Source: Ignavibacteria bacterium RIFOXYB12_FULL_35_14 (GTDB lineage: Bacteria > Bacteroidota > Ignavibacteria > Ignavibacteriales > Ignavibacteriaceae). Taken from it: 40,572 nucleotides of DNA. This document shows, in pieces, positions 1 to 40,572 of this stretch. The stretch spans positions 1-40,572 of the forward strand of contig MHAR01000013.1 in NCBI GenBank assembly GCA_001803045.1, given 5' to 3'. Position numbers and translations under genes: made by a program. How positions within the stretch are numbered: the first letter of the stretch is position 1; every line of letters begins with the position of its first letter. The notes beneath the pieces were generated by a model, which saw only the letters and a program-made list of their open reading frames with translations, searched no databases and had not been told where the DNA came from.

Positions 1-85
1 GAGACTGATTGTCTGATCTATCGCCTCTTTCTTCCAAATTATTAAGGGAAAGGATATCGCTTACGGCCTTGATTTTTTACATAAC

Positions 86-220
86 AGGTAATAAGGTTTA
101 TGTAATACTACTTTGTTTATTACTAAGGTTACGAGTTCAAGAGACTTAATCAATCTAAGGTTATTTGTTATAAAACCTTAGTAAAAAAACTCAACTCAAA
201 AAAAGAAAACCTTATTACCT
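86..220. repeat. Nested inverted repeats built on AAGGTT/AACCTT upstream of acsA
   Basis: A perfect 14-bp inverted repeat (86-99, AGGTAATAAGGTTT, against 207-220) encloses a smaller hairpin (155-162 CTAAGGTT against 174-181) and one more direct copy of CTAAGGTTA near 123-131. The element ends about 140 bp before the acsA start. It could be a degenerate mobile repeat, an mRNA leader structure or an operator cluster; the sequence does not decide. I see no gene in 1-361. Confidence 0.6.
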
Positions 221-361
221 TATTTAATTCTGACGAATACTCTGCATTTTCATTTTATTCAATATTAAATCAGCAATAAATTTATGAACTAAAAATCATT
301 ATTTTTGACCATTAAAAATAAGCAAGATTTTAGCATTAACTTATTATTGTGAGAATTCCAC

Positions 362-2080
362 ATGTCAAATTCCATTCCTAATATAAAATCATATGAAGAA
401 TCTTATTCAAATTTTTCCTGGGATATTCCTCGAACTGAACTTGGGTATTCCGATGGAAATACAATTAATATTGGTGAATATTGCTCTGACCGAATTTGCA
501 AATTAGGTTACGCAGATAAATTAGCTTTGATTTGGGAAGGATTTACAGGAGAAGTAAGGAAATTCACTTTTAATGATATACGTGTTTTTGCTAACACAAT
601 TGCAAATTTTTTAAAAAATTTAGGACTTAATCCAGGCGATAGAGTTTGTCTTTTCATGGATAAAGTTTCCGAGTTATATTTTGGTTTTCTTGGTATTCTA
701 AAAATGGGAGGTATAGCCCAACCACTTTTTTCTGCTTTTGGTCCCGAATCACTCTTCACACGTCTTGATGATGCAAAAACTTCAGCAATCATAACGCAAA
801 AAAAACATCTTCATAAAGTAAGAGCAACAATAAATGATTTACCAAGCTTAAAACATATTATCGTGGTCGATGATGATGGAACAAAACCATTGAAGGAAAG
901 AGAAATTGCTTTTCACATGGAGAAAGAAGAGAGAATTGAGAAGTTTGATAGCTATCCATCGAAAGCTGAAACCCCATCGGTTTTACATTACACATCAGGG
1001 ACAACCGGCAAACCTAAAGGCGCACAGCATGTTCATTACTCAATTATTTCACAATACATCAGTGCAAAGTATGCTCTTGATTTGAAGGAGGATGATATTT
1101 ATTGGTGCACTGCCGATCCTGGCTGGGTAACGGGAACTTCTTATGGAATAATTGGTGCTTGGGCAAATGGTGTTACTCAATGTGTTCTTGATGCGGGGTT
1201 CAAAGCTGAAAATTGGTACAAGTTTATTGAGAAGCACAAAGTTACAGTTTGGTATTCTGCACCAACAGCAATTCGGGCAATTATGAAAGAAGGAAACGAG
1301 ATAGTAAAGAAATTTAATCTATCTTCTCTCCGTCATCTTGCAAGCGTTGGTGAGCCATTGAATGCTGAAGCAGTCATTTGGTCTAAGGAAGTTTTTGGAT
1401 TGCCTTTTCATGATACTTACTGGCAGACAGAAACCGGGAGCATTGTTGTAAGCAATTATCCAGAAATGAAAATAAAACCTGGCTCAATGGGAAAACCTTT
1501 TCCGGGAATTACTGCAGCTATCGTTGACTTGAAAACTTTTCTTCCAATTGAAAAAAAAGGAATTGTCGGGATGATTGCGCTCAAACCCGGCTGGCCTGCA
1601 ATGTTCAGAACTTATTGGAACAATGAAGAAACTTACAATAATAAATTTAAGAACGGCTGGTATCTTTCTGGTGATAGAGCAAGCATTGATGAAGATGGAT
1701 ATTATTGGTTTGTTGGAAGAGACGATGACGTTATCAATACTGCTGGACATCTTGTTGGTCCATTTGAGATTGAATCTGCATTGCTTGAACATCCCGCAGT
1801 TGCTGAATCGGCTATTGTTGGTAAGCCCGATCCGGTAAACATGGAAGTTGTAAAAGCTTTTATCGCATTAAAGCCCGGTAATGATCCAACAAAAATGCTT
1901 GAACTTGAAATCATGAATTTTATCAGGAAAAAATTATCAGCATTAGCTATGCCTCAAGAAATAGAGTTTGTAGATTCACTTCCAAAAACACGGAGCGGAA
2001 AAATTATGCGCAGAGTCTTGCGTGCAAAGGAATGGGGTGAAGAGAATGGAGATATTTCAACGTTGGAAAATGACATGTAG
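362..2080 (+). CDS. acsA: Acetyl-CoA synthetase (AMP-forming), AcsA-type
   Basis: Activates acetate to acetyl-CoA through acetyl-AMP in the cytoplasm. The 572-residue length fits the short Bacillus-type AcsA. Seen in the sequence: the P-loop-like motif YTSGTTGKPKG near residue 209, then HDTYWQTETG, where the Trp corresponds to the residue that limits the acyl pocket to acetate or propionate in acetyl-CoA synthetases. The C-terminal domain carries TRSGKIMRR, whose Lys (about residue 547) is the conserved catalytic lysine and, in the family, a target of regulatory acetylation. It is followed by a 269-bp repeat-rich gap and then an acyl carrier protein and a kbl-type gene on the same strand. Propionate or another short acid remains possible as substrate. 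Confidence 0.9.
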   Translation: MSNSIPNIKSYEESYSNFSWDIPRTELGYSDGNTINIGEYCSDRICKLGYADKLALIWEGFTGEVRKFTFNDIRVFANTIANFLKNLGLNPGDRVCLFMDKVSELYFGFLGILKMGGIAQPLFSAFGPESLFTRLDDAKTSAIITQKKHLHKVRATINDLPSLKHIIVVDDDGTKPLKEREIAFHMEKEERIEKFDSYPSKAETPSVLHYTSGTTGKPKGAQHVHYSIISQYISAKYALDLKEDDIYWCTADPGWVTGTSYGIIGAWANGVTQCVLDAGFKAENWYKFIEKHKVTVWYSAPTAIRAIMKEGNEIVKKFNLSSLRHLASVGEPLNAEAVIWSKEVFGLPFHDTYWQTETGSIVVSNYPEMKIKPGSMGKPFPGITAAIVDLKTFLPIEKKGIVGMIALKPGWPAMFRTYWNNEETYNNKFKNGWYLSGDRASIDEDGYYWFVGRDDDVINTAGHLVGPFEIESALLEHPAVAESAIVGKPDPVNMEVVKAFIALKPGNDPTKMLELEIMNFIRKKLSALAMPQEIEFVDSLPKTRSGKIMRRVLRAKEWGEENGDISTLENDM

Positions 2081-2118
2081 AGTTAAATTGTCAAATTGTT
2101 TTATTGTTAAATTGATAA

Positions 2119-2272
2119 AGGAAAATTCCAATCAGCAAACCACAAATAACAAATAAAATACAAATGACAATTTCTAAATCGTCTCAAATAAATGAAATTG
2201 GGAAACTCTAAGGAATTTGAAATTTAGTAGTTGAGATTTATTTGGATTTTGTTTTTTGTTATTTGGAAATTA
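2119..2272. repeat. AT-rich long imperfect inverted repeat (MITE-like) between acsA and the carrier protein
   Basis: The left arm (about 2119-2178, containing CCACAAATAACAAATAAAAT) is roughly the reverse complement of the right arm (about 2219-2272, containing ATTTGGATTTTGTTTTTTG and TTATTTGGAAATT). The arms align with mismatches and small gaps and could fold into one long hairpin. No ORF lies inside. It fills most of the gap between stop and start and may separate acsA transcription from the downstream pair. Confidence 0.6.
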
Positions 2273-2349
2273 AGATATCAACTTTGGTAACAGTATTTAG
2301 AATAAAGTTTATCATTAATTAAATTACAGTTAAATTGGAGTAACAAATC

Positions 2350-2631
2350 ATGGCATCCTTAAAAGACACAATTCTCGAATATGTAAAAAATGAATACCTC
2401 GAAGAAGGCAGTGACGAGGAAATCACTTATGATACAGCATTGATATCCGGTGGAATTGTTGACTCATTCTCGATGATTTCCTTAAAAGTCTTTCTGGAAA
2501 CAAAATTTAATATTGATATTCCTGATGCAAAAGCATCACCTGAAGCTTTTGATAGCGTCAATAATATTGTAAAGCTTCTCAAAGAATTTTCCGTCGAAGA
2601 CGGATCCGCCTCTGGCGGAAATGCAAAGTAG
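2350..2631 (+). CDS. Acyl carrier protein
   Basis: A 93-residue, acidic, helical protein with the carrier-protein signature GGIVDSFSM. Ser39 of the DS pair is the expected 4'-phosphopantetheine attachment site. The rest (FLETKFNIDIPDAKASPEAF, then a final helix) follows the helix III/IV pattern of acyl carrier proteins. It ends 9 bp before the kbl-type gene, whose ribosome site (GTAGGAGG) overlaps the end of this gene, so the two are almost certainly co-transcribed. The C-terminal DGSASGGNAK tail is encoded partly by a short palindrome (2605-2619) that looks like an inserted repeat. This is probably a dedicated carrier rather than the fatty-acid-synthesis AcpP, since no fab genes are near; that is inference. 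Confidence 0.88.
   Translation: MASLKDTILEYVKNEYLEEGSDEEITYDTALISGGIVDSFSMISLKVFLETKFNIDIPDAKASPEAFDSVNNIVKLLKEFSVEDGSASGGNAK
2605..2619. repeat. In-frame short palindrome TCCGCC-TCT-GGCGGA
   Basis: A perfect 6-bp stem with a 3-nt loop inside the last codons of the carrier-protein gene. The same core is found at 3169-3183 and, with one change, at 15547-15561. See the finding on this family. Confidence 0.7.
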
Positions 2632-2640
2632 GAGGTTAAG

Positions 2641-3900
2641 ATGGCTTACAATACAGACGTAAGAAAAATTTATTCAGACCAGCTTGAAGAGTTAAAAGGT
2701 CTGGGCATCTTCAAGGAAGAACGGGCAATTTGTACTCCTCAGGATTCTGAAATCGAAGTTGAGTCTCCCATTGGCGCTGAGAAGAAAAGAGTTATTAATA
2801 TGTGCGCGAATAATTATCTCGGTCTTTCTTCTCATCCCGAAGTCGTTAAAGCTGCTCATGAGGGACTCGATGTTAGAGGTTATGGGATGTCTTCCGTCAG
2901 ATTTATTTGCGGAACACAAGACATTCACAAAGAGCTTGAAAAAAAGTTAACTGAGTTTTTAGGAACTGAAGACACAATTCTTTTTCCATCTTGTATGGAT
3001 GCAAATGCCGGTGTGTTTGAGGCAATCTTAACTGAACAAGATGTAATGATTGCCGACAGATTAGTCCACGCATCGATAATTGATGGAATGCGTTTGTGCA
3101 AAGCTCAGAATGATTCATATAAACATTCCGATATGGCACATCTTGAAGAGAAACTGCAGCTTCATCAATCCGCCACAGGCGGAAAAAGGATGAGAGTGAT
3201 AATCACCGATGGCGCATTTTCAATGGATGGTGATCTTGCTAAGATGGATAAAATAGTTGAGCTTGCTGAAAAATATAATGCGATGGTTTTTGTAGATGAT
3301 TCTCATGCGAGCGGTTATATCGGTAAAACAGGTCGAGGTTCTCACGAGCATTTTGGTGTCGTCGGAAAGATTGATATTATAACTACAACACTTGGGAAAG
3401 CACTTGGCGGCGCATCCGGCGGTTGTGTTTCCGGCAGAAAAGAAATCGTTGAAATGTGCAGACAAAAAGCTCGACCGTATCTATTCTCAAATACAGTTGC
3501 TCCGGTTATAGTTGAAGGTGCTTTGAGAGTCCTTGAAATAATTTCAAAATCAACTGCTCGCCGTGATAAGCTTGAAGAGAATACAAAATTCTGGAGAAAA
3601 GGATTGACTGAGGCAGGATTTATAATTAAAGAAGGTGAAACTGCGATTGTTCCAGTTATGCTTTTCAATGCAAAGCTTTCTCAAGATATCGCAAGAGATC
3701 TTTACGCCGAAGGAATTTATGCTGTTGGATTTTTCTTTCCAGTAGTTCCTAAAGGACAAGCAAGAATTAGAACACAATTATCTGCTGCTCATGAAATGCA
3801 TCATTTAGAAAAAGCTCTCGCTGCGTTTATTAAAGTAGGCAAGAAGTATGATATTCTTGGCAAGACGAAGCAAGAGATTATTGATAAGTACGGGATGTGA
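2641..3900 (+). CDS. 2-amino-3-ketobutyrate CoA ligase-type alpha-oxoamine synthase (paralogue 1)
   Basis: A PLP-dependent alpha-oxoamine synthase of 419 residues. Seen motifs: FVDDSHASGYIG (Asp and His of the PLP site), the Schiff-base Lys in TTLGKALGGASGG, and [13 protein letters not shown], all typical of glycine C-acetyltransferase/Kbl rather than serine palmitoyltransferase or BioF. Kbl condenses glycine and acetyl-CoA, or works in reverse with threonine dehydrogenase. The second copy (16360-17625) lies next to tdh, so this copy, which follows a carrier-protein gene by 9 bp, may have a different acyl donor, possibly acyl-ACP; that is inference. A surface loop carries SATGG, encoded by a short palindromic repeat (3169-3183). 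Confidence 0.85.
   Translation: MAYNTDVRKIYSDQLEELKGLGIFKEERAICTPQDSEIEVESPIGAEKKRVINMCANNYLGLSSHPEVVKAAHEGLDVRGYGMSSVRFICGTQDIHKELEKKLTEFLGTEDTILFPSCMDANAGVFEAILTEQDVMIADRLVHASIIDGMRLCKAQNDSYKHSDMAHLEEKLQLHQSATGGKRMRVIITDGAFSMDGDLAKMDKIVELAEKYNAMVFVDDSHASGYIGKTGRGSHEHFGVVGKIDIITTTLGKALGGASGGCVSGRKEIVEMCRQKARPYLFSNTVAPVIVEGALRVLEIISKSTARRDKLEENTKFWRKGLTEAGFIIKEGETAIVPVMLFNAKLSQDIARDLYAEGIYAVGFFFPVVPKGQARIRTQLSAAHEMHHLEKALAAFIKVGKKYDILGKTKQEIIDKYGM
3169..3183. repeat. In-frame short palindrome TCCGCC-ACA-GGCGGA in kbl paralogue 1
   Basis: A perfect 6-bp stem that encodes part of QSATGGK in a loop just before the conserved VIITDGAFSMDGD segment. It shares its arms with the element at 2605-2619. 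Confidence 0.7.
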
Positions 3901-4080
3901 TAATTTAAGATCGAAATTAACTTTTATGTAAATATTTATAAGCATGAGAAGTTCGGAGAATTGATTGATAAAACAAAAATCATTTACTGCTTGTTTATTG
4001 CCATAAGAGTTTAAATCGACAAAATTATTTCTTGCAACTTTAAATATTTCTTAGGAAGTTAGCTTCAGGACAAAAACACG

Positions 4081-4110
4081 GAGTATTCCGTTGAGTATTT
4101 AGGTGAGTAT
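4081..4110. promoter_or_regulatory. Three GAGTAT direct repeats with 12-bp period upstream of the HTCS gene
   Basis: GAGTAT occurs at 4081, 4093 and 4105, ending 30 bp before the regulator start. Regular phasing close to a helical turn suggests a possible protein-binding array, but the unit is short and could be chance. The rest of the 3901-4140 gap shows nothing clear. Confidence 0.3.
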
Positions 4111-4140
4111 ATTACTTTTACTTCTAAATAAAGTTAGTAA

Positions 4141-7100
4141 ATGTTTTCATTAATTATTAAATATATCTGTACAATACTTCTCTTTGTTTCATTCCATCAT
4201 ATCTATCCACAAAAAGCGAATATTTCTTTCCAGCACTTTGGTATTGATCAAGGTATGTCATCATCAAGTGTTGGGGCTATTTTTCAAGACCGCAAAGGTT
4301 ATATGTGGTTTTGTAATTCTAATGGTATAGATCGCTATGATGGCTATAACTTTGTTTCTTATAAATATCCTAGAGGATCTACTGTTCTTATTAACTACTT
4401 CCCAGGTACAATAAGTGAGGATTATGAAGGAAACATCTGGTTTCCTTCTTACAATGGTGGACTTGAAAAACTTAATCCTGAAACCCATACCTTTACAAAT
4501 TATAAGCTTGATCCCCAACACGCAAACACTGGGTGGAGCAACATTGTTATATCAGTTTATATTGATAGTAAAGATGTATTGTGGGTTGGCTCAGGAGATG
4601 GATTTTATAAGTTTAATAAAGATAAGCAAACATTTACCTCATACAGGCATGATCAAAATGATCTTTATAGTCTTGGTAATAATGCTGTCGATGATATTTA
4701 TGAGGACAGATCTGGCACGCTTTGGTTAGCAACCGGTGGCGGCCTCGACAGATTTGATAGAGAAACAAATCAATTCTATCACTACTGGCATTATCCAAAT
4801 AATTACTGGGGCGATAGCAAAACAGGAATGCATTGGTTACAAGCTATCATCGAGGACAATGCCGGAGTATTATGGCTTGGCACTGATGGAGGGTTAGTTG
4901 AGTTCGATACTAAATCTAATAAATTTACTTTGTACCGACATGATCCCAAGATCGCTCTTGTTGGAGAACGTAATATCATTCTGACCCTATGTGAAGACGC
5001 ATCTGGGAATCTGTGGCTTGGTACCATGGCGGGACTTGATATTTTTAATAAAAAAACAAAGACATTCTCATCTTATGTTCACGACGAGAAAAATCCAAAA
5101 AGCTTGAGCAGTAACATTATAAATTCTGTTTTCCGAGATAGGACATGCTCAATATGGATTTCAACAAAACAAGGTGGAGTGAACAGGGTAGACCATCCAA
5201 ATCCACTTTTTACAAAATACATTTTTGATCCTTCAAAGAAAGGAACTCTGTCCTCAGATAAGGTTCTTGTTCTATATAGGGGTAAGATGGGAACCGTATG
5301 GGTTTGTACGTGGAGTGGGTTGGAAATATTTGATGCGAAGAGTGAAACATTTAAAACTTATAATTTTGACTTTACTTCTGTTTTTCAGGACAATTCAGGA
5401 AATATTTTAGTAAGTCCTAAATCAGGCGGTTTGTACAAATTTAATATAAATGATCGCTGGACCTGTTACATAGATTCAACTAAAGGAGTAGATTCTGAAC
5501 AATTTTACTCATTTTATTCTCAACGAAGTGACCAGTTTTGGTTAGGCACTATTAAGGGAGATCTTTATCTGTTTAATCCATTTACGCTTAATAAAAAATG
5601 GATTACAAAAATTAATAATAGTGTGACTACTCTCTACCAGGATACCTATGGATTAGTCTGGTTTGGAGGAAGTACAACCGGTTTATTTTGTTATGATCCA
5701 AACAGAGATACAATAAGCCAATATAACTCCGATACCAAAAACCCTTTAACACTATGCGATAATACTATTTTATCAACAATTTGTGAAGATCAAACCAAAA
5801 CACTCTGGTGTGGATCCAGCAATGGTTTGAACAGATACAATCGTGCTCAAAATACATTTACTCGTTTTAAAGATAAGGATGGATTTTTGAATGAAGGTGT
5901 TCATCAAATACTTGAAGATGATCATGGTAACCTTTGGATGAGTACAGGGAAAGGAATTTCTAAATTTAATCCTCAAACTGGTATATTTAAAAACTATTAC
6001 TCGTCAGATGAATTTGCCGGTATTAATTTTTATTCACAGGCTGGATGCCGGACAGAAAATGGAGAAATGTATTTTGGGGGAGAAAACGGATTTATCCGGT
6101 TTCATCCTGATAGTATAAAAGATGATCCATTTGTACCGCCAATTGTAATAACATCTTTTCGAAAGTTTGAGAAACCATTTCCATTCGGAACAGAAGTAAA
6201 ACTACCGCATACAGATAATTTCATCTCATTTGAATTTGCTGCATTAAGTTATATAAACAGTGCAGAGAATCAATATGCGTATAAGATGGAAGGATTAGAT
6301 AAAGATTGGGTCTATTGCGGAACCAGACGTTATGCGTCATACCCGAATATGGATCCTGGTAAGTTTGTTTTCAGAGTTAAAGGATCAACCAGTAATCGAA
6401 TATGGAATGAAGCCGGAGCCTCACTAAGAATAATAATCAATCCACCTTGGTGGCGGACAACATGGGCTTACATTTTTTATGTGCTTTTTATTTTGGCTAT
6501 TATTTATTTCACCTGGAAAATGCAACTCAAAAGAATAAAGGTTAAGCACGAATTTGAGTTGAGCAGATTTGAAGCACAAAAGCTCCAAGAAATGGATGAA
6601 ATAAAAACCAGATTCTTCACAAACATTTCCCATGAATTCCGCACACCGTTGACTTTAATTCTTGGTCCTGCAAAACAATTATTAGAACGATTAAAAGATG
6701 AAAAAGCAAAAGATGAATTAAACCTAATTCACAGAAGTGCGAGGAAACTAAACAGACTTGTAGATGAGCTGCTCGATATTTCAAGAATTGATGCAGGTGA
6801 AATGAAGCTAAAAGCCTGCCCTTATAATTTTGTTTCATTAGCTAAAGAGATAGTTCTCTCATTCCATTCACTAGCTGAAAGAAAAAATATTATTTTCAAA
6901 TTGAATTGTAATGAGAAAGAGATAATTGCTTATCTGGATAGAGATAAGATTGATAAAATTTTAAGCAACATTTTATCAAATGCATTTAAGTTTACTCCCG
7001 AAGGCGGCAGAGTGGAGGTTGAGATTCTTAGGAAAACAAATGATGTTCAGATAATAATTTCTGATACTGGTACGGGCATTCCAAAAGATAAAATCGATAA

Positions 7101-8199
7101 AATCTTTGACCGCTTCTACCAGGTAGAAGGAAATCATACTAGAGAACAGGAAGGAACAGGCATTGGATTAGCTTTAACACGAGAGTTGGTACAATTGCAT
7201 AAAGGTAGGATAGAAGTAGAAAGTGCTGAAGGAAAGGGATCAACATTCAGGTTAAGCTTTCCTTTGGGTAGAGTACACTTGAAACCGGAAGAGATAGTTG
7301 AACCAGATAAAGAAAAGACCTGTCAGCCTCTGGCTGATGAAGATAAAGAGAAAGCACGAACGAATACAGAACTTGAGGATTTAATTAAAATAAAAAATGA
7401 AAATAAAATTGATATTGAATCTGCAGAAAAATCATCGTTACCAACTGTGCTGATTGTGGAAGATAATGCTGATGTAAGAAAATACATCAGAATGATACTT
7501 GAAAACCAGTACAGTATAAGTGAAGCCAAAGATGGTGAGGAAGGACTTGATAAATCATTTGAGCAAATACCTGATCTTATCATCAGCGATATTATGATGC
7601 CAAAGCTTGATGGTTTTCAGTTGTGCAGTAAATTAAAAACTGATTCAAGAACCAGTCACATTCCCGTTATATTACTTACAGCCAAAGCAACAATGAAAGA
7701 TAAAATAAATGGATTAGAGATCGGAGCGGATGATTATATAATGAAACCCTTTGAAGCTTCGGAACTAAAAGCAAGAATAAAAAATCTTTTACAGCAGAGG
7801 AAGAGATTGCACGAACATTTCCGGCAGCATGGATTATTTGAAATAGAAGAGCAGAATATCACATCACTTGATCAGAAATTTATTCAGAAATCAATTGAGG
7901 TGATTAATAATAATTTATCCAATATTAATTTGAGTGTTGAACTTCTCGCTTCTAATCTTGCTATAAGTAAATGGGTGTTGAATAAAAAACTGTCTGCGCT
8001 GACTGGAGATACACCTGCCGAATTAATTAAGAGAATAAGATTGAGCAAAGCAGCAAAACTGATAGAGCGCAGTACCGGAAATATTTCAGAAATAGCGCTT
8101 GAAGTGGGTTTTACAAATCCCGCATACTTTGCCGAATGTTTCAAAAAACAATTTGGCCTTTCCCCATCACAATATCATCACAGCTCCACCATTAATTAG
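4141..8199 (+). CDS. Hybrid two-component system regulator (HTCS: propeller sensor, kinase, receiver, AraC output)
   Basis: A single-protein sensor-regulator of 1352 residues. An N-terminal hydrophobic signal (1-23) precedes about fourteen Reg_prop blades (recurring 'ED.xGxLWxGTxxGL..F' units, about 30-660) forming two periplasmic propellers. A Y_Y_Y domain (about 683-766) and one transmembrane helix (about 770-792) follow. Then come HisKA with His831 in SHEFRTPLT, HATPase with DTGTGIP and GTGIGLAL, a receiver domain with Asp1150 in IISDIMMP and a KPFE lysine, and a C-terminal AraC helix-turn-helix (about 1267-1347). The family usually senses oligosaccharides and activates the adjacent utilisation locus. 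Here the downstream genes are T9SS cargo, so they are the likely targets. The linker before the receiver holds a short palindrome (7323-7337). Confidence 0.93.
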   Translation: MFSLIIKYICTILLFVSFHHIYPQKANISFQHFGIDQGMSSSSVGAIFQDRKGYMWFCNSNGIDRYDGYNFVSYKYPRGSTVLINYFPGTISEDYEGNIWFPSYNGGLEKLNPETHTFTNYKLDPQHANTGWSNIVISVYIDSKDVLWVGSGDGFYKFNKDKQTFTSYRHDQNDLYSLGNNAVDDIYEDRSGTLWLATGGGLDRFDRETNQFYHYWHYPNNYWGDSKTGMHWLQAIIEDNAGVLWLGTDGGLVEFDTKSNKFTLYRHDPKIALVGERNIILTLCEDASGNLWLGTMAGLDIFNKKTKTFSSYVHDEKNPKSLSSNIINSVFRDRTCSIWISTKQGGVNRVDHPNPLFTKYIFDPSKKGTLSSDKVLVLYRGKMGTVWVCTWSGLEIFDAKSETFKTYNFDFTSVFQDNSGNILVSPKSGGLYKFNINDRWTCYIDSTKGVDSEQFYSFYSQRSDQFWLGTIKGDLYLFNPFTLNKKWITKINNSVTTLYQDTYGLVWFGGSTTGLFCYDPNRDTISQYNSDTKNPLTLCDNTILSTICEDQTKTLWCGSSNGLNRYNRAQNTFTRFKDKDGFLNEGVHQILEDDHGNLWMSTGKGISKFNPQTGIFKNYYSSDEFAGINFYSQAGCRTENGEMYFGGENGFIRFHPDSIKDDPFVPPIVITSFRKFEKPFPFGTEVKLPHTDNFISFEFAALSYINSAENQYAYKMEGLDKDWVYCGTRRYASYPNMDPGKFVFRVKGSTSNRIWNEAGASLRIIINPPWWRTTWAYIFYVLFILAIIYFTWKMQLKRIKVKHEFELSRFEAQKLQEMDEIKTRFFTNISHEFRTPLTLILGPAKQLLERLKDEKAKDELNLIHRSARKLNRLVDELLDISRIDAGEMKLKACPYNFVSLAKEIVLSFHSLAERKNIIFKLNCNEKEIIAYLDRDKIDKILSNILSNAFKFTPEGGRVEVEILRKTNDVQIIISDTGTGIPKDKIDKIFDRFYQVEGNHTREQEGTGIGLALTRELVQLHKGRIEVESAEGKGSTFRLSFPLGRVHLKPEEIVEPDKEKTCQPLADEDKEKARTNTELEDLIKIKNENKIDIESAEKSSLPTVLIVEDNADVRKYIRMILENQYSISEAKDGEEGLDKSFEQIPDLIISDIMMPKLDGFQLCSKLKTDSRTSHIPVILLTAKATMKDKINGLEIGADDYIMKPFEASELKARIKNLLQQRKRLHEHFRQHGLFEIEEQNITSLDQKFIQKSIEVINNNLSNINLSVELLASNLAISKWVLNKKLSALTGDTPAELIKRIRLSKAAKLIERSTGNISEIALEVGFTNPAYFAECFKKQFGLSPSQYHHSSTIN
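7323..7337. repeat. In-frame palindrome TCAGCC-TCT-GGCTGA in the HTCS linker
   Basis: A perfect 6-bp stem and 3-nt loop encoding part of CQPLADE in the non-conserved linker between the ATPase and receiver domains. It has the same architecture and loop as the TCCGCC-TCT-GGCGGA element but different arms. Confidence 0.55.
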
Positions 8200-8225
8200 T
8201 AAACCAACAGCCTTTTTCATACCAA

Positions 8226-8266
8226 ACAATCAAAATTGGTAGAAATACAATCAAAATTGGTAGAAA
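8226..8266. promoter_or_regulatory. 20-bp perfect direct repeat, 21-bp period: candidate HTCS operator
   Basis: ACAATCAAAATTGGTAGAAA occurs at 8226-8245 and again at 8247-8266, separated by one base. A 21-bp period (two helical turns) is the classical arrangement for an AraC-family dimer binding tandem half-sites. The site lies just after the HTCS stop and about 107 bp before the first downstream start codon, where an activator site would be expected. Function is inferred from layout only. Confidence 0.65.
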
Positions 8267-8372
8267 ATTATCCTTTTAAAGCTTACCATACCATTGTAAA
8301 AATTTCACTTTAATTCATTTTTATAAGCACAGTCTGACGAATTCCTAACGTATTCGAGGATAGAGAAAAACA

Positions 8373-8696
8373 ATGTTATCAAAAAATTCAGAGATGGATG
8401 ATGTAATTCCTTTTGAGTTTTATTTAAGCCAGAATTATCCGAATCCGTTCAGAGATAAAACGATTATAAAATATTGTATTGGGTACAAAACCAGGGTGAA
8501 GCTGACGATCTTAGATGCCAAAGGAGAAGTAATAGAAACACTAGTAGATGAAGAAAAGAAACCCGGCACGTATGAAATTGAATTTTCTGCTTCAACTTGT
8601 CATTCCCGCGAAAGCCGTAATCTATCTGAGGGAAATTATTTCTACCGTTTAGAAGCCGGAGATTATGTAAGTGAGAAGAAAATTGTTTTAGAATAA
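8373..8696 (+). CDS. Orphan T9SS type A sorting-domain protein
   Basis: A 107-residue product that is almost entirely a C-terminal secretion/sorting domain: FYLSQNYPNPFRDKTIIKY, then VKLTILDAKGEVIETLVDEE, then GNYFYRLEAGDYVSEKKIVL. It has no signal peptide and no cargo domain, so it cannot follow the normal Sec plus T9SS route as it stands. It is likely the 3' remnant of a larger cargo gene or a recently shuffled domain. A GAGGA-like site lies upstream at a workable distance. About eight extra residues (STCHSRES region) relative to its neighbours come from a small repeat at about 8599-8625. Confidence 0.6.
   Translation: MLSKNSEMDDVIPFEFYLSQNYPNPFRDKTIIKYCIGYKTRVKLTILDAKGEVIETLVDEEKKPGTYEIEFSASTCHSRESRNLSEGNYFYRLEAGDYVSEKKIVLE
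8599..8625. repeat. Small repeat inserted in frame in a sorting domain (TCATTCCCGCGAAAG type)
   Basis: TGTCATTCCCGCGAAAGCCG encodes CHSRESR in the middle of the sorting domain, where sister domains in this window read directly from the beta strand into NLPSGVYFY. It resembles the widespread ATTCCCGCGAAAGCGGGAAT palindrome with a decayed right arm. Confidence 0.6.
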
Positions 8697-8718
8697 TAAT
8701 TTATAAAGGAGGTTCATT

Positions 8719-11358
8719 ATGAAAAAATTAATACTTACAATATCGATTCTTTTATTTGGGATTCAGATATTTGCACAATCACCAATAATCTCTGTTACAA
8801 TGGATTCATTGAGTGAGAATCTGTATACAGGTAAAAGTTCACCCCAATCCTTTAATATCTCGAACAGCGGGAATAGTAATCTAACTTTTAATATTTCAAC
8901 TGAATTTTCTTCCAGTGGAACTAATCAGAATTATGCACTTCAGTTTGATGGAGTTGATGATATGGTTGAAGGTTCTGCGGAAGGCTTTCCGAGCGGAAAC
9001 AGCAATAGGACTATCGAACTGTGGTTTAACAGGATAGGTCAGCCCGTTGAGTCTGGAGCACTTATAGGTTATGGGACTTGGGGTAATTATGATCAACTAT
9101 ATCAATTTTATATTAGTCAGGATAAATTATATTTCACTCAGTGGGGTGATGGAGTTTATACTAATACTATAATTAAGTCTAATCAATGGTATCATGTTGC
9201 AGTAGTAAATGTTGGTAATGAAGTTGTTATTTATTTAAATGGAGAAGTTGACGGAACTGGGAACGTGAATATTAACACATCATCTAACGCATCTTTTAAT
9301 ATTGGCAAGGCACCACCCGGTTATGATTGGAGTGAAAGATTTAACGGTATTATTGATGAGGTTCGTATCTGGGATGTAGCGCGAACTCAGCAAGAGATTC
9401 AGCAATTTATGAATCAACCACTGACAGGCACGGAGTTAGGTTTAGTCGGTTACTGGCAGTTTAATGAAGGAACAGGAAATACTGCGTATGATAAAACTGG
9501 TAACGCTCATAATGGTTCACTTCAAGGAGGAGTAAATTGGATTTTATCAGAAACTCAAATTGCTCCTTCTTGGATCTCAATTATTCCTGACACGGGTATT
9601 TGTACTTCTAACTCTTCTTTGGCAGTAGACGTTTTATTTAGTGCTTTGGGATTAAGCGGTGGTAATTATGATGCTAATATTGTTATTTCGAGTAACGATC
9701 CAGTTACACCAGAAGTAATAATTCCTTCACACTTAACTGTAAATGACGCTCCAGCATTTTCAAGTGATATAGACTCTATAAGTTTTGGCGAAGTATTTCT
9801 TGGTGTAGTTGATACATTCAAGCTGAAAGTAAGAAATATCGGCTCACAGGATCTGTTAATTTTCAATACAGCAGTACAACCGAATGTATATACTGTTCAT
9901 CCCACATTTGCAGGAATTGATCCAGGCGATAGTGAAGTATTCACGACTACTTTTCTGCCTCAGGCAGTAGGGCACTATCCAGGAACATTGACATTTAACA
10001 GTAATGATCCAACTCTAAATAGCTACATTATACCCATTAACGGAATAGGAGTTGAACCTCCAATAATAGTCGTAAATCCGGACTCATTGGTTATTAGTGT
10101 TTTACCCGGGACTACAAAAACAAAAATGGTGACAATAAATAATCAGGGTCAAAGCAATCTGTACTTTGATATACTAGTCCTTTTGGGTTTTGGCTCGTTC
10201 AGGTTAGGCGGATATAGCTCAGGCAACTATGCACTTCAGTTTGATGGAATTGATGATGTGGTTATAGGTCCTACGACAGAATTCCCTGTTGGAAATAGCA
10301 ACAGAACCATCGAACTGTGGTTTAAAAGATTTAATATACTCTCTGTGGAATCACTCCTTATGGCATATGGGGGCTGGGGTTGGGATAATGCCGGTAAAAA
10401 TTTTGGAATTAGTATTAAATCCGATCAGTCGTATCACGGATTTTTTTGTACCAATTGGGGCGATGCAATTATAGGAGGCACAACAATTCAAAACAATCAG
10501 TGGTATCATGGTGCTGCAGTGACTGTTGGTACTGATATCGTTGTTTATTTGAATGGAGAGGTTGATGCAACCGGGAATATGGGTCTAAGCACATTAGCAA
10601 ACACACCATTCTATATAGGTAGGGCAGCATCTGGGCATGAAGAGCCTAGAAAATTCAACGGCATTATCGATGAAGTTCGTATCTGGGATGTACCCCATAC
10701 ACAACAGGAGATACAGCAATATATGAATCAACAGCTTACAGGCACAGAACCAGGTTTAGTTGGTTACTGGCAGTTTAATGAAGGAACAGGAAATACTGCT
10801 TATGATAAAACAGTAAATGCTAACCATGGATCTGTTATCGGTGGTGCTACCTGGATAAACTCATCAGCCCCTATTGGACCTTCCTGGTTAACAAGCTCTC
10901 TTGATTCCGGTGTATGCTTCCCAAATTCAGCAATGGACATAGAATTTTTATTTGACGCAACAGAACTCGATACAGGAGATTACTATGGTTCAATAATTAT
11001 AAAGAGTAGTGATCCATTCTCTCCATCTGTTGTCGTTCCCATTCATTTGATAGTTTCTACAACGGTAGGAGTTGAAGATGAATATGCTCTACCAACAGAA
11101 TATAATCTCTATCAAAACTTTCCCAATTCTTTTAATCCTTCAACTACGATAAAGTATTCAATACCAAAAGAAAGTAAAGTCAGTTTGATTGTTTTTAATC
11201 TATTAGGTGAAGAGGTAACGACTTTGGTGAACGCAGAGCAATCAGCAGGGAATTATTCTGTAGAGTTTAATGCAGCTAATCTACCAAGCGGAGTTTATTT
11301 CTATCAACTTAAGGCAGGAGATTATTTACAAACTAAAAAAATGATTTTACTTAAGTAA
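8719..11358 (+). CDS. Secreted double-LamG protein with T9SS type A sorting domain
   Basis: A large surface or secreted protein of 879 residues. A Sec signal (MKKLILTISILLFGIQIFAQ) is followed by two homologous LamG/concanavalin-like domains (about 72-274 and 504-715), each starting YALQFDG(V/I)DD, with the core IDEVRIWDV and GYWQFNEGTGNTAYDKT. A choice-of-anchor/HYDIN-like Ig domain lies between them (about 350-446, SFGEVFLG...NIGSQDL), and a C-terminal sorting domain begins near 792 (YNLYQNFPNSFNPSTTIKYS...KKMILLK). LamG domains commonly bind carbohydrate or protein ligands. The strong AAAGGAGG ribosome site supports the start. A clear terminator follows at 11369. Probably controlled by the upstream HTCS. 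Confidence 0.88.
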   Translation: MKKLILTISILLFGIQIFAQSPIISVTMDSLSENLYTGKSSPQSFNISNSGNSNLTFNISTEFSSSGTNQNYALQFDGVDDMVEGSAEGFPSGNSNRTIELWFNRIGQPVESGALIGYGTWGNYDQLYQFYISQDKLYFTQWGDGVYTNTIIKSNQWYHVAVVNVGNEVVIYLNGEVDGTGNVNINTSSNASFNIGKAPPGYDWSERFNGIIDEVRIWDVARTQQEIQQFMNQPLTGTELGLVGYWQFNEGTGNTAYDKTGNAHNGSLQGGVNWILSETQIAPSWISIIPDTGICTSNSSLAVDVLFSALGLSGGNYDANIVISSNDPVTPEVIIPSHLTVNDAPAFSSDIDSISFGEVFLGVVDTFKLKVRNIGSQDLLIFNTAVQPNVYTVHPTFAGIDPGDSEVFTTTFLPQAVGHYPGTLTFNSNDPTLNSYIIPINGIGVEPPIIVVNPDSLVISVLPGTTKTKMVTINNQGQSNLYFDILVLLGFGSFRLGGYSSGNYALQFDGIDDVVIGPTTEFPVGNSNRTIELWFKRFNILSVESLLMAYGGWGWDNAGKNFGISIKSDQSYHGFFCTNWGDAIIGGTTIQNNQWYHGAAVTVGTDIVVYLNGEVDATGNMGLSTLANTPFYIGRAASGHEEPRKFNGIIDEVRIWDVPHTQQEIQQYMNQQLTGTEPGLVGYWQFNEGTGNTAYDKTVNANHGSVIGGATWINSSAPIGPSWLTSSLDSGVCFPNSAMDIEFLFDATELDTGDYYGSIIIKSSDPFSPSVVVPIHLIVSTTVGVEDEYALPTEYNLYQNFPNSFNPSTTIKYSIPKESKVSLIVFNLLGEEVTTLVNAEQSAGNYSVEFNAANLPSGVYFYQLKAGDYLQTKKMILLK

Positions 11359-11368
11359 GAATTTAATT

Positions 11369-11398
11369 AAGCCTCTCATTAAGGGAGGCTTTTATTTT
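11369..11398 (+). terminator. Intrinsic terminator after the LamG gene
   Basis: AAGCCTC (11369-11375) pairs with GAGGCTT (11385-11391) across a short loop, followed by a T-rich tract. It ends the LamG transcript before the next cargo gene. Confidence 0.8.
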
Positions 11399-11420
11399 AA
11401 CTGTGATAGTAGGAGATATT

Positions 11421-12938
11421 ATGAAAAAAGTTTTACAGATATTGCTTTTCTTTTTGTTTGTAACACAAATTTGTTTTGCTCAGTGGTATGAACAAACAAG
11501 CGGTACAAAAGTATCTCTAACCTCAGTTCATTTTGAAAATGCAAATAATGGTTGGACAGTTGGTGAAAATGGTACTATCATTCACACAACAAATGGAGGA
11601 CAAGAGTGGAGAACACAAACTAGCGGAACAAGCAAACATTTAAATGGAGTCTGGTTTTCTGACTTGAATACTGGCTGGATAGTCGGAGACAGTGGAAAAA
11701 TATTTAAAACAAGTAATGGTGGACAAGAATGGATAGAACAAACAAGCGGAACACGTATTGATTTAAATTCAGTTTGTTTCGTCGATTTAAAGAGAGGATG
11801 GGTTGTTGGCAGCGTAGATTATGATTCTGGAATAATTCTCGGAACCACTAATGGTGGAATAAATTGGATAAGTCAATCATACGATACACTTCAGCCCAGT
11901 CTAAATTCAGTTTGTTTTGTTGACAGCATTACGGGTTGGGTTTTTGGACTTCATGCCCTCCTTCGAACTACTGATGGAGGACACAACTGGTTTGGTGTAG
12001 GAGTTTATGGAGATGGTTTGTTTACAGGACATTTCCTTGATCAATATACCGGTTGGGTCTCGATATATGGTGCTGGCGTTGTGCATGGATTTATATTATA
12101 CACAACCAACGGTGGTATAGATTGGTCCTTTGGAGAAGGACCTCCTACTGCATCTTCAATTTATTTTGTTGATGCAAACAATGGTTGGGCAGTTGGTCAC
12201 CAGAGCATGGGTAATGAGTCTAACACTTATAATTCCATTGATGGAGGAAGGAATTGGATAGCACAAACACAAATTACTCTTGGAACTCTAAACTCAGTCT
12301 ATTTCACAGATATTAATAATGGCTGGGCAGTTGGTGAAGGCGGAGCTATATTGCACACAACAAATGGTGGTAATCCAGTTCCAGTCGAACTTACTTCATT
12401 CACGGCAACAGCTAATGGTAAAGAAGTTACTCTTAACTGGTCAACTGCAACAGAACTAAATAACCAAGGATTTGAAGTACAGAGAAAATTTTGCTCTAAT
12501 GAATTTGTAACAGTTGGCTCAGTTAAAGGACATGGCACAACTACGTCTCCAAACAATTACACTTATGTTGATAAACTCACTGATGCCGGAAAATATTTCT
12601 ATAGACTCAAGCAAATAGACTTCGGAGGTAGGTATGAGTACTCACAAACAGTAGAAATAAATTGGAGTCCGTTTACTTCATACGAGCTTAACCAGAACTT
12701 TCCAAATCCGCTAAACCCTTCCACGACAATAGGATTTGTAATAATGGAAAAAGGAAATGTAAGATTATCAGTTCTCAACATACTTGGTGAAGAAATAAAA
12801 GTTTTACTCAATGAAGAAAAAGAAGCTGGGTATCATTCCATAGATTTTAATGGAATTGATTTACCAAGCTCAGTTTACTTTTACCGAATACAAGCTGGAA
12901 ATTTTATTGATACGAAAAAAATGATACTTTTAAAATAA
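11421..12938 (+). CDS. Secreted YCF48/BNR-repeat propeller protein with T9SS sorting domain
   Basis: A predicted beta-propeller of 505 residues built from about seven YCF48-like blades (NGW.VG..G.I..T.NGG..W). The fold is shared with Ycf48/HCF136, but in this phylum such proteins are surface cargo of unknown function. I chose ATG 11421 over GTG 11403 because AGGAGA stands 5 bp before it and the product then starts with a standard signal peptide (MKKVLQILLFFLFVTQICFA). After the propeller comes a conserved block VPVELTSFTATANGKEVTLN (fibronectin-like, about 317-410) and then the sorting domain (YELNQNFPNPLNPSTTI...KKMILLK). It shares architecture with the next gene, so the pair probably arose by duplication. 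Confidence 0.85.
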   Translation: MKKVLQILLFFLFVTQICFAQWYEQTSGTKVSLTSVHFENANNGWTVGENGTIIHTTNGGQEWRTQTSGTSKHLNGVWFSDLNTGWIVGDSGKIFKTSNGGQEWIEQTSGTRIDLNSVCFVDLKRGWVVGSVDYDSGIILGTTNGGINWISQSYDTLQPSLNSVCFVDSITGWVFGLHALLRTTDGGHNWFGVGVYGDGLFTGHFLDQYTGWVSIYGAGVVHGFILYTTNGGIDWSFGEGPPTASSIYFVDANNGWAVGHQSMGNESNTYNSIDGGRNWIAQTQITLGTLNSVYFTDINNGWAVGEGGAILHTTNGGNPVPVELTSFTATANGKEVTLNWSTATELNNQGFEVQRKFCSNEFVTVGSVKGHGTTTSPNNYTYVDKLTDAGKYFYRLKQIDFGGRYEYSQTVEINWSPFTSYELNQNFPNPLNPSTTIGFVIMEKGNVRLSVLNILGEEIKVLLNEEKEAGYHSIDFNGIDLPSSVYFYRIQAGNFIDTKKMILLK

Positions 12939-12963
12939 ATTCGAGTTAAATAAGTTCTACTCC

Positions 12964-12982
12964 GAGGGAAGCCGACTTCCTC
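12964..12982 (+). terminator. Hairpin between the two YCF48 genes
   Basis: GAGGGAAG-CCGA-CTTCCTC forms a 7-bp stem with one bulged base. No T-run follows directly, so it may be a weak terminator or an mRNA-end stabiliser. Confidence 0.35.
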
Positions 12983-13060
12983 AGTATTACTGTTCAAGCC
13001 GACAATACTCTCCCGAAGCAGAAATGTCATTGAATATTTTTAATTAAGCGGAGGTTCAAC

Positions 13061-15502
13061 ATGTTGAGTTCTACAAAATCCCGTAATGCGGGAAAATCCT
13101 TTCTACAAATTTTGTTTTTCTTTTTACTGATTACGCAAATAAGTTTTGCACAGTGGTACTGGCAGAATCCCAGACCAACAGGAAATACCTTAAAGTCTGT
13201 TCAATTCATTGACAGCAATGTTGGCTGGGCGGTAGGAGAAGCTGGAACCATCCTCAAAACTACAGATGCTGGAGCCAACTGGTCACAACAATCAAGTGGA
13301 ACAAGTGCCCCCCTTTCGAGTGTCTCTTTTACTGATGCAAATAACGGAACTGCTGTTGGCGGTGCGGCAGATTTATATAGCATTATAGTCAGAACCACCA
13401 ATGGTGGAACAACTTGGACTGAAAAATCAAGCGGAACAAGTAGTTCTCTTTATAGTGTATCCTTTACAGATGCAAATAACGGTTGGGTTGTTGGTTATGT
13501 AGGAACTATCCTCAGAACCACAAACGGCGGAGATACTTGGACGGAACAATTAAGCGGAATATTAAGTCATCTTTGTGGTGTATTTTTTAATGACGTAAAT
13601 AATGGTTGGGCAGTAGGCGAAAATGGGGTAATACTCCGAACAACAAATGGCGGTCAGATCTGGAATACTCAAACAAGTGGCGCAACCGGTTATCTTAATG
13701 GAATTTCATTTCTCGATTTAAATATTGGAACGACTGTTGGACAAGGTGGCACAATCCTAAGGACAACTAATGGAGGACAAAGCTGGTTTAGTCAAGCAAG
13801 CGGGACAACTAATGAGCTTACTGGAGTTTCTTTCACGGAAGTAAACAACGGAACGGTTGTTGGATTGGGTGGAACAATCCTTAGAACAACAAATGGTGGG
13901 CAAGACTGGATTACCAAATCAAGTGGTACAACTGAGTGGCTTTTTGGAACTTCATTTACTAACCCAAACAACGGAATTGCTGTTGGTATGGATGGAACAA
14001 TCCTAAGAACAACTGATGAAGGACAGAGCTGGTTTAATCAGACGGCCAGTGTAACGAATAAGTCTCTATGGGCTGTTACCTTCACAGATGCAAATAACGG
14101 TTGGTCTGTTGGTTATGAAGGAACTATCCTCAGAACCACAAACGGCGGAGATACTTGGACTGAACAATCAAGTGGAACAACATTGTTATTGAGAGAGGTT
14201 TGTTTTATTGATGTGAATAATGGATGGATTGTTGGCGGAGGTTGGAACGATACAACACAAATAATACTTGCCACCACAAACGGTGGAATAAACTGGGTTT
14301 CACAATCAAGCGGAACAACTAAATATCTTAATGGAGTTTTCTTTATCGACTTGAATAACGGAACAGCTGTCGGTGACAGTGGGATAATCTTAAGGACAAC
14401 TAATGGAGGGCAAAGCTGGTTTAGTCAATCAAGTGGAACAACTAACTGGCTCGGTGGAGTTTACTTTACTGATGCAAATATTGGGACAGTTGTTGGAACC
14501 GGCGGAACAATACTAAGAACATTAGATGGAGGACAGAACTGGGTTAGTCAGACAAGTGGAACAACTAATTGGCTCCTAGACGTTTACTTTACGGATGCAA
14601 ATATTGGAACGGTTGTAGGAGAAGGTGGAACAATCTTAAGAACAACTAACGGAGGACAGAACTGGGTCAGTCAAATAAGCGGAATTAGTACTTGGATTTA
14701 TGGCGTCTTTTTTACCGATGTAAATAACGGAACTGCTGTAGCCAGTTTTGCTATGCCTGATTATGGATTTATTCTAAGAACAACAAATGGAGGAGGGAAC
14801 TGGATACTTCAGTCAAGAGGAACCCACGACCTTTTTGGAGTTTTCTTTACGGATGCAAATAATGGCTGGGCGGTCGGAGGCTACGGCACCATTCTCCACA
14901 CAACTAACGGTGGTAACCCAGTTCCAGTTGAACTAAATTCATTCACAGCAACAGCAACTAACAAAGAAATTATTCTTAACTGGTCAACAGCAACGGAACT
15001 AAACAACCAAGGTTTTGAAGTACAAAGGAAAACTTTTGATGGTGAGTTTGCTACCGTTGCTTTTGTTAAAGGGCAAGGAACAACAACTCAACAAAACCAA
15101 TACAGCTTTACTGATAAAAATCTTGACGAAGGAAAATACTTCTATCGACTCAAACAAATGGATTATGGCGGACAGTATAGTTACTCACAGACAGTGGAAG
15201 TTGATGTGAGAATGTTAAACAATTACTCACTTGAACAGAACTTCCCAAATCCCTGGAACCCTGTAACGACAATAGGATATATACTTCGAGAAAAGAGCAA
15301 TACAAAACTCACTATAATTAATGCATTAGGAGAAGAGGTAGCAATCTTAGTGAATGAAGAACAAGATAAGGGATATCACAAAGTAGAGTTTGATGGATCG
15401 AGATTGGCGAGTGGAGTATATTTCTACAGAGTACAAGCGGTTCCTTCGTCAGGCTCAGGACAGGTTTTTGTTGAGACTAAGAAGATGATCCTCCTCCGTT
15501 AA
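13061..15502 (+). CDS. Large secreted YCF48/BNR-repeat protein with T9SS sorting domain
   Basis: A product of 813 residues with about fifteen YCF48-like blades (recurrent VGxxGTILRTTNGGxxW and FTDANNG) spanning about 30-610, enough for two propellers, then the same VPVELNSFTATATNKEIILN block as its neighbour and a C-terminal sorting domain (YSLEQNFPNPWNPVTTIGY...ETKKMILLR). GGAGG sits about 5 bp before ATG 13061. Compared with the sister protein the signal peptide has about nine extra N-terminal residues (SSTKSRNAG region), encoded by a palindrome at 13079-13093. The sorting domain has another extra block (VPSSGSGQV) from a repeat at 15443-15464. Both indels fall in tolerant positions. Confidence 0.86.
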   Translation: MLSSTKSRNAGKSFLQILFFFLLITQISFAQWYWQNPRPTGNTLKSVQFIDSNVGWAVGEAGTILKTTDAGANWSQQSSGTSAPLSSVSFTDANNGTAVGGAADLYSIIVRTTNGGTTWTEKSSGTSSSLYSVSFTDANNGWVVGYVGTILRTTNGGDTWTEQLSGILSHLCGVFFNDVNNGWAVGENGVILRTTNGGQIWNTQTSGATGYLNGISFLDLNIGTTVGQGGTILRTTNGGQSWFSQASGTTNELTGVSFTEVNNGTVVGLGGTILRTTNGGQDWITKSSGTTEWLFGTSFTNPNNGIAVGMDGTILRTTDEGQSWFNQTASVTNKSLWAVTFTDANNGWSVGYEGTILRTTNGGDTWTEQSSGTTLLLREVCFIDVNNGWIVGGGWNDTTQIILATTNGGINWVSQSSGTTKYLNGVFFIDLNNGTAVGDSGIILRTTNGGQSWFSQSSGTTNWLGGVYFTDANIGTVVGTGGTILRTLDGGQNWVSQTSGTTNWLLDVYFTDANIGTVVGEGGTILRTTNGGQNWVSQISGISTWIYGVFFTDVNNGTAVASFAMPDYGFILRTTNGGGNWILQSRGTHDLFGVFFTDANNGWAVGGYGTILHTTNGGNPVPVELNSFTATATNKEIILNWSTATELNNQGFEVQRKTFDGEFATVAFVKGQGTTTQQNQYSFTDKNLDEGKYFYRLKQMDYGGQYSYSQTVEVDVRMLNNYSLEQNFPNPWNPVTTIGYILREKSNTKLTIINALGEEVAILVNEEQDKGYHKVEFDGSRLASGVYFYRVQAVPSSGSGQVFVETKKMILLR
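13079..13093. repeat. Palindrome TCCCG-TAATG-CGGGA in the signal-peptide codons
   Basis: A perfect 5-bp stem lying 18-32 nt after the start codon, encoding SRNAG. The sister gene lacks this segment, so it looks like an in-frame insertion. A hairpin here could also affect initiation. Confidence 0.55.
15443..15464. repeat. In-frame repeat CCTTCGTCAGGCTCAGGACA in the sorting domain
   Basis: Encodes PSSGSGQ between VQA and FVETKKMILL, where the related proteins have only one to three residues. It resembles a common bacterial interspersed repeat of the CTTCGACAAGCTCAGGACAGG type. Confidence 0.55.
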
Positions 15503-15546
15503 CACTACGGTAGACAGGTTCTGTTAAGGTGAAACAGCCTGCCTCG

Positions 15547-15561
15547 TCCGCCTCTGGTGGA
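15547..15561. repeat. Intergenic copy of the TCCGCC-TCT-GGNGGA palindrome, next to GTGAAAA tandem repeats
   Basis: TCCGCCTCTGGTGGA differs by one base from the element inside the carrier-protein gene. It is followed at about 15572-15599 by four short GGTGAAA/AGTGAAA units in tandem. Confidence 0.55.
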
Positions 15562-15617
15562 TTATTTCGGGGTGAAAGGTGAAAAGTGAAAAGTGAAACG
15601 AAAATCCGATTTCATTC

Positions 15618-15652
15618 AATCCCACTCAGATACAGTTGAGTGGGATTTTTTA
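15618..15652 (+). terminator. Strong intrinsic terminator after the YCF48 gene
   Basis: AATCCCACTCA (15618-15628) pairs perfectly over 11 bp with TGAGTGGGATT (15637-15647), followed by a T-run. Because its arms start with A-rich sequence it could work on both strands, also ending the DUF2442 transcript. Confidence 0.85.
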
Positions 15653-15723
15653 TCTATTCGCTTTTCACATCTCATGGGAATGTTTTGAAGTAGTAATGAA
15701 TGAATATTGTCTATCTATTACTT

Positions 15724-16215
<492 letters not shown>

Positions 16216-16359
16216 TTCTGTACTTTTTCTTTGTCTAAATAGTTACTACTTGTCAAATATAATACGATAAAAATACTTTAACAATTATTTTACATAACCC
16301 CTCAATTTCAATATTTTAGCTCCGCCATTAATTATTACAAACAATTCATAAGTAAAACT

Positions 16360-17625
16360 ATGTACCGAAGAACTAAATACGATCTCAAGCAAGAGTTAAG
16401 TTCAATTAAAGAAGCGAATCTTTATAAAGAGGAAAGAATCATTCTCTCAGATCAGAAAGCTAAAATAAATGTTTCCTATCCGGCAGATTCAAAACCAAAA
16501 GAGGTGCTAAACTTTTGTTCGAATAATTATCTTGGGCTCGCTAATCATCCTATCATAATTGAAGCGGCAAAAAAAACTTTAGATTCCCACGGTTATGGTT
16601 TATCATCTGTAAGGTTTATCTGCGGAACTCAAGATATTCACAAGGAACTTGAAAAACGCATTGCTGCTTTCTATCAAACCGATGATTCTATACTTTATTC
16701 ATCTTGCTTTGATGCAAACGGCGGATTATTCGAAACCATTCTTGGGCAAGATGATATTATTATTACAGATCAACTAAATCATGCCAGCATAATTGACGGT
16801 ATAAGATTATGCAAAGCGAGAAGACTCATCTACGAGCATTCGGACATGAAATTGCTTGAGCAGAAATTAATTCTTGCGAGGGAAGGATCAGATATTTGGG
16901 AACATACCGGACTCGGCCAAGAACCACATCCTTCTAAAAATATTTTAATTGCAACCGATGGTGTCTTTTCAATGGATGGTGACATAGCAAAGTTAACCGA
17001 GATAGCACATCTTGCAAATAAATACGATGCCCTCGTAATGGTTGATGATTCTCATGCAACTGGATTTTTTGGTAAAACCGGTCGTGGTTCTCTTGAGTAT
17101 TGTAATGTTCTTGGTGAAATTGATATTATCACTTCAACTCTTGGTAAAGCAATGGGCGGTGCTTCAGGCGGTTTCACTGCATCTAAGAAAGAAATTGTTG
17201 ATATGTTAAGACAGCGTTCGAGACCATATCTATTTTCTAACACGTTAGCTCCTGTAATAGTTGGTGCTTCTATCGCCGCTTTCGATCTTCTTGAAAAATC
17301 AAATGATCTTCGCGAAAAGCTGATGAAAAATACCAAATACTTCAGAGAAAAAATGACTGCTCTCGGATTTGACATAATTGAAGGTATTCATCCTATTGTT
17401 CCAATTTTATTTAGAAAATTTGAGAATGATGCTCAGCTTGCTCAGCAAATGGCAAAAGATCTTTATAATGAAGGAATTTATGTCGTAGGATTTTCATATC
17501 CTGTCGTACCAAAAGGACAAGCTCGAATCAGAGTTCAGATTTCCGCCGCACACTCACAAGAAAATTTGGATGAATGCATTAAAGCATTTGAGAAGGTGGG
17601 AAAGAAGTTAAAAGTGATTAGCTGA
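16360..17625 (+). CDS. kbl: 2-amino-3-ketobutyrate CoA ligase (glycine C-acetyltransferase), paralogue 2
   Basis: A PLP enzyme of 421 residues that cleaves 2-amino-3-ketobutyrate with CoA to glycine and acetyl-CoA, the second step of threonine breakdown. Motifs seen: [18 protein letters not shown], the Schiff-base Lys in [31 protein letters not shown], and the C-terminal [14 protein letters not shown]. It converges with tdh, which makes its substrate, so this copy is the better candidate for the true Kbl. A loop before [15 protein letters not shown] carries about 17 extra residues ([17 protein letters not shown]) compared with what I recall of E. coli Kbl, at the same site where paralogue 1 carries a repeat-encoded insertion. 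The stop codon is the first base triplet of a 19-bp inverted repeat. Confidence 0.9.
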
Positions 17626-17641
17626 TTCCGGATACCAGATG
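17623..17641. repeat. Left arm of a perfect 19-bp inverted repeat flanking the four-helix-bundle gene
   Basis: TGATTCCGGATACCAGATG; its exact reverse complement is at 18080-18098. The arm starts at the kbl stop codon, 38 bp before the enclosed ORF. Confidence 0.85.
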
Positions 17642-17678
17642 AAATAATCACATTTTCATAATATATAAAAGTATAAAA

Positions 17679-18053
17679 ATGAATTACAAAGATTTAGAAG
17701 TATGGCAGATTGCCCGTGAGTTGTCGGTAGATATTCATAAAATGACTTTATCTTTACCTAAATTCGAAATGTATGAGGAAGGGGGTCAGATTCGAAGATC
17801 TTCCAAATCAATAAGATCAAATATTGTAGAAGGGTATGGGAGAAGAAGGTATAAAAATGAATTTATCAGATATATCACATTTGCAATTGCATCAACAGAT
17901 GAAACTATTGATCACCTTGAAACTTTATGGGAAACAGAATCACTCAACGATAAAGAACTTTTTACCAAGCTATTAGATAAGGTAAATCTTCTCGATAAAA
18001 AATTAATAAATTTTTTAAAATCGGTGGAAAAAAAACATATAAGCGAAAAATAA
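17679..18053 (+). CDS. Four-helix-bundle protein (S23/IVP family)
   Basis: A product of 124 residues with the family pattern: [18 protein letters not shown] at the N-terminus, [19 protein letters not shown] in helix 2, then [20 protein letters not shown]. Relatives are encoded by intervening sequences in 23S rRNA genes, as accessory variability determinants beside some retroelements, and as many standalone copies in Bacteroidota-type genomes. Their exact role is unclear; they are basic, pentameric and thought to bind nucleic acid. This copy sits between convergent kbl and tdh, inside a perfect 19-bp inverted repeat, which suggests a cassette rather than part of the threonine pathway. Confidence 0.88.
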
Positions 18054-18066
18054 TTGTAACTGTCTT

Positions 18067-18115
18067 ATCTGGTATCAGGCATCTGGTATCCGGAATCATG
18101 CATCCAGCATCCAGC
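18067..18115. repeat. Right flank repeats: ATCTGGTATC x2 and CATCCAG x2, including right arm of the 19-bp inverted repeat
   Basis: ATCTGGTATC occurs at 18067-18076 and 18081-18090 (14-bp period). The perfect inverted-repeat arm is 18080-18098, and CATCCAG is repeated in tandem at about 18101-18114. The block abuts the tdh stop codon (18117-18119). Confidence 0.8.
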
Positions 18116-18116
18116 T

Positions 18117-19151
18117 TCACTTCCAATCCAATATAACTTTACCCGTGTTACCCGACTTCATCAATTCAAATCCTTCTAGGTAATCATCAATTTTAAATTT
18201 GTGAGTTATCACAGGACTAATATCTAATCCCGCTTGTACCATTGCTTGCATTTTGTACCACGTTTCAAACATTTTTCTACCGTAAATTCCACGAATAGTG
18301 AGGCCGTTAAAGATTATCTTGTTCCAGTTCACGCCTGCATTCTCAGGAAGAATACCAAGCAGTGCAATATTTCCGCCGTGATACATAACTTCAATCATAT
18401 CATTAAATGCTTTAATACTTCCAGACATTTCCAATCCAACATCAAATCCGCCTCTCATTCCTAATTCTTTTACTACATCTGGGAGTTTTTCTTTTGTGAC
18501 ATCTACTGTTCGAGTTACTCCCATTTTTTTCGCAAGATCTAATCTATACTGGTTTATATCTGTAATTACGATGTTTCTTGCACCGGAATGTTTGGCAATT
18601 GCTGCCGCCATAATTCCAATCGGACCGGCTCCGGTTATCAAAACATCTTCACCCAATAGTTCAAAACTAAGAGCAGTATGAGTTGCATTTCCAAATGGAT
18701 CATAAATGGATAAAACATCTTTAGAAATTTTAGGATCACAGTGCCAAATGTTGGTTACTGGAATAACTAAATATTCGGCAAAGCAGCCGGGACGATTAAC
18801 TCCAACGCCTTTAGTGTTAGGACAAAGATGACCTCTGCCGGCACGGCAATGCCTGCACTGGCCGCAAACGAGATGTCCTTCACCGCTGACTAATTCACCA
18901 ACTTGAACATCGTGCACGTTGCTGCCGAATGCCTCGACAGTTCCCACATACTCATGACCAACATGCATTGGGACAGGAATTGTTTTTTGAGCCCACTCAT
19001 CCCAGTTGTAAATGTGAATGTCGGTTCCGCATATGGATGTCTTGTCAATTTTAATCAGCACATCATTTTGTCCAAATTCCGGCTTATCTACTTCATCCAT
19101 CCATATTCCTGGTTTAGCATATTTTTTTACAAGAGCTTTCATTTTAGGCAT
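18117..19151 (-). CDS. tdh: L-threonine 3-dehydrogenase
   Basis: A zinc- and NAD-dependent medium-chain dehydrogenase of 344 residues that oxidises threonine to 2-amino-3-ketobutyrate. Seen: catalytic-zinc motifs [16 protein letters not shown] and HVGHEYVG, a structural-zinc Cys cluster [15 protein letters not shown], and the Rossmann glycine motif [13 protein letters not shown]. The threonine-specific WDEWAQ segment separates it from generic alcohol or sorbitol dehydrogenases. It works with Kbl, encoded opposite and convergent. Length matches E. coli Tdh closely. Confidence 0.93.
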
Positions 19152-19307
19152 GATAGGATTCCTTAATTAAAAAAGCAGAATATAAAAATTTTACAAATGA
19201 AAATTAGAGATAAGGTGTACAAACAACAACCAAATGAGAAAAGAAGGATGGAAAATGCTGAGTGGACGTTGCACAATTATTAGGATTAGCCGTAAAATTA
19301 TTTCAAT

Positions 19308-19721
19308 CTATATAATAGACAAAAGAGTTGGATCAGATTTTAAGGATAGATTGGATTCTTTACCGATTTTATCAAGTTCTTTATTAAACCAATCTTCCTC
19401 AAGTGAATTTTTTACAGCAGTTGTTTTAAGCCAATCGATTTCTGCATCATGAATTTTTTTGTCGGAAAATGCAAGCTTTAATCCGTCTGAAATGAACGAT
19501 GCGGCAATTTTTTCATTCGAAAATTTAATCGGTTCATCTTTAATGTGCTTATTGCCTAATAAATTTTTAATTGTTTCTTCATAAAAATCCGAAGCAAATC
19601 CAAGTTTTTCTGCTATGCTTTTTAAAATATTTTTTTCAGAATCTGCTAAATGGTTATCCTTGCGAGCAATTATTAAAAGTCCTTTAAGGTAGTTGCTTTT
19701 ATCTAATAATGTGAATGCCAA
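19308..19721 (-). CDS. TerB-like (tellurite-resistance/DjlA N-domain fold) protein
   Basis: A helical protein of 137 residues. LLIIARKDNHLADSEKNIL and DGLKLAFSDKKIHDAEIDWL are two acidic helix-turn-helix hairpins in the style of TerB domains, which bind divalent metal in characterised members. The role here is unknown; it stands alone, divergent from fumC. No signal peptide. The similarity is by pattern only. Confidence 0.6.
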   Translation of the reverse strand: MAFTLLDKSNYLKGLLIIARKDNHLADSEKNILKSIAEKLGFASDFYEETIKNLLGNKHIKDEPIKFSNEKIAASFISDGLKLAFSDKKIHDAEIDWLKTTAVKNSLEEDWFNKELDKIGKESNLSLKSDPTLLSII

Positions 19722-19865
19722 GTCGATCTCGTTTTTAAAGTGGAAATTATATTCAAGAAAAGATTATTTTCTTCTGAAGAAAACTTATTGCTAATTTCGA
19801 GTCAATTCAAGTCAGAACGGTTTATGGATCATAAAATTTTTTTGATTATAAAAAAAGCTAAAAGC

Positions 19866-19887
19866 GGAACAATCAGGAGATTGTTCC
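19866..19887. repeat. Perfect 9-bp hairpin GGAACAATC-AGGA-GATTGTTCC
   Basis: Stem 19866-19874 and 19879-19887 with a 4-nt loop, in the divergent gap before fumC, so it cannot terminate either neighbour. It is probably an interspersed palindromic element or a leader structure of fumC. The rest of 19740-19984 shows no gene. Confidence 0.6.
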
Positions 19888-19984
19888 CTACAAATCTTAA
19901 TCTAATTTGTCGTAAATTTCACATCAGTATTTCTCATCACAAGTAATCAAATAAAATTTTCAATAAAAAATAGGGAGAATTAAC

Positions 19985-21376
19985 ATGGATTTTAGAATGG
20001 AGTCTGACAGCATGGGTTCAATTAAAGTTCCCACAGATAAATATTATGGCGCTCAAACTGCAAGGTCCTTGATGAACTTTAAAATCGGTGGTGAAAGATT
20101 TCCTGCAGAATTAATTCGTGCGTTGGCAATTGTAAAAAAAGCTGCAGCATTGACAAATCTTGAACTCGGAACTCTCACTAAAGAAAAATGCGATTTGATT
20201 TTACAAGCTGCAGAAGAGGTAATCGAAGGAAAGCTTAACGATCATTTTCCATTGGTTGTTTGGCAGACCGGTAGCGGCACTCAAACCAACATGAACGCTA
20301 ACGAAGTGATCTCTAACCGTGCAATCGAGATTTCCGGCGGAGTGATGGGAAGTAAAAAACCAATTCACCCGAATGATGATGTTAACAAAGCACAGTCAAC
20401 TAATGATGCTTTCCCAACATCGATTCATGTGGCCGCAGTTGAGGAAATTCACAGAAGACTAATTCCCATGGTTACTAGACTCCATGATGCGCTTGATGAA
20501 AAAGCTAACGCTTTTAAGAGTATCATCAAAATTGGCAGAACTCATTTGATGGATGCTACTCCGTTAACACTTGGGCAGGAATTCTCCGGTTATGCTCATC
20601 AATTAACTCGTGGATTAGAAAGAATTGATGACAGCTTAAAACGGCTTTATGAAATTCCTCTTGGTGGAACAGCAGTCGGTACCGGATTAAATACTCATCC
20701 AGAATATGCGGTTAAAGTTGCAGCTAAAATTTCAGAGTTAACAGGAAAACCATTTAGAACTGCCGATAATAAATTTGAAGCAATGGCTGGAAAAGATGCT
20801 CTCGTTGAAATGCACGGTATTCTAAAAACTCTTGCCGTATCACTAATAAAAATTTCAAATGATATTCGCTGGCTTGGTTCAGGACCGAGATGCGGAATAG
20901 GTGAAATTAGCTTGCCTGAGAATGAGCCGGGAAGTTCAATAATGCCCGGAAAAGTAAATCCAACTCAATCCGAAGCGATGACAATGGTTTGTGCTCAAGT
21001 ATTTGGAAATGATGTCACAGTAAACTTTGCAGGAGCGAGCGGAAACTTTGAGCTGAACGTTTTTATGCCTGTAATTGCTTTCAATGTTTTGCAATCAATA
21101 AAATTGCTAGCAGATGCTTGCGAAAGTTTTACAGACAATTGCGTAGTCGGAATCGAAGCCAACGAAGCAAACATTAAAAAGCATCTTGAAAATTCTTTAA
21201 TGCTTGTTACTTCGCTTAATCCTGTGATTGGTTATGACAATGCAGCAAAGGTTGCAAAGAAAGCTCACAAAGAAAATAAAACTTTGAAAGAAGCCGCTAT
21301 CGAGTTGGGCTTGCTAACCTCAGAAAAATTTGATGAAGTTGTTCGTCCTGAGAAGATGATAGGACCTAAAGCTTGA
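19985..21376 (+). CDS. fumC: Fumarate hydratase, class II
   Basis: Interconverts fumarate and malate in the TCA cycle; an oxygen-stable, iron-free tetramer in this class. The protein has 463 residues, matching FumC. Motifs: [34 protein letters not shown] (active-site His/Asn region), [20 protein letters not shown], and the superfamily signature [13 protein letters not shown] with the catalytic-loop Ser. The start follows AGGGAGAATTAAC. Aspartase is the nearest alternative, but the THLMDATP and GLNTHPEYA segments favour fumarase. Confidence 0.93.
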
Positions 21377-21382
21377 TACTTT

Positions 21383-21433
21383 CTTAGCGTCTCTGCGTCT
21401 TAGCGGTTAAAAATTCACCGCAAAGACGCTAAG
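21383..21433. repeat. Inverted-repeat element of the CTTAGCGTCT...AGACGCTAAG type
   Basis: Outer arms CTTAGCGTCT (21383-21392) and AGACGCTAAG (21124+300, i.e. 21424-21433) and inner arms GCGGT/ACCGC (21403-21407, 21417-21421) pair with one asymmetric bulge. It resembles the common intergenic 'CGCAAAGACGCTAAGG' repeat. It lies between fumC and the next gene, and its 3' tail runs into the AAGGAG ribosome site, so it may both end fumC mRNA and affect the next gene. Confidence 0.7.
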
Positions 21434-21448
21434 GCGAAAAGGAGAATT

Positions 21449-22123
21449 ATGGATAGTTGGAATGGAATAGTATCACTTTTTATAGCATGCCTTGAGTTAA
21501 TTTTTCTTATCAATCTTTTAATCTTTGCTGAAAAGAACAAATTAAACTGGTTTGCAATTGCACTAGTATTTCTACTTATGGGTTATCAAACTATTGAATA
21601 TCTCATCTGCGGAGTCGGGCTTTCAAGCTCATTTGTAGCTTATCTTGCTTTTGTGGACATAACATTTCTTCCACCGTTAGATTTATTTTTCATTCTTGCA
21701 CTATTTGGAGATAAGAACAAGATCGCTCCTCTTATATTCTTACCGGCAGTAGTTTTTATAATCTATTATTCGTTTGTGGTTGGTGAGTTTGAAGCGGTAA
21801 AATGTACTGTTCTTTATGCAACCTACAATTATCCTTTGGGTGATCTTTATGGATTCTTTTATTACTTACCTTTGTTGGCTGCATTTATTTTGATTATAAA
21901 AAACATGAATCGTTTGAAGGAACAGAAATTTCCGATATCACTTAAGTATTTATTTTACGGACATCTCAGTTTAATTATTCCTGTTGGAATTGCATTTATA
22001 TTATTGTCCTTAGGTTATACCGGACTTAGAGATTCAATCGAAAGCATACTTTGTAAATTTGCATTTTTATATTGCTTGGTGCTGGTATATTTTGCCATAT
22101 CAAATAAACAGAAATCGGCATGA
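21449..22123 (+). CDS. Seven-helix integral membrane protein, unknown function
   Basis: A protein of 224 residues, almost wholly hydrophobic, with seven predicted transmembrane stretches (about 7-27, 34-54, 64-85, 92-111, 135-152, 167-190 and 201-218). The layout resembles the seven-helix sensor module found before kinase domains, but no output domain is attached. The next gene starts within its last codons (ATGA overlap), so the two are co-translated and probably act together. The AAGGAG site supports the start. I do not recognise the family. Confidence 0.7.
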   Translation: MDSWNGIVSLFIACLELIFLINLLIFAEKNKLNWFAIALVFLLMGYQTIEYLICGVGLSSSFVAYLAFVDITFLPPLDLFFILALFGDKNKIAPLIFLPAVVFIIYYSFVVGEFEAVKCTVLYATYNYPLGDLYGFFYYLPLLAAFILIIKNMNRLKEQKFPISLKYLFYGHLSLIIPVGIAFILLSLGYTGLRDSIESILCKFAFLYCLVLVYFAISNKQKSA

Positions 22124-22455
22124 AAGAAGTTATCTTAAATATTTATTTGATAATCAATGAAGGTATGGTTGTTGAATTCAAAGCTTTCAGCTACCAGGTT
22201 GAAGGCGAAGATGATTACAAAATAGATTTTCTAAAGAAGAGAGTTGCAGAAGATTTTTCCAGAGCATATCATTTTGATGCTCCTTCAGATAAGCATGGAA
22301 AGTTCATGTCGTACAACAAATTTGCAAAGCTTGAGCAAAGAGGAAGACAGTACGAACTATTCGAAGAGATTTTTTCAAGCTTCAATATTCCCGAAAAGCC
22401 TCTTATTTGTGTAACTCCGGTTGTTGATGGAAGGATTGTAGCCGGTACTTCATAA
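22120..22455 (+). CDS. Small conserved-looking protein coupled to the seven-helix protein
   Basis: A soluble protein of 111 residues that overlaps the preceding gene by 4 bp. It has no signal peptide or metal motif. The middle part is charged (DDYKIDFLKKRVAEDFSRAY) and the end hydrophobic (PLICVTPVVDGRIVAGTS). I do not recognise it; coupling suggests a partner or cytosolic output of the membrane protein. Confidence 0.6.
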   Translation: MKEVILNIYLIINEGMVVEFKAFSYQVEGEDDYKIDFLKKRVAEDFSRAYHFDAPSDKHGKFMSYNKFAKLEQRGRQYELFEEIFSSFNIPEKPLICVTPVVDGRIVAGTS

Positions 22456-22526
22456 AAATACACTGTCTCATTTTTAGACTAAACGTATAAATGTTATTTT
22501 TGCACCCATCATCTAATAATTAAATT

Positions 22527-24635
22527 ATGATAACATTATTAATATTTCTGGTACTAAACTTGGTAATCTTTTCTGCTAACAAATCAGAGGACTCAAAATT
22601 GTTTATTGCGGATACTCATCATTCAAAACTTACCATTGAGCAAAAAGAGTATTTTAAAAAGCTAAAGGATCTCGATAAATATAACTCAAATAAGAAACTC
22701 GGATCGTTTGTCGAAAACGGAAGAACATTTTTCCGTCTCTTTGCGCCTTCTGCTCAAAATGTACTGCTTGTAATTTTTCCAAAGGTTGAAGATAACAGTG
22801 GACAGCACTATGAAATGGTAAGCGATAATGATGGTGTCTGGGAAACAAATTTGTCTGGTGAATTATACGGAACATTTTACGGCTTCAAAGTAATTCATGC
22901 GGATGGAAAAGGAAATGATACACTTTGTGTTGATCCATACGCAAAAGCTGTTGCAACATTTAATACCTATTACAGTCCAAGAAAAAGTATTGTTGTAAAA
23001 GAAGATGATTATGACTGGCAGGGTGACGACTGGATTAAACGTGATTGGCGTGATTTGATTATTTATGAAATGCATATAAGAGATATAACGGTTCATCCTT
23101 CAGCTGGTGCAAAATTTCCCGGCACATATAAAGGTTTAACGGAAAAAGGAATTGCCGGTGGAATGGACTATATCAAATCACTTGGTGTAAATACTGTTGA
23201 GCTTCTTCCTTCACAAGAATTTGCTAACATAGAAATTCCTTACAAAGATTCAATGAATGGAAAATATAATCATTGGAGCCCTTATGAAAGAAATCATTGG
23301 GGATATATGACAGCGGCTTTCTTTGCACCCGATGCTTTTTATAGTGAGGGAGGAAAAAAACTTCAGTGGAATAAATGGGAAGGTGCTTCAAGAAAGCAGA
23401 TAAATGATTTCAAAGACATGGTTAAGGCATTTCATCAGGAAGGCATCGGAGTGATCATGGATGTTGTCTATAATCATCTTTCGGAATATGAAATTGGGAA
23501 CTTAAAGGAGATTGATAAAGAGTATTATTTCCGGTTAGATGAAAATGGAAATTACATTGCTCAGAGCGGCTGCGGCAACGATCTGAAAACTGAAAGACCA
23601 ATGATGCGAAGACTAATCATCGAAAGCATTTTGTATTGGATGAAAGAATATCACATTGACGGATTCCGTTTTGATCTTGGGAAATTGATTGATTGGGAAA
23701 CAATTGAAGAGATAATTCGCGAAGCACAAAAAATAAATCCAAATGTTGTGTTTGTATGCGAGCCCTGGGGCGGCGGTTACGATCCTATGGGATTTTCTCT
23801 TCGCGGCTGGGGAAGCTGGAATGATCAAATAAGAAATGGAATTAAAGGTGAAAACCCCGATAATGGACATGGCTGGATATTCGGTAAATGGTATGGAAAT
23901 AATAATCCTGATAGAATTAAAAGCTATGTCAATGGAACTTTGGTAAAAGATAAAAACGGATTATTCCAAAAGAAAGAGCATGCCGTAAATTATCTTGAAA
24001 GTCATGATGGGTACACATTTGGTGATTTCATTCGTATTGCAACTCGTGAAGTTGATCCCGAAAAAATAATTACTGATGTTGATAAGTATATAAAGCTCAC
24101 TCCTCTCCAGCTCAAGCTAAATAAGCTTGGCGCATTGTTTTTGTTCACTTCCCAAGGAATAACTATGATTCATTCGGGACAGGAATTTGCACGAAGCAAG
24201 GTTATTCCTTACGATCCAAAATCACTAGATAAACACTCCGGAATGATTGATCACAACAGCTATGAAAAAGATAACGAGACAAATTACATCAACTACAATC
24301 ACGCAAAGCTTAATAAGGAACTTCTAGATTATTATAAAGGCTTAATTGAACTGCGAAACAAATATGAAGCATTCCGTAGAACAGATTATAAAGATGTAGC
24401 TTTTTATGATATTAAGGATAATCCATTCGCGGTTGGTTATGCTCTGAATTATCAGGATGATTTATTCGTAGTATTGTTCAACGCAAATCCTACAATGAAG
24501 GAAGAATTCGTTTTACCTGCAGGTGATTGGGATGTATTAGTGAATGAAAGTACCGCCGGAACCAAATCTCTTGGTAAAGCAAAGAAAAAAATTATACTTA
24601 ATCCTTCCACAGGTTGTGTGTTAAAGAAAAAATAA
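22527..24635 (+). CDS. Secreted GH13 alpha-glucan hydrolase, pullulanase type
   Basis: A glycoside hydrolase of 702 residues with an N-terminal hydrophobic signal (about 1-18), a CBM48-like domain (FFRLFAPSAQNVLLVIF, about 65-150) and a GH13 barrel. Catalytic elements seen: VIMDVVYNHL (region I), GFRFDLGKLI with nucleophile Asp (region II), FVCEPWGG with acid/base Glu (region III), and NYLESHDGYT with the transition-state Asp (region IV). Region order and the CBM48 fit type I pullulanase or glycogen-debranching enzymes acting on alpha-1,6 bonds. The usual YNWGYDP signature is replaced by RNHWGYMTA, so the exact specificity is uncertain. It stands alone, followed by a palindromic hairpin. Confidence 0.85.
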   Translation: MITLLIFLVLNLVIFSANKSEDSKLFIADTHHSKLTIEQKEYFKKLKDLDKYNSNKKLGSFVENGRTFFRLFAPSAQNVLLVIFPKVEDNSGQHYEMVSDNDGVWETNLSGELYGTFYGFKVIHADGKGNDTLCVDPYAKAVATFNTYYSPRKSIVVKEDDYDWQGDDWIKRDWRDLIIYEMHIRDITVHPSAGAKFPGTYKGLTEKGIAGGMDYIKSLGVNTVELLPSQEFANIEIPYKDSMNGKYNHWSPYERNHWGYMTAAFFAPDAFYSEGGKKLQWNKWEGASRKQINDFKDMVKAFHQEGIGVIMDVVYNHLSEYEIGNLKEIDKEYYFRLDENGNYIAQSGCGNDLKTERPMMRRLIIESILYWMKEYHIDGFRFDLGKLIDWETIEEIIREAQKINPNVVFVCEPWGGGYDPMGFSLRGWGSWNDQIRNGIKGENPDNGHGWIFGKWYGNNNPDRIKSYVNGTLVKDKNGLFQKKEHAVNYLESHDGYTFGDFIRIATREVDPEKIITDVDKYIKLTPLQLKLNKLGALFLFTSQGITMIHSGQEFARSKVIPYDPKSLDKHSGMIDHNSYEKDNETNYINYNHAKLNKELLDYYKGLIELRNKYEAFRRTDYKDVAFYDIKDNPFAVGYALNYQDDLFVVLFNANPTMKEEFVLPAGDWDVLVNESTAGTKSLGKAKKKIILNPSTGCVLKKK

Positions 24636-24656
24636 ACACTTATATAAGATGGTTTG

Positions 24657-24680
24657 CTAGGCGAGGGCATGCTCGCCTTA
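24657..24680. repeat. Palindromic hairpin CTAGGCGAG-GGCATG-CTCGCCTTAG after the GH13 gene
   Basis: A 9-bp stem with one bulged T, centred on GGCATG, 22 bp after the stop. No T-run follows, so it may be an interspersed palindromic element that also stabilises or terminates the mRNA. Confidence 0.6.
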
Positions 24681-24833
24681 GACAAGCTTTATTCCCGCGT
24701 TTTTTATTAATTGCCATTGTCGCCATTATCTGCCAGATGCGGACGGTGACTACCTAAAAACATCCTACCATTGCTTAATATATTCTTAAAAAAGAGAAAT
24801 TTTTTTGTAAGAAATGAAATTCATTCGAAATGA

Positions 24834-24932
24834 TAAGCCCATTTTCTTTTGAAATGCAGTAATTCATTATTAATTCACCTTACTAACAATTGCCTATTCA
24901 TGGAACGTTTTTTGCCTTTAGATGATGGGCTT
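24834..24932. promoter_or_regulatory. TAAGCCCAT/ATGGGCTTA inverted repeat upstream of the hydrogenase block
   Basis: A perfect 9-bp inverted repeat, 24834-24842 against 24924-24932, with a wide spacer, about 95 bp before the HydF-like gene. It could be a regulator site or chance. Nothing else in the 24681-25025 gap is clear. Confidence 0.3.
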
Positions 24933-25025
24933 ACTCTTAAATGAGGGGAGAGAAAGCTTAAATTTAGAATACAAAATTAATATTAAACTAAAAATTTTTA
25001 ATGGAATTGGGGAATTAAATTAATC

Positions 25026-25562
25026 ATGTCAGCTAAATCGGAAAGAAAACGTATTGTTTTCATCGGTAGAAAAAATGTAGGTAAGTCTTCTCTTATCAAT
25101 GCATTCTTCGGTCAAGATGTATGCGTCGTTAATGAAGAAGCTGGAACCACAACAGCACTTTTGGAAAAAGTGATGGATCTTCCACCTTATGGGCATGTTA
25201 TTCTTGTTGATACTTTCGGCATTGATTACACTCGTGAACTTGGACCAACTAAATTGAAGAAAACAATCGAAGCAATTTCCTCGGCAGATTTTGTGGTTGT
25301 TGTACTTGATGCACGAGAGAAGTTATCAGCTGACGAAAAAAATATTTTCCATTATGTAAAAAAATCAACAATTCCTTTTGTTGCTGCAGTAAATAGAATT
25401 GAGTATGGAATAAATTCCGAACTTATTAATGGATTAAGAGCTTTGAACATAGTTCACTTCGAAATTTCCTGCAAAGAAAATGTTGGAATTGATGCTTTGA
25501 AATCACGCATTACAAGACTTCTTCCAAAGGAAGTAATTGGAAGCAGTTCACCACCAAACTAA
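25026..25562 (+). CDS. HydF-like GTPase, GTPase domain only
   Basis: A Ras-like GTPase of 178 residues matching the N-terminal domain of [FeFe]-hydrogenase maturase HydF. G1 is GRKNVGKSS, G2 GTTT, G3 DTFG, G4 NRIE (canonical NKxD) and G5 SCKE. Full HydF has about 400 residues with a dimerisation domain and a Cys/His [4Fe-4S] domain that carries the diiron precursor. Here the protein ends right after the GTPase fold, and the 228 bp that follow hold no continuation in any frame I read. It lies directly upstream of the hydrogenase genes on the same strand, which supports a maturation-related or regulatory role. HydE and HydG are not in the window. It may also be an Era/EngA-type GTPase that merely resembles HydF. 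Confidence 0.7.
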   Translation: MSAKSERKRIVFIGRKNVGKSSLINAFFGQDVCVVNEEAGTTTALLEKVMDLPPYGHVILVDTFGIDYTRELGPTKLKKTIEAISSADFVVVVLDAREKLSADEKNIFHYVKKSTIPFVAAVNRIEYGINSELINGLRALNIVHFEISCKENVGIDALKSRITRLLPKEVIGSSSPPN

Positions 25563-25608
25563 TCCATCATAAATTTTAACTTAGTAAATCCGTGTAAAAT
25601 ATCTCCTT

Positions 25609-25623
25609 AAATGCCGGGCATTT
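25609..25623. terminator. Small hairpin AAATGC-CGG-GCATTT after the GTPase gene
   Basis: A perfect 6-bp stem 47 bp after the stop. Only a mixed T/C stretch follows, so termination would be weak. It may attenuate transcription between the GTPase and the hydrogenase subunits. Confidence 0.35.
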
Positions 25624-25790
25624 CTGCTTCTCTTTATTTTCTATTTTTGACAAAAATAATTTTTCAAAAGTAAGAAAAAGATTCCATTTTCTTGCGGAAA
25701 TTGATAAAATTTTAACTTAAGCTTAGCTTTTCACAAACTATCTATGGCATTCGATATGAGATAGATTAAGCGAAATAATTTGAGGAAAGA

Positions 25791-26177
25791 ATGCATAACG
25801 ATATTTTTGAGAATTATACACCAAATGATAAAGGTTCACGTATTCCATCGCTTCAAGATGTTCAATCAACCTACAGTTACTTACCCGAACTTGCCTTACG
25901 GAATATCGCTGAATTCATAGGTATTACATTACGCAGAGTTTTGGGTTTCGCTACTTTTTATAATCAGTTTAGATTTGCTCCAATTGGAAAAAATGTAATT
26001 AGAATTTGCAGAGGGAAGGCTTGCCATGTTGAGAATTCATCAAACTTATTGTTTGTGCTTAAAACTGCTTCTGTCACTAAACCCGGGGGAACAACTCGAG
26101 ATAAAAACTTCACGCTTGAACCTGTTGCATGTATCGAAGCGTGTAGTATCACACCGGTAATAACAATCACTCACTAA
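25791..26177 (+). CDS. Short NuoE/HydC-like [2Fe-2S] subunit
   Basis: A thioredoxin-like [2Fe-2S] protein of 128 residues similar to NuoE. LQDVQSTYSYLPELALRNIA and FATFYNQFRFAPIGKNVI are typical. The four cluster cysteines appear as CRGKAC and ACIEAC. It stops at ITPVITITH, about 25 residues before the usual end (the segment with YGxLTPEK), and the loop between the Cys pairs is altered. A full-length homologue follows two genes later. This short form may be a regulatory or electron-entry variant, or one in decay. Confidence 0.8.
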   Translation: MHNDIFENYTPNDKGSRIPSLQDVQSTYSYLPELALRNIAEFIGITLRRVLGFATFYNQFRFAPIGKNVIRICRGKACHVENSSNLLFVLKTASVTKPGGTTRDKNFTLEPVACIEACSITPVITITH

Positions 26178-26192
26178 CTAAAGGGACCCATT

Positions 26193-26579
26193 ATGGCAAA
26201 AATAGCAATCATAGATGATGATCCCGATATCCTTGATGCAAGTACTCTCGTACTAAATGCGAAAGGATATGAGACCGTTACAGCATCAAATCCTGACGAC
26301 GGATACAAGATCGTTAAAGAATATTCTCCGGATCTTATCATACTTGATGTAATGATGAATGAGCCGGATGATGGATTTTTCCTTGCTCAAAAATTTAGAA
26401 GGGAAAAAATCAAAACTCCAATAATAATGTATACATCAATTTCAAAAACCACGGGAATGGATTTTGGAAAGAGCGATCTGGTTCCTGTAGATGAATATGT
26501 AGAGAAACCCATTTCTCCCGATGAACTAATTGAGAAAGTTGAAAGACTTCTCAAAAGAGAAATGGAGGAGAACAAGTAA
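26193..26579 (+). CDS. CheY-like response regulator in the hydrogenase operon
   Basis: A single receiver domain of 128 residues: acidic pocket IIDDDPD, phospho-acceptor Asp in LIILDVMM, Thr/Ser in IIMYTS and Lys in VEKPIS. No output domain. It begins 16 bp after the short NuoE-like gene and ends 1 bp before the full NuoE-like gene (TAATATG), so it is part of the operon. It most likely relays or senses a signal for hydrogenase activity through protein contact rather than DNA binding; that is inference. Confidence 0.88.
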   Translation: MAKIAIIDDDPDILDASTLVLNAKGYETVTASNPDDGYKIVKEYSPDLIILDVMMNEPDDGFFLAQKFRREKIKTPIIMYTSISKTTGMDFGKSDLVPVDEYVEKPISPDELIEKVERLLKREMEENK

Positions 26580-26580
26580 T

Positions 26581-27054
26581 ATGTTAGTTGAAGAAAAAAA
26601 TGCTCTTACCGAAGAAATTGAACTTATGATCAAAAAGTTAGGTAAAAAAAGATCGGCATTGTTATCAATTCTACATGGGATTCAAATGAAACATAGGCAC
26701 GTCTCAGAATATGCACAGCAGGAAATTGCACGCTTGCTAGATATTCATCCAGTTGAAGTTTTCAGTGTGCTTTCCTTTTATGCTTTTCTTAATGCAACTC
26801 CAAAGGGAAGAAATCTTGTTAGAATTTGTCGAACCATTAGCTGCGATATGAAAGGAAAGGACATTATTGTGAGAGCAATTGAGCGCGAATTAAATATGAA
26901 GATTGGTCATACAACAAGCGATAACAAATTCACAGTTGAATATGTTAATTGTCTCGGTTTATGTGATGAGGGTCCGGCTATGGCAATAAATGATCAAGTC
27001 TTTACAAAGCTCACTCCTGAGAAAGCAGTAAAATTATTAAGTAAGGTTAAGTGA
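26581..27054 (+). CDS. NuoE/HydC-like [2Fe-2S] subunit of NAD-linked hydrogenase
   Basis: A protein of 157 residues from ATG 26581, chosen because GGAGGAG lies just upstream and an earlier start would overlap the response regulator. NuoE features: VSEYAQQEIARLLDIHPVEV, SFYAFLNATPKGRNLVRIC, cluster cysteines CRTISC and CLGLC, and the complete C-terminal FTKLTPEKAVKLL. It passes electrons between the NuoF-like flavoprotein and the hydrogenase subunit. Tight spacing on both sides. Confidence 0.88.
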   Translation: MLVEEKNALTEEIELMIKKLGKKRSALLSILHGIQMKHRHVSEYAQQEIARLLDIHPVEVFSVLSFYAFLNATPKGRNLVRICRTISCDMKGKDIIVRAIERELNMKIGHTTSDNKFTVEYVNCLGLCDEGPAMAINDQVFTKLTPEKAVKLLSKVK

Positions 27055-27055
27055 A

Positions 27056-28270
27056 GTGAATATGGAAACAAAAACAAAGAAGAGAACCGGTCCAGTTATC
27101 TTTTCGGGTTATGAAAGAGGAACTGCAATTGAGAAAGCTCTTAACATTAACAGAGAGGATATTCTGCTTGAGATCAGAGAATCAAAACTTAGAGGAAGAG
27201 GTGGTGCTGGTTTCCCAACATCAACTAAATGGATGCTGACTGCCGCCGCTTTGAGCGATGAGAAATTCATTATTTGTAATGCCGACGAAGGCGAACCGGG
27301 AACATTTAAAGATCGAGTTCTTCTAATTGAGTATCCCGAACTTGTTTTCGACGGAATGGTTATCGCTGCACACACAATTGGTGCGCAGAAAGGTATAATT
27401 TATTTAAGAGGCGAATATGAGTATCTGCTTAAGCCGCTTCAAGAGTATCTTGAAGGAATGCGAAAGGATAATTTTCTAGGTAAGGACATTCTTGGCAAGA
27501 AGGGATTTTATTTCGACATTACGGTTTTCTTAGGTTCAGGCGCTTATGTTTGCGGTGAAGAGACAGCACTAATCGAATCTTTAGAAGGACAACGAGGAGA
27601 AGCCAGAAACAGACCTCCATATCCTGTAAATACAGGATACATGGGAAAACCTACAATTGTTAATAATGTCGAAACACTTGCATCAATTCCGCACATTATC
27701 ATAAAAGGATCCGAATGGTATAAAAAACTTGGAACAGGAAAATCCTCAGGTTCAAAACTTTTCTCTGTTTCTGGCGATTGTGATAAACCTGGAGTTTATG
27801 AACTGCCCTGGGGTACAAAAATAAGTGAGCTTCTTGAATTGGTTAGTGCGAAAAATACCAAAGCCGTCCAGGTAGGCGGTGCATCAGGATTCTGCTACAA
27901 TAAAACTCAGTTTGATAAAGCACTTGCTTATGAAGATGCCGCCACCGGCGGTTCTATTATGATATTTAATGAAAGCCGCGATATGCTTAGAGTGCTTAAT
28001 AATTTTATGGAATTCTTTGTTGATGAATCCTGCGGACAATGCACACCATGCCGTATTGGTAATGTGAAGCTCCTTGAAGGAGTAAAGATGATTCAAAAAG
28101 GTGATTATACTTTTGCTTACATCAATAAGTTAAAGGAATTAGGAAAATCAATGCAGGTAGCATCCAAATGTGGATTAGGTCAGTCGAGTCCAAATGCATT
28201 TCTTTCAATCCTAGAGAATTTTAATGAAGAAATATTTAACCGGGAAAATGGGGGTACCAATGAAAACTAA
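27056..28270 (+). CDS. NuoF/HydB-like NADH-binding flavoprotein subunit
   Basis: Binds NAD(H), FMN and a [4Fe-4S] cluster. It has 404 residues counted from GTG 27056; ATG 27062 is equally possible. Motifs: GRGGAGFPTSTKW (NADH), CNADEGEPGTFKDR, GAYVCGEETALIESLEG (FMN), and ESCGQCTPCRIG plus a later CGLG Cys (cluster). It lacks the N-terminal thioredoxin-like and C-terminal ferredoxin extensions found in HydB of Thermotoga-type enzymes, so the electron wiring is simpler. It overlaps or abuts its neighbours, consistent with one transcript. Confidence 0.9.
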   Translation: MNMETKTKKRTGPVIFSGYERGTAIEKALNINREDILLEIRESKLRGRGGAGFPTSTKWMLTAAALSDEKFIICNADEGEPGTFKDRVLLIEYPELVFDGMVIAAHTIGAQKGIIYLRGEYEYLLKPLQEYLEGMRKDNFLGKDILGKKGFYFDITVFLGSGAYVCGEETALIESLEGQRGEARNRPPYPVNTGYMGKPTIVNNVETLASIPHIIIKGSEWYKKLGTGKSSGSKLFSVSGDCDKPGVYELPWGTKISELLELVSAKNTKAVQVGGASGFCYNKTQFDKALAYEDAATGGSIMIFNESRDMLRVLNNFMEFFVDESCGQCTPCRIGNVKLLEGVKMIQKGDYTFAYINKLKELGKSMQVASKCGLGQSSPNAFLSILENFNEEIFNRENGGTNEN

Positions 28271-30176
28271 AGAAATTTCCCGTGCCCCTGTTAGCCAACA
28301 AGCACATGTGATTCAAAAACCTGAGCATCCGGAATACATTGGCGGCTCAATAACAGTTGAAATAAATGAAAAGAAGGTTTCCGTACCGTTGGGTACAACA
28401 ATTTTGGAAGCGTGCAGGCAAAATCAAGTTTATGTTCCGACCTTATGTCATCATGATGATTTATGCGTTGCAGGTGTTTGCAGAATTTGTGTTGTTGATG
28501 TTGAAGGAATGAGAACACTTCAAGCTGCTTGTGCTTTTCCAATTACAGCTCCAATAAAAATTAGAACATCAACTCCAATGGTTCGTAAAGCAAGAAAGCA
28601 CATCATTGATTTATTGCTAAGCGAGCATTATGGTGAATGTTATTCCTGTTTCAGAAATAATAATTGCGAACTTCAAGCCCTCGCAAAAGAATATGGTGTT
28701 GATCATTACAATTTTGGTCACGTTGAAAAACAACGCTATGAAATAGACAGCTCATCTTATTCCGTTGTTCGTGATATGGATAAATGTATCTTATGCAAAA
28801 GATGTGTGCGAACATGTATTGATTTGCAGGAAGTTGGTGTGCTCGAAGCAATTGATAGAGGATATAAAACTCACATCGGTACGTTCGGTGATAAACCCTT
28901 AGCCGAGGTTATTTGCATTAATTGCGGTCAATGTATAAATCGCTGTCCAACCGGTGCATTAAGAGCTAACGATCCGCGTGATGAAATCTGGGAAGCAATT
29001 GATAATCCTCAAAAGCATGTTGTTGTTCAAACAGCTCCATCGCCGAGAGCTGCAATCGGTGAGGAATTTGGGATTGAACCCGGACATTCCTTTACTGGTG
29101 AGATGAATACAGCGTTAAGAAGAATTGGCTTTGATAGAGTATTCGACACGAACTTTACTGCTGATCTAACAATTATGGAAGAAGGAACTGAATTACTGAT
29201 CAGATTATACAAAGCACTTGTTAAGAAAGATACTTCTGTAGTAATTCCTCAGTTCACTTCATGCTCACCGGGCTGGGTAAAATATCTCGAACATTTTTAT
29301 CCGGAGTTTATTCCAAATCTTAGTTCAGCAAAATCACCTCAGCAAATGTTTGGTGCATTGATAAAAACTTACTATGCAAAAAAACATAATATTGATCCCT
29401 CTAACATAGTTAGCGTTGCAGTTATGCCTTGCTCTGCAAAAAAATTTGAATGCAATAGACCTGAAATGACTTCATCGGGATTTAAAGATGTTGATTACGG
29501 CTTAACAACGCGTGAACTTGCACAAATGATAAAAGAAGCCGGCATTTATTTACCGGAAATGCCAAAGTCACACTTTGATGATCCGTTTGGTGATGCTTCA
29601 GGTGCGGGATTAATTTTCGGTGCAACCGGCGGCGTAATGGAAGCTGCGCTCAGAACCGTGATTGAATTAGTTACCGGAGAGAAAGTTGAAAATGTGTTTG
29701 ATAACATGAATATAATGCCTGTCAGAGGCTTCGAAGGAATTAAATACGCCGAGCTTCCAATTACTAAAGTTGGACCTATACCCAAATTGTTAGTACACGT
29801 AGTTCCTAATTGGGATTGGCTGAAAGGTGCTACACTTAAAATTGCTGTTGCTCATGGAACGGCGAATGCGAAAAGGGTAATGGATAGTATTAAAGCTGGA
29901 GGTAAATTCAGTTTATGTCATTTCATTGAATTCATGGCTTGTCCTGGCGGTTGTATTGGCGGCGGTGGTCAGCCGATTCCAACAAGCGCCGAGATAAGAA
30001 GGAAAAGAGCGCAAGCAATTTATGCGGAAGATGCTGCACTCGATGTACGAAAATCTCATGAGAACACTCACGTATTAAAGTTGTATGAAGAATTTTTGAC
30101 TTATGGTCCTTGCGGACACACAGCCCATAAATTACTCCATACTCATTATACAAAGAGAGGAAAATTTATTTCTTAG
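28260..30176 (+). CDS. [FeFe]-hydrogenase catalytic subunit, NAD(P)-linked multi-cluster type
   Basis: Catalyses H2 production or uptake. With ATG 28260 (GGGGG upstream) the product has 638 residues. Domains: [2Fe-2S] plant-type (about 40-95, CHHDDLCVAGVCRIC), His-Cys3 [4Fe-4S] (about 113-142), two [4Fe-4S] motifs (CILCKRCVRTC and CINCGQCINRCP, about 174-232), the H-cluster domain (about 250-565) and a small-subunit-like tail (KSHENTHVLKLYEEFL). H-cluster motifs: L1 is TSCSPGW (Cys335, Ser336), L2 MPCSAKKFE (Cys391), L3 EFMACPGGCIGGGGQP (Cys561, Cys565). Together with NuoE- and NuoF-like subunits this is the plan of HydABC/Hnd enzymes, which may bifurcate electrons between NADH and ferredoxin. 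The overlapping upstream start at 28224 is less likely. Confidence 0.92.
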   Translation: MKTKEISRAPVSQQAHVIQKPEHPEYIGGSITVEINEKKVSVPLGTTILEACRQNQVYVPTLCHHDDLCVAGVCRICVVDVEGMRTLQAACAFPITAPIKIRTSTPMVRKARKHIIDLLLSEHYGECYSCFRNNNCELQALAKEYGVDHYNFGHVEKQRYEIDSSSYSVVRDMDKCILCKRCVRTCIDLQEVGVLEAIDRGYKTHIGTFGDKPLAEVICINCGQCINRCPTGALRANDPRDEIWEAIDNPQKHVVVQTAPSPRAAIGEEFGIEPGHSFTGEMNTALRRIGFDRVFDTNFTADLTIMEEGTELLIRLYKALVKKDTSVVIPQFTSCSPGWVKYLEHFYPEFIPNLSSAKSPQQMFGALIKTYYAKKHNIDPSNIVSVAVMPCSAKKFECNRPEMTSSGFKDVDYGLTTRELAQMIKEAGIYLPEMPKSHFDDPFGDASGAGLIFGATGGVMEAALRTVIELVTGEKVENVFDNMNIMPVRGFEGIKYAELPITKVGPIPKLLVHVVPNWDWLKGATLKIAVAHGTANAKRVMDSIKAGGKFSLCHFIEFMACPGGCIGGGGQPIPTSAEIRRKRAQAIYAEDAALDVRKSHENTHVLKLYEEFLTYGPCGHTAHKLLHTHYTKRGKFIS

Positions 30177-30187
30177 GTTGTTTACTA

Positions 30188-30226
30188 AAAAATCTCTATC
30201 CGTGCGTGAGGGATTTTTATTTTTAC
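30188..30226 (+). terminator. Intrinsic terminator of the hydrogenase operon
   Basis: AAAAATCTCT (30188-30197) pairs over 10 bp, one of them a G-U wobble, with AGGGATTTTT (30209-30218), leaving an 11-nt loop and T-rich tail. Confidence 0.75.
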
Positions 30227-30319
30227 TGTTGACAATGAGTTGGAAAATTGTTTTTTATGGGACGAATAATAAATTCTTCTCGGAAGAATCATCTAATCGA
30301 GAAGATAGAGAGGTACAAA

Positions 30320-31846
30320 ATGAAAAAGGTTATTTTTTTCTGTTTATGTTTTTTCCTTTCATATCAATTATTTGCTCAGCCATTCGAGAAAAAACAGATT
30401 ACTAATTTTAATTATGATTCAAGGGGAGCGAGTTTTCCAACATATCCTGATTGGGGATTTTCTTTTTTTTCAAAATCACCGTTATTCTTTGAAGCACACC
30501 AAGGTAATTTTGCAAACCTTATGATGATGTCCTACGATCTAGATTCAGATAGCTTTTCCAACCCTATTCCTGTAACGGACAACAACTATTGGAATATTAA
30601 TCCTGTTGCCGAGGGATATGATTATTATCCGACTAAAAAAATCAACTTAATCTGGCAGACTAACAAGAATGGCAATTGGGATATAGCCATGAGAACGATC
30701 ACAGATTCAACTATTAGTGAAAAAAAATTTCTACTGAGTTCTTCTGAAAACGAAACTAATCCACAAATTGTATTGAAAAACTTATGGATGGATCCTAATG
30801 AATACGAGATCGAGTTTGTCTATGAAAAAGCTAATTCGATCTACCTTTATCAACAAAAAGACTCAATGATTAGTAATGAATTAGTATTCAGTGGGAATGA
30901 TTCAACTCATTATTTTCAACCAACAGGTGTTCATGCTATTGCGGCACCATGGACGCCACCGGCTGGATTATATATCGCTGCGACTTGTCAAATTGCTGAC
31001 AGTTCATCAAAAATTGTGTATCGTTACAAACCTTATGGTGATTCGATATGGAGCGAAATTAAAACCGCATTTGATAGTGGATTCTGTAAGAGTCCAAAAT
31101 TTATCCAGAATTATGATTTTCCATTGCTAAGTTTTGAGATGAAAATTGATGGGGTTAATCGAATTTTAATATTTCCAGAAATGAGCTACCTTGGACAAAA
31201 TCAATATGCAGAAGCTTTGGTTGATGATCCTAACGCTTCCACTTCTGATCTAGAATCAATTGAATATACTTTTGTGACGAATAAGAATAGTCGGCAAAAT
31301 TTAGAGGCTGTTAGAGATTTCCTCTTTTTTTCACCCCACACTTTTAAAATTTCAAAAAATGATTCAACTTACGCAGTTTACTCACCAGGTTATTGGTTAG
31401 AAAGGGTATTGTTTCATACAATAGTAAATGACACAAAGGTTGCTGTTGGTAATCTTGGTATAGATAATAATTTTATTGCAATATCATACACGGTTTGGGA
31501 AGATAGTTCAAACGGCCATATAAATTTATTTGGAGTTAAACGACTTGATCCTCTTGGAGATATCAGCGATAAAATCATATCAGCAAACTTTATTCTTTAT
31601 CAAAACTATCCGAATCCTTTTAATCCTAAAACTGTAATTAAGTATAATATACTATCGAGAGATTTGGTTACGTTAAAAATCTTCGATGTGTTAGGAAATG
31701 AAATTTCAACTTTGGTCAATGAAGAAAAATCTGCGGGTGAATACAAAACAATTTTTAATGGATCAAACTTGGCAAGTGGAATTTATGTGTATCGTTTATC
31801 AGTAGGAAATCATTATCTAAGCAGAAAGATGATTTTATTGAAATAA
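30320..31846 (+). CDS. Secreted T9SS cargo protein, WD40/propeller-like body of unknown function
   Basis: A product of 508 residues. ATG 30320 (AGAGAGG upstream) gives a proper signal peptide, MKKVIFFCLCFFLSYQLFAQ, unlike the longer frame from 30248. The body has repeated NLIWQTNKNGNWDIAMR-like strands, suggesting a beta-propeller, without a named motif. It ends with a type A sorting domain (FILYQNYPNPFNPKTVIKYN, then LASGIYVYRLS, then SRKMILLK). It begins its own transcript after the hydrogenase terminator. Confidence 0.8.
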   Translation: MKKVIFFCLCFFLSYQLFAQPFEKKQITNFNYDSRGASFPTYPDWGFSFFSKSPLFFEAHQGNFANLMMMSYDLDSDSFSNPIPVTDNNYWNINPVAEGYDYYPTKKINLIWQTNKNGNWDIAMRTITDSTISEKKFLLSSSENETNPQIVLKNLWMDPNEYEIEFVYEKANSIYLYQQKDSMISNELVFSGNDSTHYFQPTGVHAIAAPWTPPAGLYIAATCQIADSSSKIVYRYKPYGDSIWSEIKTAFDSGFCKSPKFIQNYDFPLLSFEMKIDGVNRILIFPEMSYLGQNQYAEALVDDPNASTSDLESIEYTFVTNKNSRQNLEAVRDFLFFSPHTFKISKNDSTYAVYSPGYWLERVLFHTIVNDTKVAVGNLGIDNNFIAISYTVWEDSSNGHINLFGVKRLDPLGDISDKIISANFILYQNYPNPFNPKTVIKYNILSRDLVTLKIFDVLGNEISTLVNEEKSAGEYKTIFNGSNLASGIYVYRLSVGNHYLSRKMILLK

Positions 31847-31888
31847 CTCGGCTTAATTACCATGAAAAATTGAGAGCAAGAAAATAAT

Positions 31889-33289
31889 ATGATTAGATTA
31901 GTTCCTTATTGGGCAAGTCAGTACGAAGCATTTTGGGATGCCATAAGAAAACGCAACATGTGGTTCATTAAGCTTCGTTATGGAGCAGTGCTTATGCTTA
32001 CAACTTTAATTTTGGCATCCGAATTTTTCCTTGGGTTTAAATTCACAGAAACACAGACTATTGCAATAGCTGTAATAACTTTATCAATCTTAATTTATAA
32101 CTCACTTTTACATGTCGGCAAGAAACATATAAAATCAATTGCCGAACAATTTAATCCACTGCATTTATCACTTATTCAAATCATATTGGATTTTAGCTCG
32201 CTGTTTTTACTTTTTCATTTTACCGGAGGAATAGAGACGCCGCTCTATATGCTTTTCGTATTTCATATGATAATTGGAAGTTTAGTACTTCCAGGATCAA
32301 TAATTTATACAGTTGGAACTATTGTCGTCCTAGCTTTTGGCGGAATCGTATTTTTAGAATATTATCACATCATTCCTCACTATACTATTCAAGGTTTTTT
32401 AAATACACAATTATATGATGATTTTAATTATGTAGTTTCAATCTTCACAATTTTTGGATTTACAATGTTCATTAGCATTTATCTTACCAATGGAATTGCC
32501 CGTCAGCTGTACAGAATGGAACAGGATTTAATTGAATCGCTGGATAGGCTTAATACAGCCGAAATTGAAAAACAGAAATACATAGTTGGAGTTGTTCATG
32601 AAATAAAAACACCATTAACCGCAGTTCATTCATATTTAAATCTTATTCTTCAAAAGTTCCTTGGGCCGTTAGATAAAAAAGTAGAGGAGAGACTGATCAG
32701 AGCAAGTGTAAGATCTAAAGAGGCAATCAACTTGATAAATGATGTTATAAAAATTTCTCGATTTAAACTGTTCGATCATTTTGTTAAAGAGGAATTACAA
32801 ATCGAAGAAGTGATGAATGAACTATCCAACAAGCATTTAGTAAATGCAGAAACCAAAAAGATAAAGTTGGTTTTTAATGATAACAGAAAAACACATACAA
32901 AACTTATGGGCGATAAATTTCTTTTAACCCTTGCAATCTCAAATCTAGTTGGAAACGCAATAAAATATGTTGACAAAAAAGGGTTGATTGAAGTAAATCT
33001 GACAGATGAGGAGAAAGATATAGTTATTACAATTTGCGATAATGGAATCGGTATTCCTGAGCATGAGCAAGGAAAAATTTTTAAGGAGTTCTTTAGATCC
33101 TCAAACATCAGTAAAGAAAACCACGAGGGTGCTGGAATCGGGTTATCAATCGTAAAAGAAATTATAGAAAAGCATGAAGGAAGTATCTCCGTTGAAAGTC
33201 CTTCTATGTTGGCAAGCAAAAATAGACCAGGCACATGCTTTAAAATTCAATTACCTAAACCGAAAATTAATCAACAAACCAGCAAGTAG
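31889..33289 (+). CDS. Membrane sensor histidine kinase
   Basis: A protein of 466 residues with about six hydrophobic helices in the first 215 residues and no large periplasmic loop, then a short coiled linker, a HisKA domain with His237 in VVHEIKTPLTAVHSYL, and a HATPase with DNGIGIPEHE and GAGIGLSIVKEIIEKHEG. Its signal is probably membrane-borne or intramembrane. No response regulator is adjacent; the single-domain regulator at 26193 is the nearest candidate partner on the same strand, which is only a guess. Confidence 0.9.
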   Translation: MIRLVPYWASQYEAFWDAIRKRNMWFIKLRYGAVLMLTTLILASEFFLGFKFTETQTIAIAVITLSILIYNSLLHVGKKHIKSIAEQFNPLHLSLIQIILDFSSLFLLFHFTGGIETPLYMLFVFHMIIGSLVLPGSIIYTVGTIVVLAFGGIVFLEYYHIIPHYTIQGFLNTQLYDDFNYVVSIFTIFGFTMFISIYLTNGIARQLYRMEQDLIESLDRLNTAEIEKQKYIVGVVHEIKTPLTAVHSYLNLILQKFLGPLDKKVEERLIRASVRSKEAINLINDVIKISRFKLFDHFVKEELQIEEVMNELSNKHLVNAETKKIKLVFNDNRKTHTKLMGDKFLLTLAISNLVGNAIKYVDKKGLIEVNLTDEEKDIVITICDNGIGIPEHEQGKIFKEFFRSSNISKENHEGAGIGLSIVKEIIEKHEGSISVESPSMLASKNRPGTCFKIQLPKPKINQQTSK

Positions 33290-33516
33290 TGCAAGAACTG
33301 GAATTTTCTTCAAAATAATTTTACATTCTTCTTCAGTCTTAATATTTTCTTTCATAAAATTTGCCAAGTAATTAAAAGCTGCAGCCCATCTAATTGTTTT
33401 TAGTTATTACAAGTTCATAAAACTATTGGCAGGTTTGATTGATGCAATTGAAAGAATCTGAAATAATTAAAGTGAACAAGCATACAACTTCGTTAACATC
33501 TTACTATAGGTTAAAA

Positions 33517-34665
33517 ATGAAAAACATTCTGGTTTATCTCGCACTAATTTTAATCATCGCTTCACATAGCAGCTTTGCCATTCCTTCTTTTGCCAGGAAA
33601 TATAATATGACTTGTAAAACATGCCATGCGCCGTTTCCAAAACTAAAGGCGTATGGTGAAGAATTTGCCGGAAATGGATTTGTGCTGAAAGATCAAGATG
33701 CACCAAGATATTTTGTTGAAACAGGAGATGATAAGCTATCTTTACTCAGAGATATTCCTCTTGCCGTGAGAGTGGATGGTTATGCTACCTTTAATTCGGA
33801 TAAATCTGAACAATCCGATTTTAAAGCACCGTATGTATTTAAATTATTATCAGGCGGTTCAATCTTCAAGAATGTTTCTTATTACGTTTATTACATTCTT
33901 GAAAATGGTGAGTCCGGGAAACTTGAAGATGCCTTTTTAATGTTCAATAATCTTTTTGGAAGTGAGTTAGCGTTTTCAATCGGTCAGTTCCAGGTTTCCG
34001 ATCCATTATTTAAAAGAGAATTGAGATTAACTCTTGCCGATTATGATATTTACAAAGTTAAAGTTGGCTATTCAAATGTTGATCTTACCTATGATCGCGG
34101 AATAATGTTTAACTATGGATTTGAAACCGGTACGGCTTTAACTCTTGAAGTTGTAAATGGAAATGGAATAAGTAAAATTGAGAATGGAAACTTCGATAAT
34201 GATAAGCACAAAAACTTTGCAGGTAGAATTTCGCAGAATGTTAATGACCATCTAAGAATTGGTGGTTTTGGTTATTTAGGTAAAGAGGAAATAAATGATG
34301 TTGTAAATGACTTATGGATGGATGGACCGGATGCTTCAATTTCATTCGATCCGTTTGAATTAAATGTTCAATATGTTGAAAGGAGGGATAAAGATCCTTT
34401 CTTTTTCGGACCTGCAGCTATAGAAATTAAAACGCGCGGTGCATTTGCTGAACTGATCTATATGTCTAATGGAGATGACAGTGAGTGGTATGCCGTTGGG
34501 TTATATAACTGGATCGAATCTAACATTGGTACGCTTGATAAAAAATCCGCATCATTTCATTTGGGCTATTTGTTAGCACGAAACATTAGACTTGTAGGTG
34601 AGTACACACATAATTTTATTGATGAGTATGGTAAATTTGGATTAGGGTTCGTATCTGCATTTTAG
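33517..34665 (+). CDS. Monohaem cytochrome-outer-membrane barrel fusion (Cyc2-like)
   Basis: A product of 382 residues from ATG 33517, chosen because it gives a clean signal peptide (MKNILVYLALILIIASHSSFA); a start at 33439 adds 26 polar residues. Directly after cleavage comes one c-type haem site CKTCH in the context FARKYNMTCKTCHAPFPKL, then GEEFAGNGFVLKD. The rest (about 80-382) is alternating beta-strand sequence ending in FGLGFVSAF, with a C-terminal Phe typical of outer-membrane barrels. The plan (signal, 'ARxxxxxCxxCHxxxPxL...GxxFxxxG', barrel) matches Cyc2-type fused cytochrome-porins, some of which oxidise extracellular Fe(II). Function here is unproven; it could also be a porin with a structural haem. 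Confidence 0.7.
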   Translation: MKNILVYLALILIIASHSSFAIPSFARKYNMTCKTCHAPFPKLKAYGEEFAGNGFVLKDQDAPRYFVETGDDKLSLLRDIPLAVRVDGYATFNSDKSEQSDFKAPYVFKLLSGGSIFKNVSYYVYYILENGESGKLEDAFLMFNNLFGSELAFSIGQFQVSDPLFKRELRLTLADYDIYKVKVGYSNVDLTYDRGIMFNYGFETGTALTLEVVNGNGISKIENGNFDNDKHKNFAGRISQNVNDHLRIGGFGYLGKEEINDVVNDLWMDGPDASISFDPFELNVQYVERRDKDPFFFGPAAIEIKTRGAFAELIYMSNGDDSEWYAVGLYNWIESNIGTLDKKSASFHLGYLLARNIRLVGEYTHNFIDEYGKFGLGFVSAF

Positions 34666-34687
34666 CTCATATTAATTCTTCAATAAC

Positions 34688-34733
34688 AAACCCAATCCCT
34701 CCCGAAACCAATCGTAAAACGTATTGGGTTTAT
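34688..34733. terminator. Bidirectional terminator between convergent genes
   Basis: AAACCCAAT (34688-34696) pairs with ATTGGGTTT (34723-34731) with a 26-nt loop and T/A-rich flanks, between the cytochrome-barrel gene and the DUF1232 gene. Confidence 0.6.
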
Positions 34734-34757
34734 TAAATAAATACTTCAACCAACTAT

Positions 34758-35201
34758 TTAGTAGCCGAAGGTTTTTCTCAATTTTTTCAGTAAGCCGCTT
34801 CCAATCATGTTATTGGCATTTGCAATAATTGTCTTAACAAGAACTAAAATATCTTTTTCACCAGCCCAATTCCTTTGAATAATTTTCGGATCTACTTCAT
34901 TAATAATATCGTTTAGAATATAAGCAGTAGCGGCGATGTCATCTAGATATCCAACTGGACCAAGCAGCAGTTCGGGAATGAGGTCTATTGGTGAAATAAA
35001 GTAAGCAATTATTCCCGCTATCTTTACTTTTTTACTTGCAGGTACATCTGGGTCGAGGGATAGTTTGGTTAGCAGATGAAAAAGATCAGGTGCAAGCATA
35101 ATATATTCTGTCCATGTATTCTCGGATGCAGTCTTTTCTTCCAGCCATTTTTTAATATCAGCTCTAAGTTTTTGATAGAAATCCTTTTTCTGTTCGTCCA
35201 T
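34758..35201 (-). CDS. DUF1232 (YkvA-like) membrane-associated protein
   Basis: A protein of 147 residues. The core SKKVKIAGIIAYFISPIDLIPE followed by GYLDDIAATAYILNDIINE is the DUF1232 signature: a hydrophobic hairpin with the conserved SPIDLIPD/E motif. The function of the family is unknown. A charged N-terminal helix precedes it. Good AGGACGAC ribosome-like site upstream on the minus strand. Confidence 0.85.
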   Translation of the reverse strand: MDEQKKDFYQKLRADIKKWLEEKTASENTWTEYIMLAPDLFHLLTKLSLDPDVPASKKVKIAGIIAYFISPIDLIPELLLGPVGYLDDIAATAYILNDIINEVDPKIIQRNWAGEKDILVLVKTIIANANNMIGSGLLKKLRKTFGY

Positions 35202-35514
35202 TAGTCGTCCTTTCGAAATTCCATATAGTTATGGAGATTCAACACAAAATTATGAAATGCTGGTTAAATCTACACTTAAATAATTAGTGGATTATAAAAC
35301 CTAATCCCATGCCTATTATGTCACCCCGACTGAAAATGCTTCAATAAGATTCACAAACATAAGGTGAGACAAGGTTTAATTTGGTTATGAGAATCGAGGA
35401 TTGAATCGTAAACTAAACCAATGGCATAGTTTCTGTTTAGATATTCAGTGTGGACAGATAATGTTCGTAAAATAATTCAATTTATTAGAGATTTTACTAA
35501 GACGGGAGTCTATA

Positions 35515-35700
35515 ATGGATGAAGTATTACAGCAAATAATGAAAACAATCGAGCGAGAATTCAAAGGTGCGTTGAAAGATGGATTACTTGATTCAGCTTC
35601 GGTAGCAAATAAAATTTGGGATATTCTGATTGATAAGGAAGCGATTAAAGTTTCTATTCCTGAACCAGCTTACGGCTGCTTCGAAAATTTTGAAGAATAG
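35515..35700 (+). CDS. Small acidic protein, unknown
   Basis: An ORF of 61 residues (MDEVLQQIMKTIEREFKGAL..., ending PAYGCFENFEE), helical then extended, with GGGAG 8 bp upstream. No family recognised. The 313-bp gap before it (35202-35514) holds no clear gene, hairpin or repeat. It may be a real small gene because of the ribosome site and codon pattern, but evidence is thin. Confidence 0.45.
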   Translation: MDEVLQQIMKTIEREFKGALKDGLLDSASVANKIWDILIDKEAIKVSIPEPAYGCFENFEE

Positions 35701-35721
35701 TTTTCAATTTCCGAATTTCAA

Positions 35722-35853
35722 GCGGCAAATCTCAAATAATAATCTCAAAGGAGTCCATTGGACAATAAAAAAATTTCAATGTTCACGTTTGATTTTTATG
35801 ATTTTAACAATTATTTGAGATTTATTATCTAAAGATTGGAATTTCTTCGCCGC
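35722..35853. repeat. Long inverted repeat GCGGC + AAATCTCAAATAAT
   Basis: A 14-bp perfect inverted repeat (35727-35740 against 35810-35823) is nested in GCGGC/GCCGC arms (35722-35726, 35849-35853). It lies between convergent genes, so it may act as a terminator, but its size and AT-rich arms resemble the element at 2119-2272. Confidence 0.6.
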
Positions 35854-35868
35854 TCCCCCGCTCAAACA

Positions 35869-38800
35869 TTATTCACCTAATAATCCTTTTCTAATTGTTC
35901 GCTCAACTGCCTGTTTAAAGTTAGCCAGGTTCACCGGTTTTTGGAAAATGTAATCTATACCCAATAATCCGTAATCATGAATAGCTGTTCTATCAATATC
36001 ACCGCTAAGAATTATGATTGGAGGTTTTGACTTAACTCCCAGCTTTTGAATTTCTTGAACCAGCTGGATGCCATTCATCTCCGGCATGTTATGATCGGTA
36101 ATAACCAGTGCGGGTGGTGACTTTATAATCTTTTGCATCGCTTCTTTGCCATTGGATACAATGTCAACACTGTAATCAGGAGTAATATTTTTTAAGATTT
36201 TTGAGTAAAGCAGCCGATCTGTTTTGTTATCATCCACAAGTAGAATAACAGCAGATGCTATCGGTAGTGTGAATTTGAATGTTGATCCTTTTCCAGGTTC
36301 ACTCTCAGCCCAAATTGATCCGCCATGTTTTTGAATTATATCACTAACAATGGTGAGCCCCATTCCGCTGCCTTTTTCACCTGATGTTCCATCCTTTGTG
36401 AACTTGCTATCGATGGAAAAAAGTTTTTTAATGTCATCAGCTTTTATTCCAACTCCATCATCTTGAACCGAAAATTCCAAAAATCTTAATCGCTGCGAAG
36501 GCTTAACCGAAATAGATATTGTTCCGTTAGTATTAGTAAACTTAATTGAATTTGAAATCAGGTTATTAAAAACCTGTAAAATTAAATTCTCATCAACAAA
36601 AATTTGAATTTCCTTTGATACGGTTGATCTAATCTCTATTTTTTTTCTTAATGCAGCACCAGCTAACGAATTAATAGAACTTTCAATAATGGAAGAGGCG
36701 TAAGTTTTTGCGGGTTCAAAACGAATTCTTCCAGATTGCAGTCTATTCCAATCCAGCAACGAATTAACCAGCGAAAGCATTGAGTTAGATGATTCTTGAA
36801 TGAATTTCACATATTGGCTTCGTTCTTTATCAGTTAGAGTATCATCATTCAGCAAAAGCTCAGTAAATCCTAAAATCGAGCTGAACGGTGTTCTCAGATC
36901 ATGCGATACGATTGATAAAAATCTATCCTTTGTTTCATTCAGCTTAATCAAGTCTTCTTTAGATTTTTTCAAATCATCTTCAGTTTTTTTTCTGATACTG
37001 ATATCACTTACAATTCCGTATAATCTTTTAACCTCCCCAAAATCGTCACGAATTAGATTGATTTTATTTCTTACCCAGACAATATTTCCATACTTATTAA
37101 TAATTCTAAATTCAATCTCTGTGGAATTTTTAATGCGGCTTTTCAGAAGATCCTTTATTTTTTGCTTGACGGGATGAACATCATCCGGGTGAACGATCTT
37201 GAAAAACAGTCTCTGATCGCTTATCAGTTCAGCTTGTGTATAGCCTGTAATTTTCTGAACACTTGCGGTATAAAAAATCGGTCTAAGCTTATCTTTAATT
37301 TTGGCGAAGGTGAAAAAGAAGTCATCAATGTTCTCAATTAAACTACGGTACTTTTCTTCAGATTCACGGAGAGCTTGCTGTGATCTTTTTCTTTCTGAAA
37401 TATCGCGAGTTATGTAAACGAGATATTTTCTTCCCTCTAATTCAAATTCTGATACTGAAGTCGAATAAAAGGTATTTGAACCATCTTCACGTTTGCCAAG
37501 AAATTCAAATCTGTCGGGAGCATCCATCTTTCTTCTGATAAGATGGAGATATTCAGAAATTCTTTTTACATCTTCATCGGCTACCATTTCTACAAAGGAT
37601 TTCCCAACCAAATCTTCTTTTCTTACATAACCGAAAATATTTGCAAAGGAATCATTTACAAGAATTATCTTGTTGTCCATTTCGATCGATATTCCATCCC
37701 TAGTGGATTTTACAACTGATGATAGAATATTAAATTCATTAATAATTTCCTTAGTTGAAGTGATATCTTGAAAATATCCGCTGTAAATTTCCTCATCGTT
37801 AGTATCAATGATCTTCTGTAAAAATCCCGAGAGGAAAATCTTTCTTTTATTATTTAATAAGAGTGGAATTTCTATTTGCTTTCGAGTCTCTGAAACAGAA
37901 GATAATTTTTCTAAAGAATAATGTGAGAAGAATTCCGGCTCAATCAATTCAATTAAGTTTTTTTGTGTTAACCCTTCTTCTGCAATCTCTGTGAGATCAA
38001 GAAAAGCTTTGTTGGCAGCTAGGAATTTACCGGTTAAGTCGACACTAAAAATTATATTTCCAGAGTGCTGGATAATATTGTTAAATCTATTCTCAACATT
38101 TTTCAGTTTGCTCTCGAGCTGCATTTTTTCTGCGATACTCTGGCATGAGATAACAATATATGGCTCTAAATCATCGACCAAATTAAATGATGCACATAAA
38201 GTTTCTTCCTTTCCGGTCAGACTGATAATCTTAAAAATACTTTCTATTTGTTTTGATTTTGCCAATCGCCTTTTGATGTCATCGAAATAGTTTGTCTCCG
38301 TAATTCCAATCAAACGAACAAAAAACTTGCCTTTCGCTTGAGCTTCTGAATACCCGAAAAGATCTTGTGATGCTTGATTCCAATAGGTTACCTTACCGTT
38401 CATATCTACTGCAAAAAATGGGATGGTACTTTTGTCCAGAAAGGATTTATGTTTTGACAATTCTTCTATCGTGAGTTCGAGAGCTTTTTGAGCTTTAATA
38501 TAGCTGCGGATATCATTAAAACGGAAAAACAGTAATTTTATTTTTTTATCATCATCTAAGATTGGTTCAATTTCACATTCATAATCGTGAGAACGATTAT
38601 TGATGGTCAATATTAAATTAAATTTTTGTGAGCTTAAACTTTCTTTTATTAAGTTGATTTTACTTTTTATTAGACTGCTGATTTCTTGTGAGAAAAGATT
38701 GCTTATATTATTCTGTTCAAACGGAGAAATTTTCGCCATAAATTTCTTCGATTTCTTTCCGAACGAAAACTTGATATTACCTTGATCATCAGTGATTAAT

Positions 38801-39264
38801 AAAAGATCTAATGACGAATTTAATATTTCTTTCCATTTAGTCTCGATATTATTTAATGAATTATCTTCCTCTTTGCCGACTTTAAAATCCTGCAATATTA
38901 AAATTCCACCATCGAATTTGTCATCCTTAAAAAGAGGGATGGCTTTAATAAGGATAATGATTTTTCGTAAGCTAAAAGTTTTTAATCCCTCAATTTCTTT
39001 TTCAAATGAATATCCTTCACGTAGTCTTTGAAAATATTCCAACAGATGATTATCGGAAAACAAATCCTCTTCGAAAATACTTATCGTGTTCGATGGATTA
39101 ATTTCAATTTTATGATATACACAAAATTCTAGAAAATTGTTGTTTAAATAAGTTATCCTCCCTTCGGAATTAAATATTAAAATCCCCAAAGGAACAGATT
39201 CAATCAATCGTAAGAAAAAGCCATCGGAATTTTCTTGGAAAATATCGTCTTTTAAATTCGCCAT
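35869..39264 (-). CDS. Multi-PAS hybrid histidine kinase
   Basis: A soluble sensor of 1131 residues. About six PAS units begin near 16, 147, 282, 402, 520 and 650 (for example VDMNGKVTYWNQASQDLFGY and FYTASVQKITGYTQAELIS), the later ones with PAC tails. Then HisKA with His in VSHDLRTPFSSILGFTELLL (about 785), HATPase (about 881-998, NLISNSIKFTN, DDGVGIKADD, GSGMGLTIV), and a C-terminal receiver (about 1008-1125) with Asp in LVITDHNMPEMNG and Lys in FQKPVN. No membrane helix, so it senses a cytoplasmic cue. No output domain; it probably feeds a phosphorelay. The 39265-39586 gap upstream shows only a short repeat near 39499. Confidence 0.92.
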   Translation of the reverse strand: MANLKDDIFQENSDGFFLRLIESVPLGILIFNSEGRITYLNNNFLEFCVYHKIEINPSNTISIFEEDLFSDNHLLEYFQRLREGYSFEKEIEGLKTFSLRKIIILIKAIPLFKDDKFDGGILILQDFKVGKEEDNSLNNIETKWKEILNSSLDLLLITDDQGNIKFSFGKKSKKFMAKISPFEQNNISNLFSQEISSLIKSKINLIKESLSSQKFNLILTINNRSHDYECEIEPILDDDKKIKLLFFRFNDIRSYIKAQKALELTIEELSKHKSFLDKSTIPFFAVDMNGKVTYWNQASQDLFGYSEAQAKGKFFVRLIGITETNYFDDIKRRLAKSKQIESIFKIISLTGKEETLCASFNLVDDLEPYIVISCQSIAEKMQLESKLKNVENRFNNIIQHSGNIIFSVDLTGKFLAANKAFLDLTEIAEEGLTQKNLIELIEPEFFSHYSLEKLSSVSETRKQIEIPLLLNNKRKIFLSGFLQKIIDTNDEEIYSGYFQDITSTKEIINEFNILSSVVKSTRDGISIEMDNKIILVNDSFANIFGYVRKEDLVGKSFVEMVADEDVKRISEYLHLIRRKMDAPDRFEFLGKREDGSNTFYSTSVSEFELEGRKYLVYITRDISERKRSQQALRESEEKYRSLIENIDDFFFTFAKIKDKLRPIFYTASVQKITGYTQAELISDQRLFFKIVHPDDVHPVKQKIKDLLKSRIKNSTEIEFRIINKYGNIVWVRNKINLIRDDFGEVKRLYGIVSDISIRKKTEDDLKKSKEDLIKLNETKDRFLSIVSHDLRTPFSSILGFTELLLNDDTLTDKERSQYVKFIQESSNSMLSLVNSLLDWNRLQSGRIRFEPAKTYASSIIESSINSLAGAALRKKIEIRSTVSKEIQIFVDENLILQVFNNLISNSIKFTNTNGTISISVKPSQRLRFLEFSVQDDGVGIKADDIKKLFSIDSKFTKDGTSGEKGSGMGLTIVSDIIQKHGGSIWAESEPGKGSTFKFTLPIASAVILLVDDNKTDRLLYSKILKNITPDYSVDIVSNGKEAMQKIIKSPPALVITDHNMPEMNGIQLVQEIQKLGVKSKPPIIILSGDIDRTAIHDYGLLGIDYIFQKPVNLANFKQAVERTIRKGLLGE

Positions 39265-39586
39265 TTATTTATTCTGAAAAGGAAACCCTCTAAAGTATGG
39301 TAATCTAATCAATAATGGTGCTACAACACTGATTGAGAGGACGAATTAGGGTAAAAAAGAAGGAAAAGTCAAATCAGATAGTTGTGAACTGGTAACTAAA
39401 TGTAAAACAATAACTTACAAGCCGTTTAAATTTTAAGATTCCATTCTAAAATGAGATGTTCTTATGAACTTATTTCTGTTCAGGTTATTAACATTAAAAA
39501 CACTGTCTCAATCTGGTTTTAATTTTTAGATTAAATCACCATTTTCTTTTGTAAGCCAAACTAATTTATGTGGATAGAAACATCTT

Positions 39587-40437
39587 TCACATTAATCTTT
39601 TTTCTAATGCATTAAGCTCTTCAGATAATTCTACGGGAATATCACTACCAAATATTTTATAGTACTCGCGAATATTTTCAACTTCTTTTTTCCACTCATT
39701 TCTATCAACCGTTAAAAGATCATCCATCGTTAGAGAATCAACATTTAAATTTGAAATATCTATCGCATCTTTAGCAGGTAACAGTCCTATCGGTGTTTGA
39801 ACCGAATAAGCATTAACATCACACTGTTCAAAAACCCACTTGATAACTCGGATATTATCACCAAAACCTGGCCATAAAAATTTTCCGTTGGCATCTTTTC
39901 TGAACCAGTTAACATGAAATATCTTTGGTAATTTTTTCTCATCATTTGATTTTCCAATTTTTAACCAATGAGCAAAATATTTGCCCATATTATATCCGCA
40001 GAAAGGAAGCATTGCAAAGGGATCATGTCTTACCTTTTCAAAATTTCCTTGGGATGCTGCGGTAACTTCAGATGAAACTATTGATCCAACGAACGTTCCA
40101 TGCTGCCAATTAAATGCTTCATAAACTAAAGGAACAATGTTTTCTCTTCTTCCGCCAAATAATATTGCCGAGATGGGAACGCCCTTCGGATCTTCCCAGG
40201 CAGGATCAATTGTTGGACATTGTGATGCTGGAATAGTATATCTAGAGTTAGGATGTGCCGCTACTTCTTTACTTTCAGAAGTCCAATCTTTTTTCAGCCA
40301 GCTCAATAATTTTTTAGGTTTATCTTTTGTCATTCCTTCCCACCAAACATCATCCTCAGGTGAAAGGGCAACATTGGTAAAGATTGAATTTTTAGACATT
40401 GTTTCCATTGCGTTGGGATTTGTATCATATGAAGTAC
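39587..40437 (-). pseudogene. pckG: PEP carboxykinase (GTP), C-terminal half, cut by an insertion sequence
   Basis: An intact ORF runs from ATG 40408, but homology continues upstream in frame as TSYDTNPNAMETM, matching the region just before TIFTNVA in GTP-type PEP carboxykinases, and then stops abruptly at 40437/40438. Conserved C-terminal parts seen: IFTNVALSPEDDVWWEG, HPNSRYTIPASQCP, FGGRRENIVPLVYEAF, KIFHVNWFRKDANGKFLWPG. The N-terminal half, with the substrate site and kinase-type P-loop, is absent, so the fragment cannot be active. The full protein has about 600 residues; about 280 remain. The 5' half may lie beyond the window, past the insertion. Confidence 0.82.
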
Positions 40438-40572
40438 TGTAATGCTTAAGTTGAAAATAGACTTTTGTTAAATTTCGATATGTGTAACAAATTTAATAGG
40501 AGTCAGAAAAATGGAATCAAGAAAACGTTTAAGCGCAAAAGAAAAAATGATGATCCTTCGGGAGCTTCTGGA
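40438..40572 (+). mobile_element. Left end of an IS3-like insertion sequence (runs off the window)
   Basis: The element is inferred to start at 40438 with TGTAATGCTTAAGTTGAAAA, beginning with the TG dinucleotide usual for IS3-family ends. The call rests on the sudden loss of pckG homology here and on a transposase-like ORF starting 73 bp inside. The right end and target duplication are outside the window. Confidence 0.6.
40511..40572 (+). CDS. Transposase OrfA-like protein, 5' fragment
   Basis: A partial ORF truncated by the window end: MESRKRLSAKEKMMILRELL. The pattern (basic start, then 'S.KEK..ILRE.L') is that of the helix-turn-helix subunit of IS3-type transposases. AGGAG stands about 8 bp upstream. 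Only 20 residues are visible, so the family call is tentative. Confidence 0.5.
   Translation, partial: MESRKRLSAKEKMMILRELL

Follow-up and report, generated by a model that had tools for sequence, protein, structure and literature searches.

According to the available text of PMC6212873, an active [FeFe]-hydrogenase requires all three maturases, HydE, HydF and HydG, and the histidines of the CxH and HCxxC motifs of HydF are not cluster ligands and yet are essential for [2Fe] assembly. The accessible sections of PMC7450098 report that the FeS domain of HydF alone binds and releases or delivers [2Fe], and that the GTPase function of HydF matters when it meets HydE and HydG. A laboratory-made isolated GTPase domain of HydF folds and responds to GTP by itself, as described in the accessible parts of PMC5431965 and PMC6212873, while the available text of PMC11437800 gives the maturases as absent from the diplomonads S. 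barkhanus, G. intestinalis and G. muris. We describe here a gene that matches the laboratory piece of HydF. It lies in the window, the 40,572-nucleotide stretch of DNA analysed, which is the entire contig C13 of Ignavibacteria bacterium RIFOXYB12_FULL_35_14 (4.10 Mb in 95 contigs; estimated completeness 100%, contamination 0.24%). Unlike the construct, this is a natural inherited gene, and one of its two natural copies has lost switch motifs. With the HydF maturase (TIGR03918; 5kh0, 5lad, 3qq5) it shares an orthologous G domain, a P-loop with the K+-type Asn and a place in the operon upstream of hydrogenase genes, but it has 178 residues instead of about 400, no dimerisation or [4Fe-4S] domain, and no HydE or HydG in its genome.

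The short gene occupies 25026..25562 on the forward strand, to which its motifs, the gap after it and the genes from nuoE' to the PilS-like kinase below also belong, and encodes 178 amino acids plus a stop codon, comprising a complete G domain without the dimerisation or [4Fe-4S] domain. Its best NCBIfam profile is TIGR03918 (HydF, E 9.9e-40; residues 3-170 against positions 3-171 of the 392 in the model), ahead of Der/EngA (E 7e-26) and Era (E 2e-21); the score of 136.6 bits does not reach the curated full-length cut-off of 325.55, as expected because one domain alone is present. The best sequence matches in the PDB are the HydF structures 5kh0, 5lad and 3qq5. A tree was built from 27 HydF G domains together with five further GTPases encoded by the window's genome, which we take from their sequences to be Der, MnmE, Era and EngB. 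The protein falls within the HydF clade (support 98/99), where its sister (support 100/99) is a second short form, from G079, which besides the window's genome alone represents the genus in the sample. The first-pass annotation had described a single-domain HydF-like GTPase adjoining [FeFe]-hydrogenase genes, and the open reading frame, profile, tree and gene order bear it out; an Era/EngA-type GTPase, the identity that would have spoken against it, is ruled out by the lead of the HydF profile and by the tree, in which the five other GTPases lie outside the HydF clade. An AlphaFold2 model has a complete G fold of six strands and five helices (mean pLDDT 82.0, pTM 0.80), with which Foldseek returned generic GTPases and did not single out HydF. 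Judged by profile, tree and gene order, the short gene is a HydF orthologue that ends directly past the GTPase domain.

The G motifs of the protein are the P-loop GRKNVGKSS (G1, 25065..25091), AGTTT (G2, switch I, 25140..25154), DTFG (G3, 25209..25220) and NRIE (G4, 25392..25403). In G079 the corresponding residues are HAEVR at G2, DTIP at G3 (DTAG or DTSG in full-length relatives) and NKIE at G4, as in most relatives. NRIE in place of NKxD had been pointed out as unusual; 40 full-length relatives carry NKIE, NKVE, NKSE or NKxD, so the motif is near the local norm and the change from K to R is all that sets this copy apart. The motifs for GTP binding and hydrolysis are thus present in the window's protein and partly lost in that of G079, where the threonines of switch I and the glycine of G3, both kept in the former, are gone, and nucleotide switching is therefore doubtful. 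Identity between the two short forms is also unevenly spread (18/24 in the P-loop half and 60/83 in residues 87-169, compared with 6/20 and 7/26 in the switch regions), which together with the motif loss in G079 suggests a domain that is constrained, though not in both species any more as an ordinary GTPase switch.

Downstream, the two C-terminal domains of HydF are absent from a gap at 25563..25790 that, from about 25638 onward, is the leader of the next gene, nuoE', with similarity to G079, G023 and G018. A lax tblastn search that used the C-termini of 17 full HydF proteins as queries returned 207 matches (best E 0.003), the best of them elsewhere in the window or in the neighbour locus; downstream of the gene only its own last codons were matched. 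Stop codons abound in all three forward frames across the gap, none of which restores the HydF C-terminus. Across the whole genome, neither HydF_tetramer (PF18133, the C-terminal [4Fe-4S] domain with CxH...HCxxC) at E<=1 nor HydF_dimer (PF18128, the central dimerisation domain) at E<=0.1 was found, and as a control the HydF_dimer search succeeded in 5/5 genomes with full HydF. The tblastn search, the frame check and the domain searches agree with the earlier statement that no trace of the C-terminal domains remains. A frameshift or pseudogene tail is ruled out, since no frame restores the remainder and there is no C-terminal remnant; the assembled sequence holds no frameshift of the kind that had been considered as a way to recover these domains. 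Promoter and terminator scans returned no more than in shuffled sequence.

The gene lies 228 bp upstream of nuoE' (25791..26177), whose product, a [2Fe-2S] thioredoxin-like subunit, is shortened to 128 aa from the 164 aa that it has in G018 and G079; a group A [FeFe]-hydrogenase gene follows 2.7 kb downstream of the short gene. Directly after nuoE' come a single-domain response regulator (26193..26579), NuoE-like (26581..27054) and NuoF-like (FMN/NADH; 27056..28270) subunits of the hydrogenase complex, and the catalytic subunit HydA650 (28224..30176), of the NF040763 group A6-type; the PilS-like membrane histidine kinase at 31889..33289 is one that relatives also conserve 3' of this hydrogenase gene. 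G018 has hydE-hydG, followed by aspA-like lyase-hydF-nuoE'-nuoF661-hydA585-(H domain plus histidine kinase)-RR-HK-RR-nuoE-nuoF-hydA650-PilS-like kinase, and G079 has the same series from the short gene onward. About 7.9 kb of G079 (nuoF661, hydA585, the hydrogenase-like sensor kinase, RR and HK) is absent from the window after nuoE', at 25791-26193, and the [FeFe] genes of this block are nowhere else in the genome. That sensor kinase (694 aa; L082 11212-13296 and equivalents), which adjoins hydA585, combines an H domain, Fe-S domains and a histidine kinase, and has GPC..KK.E in place of the usual second motif. Elsewhere in the window, 13061-15502 and 11403-12938 encode secreted-looking proteins with many GWAVGxxGTILRTTNGG-like repeats and a C-terminal sorting-type end, and 2641-3900 and 16360-17625 encode two similar proteins of 419-421 aa that resemble glycine C-acetyltransferase, near a threonine dehydrogenase-like gene (18117-19151). 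A link between aspA and hydF is described in the available text of PMC11736057; an aspA-like gene adjoins hydF in 5/7 loci with HydE and HydG and in 0/18 loci without them, a count that leaves out G023 and includes less than 1.3 kb of upstream sequence for each of G079 and G063. The class II fumarase of the window (19985-21376) is 41% identical to the aspA-like gene and is not adjacent to the short gene.

A search of the window's genome for the maturases found no full HydF above the cut-off and neither HydG nor HydE at E<=0.001, its one [FeFe]-hydrogenase domain gene being that of the window; in G079 there was no HydG at E<=0.001 and no HydE at 1e-40. The first-pass annotation had proposed that the short protein regulates maturation or works with a full HydF elsewhere. 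Its location within the hydrogenase operon fits such a part, but there is no maturation enzyme to regulate, and the genome, 100% complete by estimate, lacks full HydF, HydF_tetramer and HydF_dimer alike. With no other HydF, HydE or HydG found, the short protein is hardly a maturation regulator or a helper of full HydF, and we give either role almost no credence. Since the dimerisation and [4Fe-4S] domains of HydF and the partner enzymes are absent, it cannot be a diiron scaffold or carrier either: it keeps the part whose known partners are lost without the part that delivers, so that, provided the assembly is correct, the short protein cannot act in maturation as the known mechanism has it. 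HydE, HydG and the remainder of HydF might exist and have been missed in assembly or binning, and indeed nearly all genomes are drafts, the G023 contig stops inside aspA, where relatives continue with hydG and hydE, and in G079 only 0.6 kb of contig precedes the short gene. This is nevertheless very improbable, as the window's gene is interior to its contig and followed by a gap without remnant, the short form is common to two species, HydE and HydG are likewise missing from G035, G043 and G044, each a single contig, and HydG at E<=0.001 was absent from 11/11 such genomes and found in 2/2 positive controls (at this threshold HydE was searched in the window's genome alone).

A search of 164 genomes, taken to represent the order Ignavibacteriales, found a relative of the short protein in 81, an [FeFe] H domain in 133, HydG in 67 (66 above cut-off) and HydE in 82 (79 above cut-off). 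In a cross-table compiled by hand, the 133 hydrogenase-bearing genomes divide into 58 with HydE, HydF and HydG, 37 with none, 18 with HydF only (including both short forms and the unsafe G023), 12 with HydE only, six with HydE and HydG, one with HydE and HydF and one with HydF and HydG. Neither HydE nor HydG was thus found in 55/133 (G023 unsafe), among them the three single-contig genomes G035, G043 and G044, and at a completeness of at least 95% both were missing from 25 of 76 hydrogenase-bearing genomes. The 12 genomes with HydE but neither HydG nor HydF include G125, G132, G139, G140 (a single contig), G142, G161 and G163. Four other short-looking hydF frames were explained otherwise: in G112 and G095 a full HydF is split by a frameshift, and in G118 and G148 the open frames run into the contig end, so only the two genomes of the genus, g1, qualify. 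In G112 and G095 hydF lies in two overlapping frames (L166 3113-4311 and L168 849-2073), possibly through a sequencing frameshift. In a phylum sample of 395 genomes, 37 had a match to the HydF model at E<=1e-30 among the matches listed, two of them at about 1e-31 and probably other GTPases; the window's genome had the sole open frame below 400 aa, G079 being absent from the matches listed. No relative of the short protein was found in the viral contigs searched. A limited literature search, which is weak evidence, found no published report of a natural single-domain HydF or of bacterial loss of HydE and HydG with a conserved hydrogenase.

Full HydF proteins that survive without HydE and HydG were compared with those that do not stand alone. 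The ratio of GTPase to HydA585 distance has a median of 2.97 in 78 pairs without HydE and HydG and 1.44 in 10 pairs with both; in the clearest case (G047 and G049 against G046, G048 and G050) HydA differs by 4-6% and the G domain by 30-36%. All 16 full HydF proteins without HydE and HydG (L083-L100, L169-L180) retain the three cluster cysteines, which are three of just 12 positions kept in all 16 among the 75 that are invariant in other HydF (chance 0.003). The CxH histidine is lost in 10/16 and the HCxxC histidine in 3/16, whereas 23/23 HydF proteins with HydE and HydG keep both. Corrected for relatedness, the association of HydE/HydG loss with histidine loss comes down to four independent pairs, two or three in the same direction and none against, and is not significant (sign test, median P 0.25). 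The histidine is kept without HydE and HydG in 6/16 (G040-G044 and G150), and in the close pairs among G040, G043 and G044 HydF is not faster (ratios 1.36-1.49); these histidine-keepers and slow pairs speak against a uniform rule.

The two short proteins, both of 178 aa, are 57-59% identical, compared with 92% for HydA650 of the same pair. Past both stops the DNA soon aligns with the nuoE' leader of other genera, at a junction that is apparently identical in the two genomes, and this shared resumption of similarity makes one shared deletion the simplest reading of the alignment. Between the two genes p_N is 0.29 and p_S 0.66 (Fisher P 2.5e-13) with synonymous sites near saturation, and NG86 dN/dS is about 0.23 for the short gene and 0.025 for HydA650. 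When substitutions alone were simulated, 10/5000 runs kept the frame open with all 196 differences and 116/5000 with half. By these comparisons, the short frame is under weakened purifying selection, which acts on the hydrogenase about nine times more strongly; if the truncations were independent and recent, that selection would belong to the former full-length gene.

The reading that we prefer, at a probability of about 0.5, is that the gene is a hydF after an in-place deletion, whose left-over nucleotide-binding domain has at most a residual, non-maturation role at the hydrogenase complex. The dimerisation and [4Fe-4S] domains would have been deleted in place in the ancestor of the genus, in a lineage that has also lost HydE and HydG; across the order, the loss of HydE and HydG probably preceded that of parts of HydF, and the whole of HydF would have gone last. 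The remnant is a folded nucleotide-binding domain still in the hydrogenase operon and under purifying selection, and may act as a nucleotide-binding protein docking on subunits of the NAD-linked hydrogenase complex. An operon-specific switch, as the first-pass annotation had also suggested, is conceivable on the strength of weak purifying selection and gene order. We count against a residual role that dN/dS of the short gene is raised relative to the hydrogenase, with dS near saturation, and the many relatives without any HydF (37/133 lack HydF, HydE and HydG) imply that no HydF role is essential to such complexes. Although a residual role is the most likely reading, a functionless relic is nearly as likely: HydF would decay at leisure once HydE and HydG are lost, and the short frame would persist by chance until it goes, as in other genera. 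HydF without HydE and HydG does evolve faster than the adjoining hydrogenase (the short pair has a ratio of 5.21 on HydA650), the G079 motifs have decayed, and the complete absence of HydF from 37/133 hydrogenase-bearing genomes is what such decay would leave. A relic accounts less well for a frame that is open, with constrained amino acids, in both species at a saturated synonymous distance, and for a protein that is cut where a domain ends and whose fold is predicted in full.

The hydrogenase beside the short gene is well conserved. HydA650 scores 814.1 bits against the NF040763 cut-off of 765, and its H-cluster motifs L1-L3 (TSCSPGW, MPCSAKKFE and EFMACPGGC) are intact; a complete H-cluster and H2 turnover are putative. 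Its best solved match is the HydABC-type bifurcating hydrogenase 7q4v (E 5.5e-182), presumably from Acetobacterium woodii, which shares the TSCSPGW variant with serine at the place of the CpI C300 ligand and differs from the window's HydA in having been made in the presence of HydEFG. We compared 69 A585-type and 38 A650-type catalytic subunits, taking from the matches listed a single one of each type for any genome, at 14 positions of H-cluster ligands, [2Fe] pocket and proton path, placed from the alignment of HydA with its PDB match and with roles that we take from CpI. In A585, 14/14 positions are unvaried in the 46 genomes without HydG and the 23 with it; in A650, 13/14 are unvaried, the variable one being the C300 position (Ser in 36/38, Cys in 2/38). 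Since 128/341 H-domain columns are invariant in the 46 A585 proteins without HydG, the conservation of these sites is not merely general conservation. Median NG86 dN/dS of A585 is 0.038 without HydE, HydF and HydG, 0.029 with HydF only and 0.040 with all three (pairs chosen by hand, 3/19 saturated), which points to constraint that is alike with and without maturases. On a quick A585 tree, 13 genomes without the three maturases group together (SH-aLRT 98), and there are at least 10 changes in HydG status, counted without G023.

As H-cluster and proton-path residues are kept under undiminished constraint, something may still fill the site, and the short G protein might take part in completing or controlling the H-cluster independently of HydE and HydG. 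We think this very unlikely, as 22 sampled genomes without HydE, HydF and HydG keep the same residues, so that HydF in any form is not needed, and the [2Fe]-carrying domain is missing from the short form. A broader proposal, unlikely but less so, is that the NAD-linked [FeFe]-hydrogenases of this order work without HydE and HydG, and often without HydF, through either a new diiron route or an H domain that is useful without diiron. HydF, freed in this way, would be kept for a while as a GTPase and Fe-S partner that loses the [2Fe] histidine and keeps the cysteines, with the window's form as a late stage. The available text of PMC3534657 reports H2 made with such hydrogenases in Melioribacter roseus; G129, probably that species, carries HydE, HydF and HydG, so this is no instance of activity without maturases.

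The protist [FeFe]-hydrogenases that lack maturases are reportedly active. The diplomonad case resembles the present one in that the hydrogenase is kept and HydE, HydF and HydG are absent (available text of PMC11437800), but those are eukaryotes, and here the hosts are bacteria with multisubunit NAD-linked complexes in which HydF appears to be decaying stepwise. Either another diiron route would operate, as must be supposed for the maturase-free diplomonads of the available text of PMC11437800, or the H domain would be useful without diiron. With free-living bacteria that carry fully selected hydrogenases without HydE and HydG, the question posed by Giardia-type protists becomes testable in bacteria, and the single-domain HydF and the HydF-only genomes serve as natural separation-of-function variants, from which it can be told what HydF still has to keep when [2Fe] assembly has been lost.
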